Part shown: piece by piece, positions 1 through 33,100 of the stretch
Numbering within the stretch: position 1 is the stretch's first letter
How the letters are laid out: the number at the start of each line of letters is the position of its first letter
DNA from: a virus
Length of the DNA stretch: 33,100 bases
Strand: one strand, 5' to 3'
Virus record (IMG/VR): IMGVR_UViG_3300017917_001862
Coordinates: 1 to 33,100 of that record
Position numbers and translations under genes: made by a program
The notes under the pieces: generated by a model
Database searches by the model: none
Seen by the model: only the letters and a program-made list of their open reading frames with translations
Told to the model about the DNA's origin: nothing

Positions 1-365
1 GACTTGCTACCGAGACCGAGAGCTCCAATGAAGGCGTTAGAATCAGTCTTAGTAGATTCAAAATAGGTAGTATAAATGTTTGTAACTTGTTCATGGCTAA
101 GTCCTGTACCGTAGTCACGGATTGAGAAATGAGGTTCAAGTGCATTGGGCAGGTGAACATCGAAAGGTGTTTCAGATTTACCTGCGGCGACATGACTATC
201 CACAGCATTGCAGGACAGTTCACGGATGATAGCACGGATCTTGTTAGCATACAGACCACTGGACAGAATGTTGAACGCCTTAGCACTATTGCGAATGCGG
301 AACTCTCCAATCTCGCCTACATTGGATAGAATAGCTTCGTTTTGTACGGCACTGTGAAGTTTCAT
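1..365 (-). CDS. rIIA: rIIA-like GHKL-type ATPase, N-terminal part (cut by window edge)
   Basis: About 121 residues are visible, starting MKLHSAVQNEAILSN at an ATG at 363-365; the gene runs off the left edge. The fragment has the ATP-binding (Bergerat) signature of GHKL proteins: an N-box RELSCNAVDSH near residues 49-59, a G1 box IRDYGTGLS near 82-90, and a glycine-rich GALGLGSK at the edge. Phage T4 rIIA, a membrane-associated protein involved in lysis timing and exclusion of other phages, has this fold and this kind of N terminus; that comparison is from family knowledge. The small gene at 366-536 ends directly against this start codon, so the two are probably co-translated. The fold is clear; the rIIA name is likely but rests on a fragment. 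Confidence 0.8.
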   Translation of the reverse strand, partial: MKLHSAVQNEAILSNVGEIGEFRIRNSAKAFNILSSGLYANKIRAIIRELSCNAVDSHVAAGKSETPFDVHLPNALEPHFSIRDYGTGLSHEQVTNIYTTYFESTKTDSNAFIGALGLGSK

Positions 366-536
366 TTATTGCTCCGAGAAAAGGTCAATGTCAGTTTGAA
401 GGTCTTCGATGGCGTAGTAAATTGTTTCTAGTGTTTCATCGGCACTGTCTCCGATGTACGCCTCACTAATTAGTTGTTGGGCTTGTTTAAGCAGTTCCAC
501 TGCCTTTTCAAGTTTGGGGATAGCGTTAGCCTTCAT
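366..536 (-). CDS. small helical protein of unknown function (56 aa)
   Basis: Reads MKANAIPKLEKAVELLKQ... and ends SEQ, 56 residues. The stop TAA (366-368) directly abuts the ATG of the rIIA-like gene, which suggests translational coupling. The sequence is acidic and predicted almost wholly helical, with heptad-like leucines in the first half. I do not recognise a family. A partner or accessory role for the rIIA-like protein is possible from position alone. Confidence 0.6.
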   Translation of the reverse strand: MKANAIPKLEKAVELLKQAQQLISEAYIGDSADETLETIYYAIEDLQTDIDLFSEQ

Positions 537-538
537 AA

Positions 539-793
539 TTAAACATAAAAGTCGGTATCAAAACCAAGTGTGAAATAAACTGCCTCGCGGACAGCAGTAT
601 CAGTAGCCTCGCCGAAGTCTTCGGGAAAACGCTCAGCCAGACTACGGAGTTCAGCATAGACTTGGGGCCAATCCATTTTGAGTACTTTAGCACTACGCAC
701 AATAGCATCAACCGCATCGTTACCAAAATCGGTGTACATTGCGTAATAGGGCTTAGTACCGAAAACTTCCTGAACGTCTGATTCAAAACTCAT
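539..793 (-). CDS. hypothetical phage protein (84 aa)
   Basis: Starts MSFESDVQEVFGTK with GGAG eight bases before the ATG, a good ribosome-binding site. It is acidic, with aromatic-rich patches (KPYYAMYTDFG near residues 14-24), and has no cysteines or membrane segment. A near-perfect sigma70 promoter lies just upstream (824-852), so this is probably the first gene of a transcript running into the 56-residue gene and rIIA. Function unknown. Confidence 0.7.
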   Translation of the reverse strand: MSFESDVQEVFGTKPYYAMYTDFGNDAVDAIVRSAKVLKMDWPQVYAELRSLAERFPEDFGEATDTAVREAVYFTLGFDTDFYV

Positions 794-823
794 TTCTTGC
801 TCCGTTAATCAATCAATACAAGT

Positions 824-852
824 ATTATAGCACCAAACCCATTTATTGTCAA
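824..852 (-). promoter_or_regulatory. sigma70-type promoter, conserved-spacer family copy 1
   Basis: Read on the minus strand: TTGACA (847-852), a 17-base spacer starting ATAAATGGGTTTGG, then TATAAT (824-829). Both hexamers match the consensus exactly. The spacer is nearly the same as in the copies at 17805-17833 and 18036-18064. It drives the gene at 539-793 and what follows. Confidence 0.85.
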
Positions 853-854
853 AT

Positions 855-1163
855 TTACCACGCATGATAAATGACCATGTAGTCAACTTTAGTATTACTT
901 TCTACAGGTCGGTAGACACATTGTTCGCCATCCCAGCCATCTTCATCCCAAAGAGGGTCACCTTGACAAATTGCAACAAAACGTACTACTTTTCCAGTGT
1001 GATGGCTACGCACATAAAACTCTCGGGGCATACCAAAATATTCGCTTGCCAATTTGAGTACTTTACGCTTACCATCAAATTCACACAATTTCAGGTCTAC
1101 TGTGGGAATAGATTTCATGTAAGCACGAAACAGTGCGGGATTGTTTTCAACAACTTTGTCCAA
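855..1163 (-). CDS. hypothetical protein (102 aa), TTG start
   Basis: The reading frame opens at a TTG (1161-1163) preceded by GGAG six bases away; there is no ATG near this point, so TTG is the likely start. The protein contains a Trp/Asp-rich stretch (PLWDEDGWDGEQC near residues 70-82) and a conserved-looking MPREFYVRSHHTG near 45-57. It ends three bases before the promoter that drives the next gene, and has its own promoter upstream at 1193-1221, so it may be a single-gene unit. No family recognised. Confidence 0.65.
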   Translation of the reverse strand: MDKVVENNPALFRAYMKSIPTVDLKLCEFDGKRKVLKLASEYFGMPREFYVRSHHTGKVVRFVAICQGDPLWDEDGWDGEQCVYRPVESNTKVDYMVIYHAW

Positions 1164-1192
1164 TTTCGACTCCGTTTATTTACTGTACCCAT

Positions 1193-1221
1193 AGTTTAGC
1201 ATAAAACGGAATTATTGTCAA
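1193..1221 (-). promoter_or_regulatory. sigma70-type promoter upstream of the 102-aa gene
   Basis: Minus strand TTGACA (1216-1221), 17-base spacer, TAAACT (1193-1198). The -35 is perfect. The -10 is weaker but is preceded by TGC, an extended -10 feature. The first spacer bases (ATAAT) resemble the conserved-spacer copies, though the rest differs. Confidence 0.6.
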
Positions 1222-1223
1222 AT

Positions 1224-1865
1224 TTAGAAAACGTGGGAACCTAGTGCTTCATCACGTACTCCAACTAATCCCTTCCAGAATGTATTGAATGCAATAGATT
1301 TCCTGGGTTGTGATAATTCAGAAATTGGCTCTACAAAATGACTTGAGTTAGACAAAAACAACACCATGTGATTTTTTAGATTGTTGTGGTCTTCGGGTTT
1401 GGCTTGTATATCACTTACAAGACTTTTTAATGAAACGTAGGATTTGTTTTTTGTAATGAAGTACGGTACCTCAGGCATGAACGATTCAATGTACAAGTTT
1501 AAGTTACTTGGATTATCGTCCAAATACATTACACCGCTTACAATACTAAAAGGATGAACATGGTCATGGTGGCTCTGACCGGGGTCTGTTATGTTGCCCC
1601 AACTGTTCGTCATGACCAGGTCATCGTAAAAGTGTGACATATTTAATGTGTGGTTGAGATACTGTTTGCAATCTTCTAGTATTAGCCGTTGACATTGTTT
1701 CAATGCATCCCTACCAAAAAAATCCATTTCAATACTTACCTTGTTGGCAATATTGGGCTTAAACGCTAATGTATCGAATTCTTTATTGATAGCGTCAAAA
1801 TCTAAAACACCAGACATGTCCTTAACTAAAATATATTTGCTAGCAGCATTAAAAAGCATTTCCAT
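1224..1865 (-). CDS. putative 2OG-Fe(II) oxygenase (TIGR02466/PF13759-like)
   Basis: This 213-residue protein resembles the small 2-oxoglutarate/Fe(II)-dependent dioxygenases often carried by large aquatic phages. Visible marks: NSWGNITDPG near residues 87-96, then SHHDHVHPFSIVSGVMYLDD near 98-117, holding the HxH metal ligands and the SGVxYL strand. Near the C terminus a further His lies in SNSSHFVEP, and PRKSIAFNTF carries the Arg expected to bind 2-oxoglutarate. The substrate cannot be told. I take the ATG at 1863-1865, just after the clpP stop; a TTG at 1881-1883 would add six residues inside clpP. It probably shares the clpP transcript. Confidence 0.75.
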   Translation of the reverse strand: MEMLFNAASKYILVKDMSGVLDFDAINKEFDTLAFKPNIANKVSIEMDFFGRDALKQCQRLILEDCKQYLNHTLNMSHFYDDLVMTNSWGNITDPGQSHHDHVHPFSIVSGVMYLDDNPSNLNLYIESFMPEVPYFITKNKSYVSLKSLVSDIQAKPEDHNNLKNHMVLFLSNSSHFVEPISELSQPRKSIAFNTFWKGLVGVRDEALGSHVF

Positions 1866-1866
1866 T

Positions 1867-2457
1867 TTAATTGCGACTTTCAATTACTTTGTCAGCGAGA
1901 CCGTACGTTACTGCTTGATATGCAGACATAAAATTATCACGTTCCATGTCTTGTGTCAATTCTTCAAATGTCTTACTAGCACTGTTGTGCTTAACATAGA
2001 TATTAGTTAAGTTGCGTTTCATTTCTAGAATTTCTTCTACTTGAATTAACATGTCAGTAGCCTGTCCACGTGCACCGCCACTAGGTTGATGAATCATGTG
2101 TCGTGCGTTTGGTAGGATAAAACGTTTGCCCTTCGCTCCAGCTTGAGCAAGCAATGAACCCATTGAACACGCTTGTCCCATAACAATTGTTTGTACATCG
2201 GGTCCAATAAATTGCATAGCATCATAAATGGCCATCCCAGCAGTGACACTCCCACCTGGGCTGTTGATGTATAGACTAATATCTTTAGTTGAATCTTCAC
2301 TTTCAAGATATAGTAACTGGGCGACAATAAGGTTCGCCATTTGGTCGTGAACTTCACCCTCTAGAAGGATAACACGGTCACGCAATAAACGACTGTAAAT
2401 ATCGTAACTACGTTCACCTTTAGATGTTTGTTCGAGGACGATTGGGACTAGAGACAT
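1867..2457 (-). CDS. clpP: ClpP-like ATP-dependent protease proteolytic subunit
   Basis: A full-length ClpP serine peptidase (196 aa), the barrel subunit that degrades proteins fed by a Clp ATPase. The catalytic triad is intact: Ser98 in GQACSMGS, His123 in MIHQPSGG, and Asp174 in MERDNFMSA. The start [20 protein letters not shown] lines up with the mature end of bacterial ClpP, so there is no propeptide to remove. A Cys replaces the usual Ala before the nucleophile region. The ATG has a strong GGAAG site, and a TTGACA-N16-TATAAT promoter lies just upstream. A phage ClpX with an intact ClpP-docking loop is encoded about 4 kb away. It could form its own 14-mer or mix with host ClpP; the sequence does not decide this. 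Confidence 0.95.
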
Positions 2458-2480
2458 AAACTTCCTTGTAAATAAAAACT

Positions 2481-2508
2481 ATTATACAGGAAGTTTATGA
2501 TTTGTCAA
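2481..2508 (-). promoter_or_regulatory. sigma70-type promoter for clpP
   Basis: Minus strand TTGACA (2503-2508), 16-base spacer, TATAAT (2481-2486). Both hexamers are perfect. The -35 abuts the stop codon of the upstream gene, so clpP can be transcribed independently of the tagged protein gene at 2509-3933. Confidence 0.8.
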
Positions 2509-3933
2509 TTAATCGGTAACCTTAAATGATAGTCCGGCTGCGCCCGGATCTCCGGGACTGATTTTGGTATGTAATGCAACGTTGCCATCTACTTTACCAG
2601 GCCATAATACTTTGGTAATTAGCTTGCCACCGATAATACGTGTGAAGATTTGTACAAAGTTTTCGTCCAGTAATTCTAAGACAGTGCTTCTTAAACTAGG
2701 AATAACCCCACTGTTTATGATGCTCACCAATTCTTTAGTAACTACATAAACTAACTTACCACCATCTGTACCTTTACTTTTTTGAATACTTGGCGCGCTT
2801 ATTAATGGCAAGAACTTTTCTGGTATAGGTTCAGCACCTTTTGTTTTGATGTTTTTAAGAACCTGTCTCATATCTTCGCTATAGAATGGCAATAAATTTT
2901 TATACCGTTCCGGGACTGAATCTGGATAGTGTTTAGCTAACCAATTCATACCAGCAAAACCTTGCACTGCTGTTGGTGATACTTGAATGATATGATTGAT
3001 GAAATCAAGACCATTACCTGGTTTAATTTTAGCCTTACGCTTTTCAACTGAAGGGGAAAGACCACTCAATGATGGTGCAGCACCTGATGCTGTGCTACCT
3101 TTACCACCCTTACTACTTAGCATAATGGTGTGACCAGTTTGTGCGTTTTGTACGCCATAACTGTCAGCCAAACTAGCGTTTTGTTCACCTGGGAAAATAA
3201 CTGCTAGGTTAGAGAAGTCAGGTGACTTTAAGAATTTTAAGAATGCATCTTTCTTTGGGAAGTCAGCAATGTCTTTTGCCAATGCAAGAATACCTAAATA
3301 CTCGCCTGCGTCAATAGCAATCTTGCTTTGAATCTTTTCATCATATTGTTTAACTATAGGGATTTGTCCCTGATTCATTTGTGCGGCAACTTCTTTAATT
3401 GCTTTACCTAACTCACCTGCTTGATCCAATACTTTGTTGCTAGCAATGACATTGTACATATTGCCGGCATAAATTTCTTTATGTGCATCTAATGCACGTT
3501 TAATTTCTTCGTCAGTTGTTAATGTGATTCTATCTTTGGGCTTAGTGCCGGGCTTGTTAACAGGGTCAGCAGCAATGCCAATACCCAATGGCTGTACATT
3601 AACATCGCTAGTTGCTTGACCTTTTGCTGTTTGTAAATCTGCTTTTTCTAACTTACTTAATGAAACAGGACCTACGTCCTTCATATTAATAGTAATGCTA
3701 GGTAATGGTGCGTTTGGTTGTGTTTCCAGTTGCTGTAATGTCTGGGATACTATAGGGGCAATTCTTTTAGCCTCAGTAGGTTCTGGATAGTATTTATTAC
3801 CATCTTTGTCAATGAAGGGTGTACCTGCTTCTAGTTTTGCGACTAACGCTTGGGGTCTCCAAGATAAATGACGGGGGTCAAATAAATTTCCTGGAGTAAG
3901 TGGTGCTTCTGTTAAAAATTCGTTGGCTCTCAT
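2509..3933 (-). CDS. large protein with capsid-targeting-like N terminus; possible packaged nuclease
   Basis: The 474-residue product begins MRANEFLTEAPL, which closely resembles the T4 internal-protein capsid-targeting tag MKTYQEFIAEA that the gp21 protease cuts after L/I-x-E. Here LTE lies at residues 7-9. The body is soluble, rich in Lys, Pro and Gly. A segment near residues 254-285 (SLADSYG followed by IMLSSKGGKG) resembles the D...xK core loop of some PD-(D/E)XK nucleases, but this is a weak pattern. I do not recognise the family as a whole. A T4-late-like GATAAATA lies 20 bases before the ATG. Best guess: a virion-internal protein delivered with the DNA. Confidence 0.7.
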   Translation of the reverse strand: MRANEFLTEAPLTPGNLFDPRHLSWRPQALVAKLEAGTPFIDKDGNKYYPEPTEAKRIAPIVSQTLQQLETQPNAPLPSITINMKDVGPVSLSKLEKADLQTAKGQATSDVNVQPLGIGIAADPVNKPGTKPKDRITLTTDEEIKRALDAHKEIYAGNMYNVIASNKVLDQAGELGKAIKEVAAQMNQGQIPIVKQYDEKIQSKIAIDAGEYLGILALAKDIADFPKKDAFLKFLKSPDFSNLAVIFPGEQNASLADSYGVQNAQTGHTIMLSSKGGKGSTASGAAPSLSGLSPSVEKRKAKIKPGNGLDFINHIIQVSPTAVQGFAGMNWLAKHYPDSVPERYKNLLPFYSEDMRQVLKNIKTKGAEPIPEKFLPLISAPSIQKSKGTDGGKLVYVVTKELVSIINSGVIPSLRSTVLELLDENFVQIFTRIIGGKLITKVLWPGKVDGNVALHTKISPGDPGAAGLSFKVTD

Positions 3934-3953
3934 AATAAATATAACCTATGTTG

Positions 3954-3961
3954 TATTTATC
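3954..3961 (-). promoter_or_regulatory. candidate T4-like late promoter element (GATAAATAC)
   Basis: Minus strand GATAAATAC lies about 20 bases before the ATG of the tagged 474-residue protein, close to the T4 late consensus TATAAATA. T4-like late promoters have no -35, and none is seen here. The motif is short and AT-rich, so chance is a real possibility. Confidence 0.35.
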
Positions 3962-3965
3962 TGAT

Positions 3966-4517
3966 TTAGCACTTAAATAAGTTTTGATGTAGGAACCAGC
4001 GTCTTTTGCTGTGTGCGCTTTTTAATGAAATTCCGTGTTTCTTTAATTTTTCACGGAAGATAAAAAAGCTAGGACCATGACTCATAATAGGTTCTTTTCC
4101 TCTATTGAGTCTTTTTACCCCCTCAACGTCCCATTGATATTGATGGCACATTTCATGTGCTAATACTGTAATTAACCATTGACGGCAATACCATTTATCC
4201 ATCATGCGTATCTTACAGAAGCTCTTGGTCTTTGTGGGCATTTGAAGTGAGCCATAGCACATTCCCCAGTATTTCCTACATCTTGGCATAACTTCAATTT
4301 CAGGCATATTCAACTTGTTATTGAAAATATGCTTATTAAGCATCCGATATAAAGCCACGACCTCATCATAGTCGGTTCTATAACAAAGTCTCTTTTGATA
4401 TGCGACTGGTGGTAATTCCTCTCGCATAAGTTCGGATAAAGATGTTTTGCGGAACATAATACTATTTATGATACTTGTATTTTTGGGAATACGCATATAT
4501 TCAGGAAAAATATACAC
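3966..4517 (-). CDS. SprT-like zinc metallopeptidase
   Basis: A SprT/Spartan-type protein: HEMCH (residues 121-125 from the first start) gives the HExxH zinc and catalytic residues, and the third ligand is probably His147 in SHGPSFF. The family domain also shows as NKHIFNNKLNMPEIEV near 61-76 and the WGMCYG strand. SprT-like proteases act on DNA-bound or cross-linked proteins; in phages their targets are mostly unknown. The start is uncertain: the longest frame uses GTG at 4515-4517, while ATGs at 4494-4496 and 4455-4457 lack clear ribosome-binding sites. It is divergent from the plus-strand gene at 4559, leaving only about 40 bases for both control regions. Confidence 0.8.
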   Translation of the reverse strand: MYIFPEYMRIPKNTSIINSIMFRKTSLSELMREELPPVAYQKRLCYRTDYDEVVALYRMLNKHIFNNKLNMPEIEVMPRCRKYWGMCYGSLQMPTKTKSFCKIRMMDKWYCRQWLITVLAHEMCHQYQWDVEGVKRLNRGKEPIMSHGPSFFIFREKLKKHGISLKSAHSKRRWFLHQNLFKC

Positions 4518-4558
4518 ATATTTCCCAACCCGATTAAATATATTTTTAGGAGAAAATT

Positions 4559-4843
4559 ATGTCAGTAGAACTACTTGTAGGATTGGTTGTTATAGTCGGT
4601 GTGGGTTATTGGTTATATACCAGAAATTCCAAGAAAGATGTAGTAACAGAATCCACAACAGAAGCGCCTTATAAGGTTGAGGCTCCAGTGGCAGTTGCTC
4701 CTGTCGTAGAACCAGTTAAGACAGAAGCCCCTGTAGCAGAAGCTAAACCTAAGACTAAAGCTAAAAAGGCACCTGCAAAAGCAAAAGCACCTGCGAAAGC
4801 TAAGGCTCCAGCTAAAGCAAAAAAAGCTAAACCTGCTGCTTAA
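4559..4843 (+). CDS. membrane-anchored Lys/Ala/Pro-repeat protein (94 aa)
   Basis: The first 21 residues form one hydrophobic segment (LLVGLVVIVGVGYWLY), followed by a basic RNSKK, so the protein is probably anchored with its tail in the cytoplasm. The tail is low-complexity: Val/Pro/Glu-rich to about residue 62, then tandem APAKAK units to the end, resembling the C-terminal tail of histone H1-like proteins. Such tails can bind nucleic acid or other polyanions; that is inference. A good AGGAG site precedes the ATG. Its stop overlaps the next ATG by one base (TAATG), so it is coupled to the phosphoesterase-fold protein. Confidence 0.7.
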   Translation: MSVELLVGLVVIVGVGYWLYTRNSKKDVVTESTTEAPYKVEAPVAVAPVVEPVKTEAPVAEAKPKTKAKKAPAKAKAPAKAKAPAKAKKAKPAA

Positions 4844-5544
4844 TGAAGATAGGGTTTGATGTAATCAGCGACTTGAATTTAGACGCTGAGGATGAGTTCG
4901 ATTGGGAAGGGAAGGCTACCAGCCTGTACCTTATCATTGCCGGTAATATTAGTGATAATTTACGGGTTGTACATCAAACACTACTTCATCTAAGCCGACT
5001 TTATCAAGGTGTTTTCTACATAGGTGGGTCATTAGAATATGATTCTATGCACTTTGTAAGAAATCGCCATGAAGAATTAGCTAGATTATGTAAAACTATG
5101 AGCAACGTAGCTTATTTACATAAGCACGTTGTTATTATAAATGGTGTAGCTATACTTGGATGTAACGGTTGGTATGGAAACAAAATAGAGTTAACAACCG
5201 ATTTAGAAAAACTACATCTACATGCTCAAAATTTAGATGACGGTCAGTATCTAACGGCAAGTTTAGAAAAATTACAACTACATTTAGATGTTAAAAAAAT
5301 TGTGATTGTCACTCATTCAGCGCCCGGTCCCGAACTATTTTTTGGTGAAGAACCTAGCAATATATCAGAATATTTTGCGCTAAAAAATGCACTTGTTAGC
5401 GACACTGAAATGAAAGTGACTCACTGGATTTACGGTAGCTATCACAAAAACGTTGATACCGTTATTGATAACATCAATTACGTCAACAATTCAAGTTACA
5501 GTAAAGACCCTTATTGGCCTAAGCGACTTGATATAGAGATTTAA
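4843..5544 (+). CDS. metallophosphoesterase-fold protein with degenerate active site
   Basis: The 233-residue sequence follows the layout of small calcineurin-like phosphoesterases: ISDLNLD at 8-14, IIAGNISD at 31-38, YIGGSLEY at 59-66, VAILGCNGWY at 102-111, VTHSAPGP at 156-163, and IYGSYHKNVD at 196-205. Measured against the family motifs (DxH, GDxxD, GNHE, H, GHxH), the metal ligands are mostly gone: DxH became DLN, GD became GN, GNHE became GSLE, and GHxH became GSYH. Only the THSAP histidine and the last His remain. I infer it cannot hydrolyse by the usual two-metal mechanism and may bind a ligand instead. Coupled by TAATG overlap to the membrane protein before it. Confidence 0.75.
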   Translation: MKIGFDVISDLNLDAEDEFDWEGKATSLYLIIAGNISDNLRVVHQTLLHLSRLYQGVFYIGGSLEYDSMHFVRNRHEELARLCKTMSNVAYLHKHVVIINGVAILGCNGWYGNKIELTTDLEKLHLHAQNLDDGQYLTASLEKLQLHLDVKKIVIVTHSAPGPELFFGEEPSNISEYFALKNALVSDTEMKVTHWIYGSYHKNVDTVIDNINYVNNSSYSKDPYWPKRLDIEI

Positions 5545-5846
5545 GCCTCAGCTTCTACTTTAATTTGTAGAGGATATCCTTGACTACGTGCGTCAAGTGT
5601 GACTTCAATACCCTTTTGTTCAGCGATTTCGTAGGGCAATACTGCAACTACTGCGCTGCCTTCTTGGTGTATGTTATGTGTTAGTGAGGTAGCAGTTTCT
5701 TCGTTATAATTAAAATAACTAATCAAACTATTAACCACGAAATTCATTGTAGTAACTTCATCGTTAATATAGATGATTTTGTACAGAGGAGGCTCAGCCA
5801 AGCTAAGGTTGGGTTTGATTTTTGTTTTGGTATCTGCTTTAGACAT
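5541..5846 (-). CDS. clpS: ClpS-like adaptor protein
   Basis: About 101 residues from the ATG at 5844-5846; a GTG further upstream would add 12 residues across a hairpin and is unlikely. The ClpS core is complete: PPLYKIIYINDEVTTMNFVV, then NIHQEGSAVVAVLPYEIAEQ, ending SQGYPLQIKVE. In bacteria ClpS hands N-degron substrates (N-end rule) to ClpA, not ClpX. The binding-pocket motif is NDE where NDD is usual. No ClpA is in this window, so it may act with host ClpA or elsewhere in the genome. It is convergent with the plus-strand phosphoesterase-like gene (4-base overlap). Confidence 0.9.
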   Translation of the reverse strand: MSKADTKTKIKPNLSLAEPPLYKIIYINDEVTTMNFVVNSLISYFNYNEETATSLTHNIHQEGSAVVAVLPYEIAEQKGIEVTLDARSQGYPLQIKVEAEA

Positions 5847-5862
5847 AATAGTACTCTTAATG

Positions 5863-5884
5863 GAGTGCGAGTTTCCCCGCACTC
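5863..5884 (-). promoter_or_regulatory. leader hairpin before clpS
   Basis: GAGTGCG (5863-5869) pairs with CGCACTC (5878-5884) around an 8-base loop: a perfect 7-bp stem between a candidate promoter and the clpS ATG. There is no U-run after it on the minus strand, so a terminator is less likely than a leader structure or RNA-processing signal. Confidence 0.45.
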
Positions 5885-5901
5885 GTATTTAACATGACTG
5901 T

Positions 5902-5930
5902 ATTATCTTATTTATTGTAAGAAATAGCAA
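5902..5930 (-). promoter_or_regulatory. candidate promoter for clpS inside the end of hsp20
   Basis: Minus strand TTGCTA (5925-5930), 17-base spacer, GATAAT (5902-5907). Moderate match. It would start RNA roughly ten bases before the 5863-5884 hairpin. Confidence 0.4.
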
Positions 5931-6351
5931 TCTTCTTGGGCTTTTGTTCCTCAGGAACATAACGCTCTAGGCTGATAGTTAGGATACCGTTTGCAACTTC
6001 AGCACCTTTAACTTCAACGTTGTCCGCTAATGTCCATACACGGGTGAAATTACGTGCAGAGATACCGCGATGCAAATATTCACGCTCGTTATTCAACTCT
6101 GTAGCCTGGTCACCAGTAACAGTTAGTTGATTCTTTTCGATTTGGACATTGATATCCCCTTCCTTAAATCCGGCAACCGCAAGTTCAATAGTAAACTTGT
6201 CCTCACTGTGTTTAATCACATTGTAAGGAGGGTAGTTTGAACTGGCTTGTTGTGTTGTGTTACGCAATAGTTCGTCAAACATGTTGTCGAAACCAACTGC
6301 GAATTTGTGAATGGAAGGAATATCCAAGGAACGTAGTGATAGATTTGTCAT
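5908..6351 (-). CDS. hsp20: Hsp20/IbpA-type small heat shock protein
   Basis: The 147-residue protein has the IbpA-like N terminus (SIHKFAVGFDNMFDELL, residues 13-29), then an alpha-crystallin domain from about 40 to 130. Recognisable pieces include YNVIKHSEDKFTIELAVAGF and the strand GILTISLERYVPEE. It ends KKIAISYNK, with the I-x-I type tail used for oligomer formation. These proteins hold unfolding proteins soluble for refolding or degradation, which fits the Clp genes next to it. AAGGAG precedes the ATG. Small heat shock proteins are well known in cyanophages and other large phages. Confidence 0.93.
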   Translation of the reverse strand: MTNLSLRSLDIPSIHKFAVGFDNMFDELLRNTTQQASSNYPPYNVIKHSEDKFTIELAVAGFKEGDINVQIEKNQLTVTGDQATELNNEREYLHRGISARNFTRVWTLADNVEVKGAEVANGILTISLERYVPEEQKPKKIAISYNK

Positions 6352-6412
6352 TTTTTTCTCCTTTTAAGCAAGATGACATGTTTCAGACCCGACCATCGGC
6401 ATCTGAATACGT

Positions 6413-6420
6413 ATTTATTT
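6413..6420 (-). promoter_or_regulatory. candidate T4-like late promoter element upstream of hsp20
   Basis: Minus strand AATAAATAC lies about 60 bases before the hsp20 ATG, in the bS21-hsp20 gap. It is one mismatch from TATAAATA. Support is only motif similarity and intergenic position. Confidence 0.25.
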
Positions 6421-6458
6421 TAGAAAAAATACGCAAAAAAATCTATTATTTTGGAACA

Positions 6459-6674
6459 TTAAAACATCTTCTTGGGTAGAGTCTGGTCACGCAAGTATTT
6501 TTGCCATCTGCGCTTAGCCTGGCCCTTTGCGAGTTTTCTACGCACAGTGGGTTTCACAAACTCTTGTCTTTCTCTGACCTCTTGAAGTAACCCAGAATCA
6601 GCAATCTTCTTTTTGAATTTGCGTAATGCTTTTTCTACGTTACCATCCTGTACTAAAACTACTCTACCTTTCAT
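6459..6674 (-). CDS. rpsU: bacterial-type ribosomal protein bS21
   Basis: The 71-residue basic protein matches bS21 along its length: VVLVQDGNVEKALRKFKKKI near residues 5-24, then GLLQEVRERQEFVKPTVRRK, then a basic tail. bS21 sits on the 30S platform near the anti-Shine-Dalgarno sequence and affects initiation. Phage copies are known from metagenomic huge phages and are thought to bias ribosomes toward phage messages. Its ATG overlaps the clpX stop (ATGA), so it is translated with ClpX. Length is typical, so it is likely functional. Confidence 0.93.
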   Translation of the reverse strand: MKGRVVLVQDGNVEKALRKFKKKIADSGLLQEVRERQEFVKPTVRRKLAKGQAKRRWQKYLRDQTLPKKMF

Positions 6675-7867
6675 ATTAATGCTTTTGGCTCCAAAACTAA
6701 ATGTCTGTCTATATTTATCTCCGTGATATTATTTTCACGATATTTTTTAGTGTTGAACATATGAGGCATCAAACAACGCTCAATTTCAGTGTGCAATCCA
6801 CGTGCGCCAGTCTTTAATTTTAAACAGTTTTCAGCAATTTGGTCTAATGCTTCGTCAGTAAACGTCAGATTGATATTGTCCAAACTTAACAAATACTGAT
6901 ATTGAGCAATATAGTTGTTCTTTACTTCTGTTAGTACACGGATTAATTCTTCTTTAGATAAATCAGCAACACTAACTGTAGTTGTAAACCTCCCAATAAA
7001 TTCAGGAATCATACCGAATTTTACCAAATCATCAGGGGTTACGTCTGTAAGTTCACTTTCTTTGCGATTATCCTTGATTTCAGCACCAAATCCAATGCTA
7101 GTACCGTTCTTTCTATTATTGATAAGTTCTTTTAAGCCTACAAATGCCCCGCCTGAAATAAACAGTATGTTTTTAGTATTGATTTCTAGCATATCACCAC
7201 CGGGGTGTTTTCTTCCCCCGCTCTGAGGAATGCGACAAACTGTACCTTCTACTAGTTTTAACAATGCCTGCTGTACACCTTCGCCACTAACGTCACGGGT
7301 GATACTTGCAGACTCGGATTTGCGGGCAATCTTATCAATTTCATCAATGAAGACAATACCTCGTTCGGCAAGATTTTTGTCGCCGCCGGCGGCATTGACC
7401 AACATGCTAATCATTGATTCAACGTCATCACCTACGTAACCAGCTTCGGTAATGCTAGTCGCATCTGCTACAACAAATGGGACTTTAAGATATTTTGCTA
7501 CAGTCTTAGCAAGAAGTGTTTTACCACTACCAGTAGGGCCAATCAGTAATACATTTCCTTTAGAAATTTCTAGGTTCTCAGGGGGTTTATTGATTCGTTT
7601 ATAATGATTAGCTATGGCCACACTCAACACACTTTTTGCGCTATCTTGTCCAATAACATGTTGATCCAGAAATTCTTTAATAGATTCCGGATCGTATGAA
7701 ACTTCATCAGCACTATTTTGTTCTGCTTCCTCGTCACGCATTAACTTGTTACAGAGTTCAACACATTCATTACATATTGCTACATCCTCACTAACAATTA
7801 ATTTTTTTACGTCATCTTTGTGTTTGTCACAAAAGGTACAATGATTTAATTTAGATTCTGCCGTCAT
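6671..7867 (-). CDS. clpX: ClpX-like AAA+ unfoldase
   Basis: A complete ClpX (398 aa) that unfolds proteins and feeds them to ClpP. The N-terminal zinc domain has Cys10, Cys13, Cys32 and Cys35. Walker A is GPTGSGKT (110-117), the pore loop GYVG (143-146), Walker B IVFIDEID (171-178), the RKH loop at 219-221, the arginine-finger region EFIGRF near 289-294, and a sensor-2 KTGARG near the C terminus. The ClpP-docking tripeptide IGF is kept (258-260), so this is a working partner for ClpP rather than a lone unfoldase. The ATG at 7865-7867 has no strong ribosome-binding site. It is followed by bS21 with an ATGA overlap. Phage targets are unknown. Confidence 0.96.
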
Positions 7868-7891
7868 AGTGATTACTTATCTTTTTATTTT

Positions 7892-8863
7892 TCACTTACA
7901 ACTTTCATGTCCAACGACATGTAGTTCAAGTCTTGTAATGGATCGTAAGGCTTCGCCCATGTTTGACAAGTGAAGTCTTATTATATTAGTTTCAGTTTGA
8001 TTGCCATAGAGTATAAGGGTATCTCCCATTGAATAAAGTCCAGGCATTCTTCCCGTAAATGATTCAGGCACGTAACATTGAGTAAAGAAAACATTGTTGT
8101 TCTGATTATAGACTGTCAATTGTATTCTAGGCACGTGATTGTCAAGACGTTGTTTAATAGTTTCTGTCGTTAAAACGTCATTAAATTTATAATGATTTTT
8201 TTTACCCAATACAAAGTCTTTGGGATCTTTCGCCATGACAATAATATTACCTGGACTAGTCTTAAATAAACCGTTGCTACCATCTTCAATCAATGATAGT
8301 GCTTCGTTAAATGATTGCAAATAATTATAGTTCCAATTTAATTTGAATCCAACTTCGATGAATGGATTACGCATAGTGTCAACACCGAAACGGTGTTGGT
8401 ACTGTGTGACAATAAAGGCTCTACGTGGATAGTCATTTAATAATGACTTTAAAAGTCTATCCCCATTTCGTTTAGATTGAATATAAGTCTCATATTGTGT
8501 GGCATGAGTTTCATTGTCAAAGATTTTAGGGTTTGTGCTAGTACCTAAAATTCTATCTGCAATTTTGCTAGAGGACACATATACATCAACAATAACTAAT
8601 GTTTTACCGTTATAATTGTTGGTGTCTATTATCACGTATTTGTCTACATACCCTGCACTATAATTTATAATGTCATTGCGTACAAGTTTGCTATTTTTTG
8701 ACTCTGCCTCTGTAACCAACACGGAGCCGACTTGTAACTCAACCGCAGTCTTAAATGCATTTTCTTTTGCCTGTTGTAGTGTGTCACCTATACCTTGAAC
8801 ACGTATAGGTTGTGCGAATACTACATTACAAACAAAAGATAGTAAGAGTATTAGGTATTTCAT
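7892..8863 (-). CDS. secreted FlgT-like protein
   Basis: Residues 1-17 are a signal peptide (MKYLILLLSFVCNVVFA, cut before QPIRV). The following region resembles the FlgT N-terminal domain: RVQGIGDTLQQAKENAFKTA, then LVRNDIINYSAGYVDKYVII, then a strand ending LVIVDVYVS. FlgT is a periplasmic flagellar-ring protein in Vibrio. The C-terminal two thirds (323 aa total) fit the general layout but are less clear. Its ATG overlaps the stop of the lipoprotein gene upstream by one base (TGATG), so the two are made together. A phage protein of this type would act in the periplasm; a direct role in motility is not shown. Confidence 0.65.
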   Translation of the reverse strand: MKYLILLLSFVCNVVFAQPIRVQGIGDTLQQAKENAFKTAVELQVGSVLVTEAESKNSKLVRNDIINYSAGYVDKYVIIDTNNYNGKTLVIVDVYVSSSKIADRILGTSTNPKIFDNETHATQYETYIQSKRNGDRLLKSLLNDYPRRAFIVTQYQHRFGVDTMRNPFIEVGFKLNWNYNYLQSFNEALSLIEDGSNGLFKTSPGNIIVMAKDPKDFVLGKKNHYKFNDVLTTETIKQRLDNHVPRIQLTVYNQNNNVFFTQCYVPESFTGRMPGLYSMGDTLILYGNQTETNIIRLHLSNMGEALRSITRLELHVVGHESCK

Positions 8864-9531
8864 CAGTTACTAAAACGTTTACGCAAATAGTTTGCGGCAC
8901 GTTCAGTATTTTCGTCCCAACGAATAACTACACGAACAGTTTGTCGGTCAACGATATCAGCTTCCTTGAGCATAGCACCTTTAAGTTTGCCTTCTGTATT
9001 AGTGCGAATGCTTTCTGATAGTGTGCGTACAACTTCGTTGGTGTTGTCACGTACAGCAAAATTAGTATCCTTAGCAGCGTCTTGGTCACTCATTTCGACT
9101 GCTTCATCAGCAACAATGCGATTTTTGATACGATCCTGAGCCTTCTCTACGTTTTTTGTAATAGTGTTTGCAAAATTGCTTGTACTAACACCTTCATTCA
9201 TAAAACGAATCAATCTAGCTTTAGCATCCATTTCAGCGGCAATGAAAGCACGTTCACGCAATGCTTCGCTATTACCAAAGCTATTTGCATAACCCGTAAC
9301 TTCAATACCCCTGACTGAGCCTTTAACACAAATGGCATCGGTTGATCCAAACATGCCTGTTCCCCAAGCACATTCCCAATCAATCTTAATACCCTGACGT
9401 TTAAAACTTGAGGTAAGTTTCTGTGCGTTAATTGCAGTAATAGGTGCTGATTCGACACTGGCCTTTTTAGATGTTGAAGAACATCCAGCCAATACCAATG
9501 CTAGTGACAATGCTAAAAGTTTGAGTTTCAT
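8863..9531 (-). CDS. LPP20/FlgP-like outer-membrane lipoprotein
   Basis: The signal peptide MKLKLLALSLALVLAGCSST ends in the lipobox LAGC, so Cys16 should be lipid-modified. The 222-residue protein then has the LPP20-type pattern: helix LRERAFIAAEMDAKARLIRF near residues 91-110, a linker, a second helix with LSESIRTNTEG, and the strand QTVRVVIRWDE near the end. This fold includes Helicobacter LPP20 and Vibrio FlgP. No C-terminal membrane segment is seen. It is first in a two-gene unit with the FlgT-like gene, driven by the promoter at 9561-9589. It may alter the host surface, for example against superinfection; that is inference. Confidence 0.7.
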   Translation of the reverse strand: MKLKLLALSLALVLAGCSSTSKKASVESAPITAINAQKLTSSFKRQGIKIDWECAWGTGMFGSTDAICVKGSVRGIEVTGYANSFGNSEALRERAFIAAEMDAKARLIRFMNEGVSTSNFANTITKNVEKAQDRIKNRIVADEAVEMSDQDAAKDTNFAVRDNTNEVVRTLSESIRTNTEGKLKGAMLKEADIVDRQTVRVVIRWDENTERAANYLRKRFSN

Positions 9532-9560
9532 GTTGACTCCGGTAGTTACAGATAACTTTA

Positions 9561-9589
9561 ATTGTACACTACCGGTGTGTTTTAGTCAA
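9561..9589 (-). promoter_or_regulatory. sigma70-type promoter for the lipoprotein/FlgT-like pair
   Basis: Minus strand TTGACT (9584-9589), 17-base spacer, TACAAT (9561-9566). One mismatch in each hexamer. It overlaps the last codons of the upstream gene. Confidence 0.7.
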
Positions 9590-11186
9590 CTTTTTTGGAT
9601 AACTTTTGAACCTTAATGTAGTCCTCTATTTGGGTTCTTTCGTTTTCGGATAGTAGTTCAGGATCATATTGACCTTTGTCTATCATTTCAATAAGGTAAT
9701 CAAGGTATTTGGTATTGTAAAGGTATGTGTTACTTGTTTCTTTGTTTACTTCTATCCAACGGTTACCATCAAATTTGAATACTTTATTTGGTAATACATC
9801 TACACGTGTGAACACATCACCCTTGTTTGCATCATCTGGAAACTTGCTACCAAAACCACTATTGACTGGTTTGCTTAGGTCAGCAGTTAATTTTAAAAAG
9901 TCAGGACGCATACTGAATAATGCATCTCTGCTCATGTGTTTACCCTCAAACGAAACATAGCCTCCCGGCAATTGCTCATATGGCAAATCTTGTTTGACTT
10001 GCATGGTGTTATCGTTCATTATTTGCTTGTCGATATTGGACACAAGTCTTTCATCATTGTAAGCATTTAAATAATCACCTGGTCTATCAATTACTTCAGC
10101 TTTTGGTTCTGGCATTTCAGCAGGAACCAATTCTTCTTCGGGTTTATAGACCATTGGCTTTGTTTCTTTGAAATGGTCAAATCCAGCCAACAAATAAGGG
10201 TGTTGTTCAAAAATTGATTTCTCAGGTTCAGATTTCTTTACTGGATCAGGTTCGGGCAATTGTTCTTCCACAATAGGTTCTTCTATTGCTTTTTCGTCAA
10301 AGTCTTTTGGGTGCTCACCGTGATCCACAAACTTTCTAGCTGATTCTTGTATTTGTTCGACTTGGTCATCAGTTAATGGACCGTCATCTGGATCATACTT
10401 AGGTTCATCAGGCTGCTCCTTGTCCCACTCTTTACTTGCATTGGCAGCTAGAACAAGAGCAATAGCTAGTGGGTCGAAAACAATAACTAGTAAAATGATA
10501 ACCCAACGTACAGCACGTTCTAACAAGTTAGCATCAGGGTTGTCACCGTAAATCATTGCGGCGATGTATTTGATAGGACCAACTTCTGCTTCTACCTTGC
10601 GTGTCTCTGCGGCGATAGGTGCTCGTTCTTCGTTTAGTTTACTGATTTCTTTTTGTGCTTCTGTTATTTCTTTTTGTAGTTTGGCACGTTCGCCTTGTTG
10701 CTGTCTACGAATTTGAACAGCACGTTCAGCACCTTGTTCACTGTCGCCACGTGCTAATCGCTGGTCAACTTGGGCATCCATTTGCTGTAATGCTTTACGT
10801 GCCAACTCAATATTTTCACGTTGCGTTTTAATCTTTTCGTCATAGATTGCTAGTTTAGCTTGTGCGTCGCCACTGACTAATCCCTGGTCGCTGTGTGCCC
10901 TTGACAAGAAACCAAAAATACCCATGCTTGTTAACAACGCAAGCAATACTACAGCAGGTACAAGATACATTTTGAGTAACCACCCACAACGTTTCCAGTA
11001 CTTACGTAACCAGACTGTTGTAGTGATTTTGCCTACTTCGAGGATACTGCCCATGACAATAATGGGAATAACCGCACCAGCAAAGATAGCAGTTAAACCA
11101 ATGATACTATAGTAGGCTGCTACTGTGCTAAGTGATAGTGCTACTAGTAAGGTGAGGTTGGAAAGGCTTACAAATTTTTTGAACAT
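9582..11186 (-). CDS. large coiled-coil membrane protein (534 aa)
   Basis: Four membrane segments can be read: about residues 10-29, 31-50, 72-94, and 229-247 (WVIILLVIVFDPLAIALVLAA). Between the third and fourth lies a long Glu/Gln/Lys/Arg-rich coiled coil (residues about 105-205). The rest is a large soluble C-terminal part, acidic and Pro-rich to about 380, then a compact region with GDVFTRVDVLPNKVFKFDGN. I do not recognise a family with certainty; membrane proteins of this plan occur in large T4-like phages. Possible roles are lysis control, superinfection exclusion or membrane remodelling, none shown by the sequence. Confidence 0.75.
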   Translation of the reverse strand: MFKKFVSLSNLTLLVALSLSTVAAYYSIIGLTAIFAGAVIPIIVMGSILEVGKITTTVWLRKYWKRCGWLLKMYLVPAVVLLALLTSMGIFGFLSRAHSDQGLVSGDAQAKLAIYDEKIKTQRENIELARKALQQMDAQVDQRLARGDSEQGAERAVQIRRQQQGERAKLQKEITEAQKEISKLNEERAPIAAETRKVEAEVGPIKYIAAMIYGDNPDANLLERAVRWVIILLVIVFDPLAIALVLAANASKEWDKEQPDEPKYDPDDGPLTDDQVEQIQESARKFVDHGEHPKDFDEKAIEEPIVEEQLPEPDPVKKSEPEKSIFEQHPYLLAGFDHFKETKPMVYKPEEELVPAEMPEPKAEVIDRPGDYLNAYNDERLVSNIDKQIMNDNTMQVKQDLPYEQLPGGYVSFEGKHMSRDALFSMRPDFLKLTADLSKPVNSGFGSKFPDDANKGDVFTRVDVLPNKVFKFDGNRWIEVNKETSNTYLYNTKYLDYLIEMIDKGQYDPELLSENERTQIEDYIKVQKLSKKVD

Positions 11187-11218
11187 TAGTTATTTATTTC
11201 ATAAAAATCCTGCAAAAA

Positions 11219-11428
11219 CTACGTAGTAGTGAATAGGTGACCATAATGCTCTTTAAACTGATTCCATTCTAGTACAAATCTAGCAGGAACACCAGGACCA
11301 GTGACTGTTTGGTATGTTACCCAGTATTGTTCTTCATCACGGCGTTTAATTTGTATGACGGTAATACTATTACCATCTTCAAATGTAAAACTTTTACCTA
11401 CGTATTTTTGTAGTTCTTCTGGTATCAT
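11219..11428 (-). CDS. hypothetical protein (69 aa)
   Basis: A short, mostly beta-type protein starting MIPEELQKYVGKSFTFEDGN with a Pro/Gly turn TGPGVPARFV in the middle. It overlaps the end of the zinc-ribbon gene by four bases (ATGA), so it is translated with it. Function unknown. Confidence 0.6.
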   Translation of the reverse strand: MIPEELQKYVGKSFTFEDGNSITVIQIKRRDEEQYWVTYQTVTGPGVPARFVLEWNQFKEHYGHLFTTT

Positions 11429-12183
11429 TTCTTCTTTTTCTTCTTTGATTTCTGTTCTTCTTCCTCAGCTTCCATCAATAGTTCAAACTCTTGTTTGAGT
11501 TCTTCCAATGCTTCTTCTAAATCTTGTGTTTCATCTTCTAGGTCTTCTCGGGCATCTGACATTATCCACCCTTCACCACAACTAGGACATACAAGCTGTC
11601 CATCCATCAGTGGGAGTTCGCTCTCTAAATGCTTCGCACCACAACTAAAACAAGGAACTTCCTCTTGTTCGTCATCAAACATAGCATCAATTTCCGCCAT
11701 GCGTTTTTTGCGTTCTTCTTCTTTGATGATACCTTCAGGTGTAAGTTCAAGGTCACTTTCACAGTATGGGCAAACTTGTTTACTCTCGTCTAGGTCATTG
11801 CCTTCTTTGTCTTGCCATACCCAATCACCATCGTAACTTTGTCCAGTCCATTTACAGTTGGTACATTTATGTGTAGGTGCAGGCGGTTCAGGTTCAGTGT
11901 GCCAGCTATTTTCATCGCCTAATTCGTAAGTAATATCGTATCCACCTTTACGGTCAGTCCAACAATCATCGTATTGAAAGTCCCATTCAATTTCCACATC
12001 ATTGTCATAGGCATCTTCCATTACTTCATCAACTGTGATTTCACCAGACTCAATATCAGCAAGTTTTTGTGCGATTTCGTCCTCGTCTAAGTCAGGATAA
12101 ATTTCTGACAATAGATCCTCGTCTAATTCAATAGCATACTGTCTATCGTGGCTATGCCATTCGTGTTTTACAATTGTAACCAT
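11425..12183 (-). CDS. acidic protein with two zinc-ribbon-like regions (252 aa)
   Basis: Strongly acidic protein with paired cysteines: CTNC and CPYC in the middle form one likely zinc site, and CFSC and CPSC form a second. The C terminus is a long acidic coiled-coil-like helix that ends abruptly in a Lys-only tail (KSKKKKKK), a block of opposite charge. The N-terminal third has no known motif apart from Asp/Glu-rich helices. Zinc ribbons of this kind commonly bind nucleic acid or RNA polymerase, so a transcription role is possible but not shown. AAGGAAAA precedes the ATG. Confidence 0.7.
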   Translation of the reverse strand: MVTIVKHEWHSHDRQYAIELDEDLLSEIYPDLDEDEIAQKLADIESGEITVDEVMEDAYDNDVEIEWDFQYDDCWTDRKGGYDITYELGDENSWHTEPEPPAPTHKCTNCKWTGQSYDGDWVWQDKEGNDLDESKQVCPYCESDLELTPEGIIKEEERKKRMAEIDAMFDDEQEEVPCFSCGAKHLESELPLMDGQLVCPSCGEGWIMSDAREDLEDETQDLEEALEELKQEFELLMEAEEEEQKSKKKKKK

Positions 12184-12195
12184 TTTATTTTCCTT

Positions 12196-12504
12196 TTATA
12201 GCCATGAGTGGCAAGACCATGTATTTAGATATCGTACACTTGCGTGTTTTGTTCCAAAGTGTTTTTTATAAAACTGCTGGTAAGTTTTTGTGTAACGCTT
12301 TGTGATAGGTGAGGGAGCATGACAAGCAAGATAGTGAAGTCTACTATGTATATTACCCAATACTTGTTTATTGAAGCCCCAACCTGCAGGATACCATTTT
12401 ACACGATTACGAAAATTATAGTTTACTCTGCCACCACCAAGTAGGCGCTCTTGCATAATAAACTTTTTAGAAAGACCTTGTGGACGATAAAGTAAATTAT
12501 TCAT
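12196..12504 (-). CDS. small basic protein (102 aa)
   Basis: I take the ATG at 12502-12504 (MNNLLYRPQGLSKK) rather than a TTG 18 bases upstream, because it overlaps the stop of the preceding gene. The protein is rich in Arg, Lys, Tyr and His, with aromatic clusters such as RNRVKWYPAGWGFNK; this suggests RNA or DNA contact but no family is recognised. Confidence 0.55.
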   Translation of the reverse strand: MNNLLYRPQGLSKKFIMQERLLGGGRVNYNFRNRVKWYPAGWGFNKQVLGNIHSRLHYLACHAPSPITKRYTKTYQQFYKKHFGTKHASVRYLNTWSCHSWL

Positions 12505-12655
12505 ACGATTTAACCTTAGCAATGACTTCCTTTGCCTCTTTCATGTCACTCGATTGTAACATACATTCAGTCATAGTGTCAACAAATTCGCCCCAATTTA
12601 GGTAATCCTGTTGCCAATTAATTGTGTAATTGATATAAAGGTCTTTTTCGTTCAT
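12497..12655 (-). CDS. small acidic protein (52 aa)
   Basis: Reads MNEKDLYINYTINWQQDYLN and ends KVKSYE. Its ATG overlaps the stop of the upstream 55-residue gene (ATGA), and its end overlaps the next ATG by eight bases. The chain of overlaps is the main support. No family recognised. Confidence 0.55.
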   Translation of the reverse strand: MNEKDLYINYTINWQQDYLNWGEFVDTMTECMLQSSDMKEAKEVIAKVKSYE

Positions 12656-12819
12656 CTGGTTAGTTCCTCTAACATCTTTCTTTTGTGTTCATCGATGTAA
12701 TTTTGGGCAACTATAATCATAAACTCAGCATGTTCTAAACTAACTGGCTTAACGACTTTAATGCCTTCTTCAAGTTCCTTGAGAAGGAGTAGCTTTTCTT
12801 GGTCGGTGTATGGAATCAT
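12652..12819 (-). CDS. small helical protein (55 aa)
   Basis: Reads MIPYTDQEKLLLLKELEEGI and ends EELTR; mostly helical. ATGA overlaps join it to the nuclease-like gene upstream and the 52-residue gene downstream, so it is part of the ligase transcript. Function unknown. Confidence 0.6.
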   Translation of the reverse strand: MIPYTDQEKLLLLKELEEGIKVVKPVSLEHAEFMIIVAQNYIDEHKRKMLEELTR

Positions 12820-13364
12820 AGACTTTCTAACTTAATGATTGGTAATCCCGCACGTTTACCTTTTGTAGCAGTATCAAAGGAACCCCATAATACTTTCACA
12901 TTGGGTTTGTTATACAACATTTCTTCTGTAAAATAGGGTGCGTAGTACGCTGTCTTTTGTGCTACCCAATCAACAGAGGTCATGTATGCGATTGCCGCAA
13001 AGAATTTTGTACAGTCATGGTTACGCACAATAAAAAGATAATCACTACTGCGTTTAGTTAAACTTCCGCCTCGAAATTTAACCCTACTATCATGTGACCC
13101 AAGAGATTGTGCTACCTTTATTTCTAGTGGTACCGGGCCTGTTTGAAAATGATAAACATTGTCAGGGTCTACATCGGCTTTCCCGGGCACTACTTTTATA
13201 CCTAGCTTTTGACTAGAATAAACTGCATTGATTTGTTCAACTAATTTACTACAGAGTTCAGACCTTACCTTTTGACCAACATCATATTTGTGTGAAGGCA
13301 AATTAGCCTGCATTTCACGCAAGATATATTCAATGTCATTGCGGTCTAGATGTTGTTCAATCAT
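12816..13364 (-). CDS. putative PD-(D/E)XK-type endonuclease
   Basis: In the middle of this 182-residue protein, VDPDNVYHFQ is followed by VPLEIKVAQS, giving a D...ExK pattern typical of the PD-(D/E)XK core. After it come KFRGGSLTKRSSDYLFIV and a strand-helix ending, similar to several type II restriction-like nucleases, where an RGG...KR...DYL stretch follows the catalytic strand. I infer a nuclease, perhaps for host DNA degradation or DNA repair. Its ATG overlaps the DNA ligase stop (ATGA), which supports a DNA role. No methylase partner is in this window. Confidence 0.5.
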   Translation of the reverse strand: MIEQHLDRNDIEYILREMQANLPSHKYDVGQKVRSELCSKLVEQINAVYSSQKLGIKVVPGKADVDPDNVYHFQTGPVPLEIKVAQSLGSHDSRVKFRGGSLTKRSSDYLFIVRNHDCTKFFAAIAYMTSVDWVAQKTAYYAPYFTEEMLYNKPNVKVLWGSFDTATKGKRAGLPIIKLESL

Positions 13365-14707
13365 TTGTCATCACGGAATCGAACAAAGCGAGGGAATCGC
13401 AAACTATAAGTACCGTCTTGGTTTTGCGTAATCACATCGCATAGGATTTCAGCAGTACGACCAACAATCAAATTACTGTCAGCCCAGTAGCTGTCACGAT
13501 CCTCGTCACTGAAACCACTACCAACATTCACTTGAATGAATTTGCCATCATCCATACCCTCGCAAACAAGAGCACCGAGACGCCCAACGTTACGGCCAGT
13601 ACCTTCTTCAAGACCAACAACAGTCAAATCAACAGTAATAGTAGGCTTCCACTTCATCCAACTAGTGTTACGCTTGCACTCATAAGGAGCACTCATGTCC
13701 TTAATCATAATGCCTTCGAACCCTGCGTTCACTTGATCCTTAGCATAGCGATCCAATTGGTCACGACCTGCGGCTGTGTCAAGGTGAACCATGATGTGTG
13801 GCAATAGTTCAACATTGGGCATGTCATCAATGACACCACGCATGCCGTTAAGAATCTCTACACGCTTTTCAAGTTGAGCGTTCCAGTAGCCTCGACGGAA
13901 GTCGGCTAGTGGCATAATGTCAAAGACATTGAATACACTATCCTCAGCTTGAACATTTTCCTTGCGGCGAGCCTGCCGCATGAGTTCTTGGAATGTATTA
14001 CCAATCACTTCACCGTCTAGCACAAAGCCTTCAGTGAATGCACCACCATATTTGTTTTTAATACTACGAACCAATTTAGTAAAGTTATCACTTATTTGTT
14101 TTTCAATGTGTGTAAAGTTCTCAAAGATTTTGCCGTTTCGGCTGTAGCAAATAGTGACAACCTCACCCATGTCATTAGGGATGACCATCATAACGACACG
14201 CACACCATCCAACTTAGGTTCAAGTCGCTTGATACCCTTCATTTCAGGTCGACCTTCACTGTTAGTCGCAAGTTGACAACCAAAGATAGGAATCTCGTAT
14301 TCAGTTTTCTTACAAATTTTGTTGATGGTCTTGTCACTGATACCAGCACGAAGGTCTCGGCGAATGACTGGAGCACAGAATGTATTCCATTCCTCGCTGT
14401 CAAAACGATATGCGATTTCCTCAATAGCATTATGTGCGGCATTACCTGTGAGTTCACGCTTGGTGAGTTTAATCAACAGGTCATTGTATTCATGCCAAGG
14501 ATTCTCTGCACCTGTGACACCAACAGTGTCAGGTACTTTACGCACACCAAAAGTAATGAAGGGATTATAACAGGCTTTGACTAGACCCAAAAAGATTTGA
14601 GCATTGGTCGATCCAAGCATACACGCCTCGAGGGCTTGTTTGACAACATCCTCTTTGTGTAGGCGACTGTCAGATTCATTTAGCTTTTTAATCCACGAGG
14701 CAGACAT
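13361..14707 (-). CDS. lig: ATP-dependent DNA ligase (T4 gp30-like)
   Basis: The 448-residue enzyme seals nicks in duplex DNA using ATP. The adenylation motif is EPKLDGVR with Lys165 as nucleophile; motif III is VLDGEV, motif IV GFEGIMIKD, and motif V is SWMKWKP. An N-terminal helical region precedes it and an OB-like domain follows, ending FPRFVRFRDDK, matching T4-type ligases in layout and length. I start at the ATG at 14705-14707 because AAGGA lies just upstream; a GTG 24 bases earlier would invade the upstream gene. Likely used at phage replication forks with the exonuclease at 26865-27866. Confidence 0.93.
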   Translation of the reverse strand: MSASWIKKLNESDSRLHKEDVVKQALEACMLGSTNAQIFLGLVKACYNPFITFGVRKVPDTVGVTGAENPWHEYNDLLIKLTKRELTGNAAHNAIEEIAYRFDSEEWNTFCAPVIRRDLRAGISDKTINKICKKTEYEIPIFGCQLATNSEGRPEMKGIKRLEPKLDGVRVVMMVIPNDMGEVVTICYSRNGKIFENFTHIEKQISDNFTKLVRSIKNKYGGAFTEGFVLDGEVIGNTFQELMRQARRKENVQAEDSVFNVFDIMPLADFRRGYWNAQLEKRVEILNGMRGVIDDMPNVELLPHIMVHLDTAAGRDQLDRYAKDQVNAGFEGIMIKDMSAPYECKRNTSWMKWKPTITVDLTVVGLEEGTGRNVGRLGALVCEGMDDGKFIQVNVGSGFSDEDRDSYWADSNLIVGRTAEILCDVITQNQDGTYSLRFPRFVRFRDDK

Positions 14708-14715
14708 GTTGTTCC

Positions 14716-15234
14716 TTATTTGAAGGGCCACGCACTATTTTTGTCGATAGGGGGCCTGGGTTTGAGTTCAATACGTTCTTCTGAAACAATATTATAATCG
14801 ATATAGGTTAATTTGTCAACCTCGAACGGTCCGTAAATTGTAACACTTTCGTTTTCAACACTCCAATCACTCACATCATAGAGCCACGCCGCATTACCTC
14901 GATTATATTCATCATCAGGATCACCGTCGCACCAACATTGTTCAATGTGTTCTCGTTCCTCTTGTGTGATTTCATCGTCAAAATCAAAGTCAATACTGAT
15001 ACCGTCATCCAACTCACAACCATCACCAACTGATGGGTTGACACAAACATAACGGTCCTCAAGATAAGGTAATTCATCTTCTGTTTCAACAAAACCTTGA
15101 CCCCATCGATATAGTTCTGTGACACTCCAATTTATGAAAGATCCGTCAGGTCGTTCTTTGTAAGCCTCGTAAGTAATCTCAATAGATTTTTTGTCTGTGG
15201 GCTTGATGCGGTATAATACTTGTTCATTCGCCAA
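14716..15234 (-). CDS. acidic hypothetical protein (172 aa)
   Basis: A very acidic protein with several aromatic residues: SFINWSVTELYRWGQGF near residues 32-48, then a Asp/Glu run (DGISIDFDFDDEITQEE). No cysteine pairs of zinc type and no membrane segment. Its start lies inside the end of the preceding gene by 11 bases. Its net charge suggests a protein-binding or DNA-mimic role, but that is only a possibility. Confidence 0.65.
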   Translation of the reverse strand: MANEQVLYRIKPTDKKSIEITYEAYKERPDGSFINWSVTELYRWGQGFVETEDELPYLEDRYVCVNPSVGDGCELDDGISIDFDFDDEITQEEREHIEQCWCDGDPDDEYNRGNAAWLYDVSDWSVENESVTIYGPFEVDKLTYIDYNIVSEERIELKPRPPIDKNSAWPFK

Positions 15235-15541
15235 TTTGTTGCTCCTCGTTTAATATGTTGAACAGTTCAAGGCCCGAGACGGTTTCCATTGTCTCGTCAA
15301 GTTTCGACAAGAGTTCCTCTAGGTTGTCTTTGGTTTTCTTTAGTGTATCAGGACGAATGCCACGCACAAAACGACTGGTGTTAACCATCTTTTTGAGGTT
15401 ACATTCTGCACCGACTCTGCTAATGGCGTCTTTGTTGCACCCTTCTTCATACGTACTACGATAGCCATTTAGGAACGCAAGTTCTTCCATAGACACTTCA
15501 CACAATACACGGGTATTATCTACTTTAGCAATTACTTTCAT
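15224..15541 (-). CDS. hypothetical protein (105 aa)
   Basis: Starts MKVIAKVDNTRVLCEVSMEE, a small beta-type start followed by a helix-rich part. Overlaps the next gene (11 bases) and its own upstream neighbour (ATGA). No family recognised. Confidence 0.65.
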   Translation of the reverse strand: MKVIAKVDNTRVLCEVSMEELAFLNGYRSTYEEGCNKDAISRVGAECNLKKMVNTSRFVRGIRPDTLKKTKDNLEELLSKLDETMETVSGLELFNILNEEQQIGE

Positions 15542-15894
15542 GTTTGTACCTCTCCAGTCTTTTCGCCCTTCAACATTCTAACAAGTTGACGGTTGCGTTC
15601 ATCCTGCTCTTTACGCTCACGCTTTTTGTTATCGGACACTTTGAGCATTTCATCATATTGTCGTGCCCATTCAATACCAGCAAAGAATGATTCTAGGTCG
15701 TCAATCGTGCCGCAAAACAATTCAGCATCACGGCTGTAGATAGGAAAAGCGTCCTTATTCTTGGGTCTGATTGCAACGTAGTCATCTCCGCGACTACCTC
15801 CCCAACCTGCCTTAGGATAGCAAAGCATAAAGCCGAGTTTGTCTGCTCGTTCTTTAATCTTTTCGCATTTCAAAATTGTATGAAATCCACTCAT
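15538..15894 (-). CDS. hypothetical protein (118 aa)
   Basis: I choose the ATG at 15892-15894 (MSGFHTILKCEKIKERADKL) because GAGGTGG lies at the right distance; a GTG six bases earlier overlaps that site. The first part is mixed, with AGWGGSRGDDYVAIRPKN, and the end is a charged helix rich in Lys, Arg and Glu. Function unknown. Confidence 0.65.
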   Translation of the reverse strand: MSGFHTILKCEKIKERADKLGFMLCYPKAGWGGSRGDDYVAIRPKNKDAFPIYSRDAELFCGTIDDLESFFAGIEWARQYDEMLKVSDNKKRERKEQDERNRQLVRMLKGEKTGEVQT

Positions 15895-16079
15895 AACCAC
15901 CTCAAACTAAACCAATCAAAATTCTTTTTAATACTGAATCCATAGCCATGCTGGCTGCTAGATTCATGTAGGTAACCTACATTGTTCTTTTCCATCCAAA
16001 TCACTAATTTCATAAAATCTATAAAGTCTTTTACAAAATAGTGATTTCTAGGATAACCAGCAACTTGATAAACTTTCAT
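15891..16079 (-). CDS. small hypothetical protein (62 aa)
   Basis: MKVYQVAGYPRNHYFVKDFI..., rich in aromatic residues and ending FDWFSLRWL. TGATG overlap with the upstream gene and ATGA overlap with the downstream one support translation. No family recognised. Confidence 0.6.
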   Translation of the reverse strand: MKVYQVAGYPRNHYFVKDFIDFMKLVIWMEKNNVGYLHESSSQHGYGFSIKKNFDWFSLRWL

Positions 16080-16495
16080 CACCAACTTGAGTTATAGAAT
16101 ACTTTACGACCGAGGAACAGTTCTGCCTTAGCATCAATACAGAATTTGAGGTCGTGCTCTTTGTAATAGTCATCACTTGGATTACCAAAGAAAAAACCTT
16201 TAGTTCCTAGGTGTGACATATGACCGTTCTTGATATCTTGTTCAAGCATATCAATCTCTTCCCAGGTCAATTCAAGTTCAACACCGTTGAATTCCTCAGT
16301 GCCGCCTTTAGCACGATACAATGCTTCCATCCAGCCATGCAGGTTAGGATGCTTACGCCAGTATGCAAGTTCCTGTGGCTGAGTCTTGTTTGGATTTACA
16401 AAATTGCGTTCGTTAGGTTCCCAGACAGCATCCTCATACCATTCTTCTCGCTGTTTGGCACGACTAGCAACGTATGCGTATTGATCCAAACCCAT
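16079..16495 (-). CDS. MGLDQYAY-type hypothetical phage protein (138 aa)
   Basis: Starts MGLDQYAYVASRAKQREEWY at an ATG with GAGGT upstream; the frame extends 40 residues further but that part lies over another gene at 16503-16655. The protein contains AYWRKHPNLHGWMEALYRAK, a pattern recurring in hypothetical proteins of large phages. I know of no function. Overlaps the next gene by TGATG. Confidence 0.7.
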   Translation of the reverse strand: MGLDQYAYVASRAKQREEWYEDAVWEPNERNFVNPNKTQPQELAYWRKHPNLHGWMEALYRAKGGTEEFNGVELELTWEEIDMLEQDIKNGHMSHLGTKGFFFGNPSDDYYKEHDLKFCIDAKAELFLGRKVFYNSSW

Positions 16496-16502
16496 GATTA
16501 CC

Positions 16503-16655
16503 TCACTTACAGATTTTTGCGATATCGTCGGCAGACTTGCCTGCTTGGACACTTGCGATGCGGCATTGGTTTTGTTGATACTTTTCAACTCCCATGCCCG
16601 CAAACATACTACCAAACAATACAGTCATAGCAATCATTGCCCATTTGAATTCCAT
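16503..16655 (-). CDS. small membrane or secreted protein (50 aa)
   Basis: MEFKWAMIAMTVLFGSMFAG begins a hydrophobic N-terminal segment, followed by a polar tail with Cys31 and Cys49 (NQCRIA ... KICK). A strong AAGGAGC site precedes the ATG. The two cysteines could form a disulphide if the tail is in the periplasm. Confidence 0.6.
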   Translation of the reverse strand: MEFKWAMIAMTVLFGSMFAGMGVEKYQQNQCRIASVQAGKSADDIAKICK

Positions 16656-16666
16656 TATTTTGCTCC

Positions 16667-16795
16667 TTATTTGGCAGTTTCAGTTGCGATATCTTTTGTC
16701 TTTTCAATGCCTTTGTCAAGCATACGGGCGATACCCGAGAAGCCTACGGTAGACACAACGATACCAAAAATAGTTCCAAGAATAAAATTTTTCAT
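16667..16795 (-). CDS. small single-pass membrane protein (42 aa)
   Basis: MKNFILGTIFGIVVSTVGFS is one hydrophobic segment; a charged helix with Lys and Glu follows. It is joined to the upstream gene by an ATGA overlap. Two such tiny membrane proteins in a row suggest envelope or lysis functions, unproven. Confidence 0.6.
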   Translation of the reverse strand: MKNFILGTIFGIVVSTVGFSGIARMLDKGIEKTKDIATETAK

Positions 16796-17034
16796 TTAAT
16801 CAGTGCCTCAAAACGCAAGATACTTTCACGGAATTTAGTACGGTCTAGATTTGGCGTTGCCATAATTTCATCTAGCATTTTATTGTCTACTTTGTTTTGG
16901 TGAGCCATAGCCATGATGTTAGCAACACGAACATCATAAGGATTGGTGCTTTCACTAAAGATATCCACCGCAGCCTTGAATTTTCTTTCATAGGCTCCGT
17001 TATCACCAAACAAATTTTTGATCCAATTAAACAT
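16792..17034 (-). CDS. hypothetical helical protein (80 aa)
   Basis: MFNWIKNLFGDNGAYERKFK starts with an amphipathic helix, similar in type to the MGLFDKLFGKK start of the gene at 29601-30023; both may lie on the membrane surface. The rest is helical. GGAAA precedes the ATG. Function unknown. Confidence 0.65.
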   Translation of the reverse strand: MFNWIKNLFGDNGAYERKFKAAVDIFSESTNPYDVRVANIMAMAHQNKVDNKMLDEIMATPNLDRTKFRESILRFEALIK

Positions 17035-17035
17035 T

Positions 17036-17779
17036 TCAAATTTCCTTTACGCGGTTAAGTTGAGTGCTGTTATCGCGGAATGCTTTAACAGTTCCCTGAA
17101 TTGTAACACGGTCTCCAATATTTGTCTGTTTTTTGTAGCTGAAAAACACCACTTTATCGTCATCAGTTATCCCAGTTACGTACCAGGTGTTCCAATTCTG
17201 TGACCAAACTTGCTTGACAATCTCAATTTCGGCAACAACCTTATCACCGATACTACCCAAATTGCCACCACGTGCCCACTGAATGCGTCGGTCAACATCG
17301 TCACGCTTTACCGACTTTTCATAGGTAGCAGGCAAACTGACTACAATAGCAAGGTCGTAATTGCTAGCAAACACATCCTTGTTTGCGACTTCAAAGGCAC
17401 TTTGCATGAAGGGACTAAGTTGTTTACCTTCAATGACCTTGAAGGTAAGACCTTTAAAATATCGGCGCATGACACCGCCGACTTGGCGGCTTTCGTTAGT
17501 AATTTGCGTAGGGTCAGCCAACAATCGTTCAACGATTAGGCGATTAGGTTCGGGTTGGGTAACGCCTGGGGCAAGTGCCTTGATGTAAGCACCATTGATA
17601 GAGAATGCTTGCCAAGCCGCGGCCCATACATCATCGGCATTGAAATTGATTGTCTGTTTGGGAGCAGAAGGTTTGCGATATGCGTAGGGATTACGATATG
17701 CAGGCTGATAGTCATCAGCCTGACCAAGGCGTTTGATTTGGCTTGCACTCATATTAGAAACGTCAACAAAACCAGGCAT
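17036..17779 (-). CDS. protein with C-terminal OB-fold-like domain (247 aa)
   Basis: I start at MPGFVDVSNMSASQIKRLGQ because GGAG lies seven bases upstream; 18 further residues overlap the promoter. After a Tyr/Pro/Arg-rich linker there is a helical middle. The C-terminal 80 residues look like an OB-fold: GDKVVAEIEIVKQVW, NTWYVTGITDDDKVVFFSYK, and GDRVTIQGTVKAFRDNSTQL, ending NRVKEI. Similar C-terminal ends (G...GTVK...TQLxR) occur in phage proteins thought to bind nucleic acid. Promoter copy 2 (17805-17833) sits just upstream. Confidence 0.6.
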   Translation of the reverse strand: MPGFVDVSNMSASQIKRLGQADDYQPAYRNPYAYRKPSAPKQTINFNADDVWAAAWQAFSINGAYIKALAPGVTQPEPNRLIVERLLADPTQITNESRQVGGVMRRYFKGLTFKVIEGKQLSPFMQSAFEVANKDVFASNYDLAIVVSLPATYEKSVKRDDVDRRIQWARGGNLGSIGDKVVAEIEIVKQVWSQNWNTWYVTGITDDDKVVFFSYKKQTNIGDRVTIQGTVKAFRDNSTQLNRVKEI

Positions 17780-17804
17780 ATCTACTCCTTCATTCAATAC
17801 ATGT

Positions 17805-17833
17805 ATTATATACCCAAAGCCATTTATTGTCAA
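17805..17833 (-). promoter_or_regulatory. sigma70-type promoter, conserved-spacer family copy 2
   Basis: Minus strand TTGACA (17828-17833), 17-base spacer starting ATAAATGGCTTTGG, TATAAT (17805-17810). Perfect hexamers. Precedes the OB-fold-like gene. Confidence 0.85.
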
Positions 17834-17835
17834 AT

Positions 17836-18003
17836 TTAGGCAAACATCTTAGAACCTTGTGCCATGATAACACGATATGCCTCAATCGTTTTCATGGGCT
17901 GAGCCAGGGGATTCTTTTGAATAAATTGCATTGTTTCCAGAAAACCCATACCCAAAAACTGTGCTTCTTTTTCAATGTGCTTAATGGCTGTTGCTATTTG
18001 CAT
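17836..18003 (-). CDS. small hypothetical protein (55 aa)
   Basis: MQIATAIKHIEKEAQFLGMG..., mostly helical with several Met. It has its own promoter (18036-18064) and ends two bases before the -35 of the next promoter, so it may be a single-gene unit. Spacing and a modest AGGAC site are the support. Function unknown. Confidence 0.65.
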   Translation of the reverse strand: MQIATAIKHIEKEAQFLGMGFLETMQFIQKNPLAQPMKTIEAYRVIMAQGSKMFA

Positions 18004-18035
18004 TTTGAGTCCTTTGTTTAACTGTCTAAGATTCT

Positions 18036-18064
18036 ATTATATGCCCAAATCCATTTATTGTCAA
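18036..18064 (-). promoter_or_regulatory. sigma70-type promoter, conserved-spacer family copy 3
   Basis: Minus strand TTGACA (18059-18064), 17-base spacer starting ATAAATGGATTTGG, TATAAT (18036-18041). It lies right after the U-tract of the terminator at 18068-18091, so one unit ends and the next begins within a few bases. Confidence 0.85.
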
Positions 18065-18067
18065 CCG

Positions 18068-18091
18068 AAAAAAAGCCCCGTTTTCGGGGCT
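18068..18091 (-). terminator. rho-independent terminator of the 66-aa gene
   Basis: On the minus strand AGCCCCG, AAAA loop, CGGGGCT, then a run of seven T counting the last stem base. A classical GC-rich hairpin with U-tract, about 20 bases after the 18112-18312 stop. Confidence 0.9.
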
Positions 18092-18111
18092 AAAAATGTA
18101 ATACTTGAGTG

Positions 18112-18312
18112 TTAACCTTGTAATCTTTGTTTCATAATGGTTAACATTGCTACTTGCCGGTCAATATCCTGCTTCAAAGAGGCGGCCCTTTTTTCTAATT
18201 CAGCAAATTCCATCTGCATGGCAACCACAGACTTTTCCATTGCTTTAGAGACCACAGTAAGATCGGCTATGCTCATGCTTAATGTTAAGATTTCACTTGT
18301 GTTATCTGACAT
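18112..18312 (-). CDS. small coiled-coil protein (66 aa)
   Basis: MSDNTSEILTLSMSIADLTV..., then a heptad-patterned helix (MQMEFAELEKRAASLKQDID), likely a coiled-coil dimer. AGGAT precedes the ATG. It is followed directly by a strong terminator and preceded by another, so it is its own unit. Function unknown. Confidence 0.7.
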   Translation of the reverse strand: MSDNTSEILTLSMSIADLTVVSKAMEKSVVAMQMEFAELEKRAASLKQDIDRQVAMLTIMKQRLQG

Positions 18313-18369
18313 ACTTTATCCTTTAGTGTTCGTTTAATATATGTAGTTATCTCAGGAAACGCATGCCGT

Positions 18370-18395
18370 AAAAAAAGGCCCTTTCGAGCCTTTTT
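18370..18395. terminator. bidirectional terminator-like hairpin
   Basis: AAAAAGGC (18372-18379) pairs with GCCTTTTT (18388-18395) around an 8-base loop, with A/T runs on both sides, so it could stop transcription in either direction. It lies between the 91-aa and the 66-aa genes, both on the minus strand. Confidence 0.8.
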
Positions 18396-18397
18396 AT

Positions 18398-18673
18398 TTA
18401 TTTTTTAGTTTGTGTGCTTTGATTTACGAAACTGTACATCTTTTCAGCAGTTTCCAAAATCTTGTCTAGACCAGGGAACTCGGGCATCTTTACAGTGCTA
18501 ACAATTTGGTTAGTCTTTGGGTCACGTTCAGCAGACATTTCCCAACCATGAAACTTCATAGAGTATTCTGATTGAACCATATCCTTAGCCATTGCTAAGA
18601 TATCTGCACGGATTTCATATCCGTTTTTGTTGAATTTGACTTCAGGCATTTTTGGTGTTTCAAATTGTGACAT
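18398..18673 (-). CDS. hypothetical protein (91 aa)
   Basis: Contains NGYEIRADILAMAKDMVQSE near residues 17-36 and KFHGWEMSAERDP after it, a pattern I associate with hypothetical proteins of large aquatic phages, without known function. It ends in a helix and a polar tail. AAGGAAG precedes the ATG. With the promoter at 18706-18734 and terminator at 18370-18395 it forms a complete one-gene transcript, which implies substantial or independently timed expression. Confidence 0.7.
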   Translation of the reverse strand: MSQFETPKMPEVKFNKNGYEIRADILAMAKDMVQSEYSMKFHGWEMSAERDPKTNQIVSTVKMPEFPGLDKILETAEKMYSFVNQSTQTKK

Positions 18674-18705
18674 TTTTACTTCCTTTAAAGTGTGTTTGTG
18701 TGCAT

Positions 18706-18734
18706 ACTATAACAGACCTATTCTATTACAGCAA
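18706..18734 (-). promoter_or_regulatory. candidate sigma70 promoter for the 91-aa gene
   Basis: Minus strand TTGCTG (18729-18734), 17-base spacer, TATAGT (18706-18711). Moderate match, overlapping the 3' end of the GNAT gene. Confidence 0.5.
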
Positions 18735-19313
18735 CTGTTTTGGCATGATTGTGTTAGACCATAATTCCTTATAGCGTTTACGCAATCTTGCAAACTCAAC
18801 CATGATTTCATTGTGTTCTTTCCACAGTTGAGCATTCGCTTCAAAAACATTAGCTTCAGGCACTTCAAGTGCCGCTGTGCGTTCACCGGGCGACCTAGAC
18901 AACGTTTTCAAATCGTGCTTTACTGCTAAGTGTTGAATTACTTTATTATCTTCAATACAATGCATATAGACCTCTGAAATGTGATGGAACTTAGCCCACG
19001 TAATCATTTCAGAAATTAATTTATCTCCTATACCTTGTCGTTGATACTCGTGGTCAACACTAACAGCAAGTTCCCAAGAACCATCTTCGTTCTTGGCCAT
19101 ATGGCCCCATCCAACACGTACATCACCTACCTTTGCGTACCACAATTCATGGTCTTTGGGTGAGTAACACATACCTAAAATCAACTGGTCTATGTTTTGA
19201 TTACTAATATGGTAACCAAATCTTGAATATCTATCTTCTGGTGTAAGATTTTTCAAGTGCCTACTATACTCAGTAATTTTATATATGTTAGTATGTTGGA
19301 TGTTTACTGTCAT
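18726..19313 (-). CDS. GNAT-family N-acetyltransferase
   Basis: 195 residues with a GNAT domain: ELAVSVDHEYQRQGIGDKLI near residues 81-100 holds the acetyl-CoA pyrophosphate loop Q/R-x-x-G-x-G (QRQGIG), followed by helix SEMITWAKFHH and strand VYMHCIEDN. It uses acetyl-CoA to acetylate an amine; the substrate is not evident. The extra C-terminal helix (residues about 150-195) is longer than in minimal GNATs. Its ATG overlaps the upstream 30-residue gene by ATGA. Confidence 0.85.
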   Translation of the reverse strand: MTVNIQHTNIYKITEYSRHLKNLTPEDRYSRFGYHISNQNIDQLILGMCYSPKDHELWYAKVGDVRVGWGHMAKNEDGSWELAVSVDHEYQRQGIGDKLISEMITWAKFHHISEVYMHCIEDNKVIQHLAVKHDLKTLSRSPGERTAALEVPEANVFEANAQLWKEHNEIMVEFARLRKRYKELWSNTIMPKQLL

Positions 19314-19402
19314 ATAGAATTCTTAAATTTCTTTGCTCTTTCTTCTTTAGCCATTTTTACGGCTTCAAAAAAACTTATGAGCAATTCTTTTATTAATTTC
19401 AT
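19310..19402 (-). CDS. very small protein (30 aa)
   Basis: Reads MKLIKELLISFFEAVKMAKE and ends KKFKNSI. Despite its size it has AAGGAGC six bases before the ATG, and ATGA overlaps on both sides. Sequence is a hydrophobic then basic helix. Likely translated; role unknown. Confidence 0.5.
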   Translation of the reverse strand: MKLIKELLISFFEAVKMAKEERAKKFKNSI

Positions 19403-19578
19403 ATGATGCTCCTTGAATTCTTGTTTTGAAATTCACGTTCCGCATTTTCTACGTCGGCAGTATTAGTAGGATTTTTACTAAGTATGTATTCTTCCAATCT
19501 GCTACCGTAGGTGCTAGGTTTGTCACCCGCAACAAATAATATGACCACAATTAGTAGTCCTGCTAATAAGCCGAACAT
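19399..19578 (-). CDS. small membrane-anchored protein (59 aa)
   Basis: MFGLLAGLLIVVVILF-like N-terminal membrane segment (about residues 2-17), then a polar helical tail with RLEEYILSKNPTNTADVENA. It starts just after the stop of the phasin-like gene and overlaps the 30-residue gene by ATGA. Function unknown. Confidence 0.6.
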   Translation of the reverse strand: MFGLLAGLLIVVILFVAGDKPSTYGSRLEEYILSKNPTNTADVENAEREFQNKNSRSII

Positions 19579-19580
19579 GA

Positions 19581-19847
19581 TTACTTAGCCTTCTTAGCAA
19601 ATGAAGGTGTTAACGATTTAACGCCTTCTGTCATTTCATCAAAGAAAGCCTTGCTTGTAACAATCATGCCGATGTTTGTAACGGCAGCAATACCAGCATC
19701 GATGGCTGCTTTTGTGTATTTTGTTTGGGAATCTACAAACGAATTCATTGCTGATGCGATGCCTTCGTGCTTAACGAAAGTCTCAACGAATTGTTTTTTG
19801 CTAGTTTGAACCGCGTCAACAGCGGCGTGTGCGAAAGTATTAAACAT
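19581..19847 (-). CDS. phasin-like small helical protein (88 aa)
   Basis: MFNTFAHAAVDAVQTSKKQF, then a run of amphipathic helices (TKYTKAAIDAGIAAVTNIGM) and a Lys-rich end. Composition and helix pattern resemble short phasins, the proteins coating polyhydroxybutyrate granules, but no decisive motif exists. If correct it suggests a PHA-storing host. GGAGAA precedes the ATG; a leader hairpin and an extended -10 lie upstream. Confidence 0.55.
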   Translation of the reverse strand: MFNTFAHAAVDAVQTSKKQFVETFVKHEGIASAMNSFVDSQTKYTKAAIDAGIAAVTNIGMIVTSKAFFDEMTEGVKSLTPSFAKKAK

Positions 19848-19880
19848 AATTTTTCTCCTGTGTAAATGTGTGTTTAAAAT

Positions 19881-19903
19881 ATGAGTTTTTGAATAGAACT
19901 CAT
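19881..19903 (-). promoter_or_regulatory. leader hairpin before the phasin-like gene
   Basis: ATGAGTT (19881-19887) and AACTCAT (19897-19903) form a perfect 7-bp stem with a 9-base loop, between the candidate -10 and the ribosome-binding site. It may stabilise the message or control translation. Confidence 0.4.
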
Positions 19904-19917
19904 AAACTATTTATCAT

Positions 19918-19926
19918 ATTATATCA
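19918..19926 (-). promoter_or_regulatory. candidate extended -10 promoter element
   Basis: Minus strand TGATATAAT: a perfect TATAAT with the TGn extension and no clear -35. It lies at the 3' end of the 85-aa gene and would drive the phasin-like gene. Confidence 0.4.
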
Positions 19927-20176
19927 TAACCTCACGATATTTTTGTAGAGCCTTCTCTCTAATCTCAGCGAGTCTTTTGGTGATGTGTTCGGGCAATTCC
20001 TCGTCATCATCCAAAATAGGTCTAAATCTGGGTGTCTGATATCTGCCGTATCCAATCATTAAATCTTCATCATCGACGGTATAGATTGGATCGCTACCGC
20101 CGAGGATTAATGATTTACGTAATGGATTACTTCTTAGGAGCTTCGGCTTTGGGGGCAGCTTCACTTTTGGTGGCAT
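19919..20176 (-). CDS. hypothetical protein (85 aa), start overlaps upstream gene
   Basis: Begins MPPKVKLPPKPKLL, Pro/Lys-rich, then DPIYTVDDEDLMIGYGRYQT and a charged C-terminal helix. The ATG at 20174-20176 lies 50 bases inside the 77-residue gene in another frame; no later start sits before the conserved-looking part. The reading frame looks real, but the first 20 residues could be non-native. Confidence 0.55.
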   Translation of the reverse strand: MPPKVKLPPKPKLLRSNPLRKSLILGGSDPIYTVDDEDLMIGYGRYQTPRFRPILDDDEELPEHITKRLAEIREKALQKYREVMI

Positions 20177-20360
20177 CAGCCTTGGGAGCAGCCTTATCTT
20201 CCTTCTTCTTAGCTAGTTTCATTTCATCCTTTTTTGCTTCTGCTTTAGCGGGTGCTGGAGCAGATGCTGTGGCTGCCGGTGCGGCAGGAGCCTTTGCAGG
20301 TTCAGCAGCGAAAGCAGTAAAAGATAATGCGGCTAATGTTGCGATTGCTAATTGTTTCAT
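20127..20360 (-). CDS. secreted Ala/Lys/Pro-rich protein (77 aa)
   Basis: A signal peptide (MKQLAIATLAALSFTAFA, cut before AEPAK) is followed entirely by low-complexity Ala/Pro/Lys/Glu sequence, so the mature protein is a flexible, basic, periplasmic chain. It resembles the tail of the membrane-anchored protein at 4559-4843. GGAG precedes the ATG. Function unknown; it might bind surface polymers or lipopolysaccharide. Confidence 0.65.
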   Translation of the reverse strand: MKQLAIATLAALSFTAFAAEPAKAPAAPAATASAPAPAKAEAKKDEMKLAKKKEDKAAPKADATKSEAAPKAEAPKK

Positions 20361-20408
20361 TTGTTTCTCCTTGTGAAAATGAAGTAGATTTAGCGTCTAC
20401 ATATATAT

Positions 20409-20422
20409 AACGCCTCAGCGTT
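20409..20422. repeat. short inverted repeat in divergent intergenic region
   Basis: AACGC-CTCA-GCGTT. A second, GTAGA-7 bases-TCTAC, lies next to it (20385-20401). Both sit between the divergent genes at 20360 and 20448 and could be operator or leader structures. Confidence 0.3.
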
Positions 20423-20447
20423 TGATTCCGTTGACATAAATACATGT

Positions 20448-20945
20448 ATGTATTACATAAGTTACCAAGGCATATTTGACGGATCCAATTACCAGGATGC
20501 CAATACACCCGCACAAGTTAGTAAAGCCCAAAGTGCTGGCTTTTCATGTCTTGTTGACGTTTGGAGAATCGACAATAAATTGTATATGGGTAACGGCCAG
20601 CCATTGATTGAAGTTACTGAACGTTATATACAAGGTCCTAGGTTTTGGATAAATGCCAAAAACCAAGATATGCAAGATTGGATAATTACTCAGCAGGCTA
20701 AATTATATCCAAACTATTTTTGGTTTGAAACCCCAACTCCACCTCCACCATTTGTTGAAGCTAGTAATGGCAAATTAATCACTCCCGGAACTGTTCCTGT
20801 CAATAACGACAGTGTAATATTCTTGCCAGAGATTGATGACCAAAGTTTATACAGCACAACAAAGTTGCGTTGCTATGGGGTCATCAGTTGCTTCTTACTA
20901 ACTATCAGACGTATGCGTAATGAAGGTTACGGGGCGTGGATTTAA
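20448..20945 (+). CDS. GDPD-fold protein with degenerate catalytic site
   Basis: The 165-residue protein follows a short glycerophosphodiester-phosphodiesterase-like family: SYQGIFDG at residues 5-12 aligns with the usual SHRG, GFSCLVDVW at 31-39 with the E-x-D strand, MGNGQP at 47-52 with LGHDEP, and FWINAKN at 66-72 with HAKN. Every active-site His is replaced (HR to YQ, HD to NG), so hydrolysis is unlikely; the fold is probably kept for binding. This is one of few plus-strand genes here. The C-terminal part (CYGVISCFLLTIRRMRNEGY) is less like the family. It ends in a 4-base overlap with the convergent minus-strand gene. Confidence 0.6.
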   Translation: MYYISYQGIFDGSNYQDANTPAQVSKAQSAGFSCLVDVWRIDNKLYMGNGQPLIEVTERYIQGPRFWINAKNQDMQDWIITQQAKLYPNYFWFETPTPPPPFVEASNGKLITPGTVPVNNDSVIFLPEIDDQSLYSTTKLRCYGVISCFLLTIRRMRNEGYGAWI

Positions 20946-21109
20946 CCACCACGTCCACTACGTCTAACAACAGTTGGTCCACCAAAACCCTTACTTGGCT
21001 TTGGTGTCTTTTGATTTCCACCTTTACCTGTGATAAATGAGGGCTTGTTTTTCTTGGCTTCGTTAGCCATATTAACAAAGGGATTTTTGCTTTTCTTTTC
21101 TTCTGTCAT
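20942..21109 (-). CDS. small basic Gly/Lys-rich protein (55 aa)
   Basis: MTEEKKSKNPFVNMANEAKK..., ending VVRRSGRGG: disordered and basic. ATGA overlap with the upstream gene supports translation. The RGG-type end suggests nucleic-acid contact, unproven. Confidence 0.6.
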   Translation of the reverse strand: MTEEKKSKNPFVNMANEAKKNKPSFITGKGGNQKTPKPSKGFGGPTVVRRSGRGG

Positions 21110-21504
21110 CTTTCTCTCACTTTAATAGAATCTAAGTAGCTACGTATGTCACCGTATAGTGTCATCATCATAGCAATTTTACTGTCGTATAATCTTATAT
21201 ATGGTTTTGCCCTATCGTTCTCAACTTTTTCTGCGCCGAGAAAGTAAGGGCATTTTATTTTCTTTGATAGTTCTACCATGAATCCATAGTAGCTTGTACC
21301 TAACAATTTTATTTCACATTGATAGAATTCGATTTCTGCTTCACGAAATGCACTGTCGCCTAATGGTGTTAATCTAAGGCCATCGCCTGTGTTACCACCC
21401 ATCCACCACTCAAACATTATTTTATCTATTGGTTTATCAATATGGGGAAGTTCTGCCAATACGGCTTCTGTTATCAATCGTTTGGCAGACTTTCTATCAC
21501 TCAT
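21106..21504 (-). CDS. hypothetical protein (132 aa)
   Basis: MSDRKSAKRLITEAVLAELP..., then FEWWMGGNTGDGLRLTPLGD near residues 31-50 and YYGFMVELSKKIKCPYFLGA near 77-96. The DGLRLTxxG pattern recurs in hypothetical proteins of T4-like phages, with no known function. Overlaps neighbours by eight and four bases. Confidence 0.7.
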   Translation of the reverse strand: MSDRKSAKRLITEAVLAELPHIDKPIDKIMFEWWMGGNTGDGLRLTPLGDSAFREAEIEFYQCEIKLLGTSYYGFMVELSKKIKCPYFLGAEKVENDRAKPYIRLYDSKIAMMMTLYGDIRSYLDSIKVRER

Positions 21505-21796
21505 CTGGATAAACGCATGTGCCTTGATTCATAAAGACAACTGTAAACTTGTCTGTTTTGAATTGTGCATTGAGTTTACGGCACAGGTTCCTTGCATGTC
21601 CTGGATTACTGAAGCTAGTCTTTTTATACTTGGGTGTAGCATCAGGATCCTGATAGTGTTGCGACTTTAGATTGATAGGCTGATTGTCATAAAACACAGC
21701 CCATATTCCAGCAGCTTCAACAATTTGGTCGCATTTGTATGTGTTTTTGTCTACTATTTCTAGTAGAAGTTTAGGTTGCGTTCTACTCATTACCAT
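21497..21796 (-). CDS. hypothetical protein (99 or 97 aa)
   Basis: Two ATGs, at 21794-21796 and 21788-21790, are possible; the second overlaps the upstream stop as TAATG. The protein has beta-strands (KLLLEIVDKNTYKCDQIVEA) and FSNPGHARNLCRKLNAQFKT near residues 62-81, ending in a strand with CVYPDE. Pattern resembles small phage regulators but no family is recognised. Confidence 0.6.
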   Translation of the reverse strand: MVMSRTQPKLLLEIVDKNTYKCDQIVEAAGIWAVFYDNQPINLKSQHYQDPDATPKYKKTSFSNPGHARNLCRKLNAQFKTDKFTVVFMNQGTCVYPDE

Positions 21797-21993
21797 TTAC
21801 CGCCATTGACTTCAACTGTAATAACAGTATCGTCAAGGGCTTCCTTCTTGTTATTTAACAATTCGTAATTATCAGACAACAGTTTAGCAATCTCGTCACG
21901 TAATATTCTAGCTTCTTCTATAGGCAATACAACTGTGTTTGATTTGCCCTCGACTGCTGATACTTTGTCGATAAAACGCTTTATTATAATCAT
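21790..21993 (-). CDS. small hypothetical protein (67 aa)
   Basis: MIIIKRFIDKVSAVEGKSNT..., helical in the middle (EEARILRDEIAKLLSDNYEL), strand at the end (TVITVEVNGGKW). Overlaps both neighbours. Function unknown. Confidence 0.6.
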   Translation of the reverse strand: MIIIKRFIDKVSAVEGKSNTVVLPIEEARILRDEIAKLLSDNYELLNNKKEALDDTVITVEVNGGKW

Positions 21994-22448
21994 ATATTAT
22001 TTAGCGCACTCTCAGCCTCGGCCTTAGTTTTATACGGACCGGTAAACCCGTAACGCTGAATAAAGATGTATTTAGGGCAAAATGTGACTTTCTTTTCTTG
22101 TCCTTGTTCTAGTATAAACCATCCTGCGGCATAATAACATTTGCTTTTTGCTGTCTTAGTGAACAAATGTAATTTGCGCTTGATGTCCAACATGCTGTTG
22201 TATACCCTAGATGTTGTAGGATATTCATTGAACGGCGTTTGCTTTTTGGGTTTTATTGAAACGTTCTCAAACTTAATGTTTGTGATGCGTTCGATTGATT
22301 TTGTGTTTTTGTAGTGTGTTTTACTACCGTTAAGTTTAACTTCAAATCCAGATCCGTCCGCTAATACGTTACCGACTTTTTCGTTACCGTCAGTGACGAT
22401 CCAAAATTGATTTTTAACTACCGGTTTTGCTATGAGTGTCTTGTTCAT
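21990..22448 (-). CDS. hypothetical phage protein (152 aa)
   Basis: MNKTLIAKPVVKNQFWIVTD..., a start I associate with a common hypothetical protein of large aquatic phages. A beta-rich N-terminal half is followed by TSRVYNSMLDIKRKLHLFTK and KSKCYYAAGWFILEQGQ; the end reads GPYKTKAEAESALNNI. A second ATG three bases upstream sits against GGAAG, so the start may shift by one residue. Function unknown. Confidence 0.7.
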   Translation of the reverse strand: MNKTLIAKPVVKNQFWIVTDGNEKVGNVLADGSGFEVKLNGSKTHYKNTKSIERITNIKFENVSIKPKKQTPFNEYPTTSRVYNSMLDIKRKLHLFTKTAKSKCYYAAGWFILEQGQEKKVTFCPKYIFIQRYGFTGPYKTKAEAESALNNI

Positions 22449-22746
22449 CATCTTCCTTTAATAACCATCCATGTTGTAAAATTTTATGTAACCAACTGAA
22501 TACAGGGTATTGATATTCCAATCTCCATGTACCATTTTCTTTTTTGGCTATCTTTGCTAATTGATTTTTTCCTAATCCATACATGCTAATCGACTGAACA
22601 GTAAAATCATTTCCTGTTATGGTTATAATATTTTTACCTTTTACACATTCAACTGTTACAAGGTCATTATAATCTATAACTACCCCATTGTGTTCAACAA
22701 TAACCGATCCATTAGCAGTAATATCAAATTCTATTATATTTTGCAT
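22414..22746 (-). CDS. hypothetical beta-rich protein (110 aa)
   Basis: From the ATG at 22744-22746: MQNIIEFDITANGSVIVEHN..., a series of short strands, then a helix-turn part (YPVFSWLHKILQHGWLLKED). It overlaps the end of the radical-SAM gene by 23 bases and the next gene by 35. Codon use is AT-rich like the radical-SAM pair, so it may have arrived with them. Function unknown. Confidence 0.6.
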   Translation of the reverse strand: MQNIIEFDITANGSVIVEHNGVVIDYNDLVTVECVKGKNIITITGNDFTVQSISMYGLGKNQLAKIAKKENGTWRLEYQYPVFSWLHKILQHGWLLKEDDEQDTHSKTGS

Positions 22747-24001
22747 AAAAATCAACTAAATCGGGATAAACATCTTTGAATTTCAATTTAGACAATTTAT
22801 CGAAAATTTTGTTGTGTTGAATAAATTTTTCTCTTAAATCCTCTATATCATCTGGCTCTTTTTCTTCCAATAGTATCATAATGGACTTGATATGATTTTC
22901 TATAGCTTTTGTTTCATGTCTCACAAGATTTAAATAATTAGTTTGGTTTTCCGTTTGTTCCAATATAGATGCATATTTATTCTTGAATTTTTTACTTATT
23001 TTTTGTTTTAATTCTTTGGGCAATACATTTATTTTTAAAAAATCAGGGTTAGACAAAAAATTACTATCTATTGGAATTTTATTTTCTAATGCAAAATCAA
23101 TGATGGTATCGTAATGTTGAATACTAAGTGCCTGCGGTACTGTCCTTAAAACAATTCTAGTGTTATCATGGATATTATTGATAAAAGACAGAATGTTATT
23201 TTTAATAAGTTGAAAGTTGCTTCCGGTTCTAATATAATCGTTGGATGTGTGAAAATTTTCTGCGCTAATCTCAATATGAACTGATTTAAATAATTTAAAT
23301 TTATCCAATAAATCCTTATTATATATAGATCCATTAGTTACGAAAGTAAGATGAAAATCGGTTCTATTAATATCAACACACCAATTAATAAATTCAAAGA
23401 ATTTTTTATGGTAAAGAGGTTCTCCGCCCATAAAGTGTATGGATAATAATTGATTGCTGTTTTTAACAATATCTAAAAATTGCAGCCATTTCTTTTCGTC
23501 ATTTGTCCAATCAATTAAGGTATTGTTATCATCTATCAACTTTAATTTAATGTAATTGCTTTTTAATTGGCTACTGAATTCCGGAAAGCACATTCTACAG
23601 CTAAAATTGCAGAGGTTACTTAATGTGACATGTAAGAAAGCAGGATACATATATTCTGTTTTACCTGATAGTCTAGAATAACACGGACTTTGTTTTAACT
23701 GTTCGTCCATGTAATCACCGCCAAATATTGCACCTTGAATATTTCTTCTGTTGCGAAAACTAATAATATTTTGTTTTTCTATGTTGTAGCAGTTTACACA
23801 CCCTTCAACTTCATGCCCTGACTTTATTTGTTCTCTTACTTTTTTGGGTAACGGTCCTTTATTAAACCATTCAATCAATGATAGTTCAGATGTTTCCCAT
23901 GTATCTTTTTTAGCACCGTGGCAATATGTCATGCTACCATCAGCATTGATTCTCATTTCATACCACGGCGATATGCAAGTAACGTTATTATTTGGAAACA
24001 T
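22724..24001 (-). CDS. radical SAM protein with N-terminal twitch-like cluster domain
   Basis: 425 residues from the ATG at 23999-24001. The radical-SAM motif CxxxCxxC is CNFSCRMC (positions 131-138), which holds the 4Fe-4S cluster that cleaves S-adenosylmethionine. Before it, Cys9, Cys27, Cys68 and Cys71 (CISPWYEMRINADGSMTYC and GCVNC) match the auxiliary-cluster layout of the N-terminal twitch radical-SAM family. HFMGGEPLYHKKFFEF follows, as in SPASM/twitch enzymes. These enzymes often modify peptides or sugars; the substrate is unknown. The start overlaps the previous radical-SAM gene by 14 bases. The region is visibly more AT-rich than its neighbours. Confidence 0.85.
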   Translation of the reverse strand: MFPNNNVTCISPWYEMRINADGSMTYCHGAKKDTWETSELSLIEWFNKGPLPKKVREQIKSGHEVEGCVNCYNIEKQNIISFRNRRNIQGAIFGGDYMDEQLKQSPCYSRLSGKTEYMYPAFLHVTLSNLCNFSCRMCFPEFSSQLKSNYIKLKLIDDNNTLIDWTNDEKKWLQFLDIVKNSNQLLSIHFMGGEPLYHKKFFEFINWCVDINRTDFHLTFVTNGSIYNKDLLDKFKLFKSVHIEISAENFHTSNDYIRTGSNFQLIKNNILSFINNIHDNTRIVLRTVPQALSIQHYDTIIDFALENKIPIDSNFLSNPDFLKINVLPKELKQKISKKFKNKYASILEQTENQTNYLNLVRHETKAIENHIKSIMILLEEKEPDDIEDLREKFIQHNKIFDKLSKLKFKDVYPDLVDFYAKYNRI

Positions 24002-25424
24002 CAAATAACATTCCTTTATAATTATCTATATATTCTGCCTTACGCATTTGTATTTGATGCCAATCTACATCTTTGAATTTGGTATTTGAAATGTATTCTT
24101 CTGAGTATCCCAGATTCTTTAATGACATTCCAATTTGCTTAGACAAATATATTCTATCCTGTTGCGCTATTTTATTAAAATCAGTAGCCAACTGTTCAAC
24201 TTGGTTATATGTAGTGTAATCATTTTTCCAATTAATTGTATCGGATATGTTGGTCGTACCCATATCTACATAACCATAATCTGTATAGTTTTTTCCCAAT
24301 TCACTGTTAAAGGCAACTCTTTCATTCTTATACAATCTCAATCCATGAAATATAAAACTATGTAATGGTATAGTTTCATCCATTAATTGATTGAATGTGT
24401 AATGCATCGAGTCCACAGATTCCTCGGGTAGTCCTAATATAAAACTACCATGTAACATCACTTCATTTTGAAAACGGTTTCTGATTTTCTCTATTGTTTT
24501 AATTTGTTTATCTCTATCAAAACCTTTACCGATAATCAATCCTGTACGTTTGTTTAGTGTTTCTATACCGAAATACATTCCACGTAGACCGATATCATAC
24601 AGTTTATCTATTAGGTCGTTGTTTTGTGCTATTAAATCTAATCTGGTATAGGCCCAGAACTTAGGCCTAAACGATAATCTTTTTATAGTTTCATGCAATA
24701 TGTTTAGTTTGTATTCATTGTCATTGAATGTATCATCGAGGATATAAAAATCTTGTATACCAAATCTATCATAACTTGATTGCAATTCATTGTATAGATT
24801 ATCTGTGTGTCGTATAAAATCTAAATTCTGTTTGCCATTTAACGGGTAACTGCAAAACTTGCATTTGAATATACACCCTCGGGCGATTTCTATCGGTAAT
24901 ACTCTTGCGCCACCAACATCTAAATTAGTCCATTCAAAAGTGCTATTGACAAAATCATACTCAGAGTTTTGCCTGCCGTCAATAATATTGACTCCGTAAA
25001 TGTTTTTGTATGCGTTTAGTGGGCTATTAAATTTTAAATGATTAGCCAGTTGAATAATACTAGTTTCACCGTAACTGATAATACTGTAATCAATGTTTTT
25101 ATTATTGATATTTGCGTTGGCTTTTGTTCCGCCTAAAACAATCTTACAGTTTGGATTTATAGACTTGATATAATCTACTAATTCAGATTCATAGCTTACA
25201 AGTCCAGGCATAAAAGTATTACTGAACCCTACAAATAATGTGTTACTGTTTAAATAAAGGTCAACAACTTTCTTGGTATCATTTAACGATAATGAATGTA
25301 GGTGATCCACGACCAAGCAAGTATATCCCTGCTGTCGTAGAGTGTTTGCTATTTTATAAGCACCTATCGCTTTATATACTGTAACAGTGTCAACTACATC
25401 AGTAAATATTATCGCATCATACAT
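23988..25424 (-). CDS. B12-binding-domain-type radical SAM protein
   Basis: 478 residues. The N-terminal 150 residues look like the cobalamin-binding fold of this enzyme class (KIANTLRQQGYTCLVVDHL, then NCKIVLGGTKANAN and YSIISYGETSIIQLANHL), but the usual DxHxxG cobalamin-ligand motif is not visible. The radical-SAM motif is CIFKCKFC (Cys184, 188, 191) in ARGCIFKCKFCSYP; further marks are FYILDDTFNDN and GMYFGIETLNKRTG. Related enzymes carry out methylation and ring chemistry in natural-product or lipid pathways. TAATG overlap with the upstream gene and a 14-base overlap with the second radical-SAM gene show co-expression. Confidence 0.85.
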   Translation of the reverse strand: MYDAIIFTDVVDTVTVYKAIGAYKIANTLRQQGYTCLVVDHLHSLSLNDTKKVVDLYLNSNTLFVGFSNTFMPGLVSYESELVDYIKSINPNCKIVLGGTKANANINNKNIDYSIISYGETSIIQLANHLKFNSPLNAYKNIYGVNIIDGRQNSEYDFVNSTFEWTNLDVGGARVLPIEIARGCIFKCKFCSYPLNGKQNLDFIRHTDNLYNELQSSYDRFGIQDFYILDDTFNDNEYKLNILHETIKRLSFRPKFWAYTRLDLIAQNNDLIDKLYDIGLRGMYFGIETLNKRTGLIIGKGFDRDKQIKTIEKIRNRFQNEVMLHGSFILGLPEESVDSMHYTFNQLMDETIPLHSFIFHGLRLYKNERVAFNSELGKNYTDYGYVDMGTTNISDTINWKNDYTTYNQVEQLATDFNKIAQQDRIYLSKQIGMSLKNLGYSEEYISNTKFKDVDWHQIQMRKAEYIDNYKGMLFDVSK

Positions 25425-25675
25425 TAACTATCCATATTGACTAATCTTTTTACATTCTTATGTGTGGTCACAAGAACAGTACGGTATTCTCCGTCAATCT
25501 TTAATGGCAAGTCAAGTAGAATGTGAAGTTCAGGACCTCGTAGTTCGCTAATTACTGTGTCATTACCGACACTTCCAACCCAGCGAATCTTTCCGTACAT
25601 ACCTGTTACACGTGCCATAAACTCGTATTTAGGCTGATAGCGATTCTTTTCAAAATATTCAGCTAGACTTGCCAT
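25424..25675 (-). CDS. hypothetical protein (83 aa)
   Basis: MASLAEYFEKNRYQPKYEFM..., a beta-rich small protein (RVTGMYGKIRWVGSVGNDTV, ELHILLDLPL). It precedes the radical-SAM pair with a TAATG overlap; GC content is like the normal phage genes, so the AT-rich insert seems to begin after it. Function unknown. Confidence 0.65.
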   Translation of the reverse strand: MASLAEYFEKNRYQPKYEFMARVTGMYGKIRWVGSVGNDTVISELRGPELHILLDLPLKIDGEYRTVLVTTHKNVKRLVNMDS

Positions 25676-25952
25676 TTGATTGCTCCAAATAGAACATACC
25701 CATTTTTACTAATGCTTCTGCATGTTCTTTGTCTTTGGGTACTACGACTGCATTACCCTCATATAAATCTTGTGCATCCTTCAACAATGGAGCAATGTCA
25801 TTGTCAAAAATCTGCTCCATTGTTTTGTATAGACCTTCTCTCTGAGATTGAGTCATTCCTGCAACCCAGGGAGGATCGTCCTCGCTTTTGTCAAGACCGT
25901 AATCATGCCTATATGTCATGCACATGTTTGTGATGATTTCATGCTTGTTCAT
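25659..25952 (-). CDS. hypothetical protein (97 aa)
   Basis: Start chosen at the ATG with AAGGAGC upstream (MNKHEIITNMCMTYRHDYGL). DDPPWVAGMTQSQREGLYKT is a recognisable surface of an otherwise helical protein. Overlaps the 83-aa gene by 17 bases. No family recognised. Confidence 0.65.
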   Translation of the reverse strand: MNKHEIITNMCMTYRHDYGLDKSEDDPPWVAGMTQSQREGLYKTMEQIFDNDIAPLLKDAQDLYEGNAVVVPKDKEHAEALVKMGMFYLEQSNGKSS

Positions 25953-26415
25953 TGTGCTCCTTTGTGAGTTCACACACTAACAAGAAATGCTCGTAGGCTT
26001 TTTTGACTGCTGGATTACTCAACAGTTTGTTTGCTTCTTCCTGCATAGCTTTGATACCTGCTTCGGCACAATCACGTAATGAGCCGTATGTCATCATGTT
26101 GCGCTGTGGGTCATCTTCTGGCATAGAAGCTAGAAACGCATCAAACAACTTACGCTGTTCAGGTGTGATGTTGTACTGTCTTGCTGGTCGCAATTCATTC
26201 GCTTTATGCATTGCTGTGCATATAGCATCCTCTGCTACACGACCTGCGGCAATCATAGGAGCGAGTGCAGGATCAATATTGTAGCGAGTACTCTTACCAC
26301 CGGGATAACTCATAATGATATGAGTACCTTTAGGCATGGCATCCAGTAAGTCACTGTCATATTCACGAACAGGCTTATAACGATTGCCAACTTTTTCGTA
26401 GAAAACTTTTTTCAT
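25939..26415 (-). CDS. hypothetical phage protein (158 aa)
   Basis: MKKVFYEKVGNRYKPVREYD..., with SYPGGKSTRYNIDPALAPMI near residues 36-55 and a helical C-terminal half. This kind of start recurs in hypothetical proteins of large aquatic phages. Overlaps both neighbours (14 and four bases). Function unknown. Confidence 0.7.
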   Translation of the reverse strand: MKKVFYEKVGNRYKPVREYDSDLLDAMPKGTHIIMSYPGGKSTRYNIDPALAPMIAAGRVAEDAICTAMHKANELRPARQYNITPEQRKLFDAFLASMPEDDPQRNMMTYGSLRDCAEAGIKAMQEEANKLLSNPAVKKAYEHFLLVCELTKEHNEQA

Positions 26416-26639
26416 TTCTGAAATTCTTCCCAGAACAATTCACTATCTTTGACATACGCAACAGGCTTGAGCCAACCATTATCAATACATTGTGCAATGA
26501 TTTGTTTGTATTCATGCGGAGCACTACGGCTAATTTCAAATCCTGCTCTGGGCATGACAGTAATACCATCACGTAGCATGAACCCCTTTTCACCTTTGCG
26601 AATAGTCCTAACAGTGGATTGTTCTACTTTAAATGTCAT
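26412..26639 (-). CDS. small hypothetical protein (75 aa)
   Basis: MTFKVEQSTVRTIRKGEKGF..., strand-rich start then helices, ending DSELFWEEFQK. ATGA overlaps with both neighbours. Function unknown. Confidence 0.65.
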   Translation of the reverse strand: MTFKVEQSTVRTIRKGEKGFMLRDGITVMPRAGFEISRSAPHEYKQIIAQCIDNGWLKPVAYVKDSELFWEEFQK

Positions 26640-26872
26640 CGCTTCAATTCTTCCAAAACTAATTGTTTCGCCCTAGAATCTAGTTCACGTTTTTGCTGTT
26701 CTAACATAAGAGGTGCAAATGTTTCAATGAATTTCATTATGGCTTCTTGTCCGCCCTCATTGAAATGATTATACTCACCTTTTCTACCAATGTTAGATTG
26801 GTAGTAACTATCCTTATCGTTTAACACGGCTAGGATTCCTGCATATAGTTGTTTTTGTAAAACGTTACTCAT
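26636..26872 (-). CDS. small helical protein (78 aa)
   Basis: I use the ATG at 26870-26872 (MSNVLQKQLYAGILAVLNDK) because GGAAAGG lies just upstream; the longer frame would overlap the exonuclease gene by 92 bases. It contains SNIGRKGEYNHFNEGGQEAI and a charged C-terminal helix. Function unknown. Confidence 0.65.
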   Translation of the reverse strand: MSNVLQKQLYAGILAVLNDKDSYYQSNIGRKGEYNHFNEGGQEAIMKFIETFAPLMLEQQKRELDSRAKQLVLEELKR

Positions 26873-27866
26873 GTACCTTTCCTTGATACGGGCTATTAAG
26901 CCACTTAGCATAAGTCTCAGCATTTTCAGAGATTTTATTAAGTTCATATTTGCCACAGAATTTCATAAAGTGAACACCAACTTGAGGGGTAGTTTTAACA
27001 CGCACACCCTCACGAATTACATTGTCAACCTTGACCTTAACGTCATCGGGTTGAGCAGTGAGGTCAATCAATGTACGATTACGTTCATAACAATCACGTA
27101 CACGCTGTTCAACACCCTCATGATCCATCCAGCGTTGCAACATTAGATTGTTCCATGTATAGCCTTGATTGTGACGGTCAGCAAACGCTTCAACAAGACC
27201 TACCTTGTTCTTGCTACCTTTCTCACGTACACCTGGGTATGCACTGAATACGTTGTCGGTTGCGTCACCGCGCATACATTTTTTGAATAGCAAATACTGA
27301 GGATCCTCAAGCAATTTGTGTTCCTTAGTTTTCTTGTCAATTACGGGCTTACCATTATCCTTGAAGTATCCCTGTAGTGTAATAAGTTCGTTGCTAACTC
27401 CATTGTACTGAAAAACATTTTCAGCAATAAGTTGCACGTAATCTGTGTCCGATGAAATGATGTAATGTTTGTCATCTGGATGTAAGTGAATAAAACGGGC
27501 AATAAGGTCGTCTGCCTCTGCGTTAGGTTCACGTAATACACTTACGTTGGTCTTCTCACGTAGAAACGTAGTAAACATTTCATACGTAGACCAGAACATT
27601 TTGTTTTCCTCGATATCTGCCTCAGTCATAACAGATTCATCAAGTTTACGATTAGCCTTGTATGGCTTATAGAAATCTTTGCGCCAACTGCGACCTTCTA
27701 GCATAAAGACAACGTGGTCAATTTTGTGATTACGTACAACTTGATTGACACTTGCCAATGTGAGGTGTAGTGCGAATGCTGCCTTTTCTTCCGGGTCGCT
27801 GTTACGACTTGCAACATGTCGGGCACGGAAAAAAGTATTGGCAGTGTCGATTAGTGCGTAGTTCAT
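26865..27866 (-). CDS. 5'-nuclease of the FEN/T4 RNase H family
   Basis: The 333-residue enzyme removes RNA primers and 5' flaps at replication forks. The metal-site acids are in place: Asp7 in ALIDTANTFFRARH, then the arch region EGRSWRKDFYKPYKANR, AEADD at 116-120, SSDTDYVQL at 138-146, and RGDATDN at 199-205 leading into the helix-hairpin-helix-type DNA contact region. This matches T4 RNase H and T5-type exonucleases in length. With the ligase it can finish Okazaki fragments. A perfect sigma70 promoter lies upstream (27899-27927). Confidence 0.9.
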   Translation of the reverse strand: MNYALIDTANTFFRARHVASRNSDPEEKAAFALHLTLASVNQVVRNHKIDHVVFMLEGRSWRKDFYKPYKANRKLDESVMTEADIEENKMFWSTYEMFTTFLREKTNVSVLREPNAEADDLIARFIHLHPDDKHYIISSDTDYVQLIAENVFQYNGVSNELITLQGYFKDNGKPVIDKKTKEHKLLEDPQYLLFKKCMRGDATDNVFSAYPGVREKGSKNKVGLVEAFADRHNQGYTWNNLMLQRWMDHEGVEQRVRDCYERNRTLIDLTAQPDDVKVKVDNVIREGVRVKTTPQVGVHFMKFCGKYELNKISENAETYAKWLNSPYQGKVHE

Positions 27867-27898
27867 GTGTACCTTATATAGTTGCAGATTATGCGTAT

Positions 27899-27927
27899 AT
27901 TATACGACTTTTTTGCATTTTTGTCAA
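27899..27927 (-). promoter_or_regulatory. sigma70-type promoter for the 5'-nuclease gene
   Basis: Minus strand TTGACA (27922-27927), 17-base spacer, TATAAT (27899-27904). Perfect hexamers; spacer differs from the conserved family. Confidence 0.8.
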
Positions 27928-28364
27928 GAAATAATCTCCAAAAAGTGTTCAGGATCATCTTTAATACTTTTGAAATAATTACTAGGTTCAAAGGGCAAGT
28001 GTTCCATTTTCACTCTGTAGATTTCCGGATACACTGCCTTGCAACGATCCTCAACAAAATCTACGACCTGATCCTTAGTAATGTTGTACTTTGGATCTAG
28101 CCATTCAAGTTTGTCTTTATACAACACAAGCCTTTTGTCGTTCCACTCATTTTTCAAATGGCGTTCTAACGCTGTAATTTGTGTGTAAGTACCGTAGTAA
28201 AGATGACTGAATACTTGTTTCTCTGCGCTAGGGTTACAATAGCCTTTACGCAAACGAGACTCTGCATTCATTGTGATTCCGAAACCTAACTTGCCATTAT
28301 GTGCAAGTTGAATCACGTAGAACCAACCACATTTATTTTGAAGATTTATTTTTCTTTTTTGCAT
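27924..28364 (-). CDS. GIY-YIG-like protein (146 aa)
   Basis: Start at ATG 28362-28364 (MQKRKINLQNKCGWFYVIQL). The stretch GWFYVIQLAHNGKLGFGITM followed by SRLRKGYC resembles the GIY-YIG core as seen in T5orf172/MUG113-like proteins (FYVI...KLGFGIT...RL). A Glu within ALERHLKNEW could complete the site. Such domains cut DNA or act in repair and homing. The start overlaps the upstream gene by 32 bases. Homing is not supported, as no intron is seen. Confidence 0.55.
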   Translation of the reverse strand: MQKRKINLQNKCGWFYVIQLAHNGKLGFGITMNAESRLRKGYCNPSAEKQVFSHLYYGTYTQITALERHLKNEWNDKRLVLYKDKLEWLDPKYNITKDQVVDFVEDRCKAVYPEIYRVKMEHLPFEPSNYFKSIKDDPEHFLEIIS

Positions 28365-29544
28365 TTTTGATGATGTCCTTGATATCAGAATCCAATTCAT
28401 CATAGATATCGAAACCATTTTGGTTGTAGTCGTTTACATCACCGGTAAGATAATATGTACCACCTACGTCACGGTAAATTTTCATAACAACAGCCAAAGC
28501 CGCATTATGCGGACAAGAAGGAACGTTCTTTAAATTAGGATGTGCTTTTTTAAAATACTTTGTGTAAGCACGTTCGGTTACAGTTCTTAGTGTACTAAGG
28601 TCTGTAAAACATTCAAAGATAGTAGCGTTGAACTCATTCAAAAACTTATTCCAGTCTTTGCCTGTAACAGGGAAATTGTTAACTTGCATGTGTTCAATTA
28701 AGTTACCATACAAACCCCAGGTAGCTGAATCGATAAGTGTACCATGCCAATACTTTTTATGAGTAGCTAGAATGAATTCAAGTGTATCGTGGCTCCAATC
28801 ATAAATCACATCTACACGGGGAAGTGTACCTGCTTTACCGAAGTCAGGGTGTTTAGATGGCAGTGGAATAGCTTCGTATTTTTCACAAATAGTTTGGCGT
28901 GCTTCTGCATCTTCATACTCTTTACTCTTGGAAGGGTTGTTGTACTGACGTACCGCGGCAACTTTAATACGATGAGGATCGTAGGGTTCCCATTTCTTTT
29001 GGCCTTTACCGTTACGATGTAACGCAGCCTCAGGAGTAAAACTAGGATGAGGTTCGTCAACTACGAACATAGGGAATTGAAATTGTTCCCACTTAGCAGG
29101 ATCGTTGCCCCATAGTCCATGTTTGGCAAGTAGACCAACGATGCTGATACCGTGTTGTGTATCAAAGCAAGACAACGAACCATCTTTTTGTTGTGTTGCA
29201 AAAACAGGGGACAATAAGCGAGGGTCTAGCTTAGTGAGAATGTCAGTATAACAGTGATTGGTATCTAATAGTCGCTGTGTAATTTCGTTGAAAGTAACAG
29301 TGCCAATAGGGGCGTTTTTGATTGTACCAATCAGAGCAGGATCAAATTTACTTTTATTTGCTTTTAATCCGTTAACGTACAACATGATATTGTCATTCTG
29401 TTCTAGTTCGGAAACAGACTGAGCCAATGTCTTTACAGTTGGGTTGGCTAACTTATTAGGATCAAGCGGATTGCGAATCTTAGAGATATCAACCTTTTGA
29501 CCTTTTGGCACCCTTGTAAAGGGAAAAGTTTTAGATGCCGCCAT
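28333..29544 (-). CDS. hypothetical protein with weak ParB-like motif (403 aa)
   Basis: A large soluble protein. Residues about 113-137 (SPVFATQQKDGSLSCFDTQH, then GISIVGLLAKHG) resemble the strand-helix of ParB/sulfiredoxin-fold proteins (DGxHR), with the Arg replaced by Gly. A positively charged middle (GKGQKKWEPYDPHRIKVAAV) and a Lys-rich C-terminal tail follow. I know no function. It has its own promoter (29576-29604) and is probably abundant or early. Treat the ParB link as tentative. Confidence 0.6.
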   Translation of the reverse strand: MAASKTFPFTRVPKGQKVDISKIRNPLDPNKLANPTVKTLAQSVSELEQNDNIMLYVNGLKANKSKFDPALIGTIKNAPIGTVTFNEITQRLLDTNHCYTDILTKLDPRLLSPVFATQQKDGSLSCFDTQHGISIVGLLAKHGLWGNDPAKWEQFQFPMFVVDEPHPSFTPEAALHRNGKGQKKWEPYDPHRIKVAAVRQYNNPSKSKEYEDAEARQTICEKYEAIPLPSKHPDFGKAGTLPRVDVIYDWSHDTLEFILATHKKYWHGTLIDSATWGLYGNLIEHMQVNNFPVTGKDWNKFLNEFNATIFECFTDLSTLRTVTERAYTKYFKKAHPNLKNVPSCPHNAALAVVMKIYRDVGGTYYLTGDVNDYNQNGFDIYDELDSDIKDIIKNAKKKNKSSK

Positions 29545-29575
29545 TTATTATTCCTAAAGAGTTGTTAAAAATGTT

Positions 29576-29604
29576 ATTGTAAACCCAAAAGGGAAAAAAG
29601 TCAA
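29576..29604 (-). promoter_or_regulatory. sigma70-type promoter for the 403-aa gene
   Basis: Minus strand TTGACT (29599-29604), 17-base spacer, TACAAT (29576-29581). One mismatch per hexamer. Overlaps the end of the upstream gene. Confidence 0.7.
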
Positions 29605-30023
29605 CTAACTTCTGTACGACCATTGCCCAAATCTTTAGTAACTACGTTACGCATATCACGGTTACTGGGATCGGCTTGTACTTGTTCGTACATTTCTAAT
29701 GCAATATTCTTGCAGACAGATTGGAACCAGCGATCCACGATAACTGTATCGGGTTCATCCTCACGCATCTTGTAACCCGCTTTGATTAAATTAATAACAA
29801 ACTTGTCATTCCAATCTAATTCGAACTCACCATTGTGAATGTCGTTAGGATCAACTGCCATTTTAATGACGTTGACATATGGCTCCCCTGCCATAGTAGC
29901 TTTTTCTTTATCAGACAATGCTACTTTAGGCTCCTTAGGTTTGCGTGGCTTCTTTTCCTTCTTAGGAGTTTCTACCTTAGTAGGTTCTGGCTTCTTGCCA
30001 AATAATTTATCAAACAGTCCCAT
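29601..30023 (-). CDS. hypothetical protein with amphipathic start (140 aa)
   Basis: MGLFDKLFGKKPEPTKVETP starts with a short amphipathic helix, then a Lys/Pro/Glu-rich linker (to about residue 40), then a folded domain with FELDWNDKFVINLIKAGYKM and DTVIVDRWFQSVCKN. The plan suggests membrane attachment plus a small C-terminal domain. Overlaps the uvdE stop by 14 bases. Function unknown. Confidence 0.65.
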   Translation of the reverse strand: MGLFDKLFGKKPEPTKVETPKKEKKPRKPKEPKVALSDKEKATMAGEPYVNVIKMAVDPNDIHNGEFELDWNDKFVINLIKAGYKMREDEPDTVIVDRWFQSVCKNIALEMYEQVQADPSNRDMRNVVTKDLGNGRTEVS

Positions 30024-31041
30024 TTATATATTCCTCGTATAGTTTTGCGACAGCAAGGTTCTTAGCCTTAGATTCGCACATAATATCGAATTTATCATAG
30101 AATGTCATTGCCCAATCATTAACAGCACGATTCCAATAGTAGTCACTGTGGGCACGTAGTTTCTGTTTATTAAAGCCTTGACCAATCAATACATCCCTAT
30201 CAGGAAGAGTATTAGCACAGTGACCCACCAAACAATCTTCCCTACTGACACTATAATGCATAGTAGGGCGAATACCGCGCCAAGAGTCAATAACCCGTTG
30301 AACACGTTGATCGGTGACAGCCAGGTACTCTCCTTCTCTGACCCAGTGGTGGTGAATGTCCAGTACAATAGGAACAATATCAGATAGAGTAAGGCAATCA
30401 TCAAGTCCATAACTGATTTCTTCGTTCTCGATAGTCAGACAATTGCGAGCCTCAGGGCTTAGACGATTGTATGCTTTGCGAATACCTTCGGGACCTTGAC
30501 GGCCACTGATGTGTACGTTAATCTTCATGTCCTGAAATGTCTTGCCATAACCCATCCAACGTGCCATGTCAACGTGATATTCGAATTCTTCGATACTCTT
30601 ATTTACTACCTCAGGTCTGTCGCTTGCAAGAACTACGAATTGGTCAGGATGAAAACTTAGACGCACATTGTTAGCACGTGCAGTTTCACCGATAGGAGCC
30701 ATCCAACGTTCCAAGCTAGCTTGAACATCGGGTCGTTGCCAAAAGTCAGTGTAGTCCTCATGCGTATAGAAAGATAGCATGTCACTTGTGATACGTAACA
30801 TACGCAGAGGTTCGGGTAGGCTTGCTACCTTTTTGACTAGGTTGTGCGTATTCAAAATGTTGGTCTTAGCAACATCAATGATTTTGTCCTCTACCGCTTG
30901 TCGGTTATTGCGTTTTGCCCACGCCATAGTGGTGCCGCCAGTGTTAAGACCTTCGACTGACGAAATCTCGCCTTTCTTGTTAATTTCAGCGAATTTACAA
31001 GCAAAACCGATACGTTTAGTATTAAGATTGAAAGAGTGCAT
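30010..31041 (-). CDS. uvdE: UV damage endonuclease (UvdE/UvsE family)
   Basis: The 343-residue enzyme nicks DNA 5' of UV photoproducts, an alternative excision-repair route. Family marks: RIGFACKFAE at the start, LRMLRITSDMLSFYTHE near residues 79-95, NNVRLSFHPDQFVVLAS near 124-140, KINVHISGRQG near 173-183, TIENEE and VLDIHHHWV. These fit the TIM-barrel metal ligands (His, Glu, Asp). Length is typical of the family. It would help the phage survive sunlight in surface water. A promoter lies at 31072-31100. The ribosome-binding site is weak. Confidence 0.93.
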   Translation of the reverse strand: MHSFNLNTKRIGFACKFAEINKKGEISSVEGLNTGGTTMAWAKRNNRQAVEDKIIDVAKTNILNTHNLVKKVASLPEPLRMLRITSDMLSFYTHEDYTDFWQRPDVQASLERWMAPIGETARANNVRLSFHPDQFVVLASDRPEVVNKSIEEFEYHVDMARWMGYGKTFQDMKINVHISGRQGPEGIRKAYNRLSPEARNCLTIENEEISYGLDDCLTLSDIVPIVLDIHHHWVREGEYLAVTDQRVQRVIDSWRGIRPTMHYSVSREDCLVGHCANTLPDRDVLIGQGFNKQKLRAHSDYYWNRAVNDWAMTFYDKFDIMCESKAKNLAVAKLYEEYINGTV

Positions 31042-31071
31042 AGAAAGACCAAAGTGATAAATAATAGATAT

Positions 31072-31100
31072 AGTGTAGCACAGTTACGCAATAAAGTCAA
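31072..31100 (-). promoter_or_regulatory. sigma70-type promoter for uvdE
   Basis: Minus strand TTGACT (31095-31100), 17-base spacer, TACACT (31072-31077). It lies in the short region shared with the divergent plus-strand gene. Confidence 0.6.
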
Positions 31101-31118
31101 CTATTTACGGATTTATTT

Positions 31119-32969
31119 ATGAAGATTCAACAATTAATGGAAGGCGCAACGCCCAAATTACCCGGAGCATTCGCCGGAGTACAAGTTATGACACCTCAGC
31201 AATTCGTTGCTAAGAGTGCGGAAGGTGAAGAACCGAGCCCAGAAGAAGATGTAGCGGAAGGCTCAAGCGAGAACTACAAGTTTCACATGCTTGCTTTCTT
31301 AAAGGACGGTAGCATGAAAGAATTCAATGTCATTGCCAACGGTGACAGAAATGCCAAAATTCTTGCTAAAAAGAAACTAATAGAAAAAGGCTACACTAAT
31401 ATTTACAAGATTTATGTTCAGGCACATAGCCCTGTTCGTGGACCCGTTAATTATAAGATTAACAAAAGGGACGCTTTGGAAGAGCAAGGTGTGGCGGAAG
31501 GCTCCGAGTTTGGTGCCTACTATTATGAACAACTAGCACAGCAGACTTTTGACATCAATCCTAATCTACAAGACGAAAATGAAATACTAAATCTTGGCTA
31601 TAAAATCGCCAAAGGTGAATTAGGATCAAGGGCACAAGGTATGTTCCGTGATGAAGATTTCCCCAGTGACTTTGTAAGTGCCTATGGCTATTTGAAGAAG
31701 CAAGGTGTGGCGGAGGGCTTGGGCAAAGACCTAAAGCGTTTGGCTACAGGAAAAGATGTAAAAAGTCGTGCTGGTCAGGAGATTGCTAAAGCACAACAAG
31801 CCAGCATGACAGGTGATAACAAAACCGCACACAAGCACTTCAAGCGTTATGACAAGTTAGACAAGTTAGCAAATAAAGAGCAAGGTGTGGCGGAAGCAGC
31901 CGGTGACCTACTAGGTGCCCAAACTCGTCCTTTCGGTGGTCAAGAATTTCAAGACTATATGGGTCGTATTGCTGGTCGTGAGAAAGCAAAGACTGACAAG
32001 TATAAGTTACCATACATTCACCGTTCAAGTGTAATCAAGTATTACAATGAAGAAGGCAAACGCTACGATGAAGGTCAGATTGTAGCAGCGTTGAAACAAC
32101 GTCCAAAGAAATTGTTAAAGCAAAATGAAAAGATGAAGCACAGTAATGGTGAACTAGAACAGTTCTTCAATATTGGCTTTGCGGCATTAGTGGGTATCGC
32201 AGTTAACGAAAGTGATGACAGCTTAGTTATCGTTAACACATGTCCAGGGGCTGGTTCATGTAAAGTAGATTGCTTTGCTATGAAGGGCGGTAAAGTTCAG
32301 TTTGAAGGTCCATGGTTAAGTGACGGTCGTATTCTTACATATCTATTGAATGATCCAAATGGCTTCTTCAATCAACTAAGCAACGAAATTTCTAAAGAAG
32401 AAAAAGCAGGTCAGAAGGGTGGTTACAAAGTAACTATTCGTTGGCACGATGCCGGTGACTTCTTTAGTCCTGAATATGTTGACATGGCATTCAAACTAGC
32501 AGAGAAGCATCCTAATGTACAATTCTATGCGTACACAAAGATGGGTGATGTTGCTGTTGGTTCTAAGCCAGACAACTTCATTATCAACTGGAGTGAAGGT
32601 GCTCATACTTCACAAGAAAAGAAAGTTAAGGCAGCTGATCCAAACTTAGAAAAGACAAAGAACAGTAGAATTGTTCCTACAAATCTATTCTATGACTTGT
32701 TGGTTAAGGACGAAAAGAAGAACTTAGTTAAGGGTGCAGAAGGCCAATGGCAAGTCATACCTGACAAGTTACCTGAACTAAAACAACGATTAGCAAAAGA
32801 GTATGGCATCAGTGCTAACTCTATTCTATCTTATGATGAATGGGATCGTAAGACTGATGGTGGTAAGAAAGAAACTCCTGTCAAGTATAATGTTATCATC
32901 ACTCCTGGTGAGCCAGACATTACTGCCAAGAGTCATGGCGTACTAAGTACATTATTATTGAAGCACTAA
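31119..32969 (+). CDS. mosaic protein: capsid-targeting-like tag, VAE-separated cassettes, GP88-like domain
   Basis: 616 residues. The start MKIQQLMEGATPK resembles T4 internal-protein tags (cut after L-x-E; here LME, residues 6-8). Four internal VAE sites, at residues 45-47, 125-127, 197-199 and 257-259, split the first 260 residues into segments of about 40-80 residues; the last three read QGVAEG or QGVAEA. The remainder (about 300-616) is a GP88-like domain: NTCPGAGSCKVDCFAMKGGK (Cys375, 381, 385) and TIRWHDAGDFFSPEYVD. GP88 proteins occur in actinobacteriophages; their role is unknown. The Cys pattern suggests a metal or Fe-S site. The ribosome-binding site is weak. Confidence 0.75.
   Translation: MKIQQLMEGATPKLPGAFAGVQVMTPQQFVAKSAEGEEPSPEEDVAEGSSENYKFHMLAFLKDGSMKEFNVIANGDRNAKILAKKKLIEKGYTNIYKIYVQAHSPVRGPVNYKINKRDALEEQGVAEGSEFGAYYYEQLAQQTFDINPNLQDENEILNLGYKIAKGELGSRAQGMFRDEDFPSDFVSAYGYLKKQGVAEGLGKDLKRLATGKDVKSRAGQEIAKAQQASMTGDNKTAHKHFKRYDKLDKLANKEQGVAEAAGDLLGAQTRPFGGQEFQDYMGRIAGREKAKTDKYKLPYIHRSSVIKYYNEEGKRYDEGQIVAALKQRPKKLLKQNEKMKHSNGELEQFFNIGFAALVGIAVNESDDSLVIVNTCPGAGSCKVDCFAMKGGKVQFEGPWLSDGRILTYLLNDPNGFFNQLSNEISKEEKAGQKGGYKVTIRWHDAGDFFSPEYVDMAFKLAEKHPNVQFYAYTKMGDVAVGSKPDNFIINWSEGAHTSQEKKVKAADPNLEKTKNSRIVPTNLFYDLLVKDEKKNLVKGAEGQWQVIPDKLPELKQRLAKEYGISANSILSYDEWDRKTDGGKKETPVKYNVIITPGEPDITAKSHGVLSTLLLKH
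31251..31262 (+). repeat. VAEG site 1 in the 616-aa protein
   Basis: Codes V-A-E-G at residues 45-48. Its codons (GTAGCGGAAGGC) differ slightly from the three later copies, which share an identical 16-base core. Confidence 0.6.
31483..31498 (+). repeat. QGVAE site 2, 16-base core repeat
   Basis: AGCAAGGTGTGGCGGA, the same 16 bases as at 31699 and 31879, in the same frame (E-Q-G-V-A-E, residues 122-127). Confidence 0.8.
31699..31714 (+). repeat. QGVAE site 3, 16-base core repeat
   Basis: Identical 16-base core AGCAAGGTGTGGCGGA in the same frame (K-Q-G-V-A-E, ending at residue 199). Confidence 0.8.
31879..31894 (+). repeat. QGVAE site 4, 16-base core repeat
   Basis: Identical 16-base core; followed by A-A-G instead of G. 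It lies before the linker to the GP88-like domain. Confidence 0.8.
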
Positions 32970-32970
32970 T

Positions 32971-33100
32971 ATGAAAATCAGTGAAGTATTAACCGAAGCA
33001 TACACCGATAGAAGTATCGATGGTATCCTTAAGAAAAAAGGCTATAAGAGATTAGGTAGTGGGGTAGACCAGACTGCCTACTTGGCACCTGATGGCATGA
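32971..33100 (+). CDS. tagged kinase-like protein, N-terminal fragment (cut by window edge)
   Basis: Starts one base after the previous stop. The 43 visible residues begin MKISEVLTEAYTDR, the same tag type (LTE, residues 7-9), and continue KKKGYKRLGSGVDQTAYLAP, then DG. LGSGxxxxxYLxxDG resembles the Gly-rich loop and second strand of protein-kinase-fold enzymes. If so, this may be a kinase carried in the head and delivered with DNA, as the T4 Alt ADP-ribosyltransferase is. Only the start is visible. Confidence 0.6.
   Translation, partial: MKISEVLTEAYTDRSIDGILKKKGYKRLGSGVDQTAYLAPDGM

Follow-up and report, generated by a model that had tools for sequence, protein, structure and literature searches.

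The internal proteins IPI-IPIII and Alt of phage T4 carry a capsid-targeting sequence (CTS), are processed by gp21 and are ejected into the host (PMC9026906, PMC3012670, PMC12373910). The internal proteins are small (76 aa for IPI*), highly variable head cargo; each has its own gene and its own CTS, a short propeptide (PMC9026906), and is mostly cleaved a single time close to the N-terminus. The specificity described for T4 gp21 is cleavage after L/I-x-E, not V-x-E (PMC9026906). Polyvalent proteins combine unrelated conflict-type domains in one multi-domain chain and, in the cases that are known, are packaged into the head (Iyer et al. 2017, PMC5512222); they consist of known, larger domains, some of which are freed by embedded peptidases, and the authors of that paper draw an analogy to polyproteins (PMC5512222). 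The relevant sections describe neither a repeated junction nor a DNA-conserved boundary for polyvalent proteins (PMC5512222). In T-even tail-fibre adhesins, in-frame segments at one tail-fibre locus are swapped by recombination between conserved motifs (Tetart 1998, cited in PMC3012670). Integron cassettes are small exchangeable units that end in a recombination-associated sequence and form combinatorial arrays; each is an entire gene that a tyrosine recombinase mobilizes.

The stretch analyzed here (the window, 33,100 nucleotides) is a 33.1-kb virus record from IMG/VR and is probably a fragment. One of its ORFs has the following layout, in which the arrow marks the presumed scissile bond.

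31119..32969, + strand: polyprotein ORF, 616 aa, with a CTS-like start, three cassettes and a GP88-family C-terminal part
31119..31142, + strand: MKIQQLME↓, a CTS-like N-terminus judged by sequence, with a prohead-protease-type site, LME↓G, at its end
31143..31259, + strand: host segment, conserved (GATPKLPGAFAGVQVMTPQQFVAKSAEGEEPSPEEDVAE), with the ancestral site DVAE↓G at its end, present in the cassette-free relatives L003 and L006
31260..31499, + strand: cassette 1, residues 48-127, no confirmed relative elsewhere
31483..31498, + strand: junction element copy 1 (AGCAAGGTGTGGCGGA), encoding QGVAE↓G
31500..31715, + strand: cassette 2, residues 128-199, also in L407, L408/L409 and L410
31699..31714, + strand: junction element copy 2, encoding QGVAE↓G
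31716..31895, + strand: cassette 3, residues 200-259, also in L411-L418
31879..31894, + strand: junction element copy 3, encoding QGVAE↓A
31896..32966, + strand: conserved C-terminal part, with the GP88 domain PF17338 at residues 333-501 (Pfam E=1.3e-24)

A preliminary description had reported four VAE sites followed by G or A in this ORF, three of them sharing an identical 16-mer, with segment borders at residues 48-127, 128-199 and 200-259. These claims held exactly: the sites occupy residues 45-47 (DVAE↓G), 125-127, 197-199 and 257-259, with P1 Glu codons at 31257, 31497, 31713 and 31893. We add one more site of this type, the fifth (MKIQQLME↓G, Glu codon 31140-31142), which closes the CTS-like N-terminus; this start, MKIQQLME↓GATPKLPGA, resembles the T4 capsid-targeting sequence. 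The codons of the first VAE site (31251-31259) differ (GATGTAGCGGAA) because it is an old host site lying outside any cassette. The exact 16-mer AGCAAGGTGTGGCGGA is present in three in-frame copies, and the number of matches stays at three when up to three mismatches are allowed over both strands of the 33.1 kb (0.16 expected); three copies were reached in 0 of 100 shuffles of the window. An AlphaFold model of the whole protein has a mean pLDDT of 65.6, with the junctions within or beside low-confidence stretches, and cassette 3 is predicted to be a helical hairpin. Foldseek comparison of the model with the PDB gave no match at E<=0.001, a sequence-based search for solved structures of the protein returned none, and no Pfam peptidase was found in the ORF.

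Several other genes of the window deserve mention. A phage UV-endonuclease (UvdE, PF03851; 30010-31041, - strand) adjoins the polyprotein gene on the opposite strand, and two neighboring radical-SAM proteins are encoded at 22724-25424 (- strand), one of them weakly matching a B12-binding domain at a score under the Pfam cut-off. CTS-like starts are seen on three further ORFs, all on the - strand, namely 2509-3933 (MRANEFLTE↓A), 13361-14707 (MSASWIKKLNE↓S) and 21106-21504 (MSDRKSAKRLITE↓A); these might encode additional head-internal proteins.

Like the T4 internal proteins, the system combines a short, putative N-terminal targeting peptide ending in xxE↓ with a T4-type prohead protease, and its cassettes are comparable to them as small, highly variable cargo; unlike in T4, the cassettes stand in series within one CTS-tagged carrier and have a DNA-conserved junction in common. 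The multi-domain make-up recalls polyvalent proteins, whereas the cassettes are mostly tiny and without a Pfam match, and the presumed protease would act in trans. In-frame swapping between conserved motifs is shared with the T-even adhesins, but the present cassettes are exchanged among unrelated proteins, and their motif codes for a likely protease site. Unlike integron cassettes, these are fused in frame, and no tyrosine recombinase was found in 12 large genomes. Thus CTS-tagged internal proteins, polyvalent proteins (PMC5512222) and motif-based segment swapping (PMC3012670) are each known separately. What appears to be new is the serial arrangement of exchangeable in-frame cargo cassettes with a DNA-conserved junction coding for a presumed protease site. 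Like the preliminary description, which knew of none, we found no described system of this kind: neither this motif nor phage polyproteins cut by a prohead protease had a match in the literature searched, which was mostly open access and largely excluded bioRxiv.

A scan of IMG/VR for the 16-mer CAAGGTGTGGCGGAAG returned 174 matches in at least 120 phage contig stretches. All but one of the matches (173/174) lie in frame within ORFs of at least 100 codons, and 36 of the 120 stretches hold two to four copies, usually separated by 150-690 bp. A synonymous 16-mer used as a control was likewise found in at least 120 stretches, but only ever as single copies. Individual ORFs contain up to seven GVAE/GMAE junctions, and more when variant junctions are counted. 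Among 252 junctions with unique flanks, a set found partly through the 16-mer itself, conservation extends from about -5 to +14 relative to GVAE and no further; the Val codon is GTG in 228 and GTA in 23, and some phages have ATG in its place. Along one polyprotein (L416:1536-5615), many junctions with ATG for GTG (CAAGGTATGGCGGAAGG, MAE↓G) recur. Where the junction varies, it usually still reads [VILM]xE followed by G/A/S/D.

The codons of the junction are more uniform than the protein requires. In relatives picked without use of the 16-mer, 47 of 68 unique-flank GVAE junctions read GGTGTGGCGGAA, whereas the codon usage of these phages, with GTG at 12% of Val codons and GCG at 7.7% of Ala codons, predicts 0.38%. 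In homologous protein pairs of 50-92% identity, the same codon is kept for Q, G, V and A in 90-96% of cases at junctions vs 52-81% in cassette bodies, with only a small difference for E (77% vs 71% elsewhere). Junction codons are uniform beyond codon usage, so that the element acts like a unit of DNA, whether through selection or through repeated copying, which cannot be distinguished with these data. Junction variants were not significantly more alike within genes than between genes (p=0.15), and ongoing within-gene homogenization is not shown. Chance and codon bias were rejected as the source of the recurrence of the 16-mer, on the basis of the shuffles, the control 16-mer and the codon statistics. 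Spread of the element into bacterial genomes was also rejected: an extended 21-mer had a single match in 257 Gb, on a Rhizobiales contig, which is probably due to chance. That match (L454:4048-4068, - strand) lies in frame in an ORF resembling cytidine deaminase, and a deaminase domain is also present in two phage polyproteins.

Relatives of the window protein are encoded in 478 IMG/VR stretches, of which the best 80 were examined. Their N-terminal and GP88 parts are conserved, while the middle segments vary in kind and in number, between zero and about seven; in L039 and L061 an identical set of segments is arranged in a different order. Cassette 2 is 90% identical in DNA to L407 over window positions 31483-31718, and cassette 3 is 95.4% identical to L411 over 31702-31896, each in a different host protein, with the homology starting and stopping at the 16-mers. 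Cassette 2 recurs in L408/L409 and in a distant GP88 protein of L410, and cassette 3 in several other protein contexts (L412-L418); with the exception of L410, the carriers inspected for both cassettes are proteins other than that of the window. The canonical left or right junction is missing from some copies (L412, L413 and L417). For cassette 1, 26 pattern matches were obtained elsewhere and none was confirmed.

A wider census of 190 non-redundant ORFs yielded 171 cassettes bounded by G[VM]AE at both ends, which fall into 135 families with a median length of 71 aa. In 38 of 40 homologous cassette pairs with full flanks, both neighbors are unrelated. Between proteins, internal alignment ends lie within 6 aa of GVAE in 186 of 434 cases vs 36 of 434 random positions. 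Moreover, L003 provides an empty site, reading DVNE↓APGDLLG where the window has DVAE↓, 636 bp and then ↓AAGDLLG; it lacks exactly these 636 bp (212 codons), and its flanks share 88-92% identity with the gene in the window. A second empty/filled comparison involves a carrier unrelated to the GP88 one: L416 has an array of about 820 aa between QISE↓ and QVNE↓SYYPMGK, at a position occupied in L154, L179 and L250 by a single [VILM]xE↓GYYPMGK or GYHSMGK site. These results show that cassettes are shuffled between otherwise unrelated proteins with breakpoints at the junctions. The proposal in the preliminary description that codon identity exceeds protein-level need held, and that of DNA-level copying or recombination is strongly supported by segments in foreign contexts, breakpoints at junctions, empty sites and codon conservation. 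Of the outcomes it had named as refuting, the two genomic ones, segments always together in one fixed domain and a repeat absent elsewhere, did not occur: searched separately, cassettes 2 and 3, though not cassette 1, were found apart in other contexts, and the 16-mer is widespread in phage stretches.

A fixed multi-domain protein was rejected, as cassettes occur in other contexts and other orders. For polarity, with the junction at the 3' end of each cassette, there is no more than a visual suggestion, since two forms of the empty site exist in the GP88 family. Among isolated phages (INPHARED), no match to the L411 polyprotein was found, and a match in Variovorax V45v66 was rejected as an array-bearing isolate, being a lone zinc-ribbon-like stretch without an array.

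The relatives with large contigs (21, up to 525 kb) were inspected for head-maturation genes. A Peptidase_S77 prohead protease (PF03420) together with a gp23-type capsid protein (PF07068) is carried by 11 of the 21; PF03420 was not found in the 33-kb window, which is a fragment. In G001 the genes for a portal-like protein, a ~300-aa protein, the protease (around 326840-327486), the scaffold and the capsid protein stand in this order. The protein richest in sites, in both G001 and G002, is the scaffold, with 13 and 15 [LIV]xE[GAS] sites (p 4e-11 and 9e-13, respectively). Its sites follow [LIVM]xE↓S/A, with L, V, I and M favored at P3, V being enriched there, and A commonest at P2; VAE↓G itself is present in several copies in several scaffolds. 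S and A are enriched at P1', but Gly is not (5% vs 7% in the proteome). Capsid propeptide sites read LLE↓S, LLE↓G, ILE↓N and LAE↓S. Junction sites thus resemble those in the scaffold and major capsid protein (MCP) propeptide of the same phages, and the scaffold and capsid sites, taken with the specificity of gp21, therefore make VAE↓G a plausible site for the protease of these phages. Cleavage there remains an inference; none has been observed and there are no proteomic data.

CTS-like N-termini of varied sequence are found in GP88 relatives (MNFKELFE↓G, MKFIELME↓G). Outside the GP88 family, a CTS-like start is present in 61 of 114 complete cassette proteins vs 128 of 854 other proteins (15%), so that only 54% of the former have a recognizable CTS. 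A capsid-targeting role for this peptide is inferred from its sequence form alone. The L416 carrier is homologous to EST35_0206 of phage PA5oct, which is annotated as 'structural protein, ESI-MS/MS'; packaging and injection of the cassettes themselves are inferred. The earlier suggestion that a tagged precursor is cleaved to release several small cargo proteins accordingly has only circumstantial support, consisting of the T4-type protease, a scaffold with like sites, the CTS-like starts and the MS-verified virion homologue of one carrier.

Most cassettes, including those of the window, have no reliable match. Some polyproteins contain GNAT, dCMP/cytidine deaminase, methyltransferase, ParB-like (ParBc_2) or DnaJ-type zinc domains, and LysM/GH19 (chitinase) and DUF6321 domains also occur. 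In a scaffold-like polyprotein (L128:7960-10899), one stretch (NPWNEGYWAGHRQEDRDCPYPP...) matches ribosome modulation factor (RMF; PF04957, E=3.2e-5, just below the curated cut-off), and the pattern GY.AG..G..NPY..W..G was seen by eye in several other cassettes; it is possible that such phages inject ribosome-hibernation-like proteins. An ADP-ribosyltransferase-like segment (DNYLYHATMPAGMMRILRTGIIKATDR) was likewise noted by eye, without a Pfam match, in a protein with a nucleotidyltransferase-like N-terminus (L082:1-1680), and an HExxH-like segment in one carrier family only (L035, L038 and L040). In size and diversity the cassettes are reminiscent of the T4 internal proteins, of which three inhibit type IV restriction enzymes (PMC12373910). 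A role as injected anti-defense or takeover proteins is inferred by analogy, and no cassette function has been demonstrated.

Based on these data, we propose as the likely explanation that these are exchangeable in-frame cargo cassettes whose junction doubles as a prohead-protease site, and that they are packaged, cleaved and probably injected. The carrier would be a conserved head-directed protein of T4-related giant phages, here GP88 with a capsid-targeting N-terminus, holding an in-frame array of small unrelated cassettes, typically ~60-105 aa each, that end in (K/E)QGVAE↓G/A coded by a nearly invariant ~16-18 bp. At the DNA level, the junction would offer shared homology for the insertion, loss and exchange of cassettes between carrier genes and between phages, most likely through the phage's own RecA/UvsX-type homologous recombination. 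At the protein level, a gp21-type protease would cut the packaged precursor at the junctions inside the prohead, and the freed small proteins would be ejected with the DNA in the manner of T4 internal proteins. The recombination pathway is inferred; the simplest account is that cassettes recombine homologously at the junction they have in common, with reading frame and cleavage maintained by selection. A RecA-family protein was detected in 11 of 12 large genomes, and the tyrosine integrase (PF00589) and serine resolvase (PF00239) families were absent from all 12, with controls detected. A bolder reading, which we also consider probable, if slightly less so, is a combinatorial cargo system in which the ~16 bp serve both exchange and cutting; phages would build, package, cut and inject interchangeable protein sets out of polyproteins, with the cassettes taken from a mobile pool that phage species have in common.

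The closest competitor retains in-frame mobile cassettes and dispenses with processing: the junction would be a recombination-friendly linker, and the polyproteins would remain intact multi-domain proteins of the polyvalent kind. All DNA-level evidence fits this account without cleavage, the lack of Gly enrichment at P1' in the scaffold agrees with it, and there is precedent in polyvalent proteins that are packaged without cleavage, the N4 virion RNAP among them (PMC5512222). However, varied junctions usually keep [VILM]xE then G/A/S/D, empty carrier sites are already [VILM]xE↓A/G, MCP and scaffold of the same phages carry the same type of site, and CTS-like starts are enriched, and we consider the account unlikely. 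We judge somewhat less probable again a dedicated site-specific recombination system, att-like or integron-like, that recognizes the 16-mer. The sharp conservation of 16-18 bp between unrelated flanks and the use of rare codons speak for it, but no integrase or resolvase family was found in the 12 large genomes, 11 of which have a RecA-family protein, and the element tolerates GTA, ATG and GCA and can be absent on one side.

Much less probable still is that the conserved codons serve translation, for instance as internal starts (GTG/ATG at the Val codon) that make separate proteins. GTG is used in 228 of 252 junctions, and ATG, also a start codon, substitutes in some phages; nonetheless, 23 of the 252 use GTA, which is no start codon, the frame is kept through whole arrays, and the purine-rich AAGG ends one base before GTG, which is too close for a Shine-Dalgarno sequence. 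Finally, the pattern could be an artefact, either of assembly chimeras at the repeat or of a common peptide recurring by chance. The contigs are metagenomic, and assemblers can be misled by repeats, although a repeat of this size is shorter than usual assembly k-mers. Near-identical arrangements in separate assemblies (L408/L409 and L044/L045/L046), the preserved frame and a control 16-mer without clustering all but exclude this possibility.

If cleavage fails, the finding would be reduced to a new variant of phage mosaicism. If the proposed cargo system is correct, it would unite a phage equivalent of viral polyproteins with a pool of exchangeable units like that of integrons, and would offer a natural design for packaging multiple proteins in phage heads. 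The in-frame motif QGVAE↓G, CAAGGTGTGGCGGAAG, offers a simple tag for the borders of more than 100 families of small, probably injected proteins of no known function, and the families so tagged are candidates for new anti-defense or host-takeover proteins. The set of small proteins that is carried, and probably injected, varies from phage to phage, and how phages keep up a diverse injected arsenal becomes testable.
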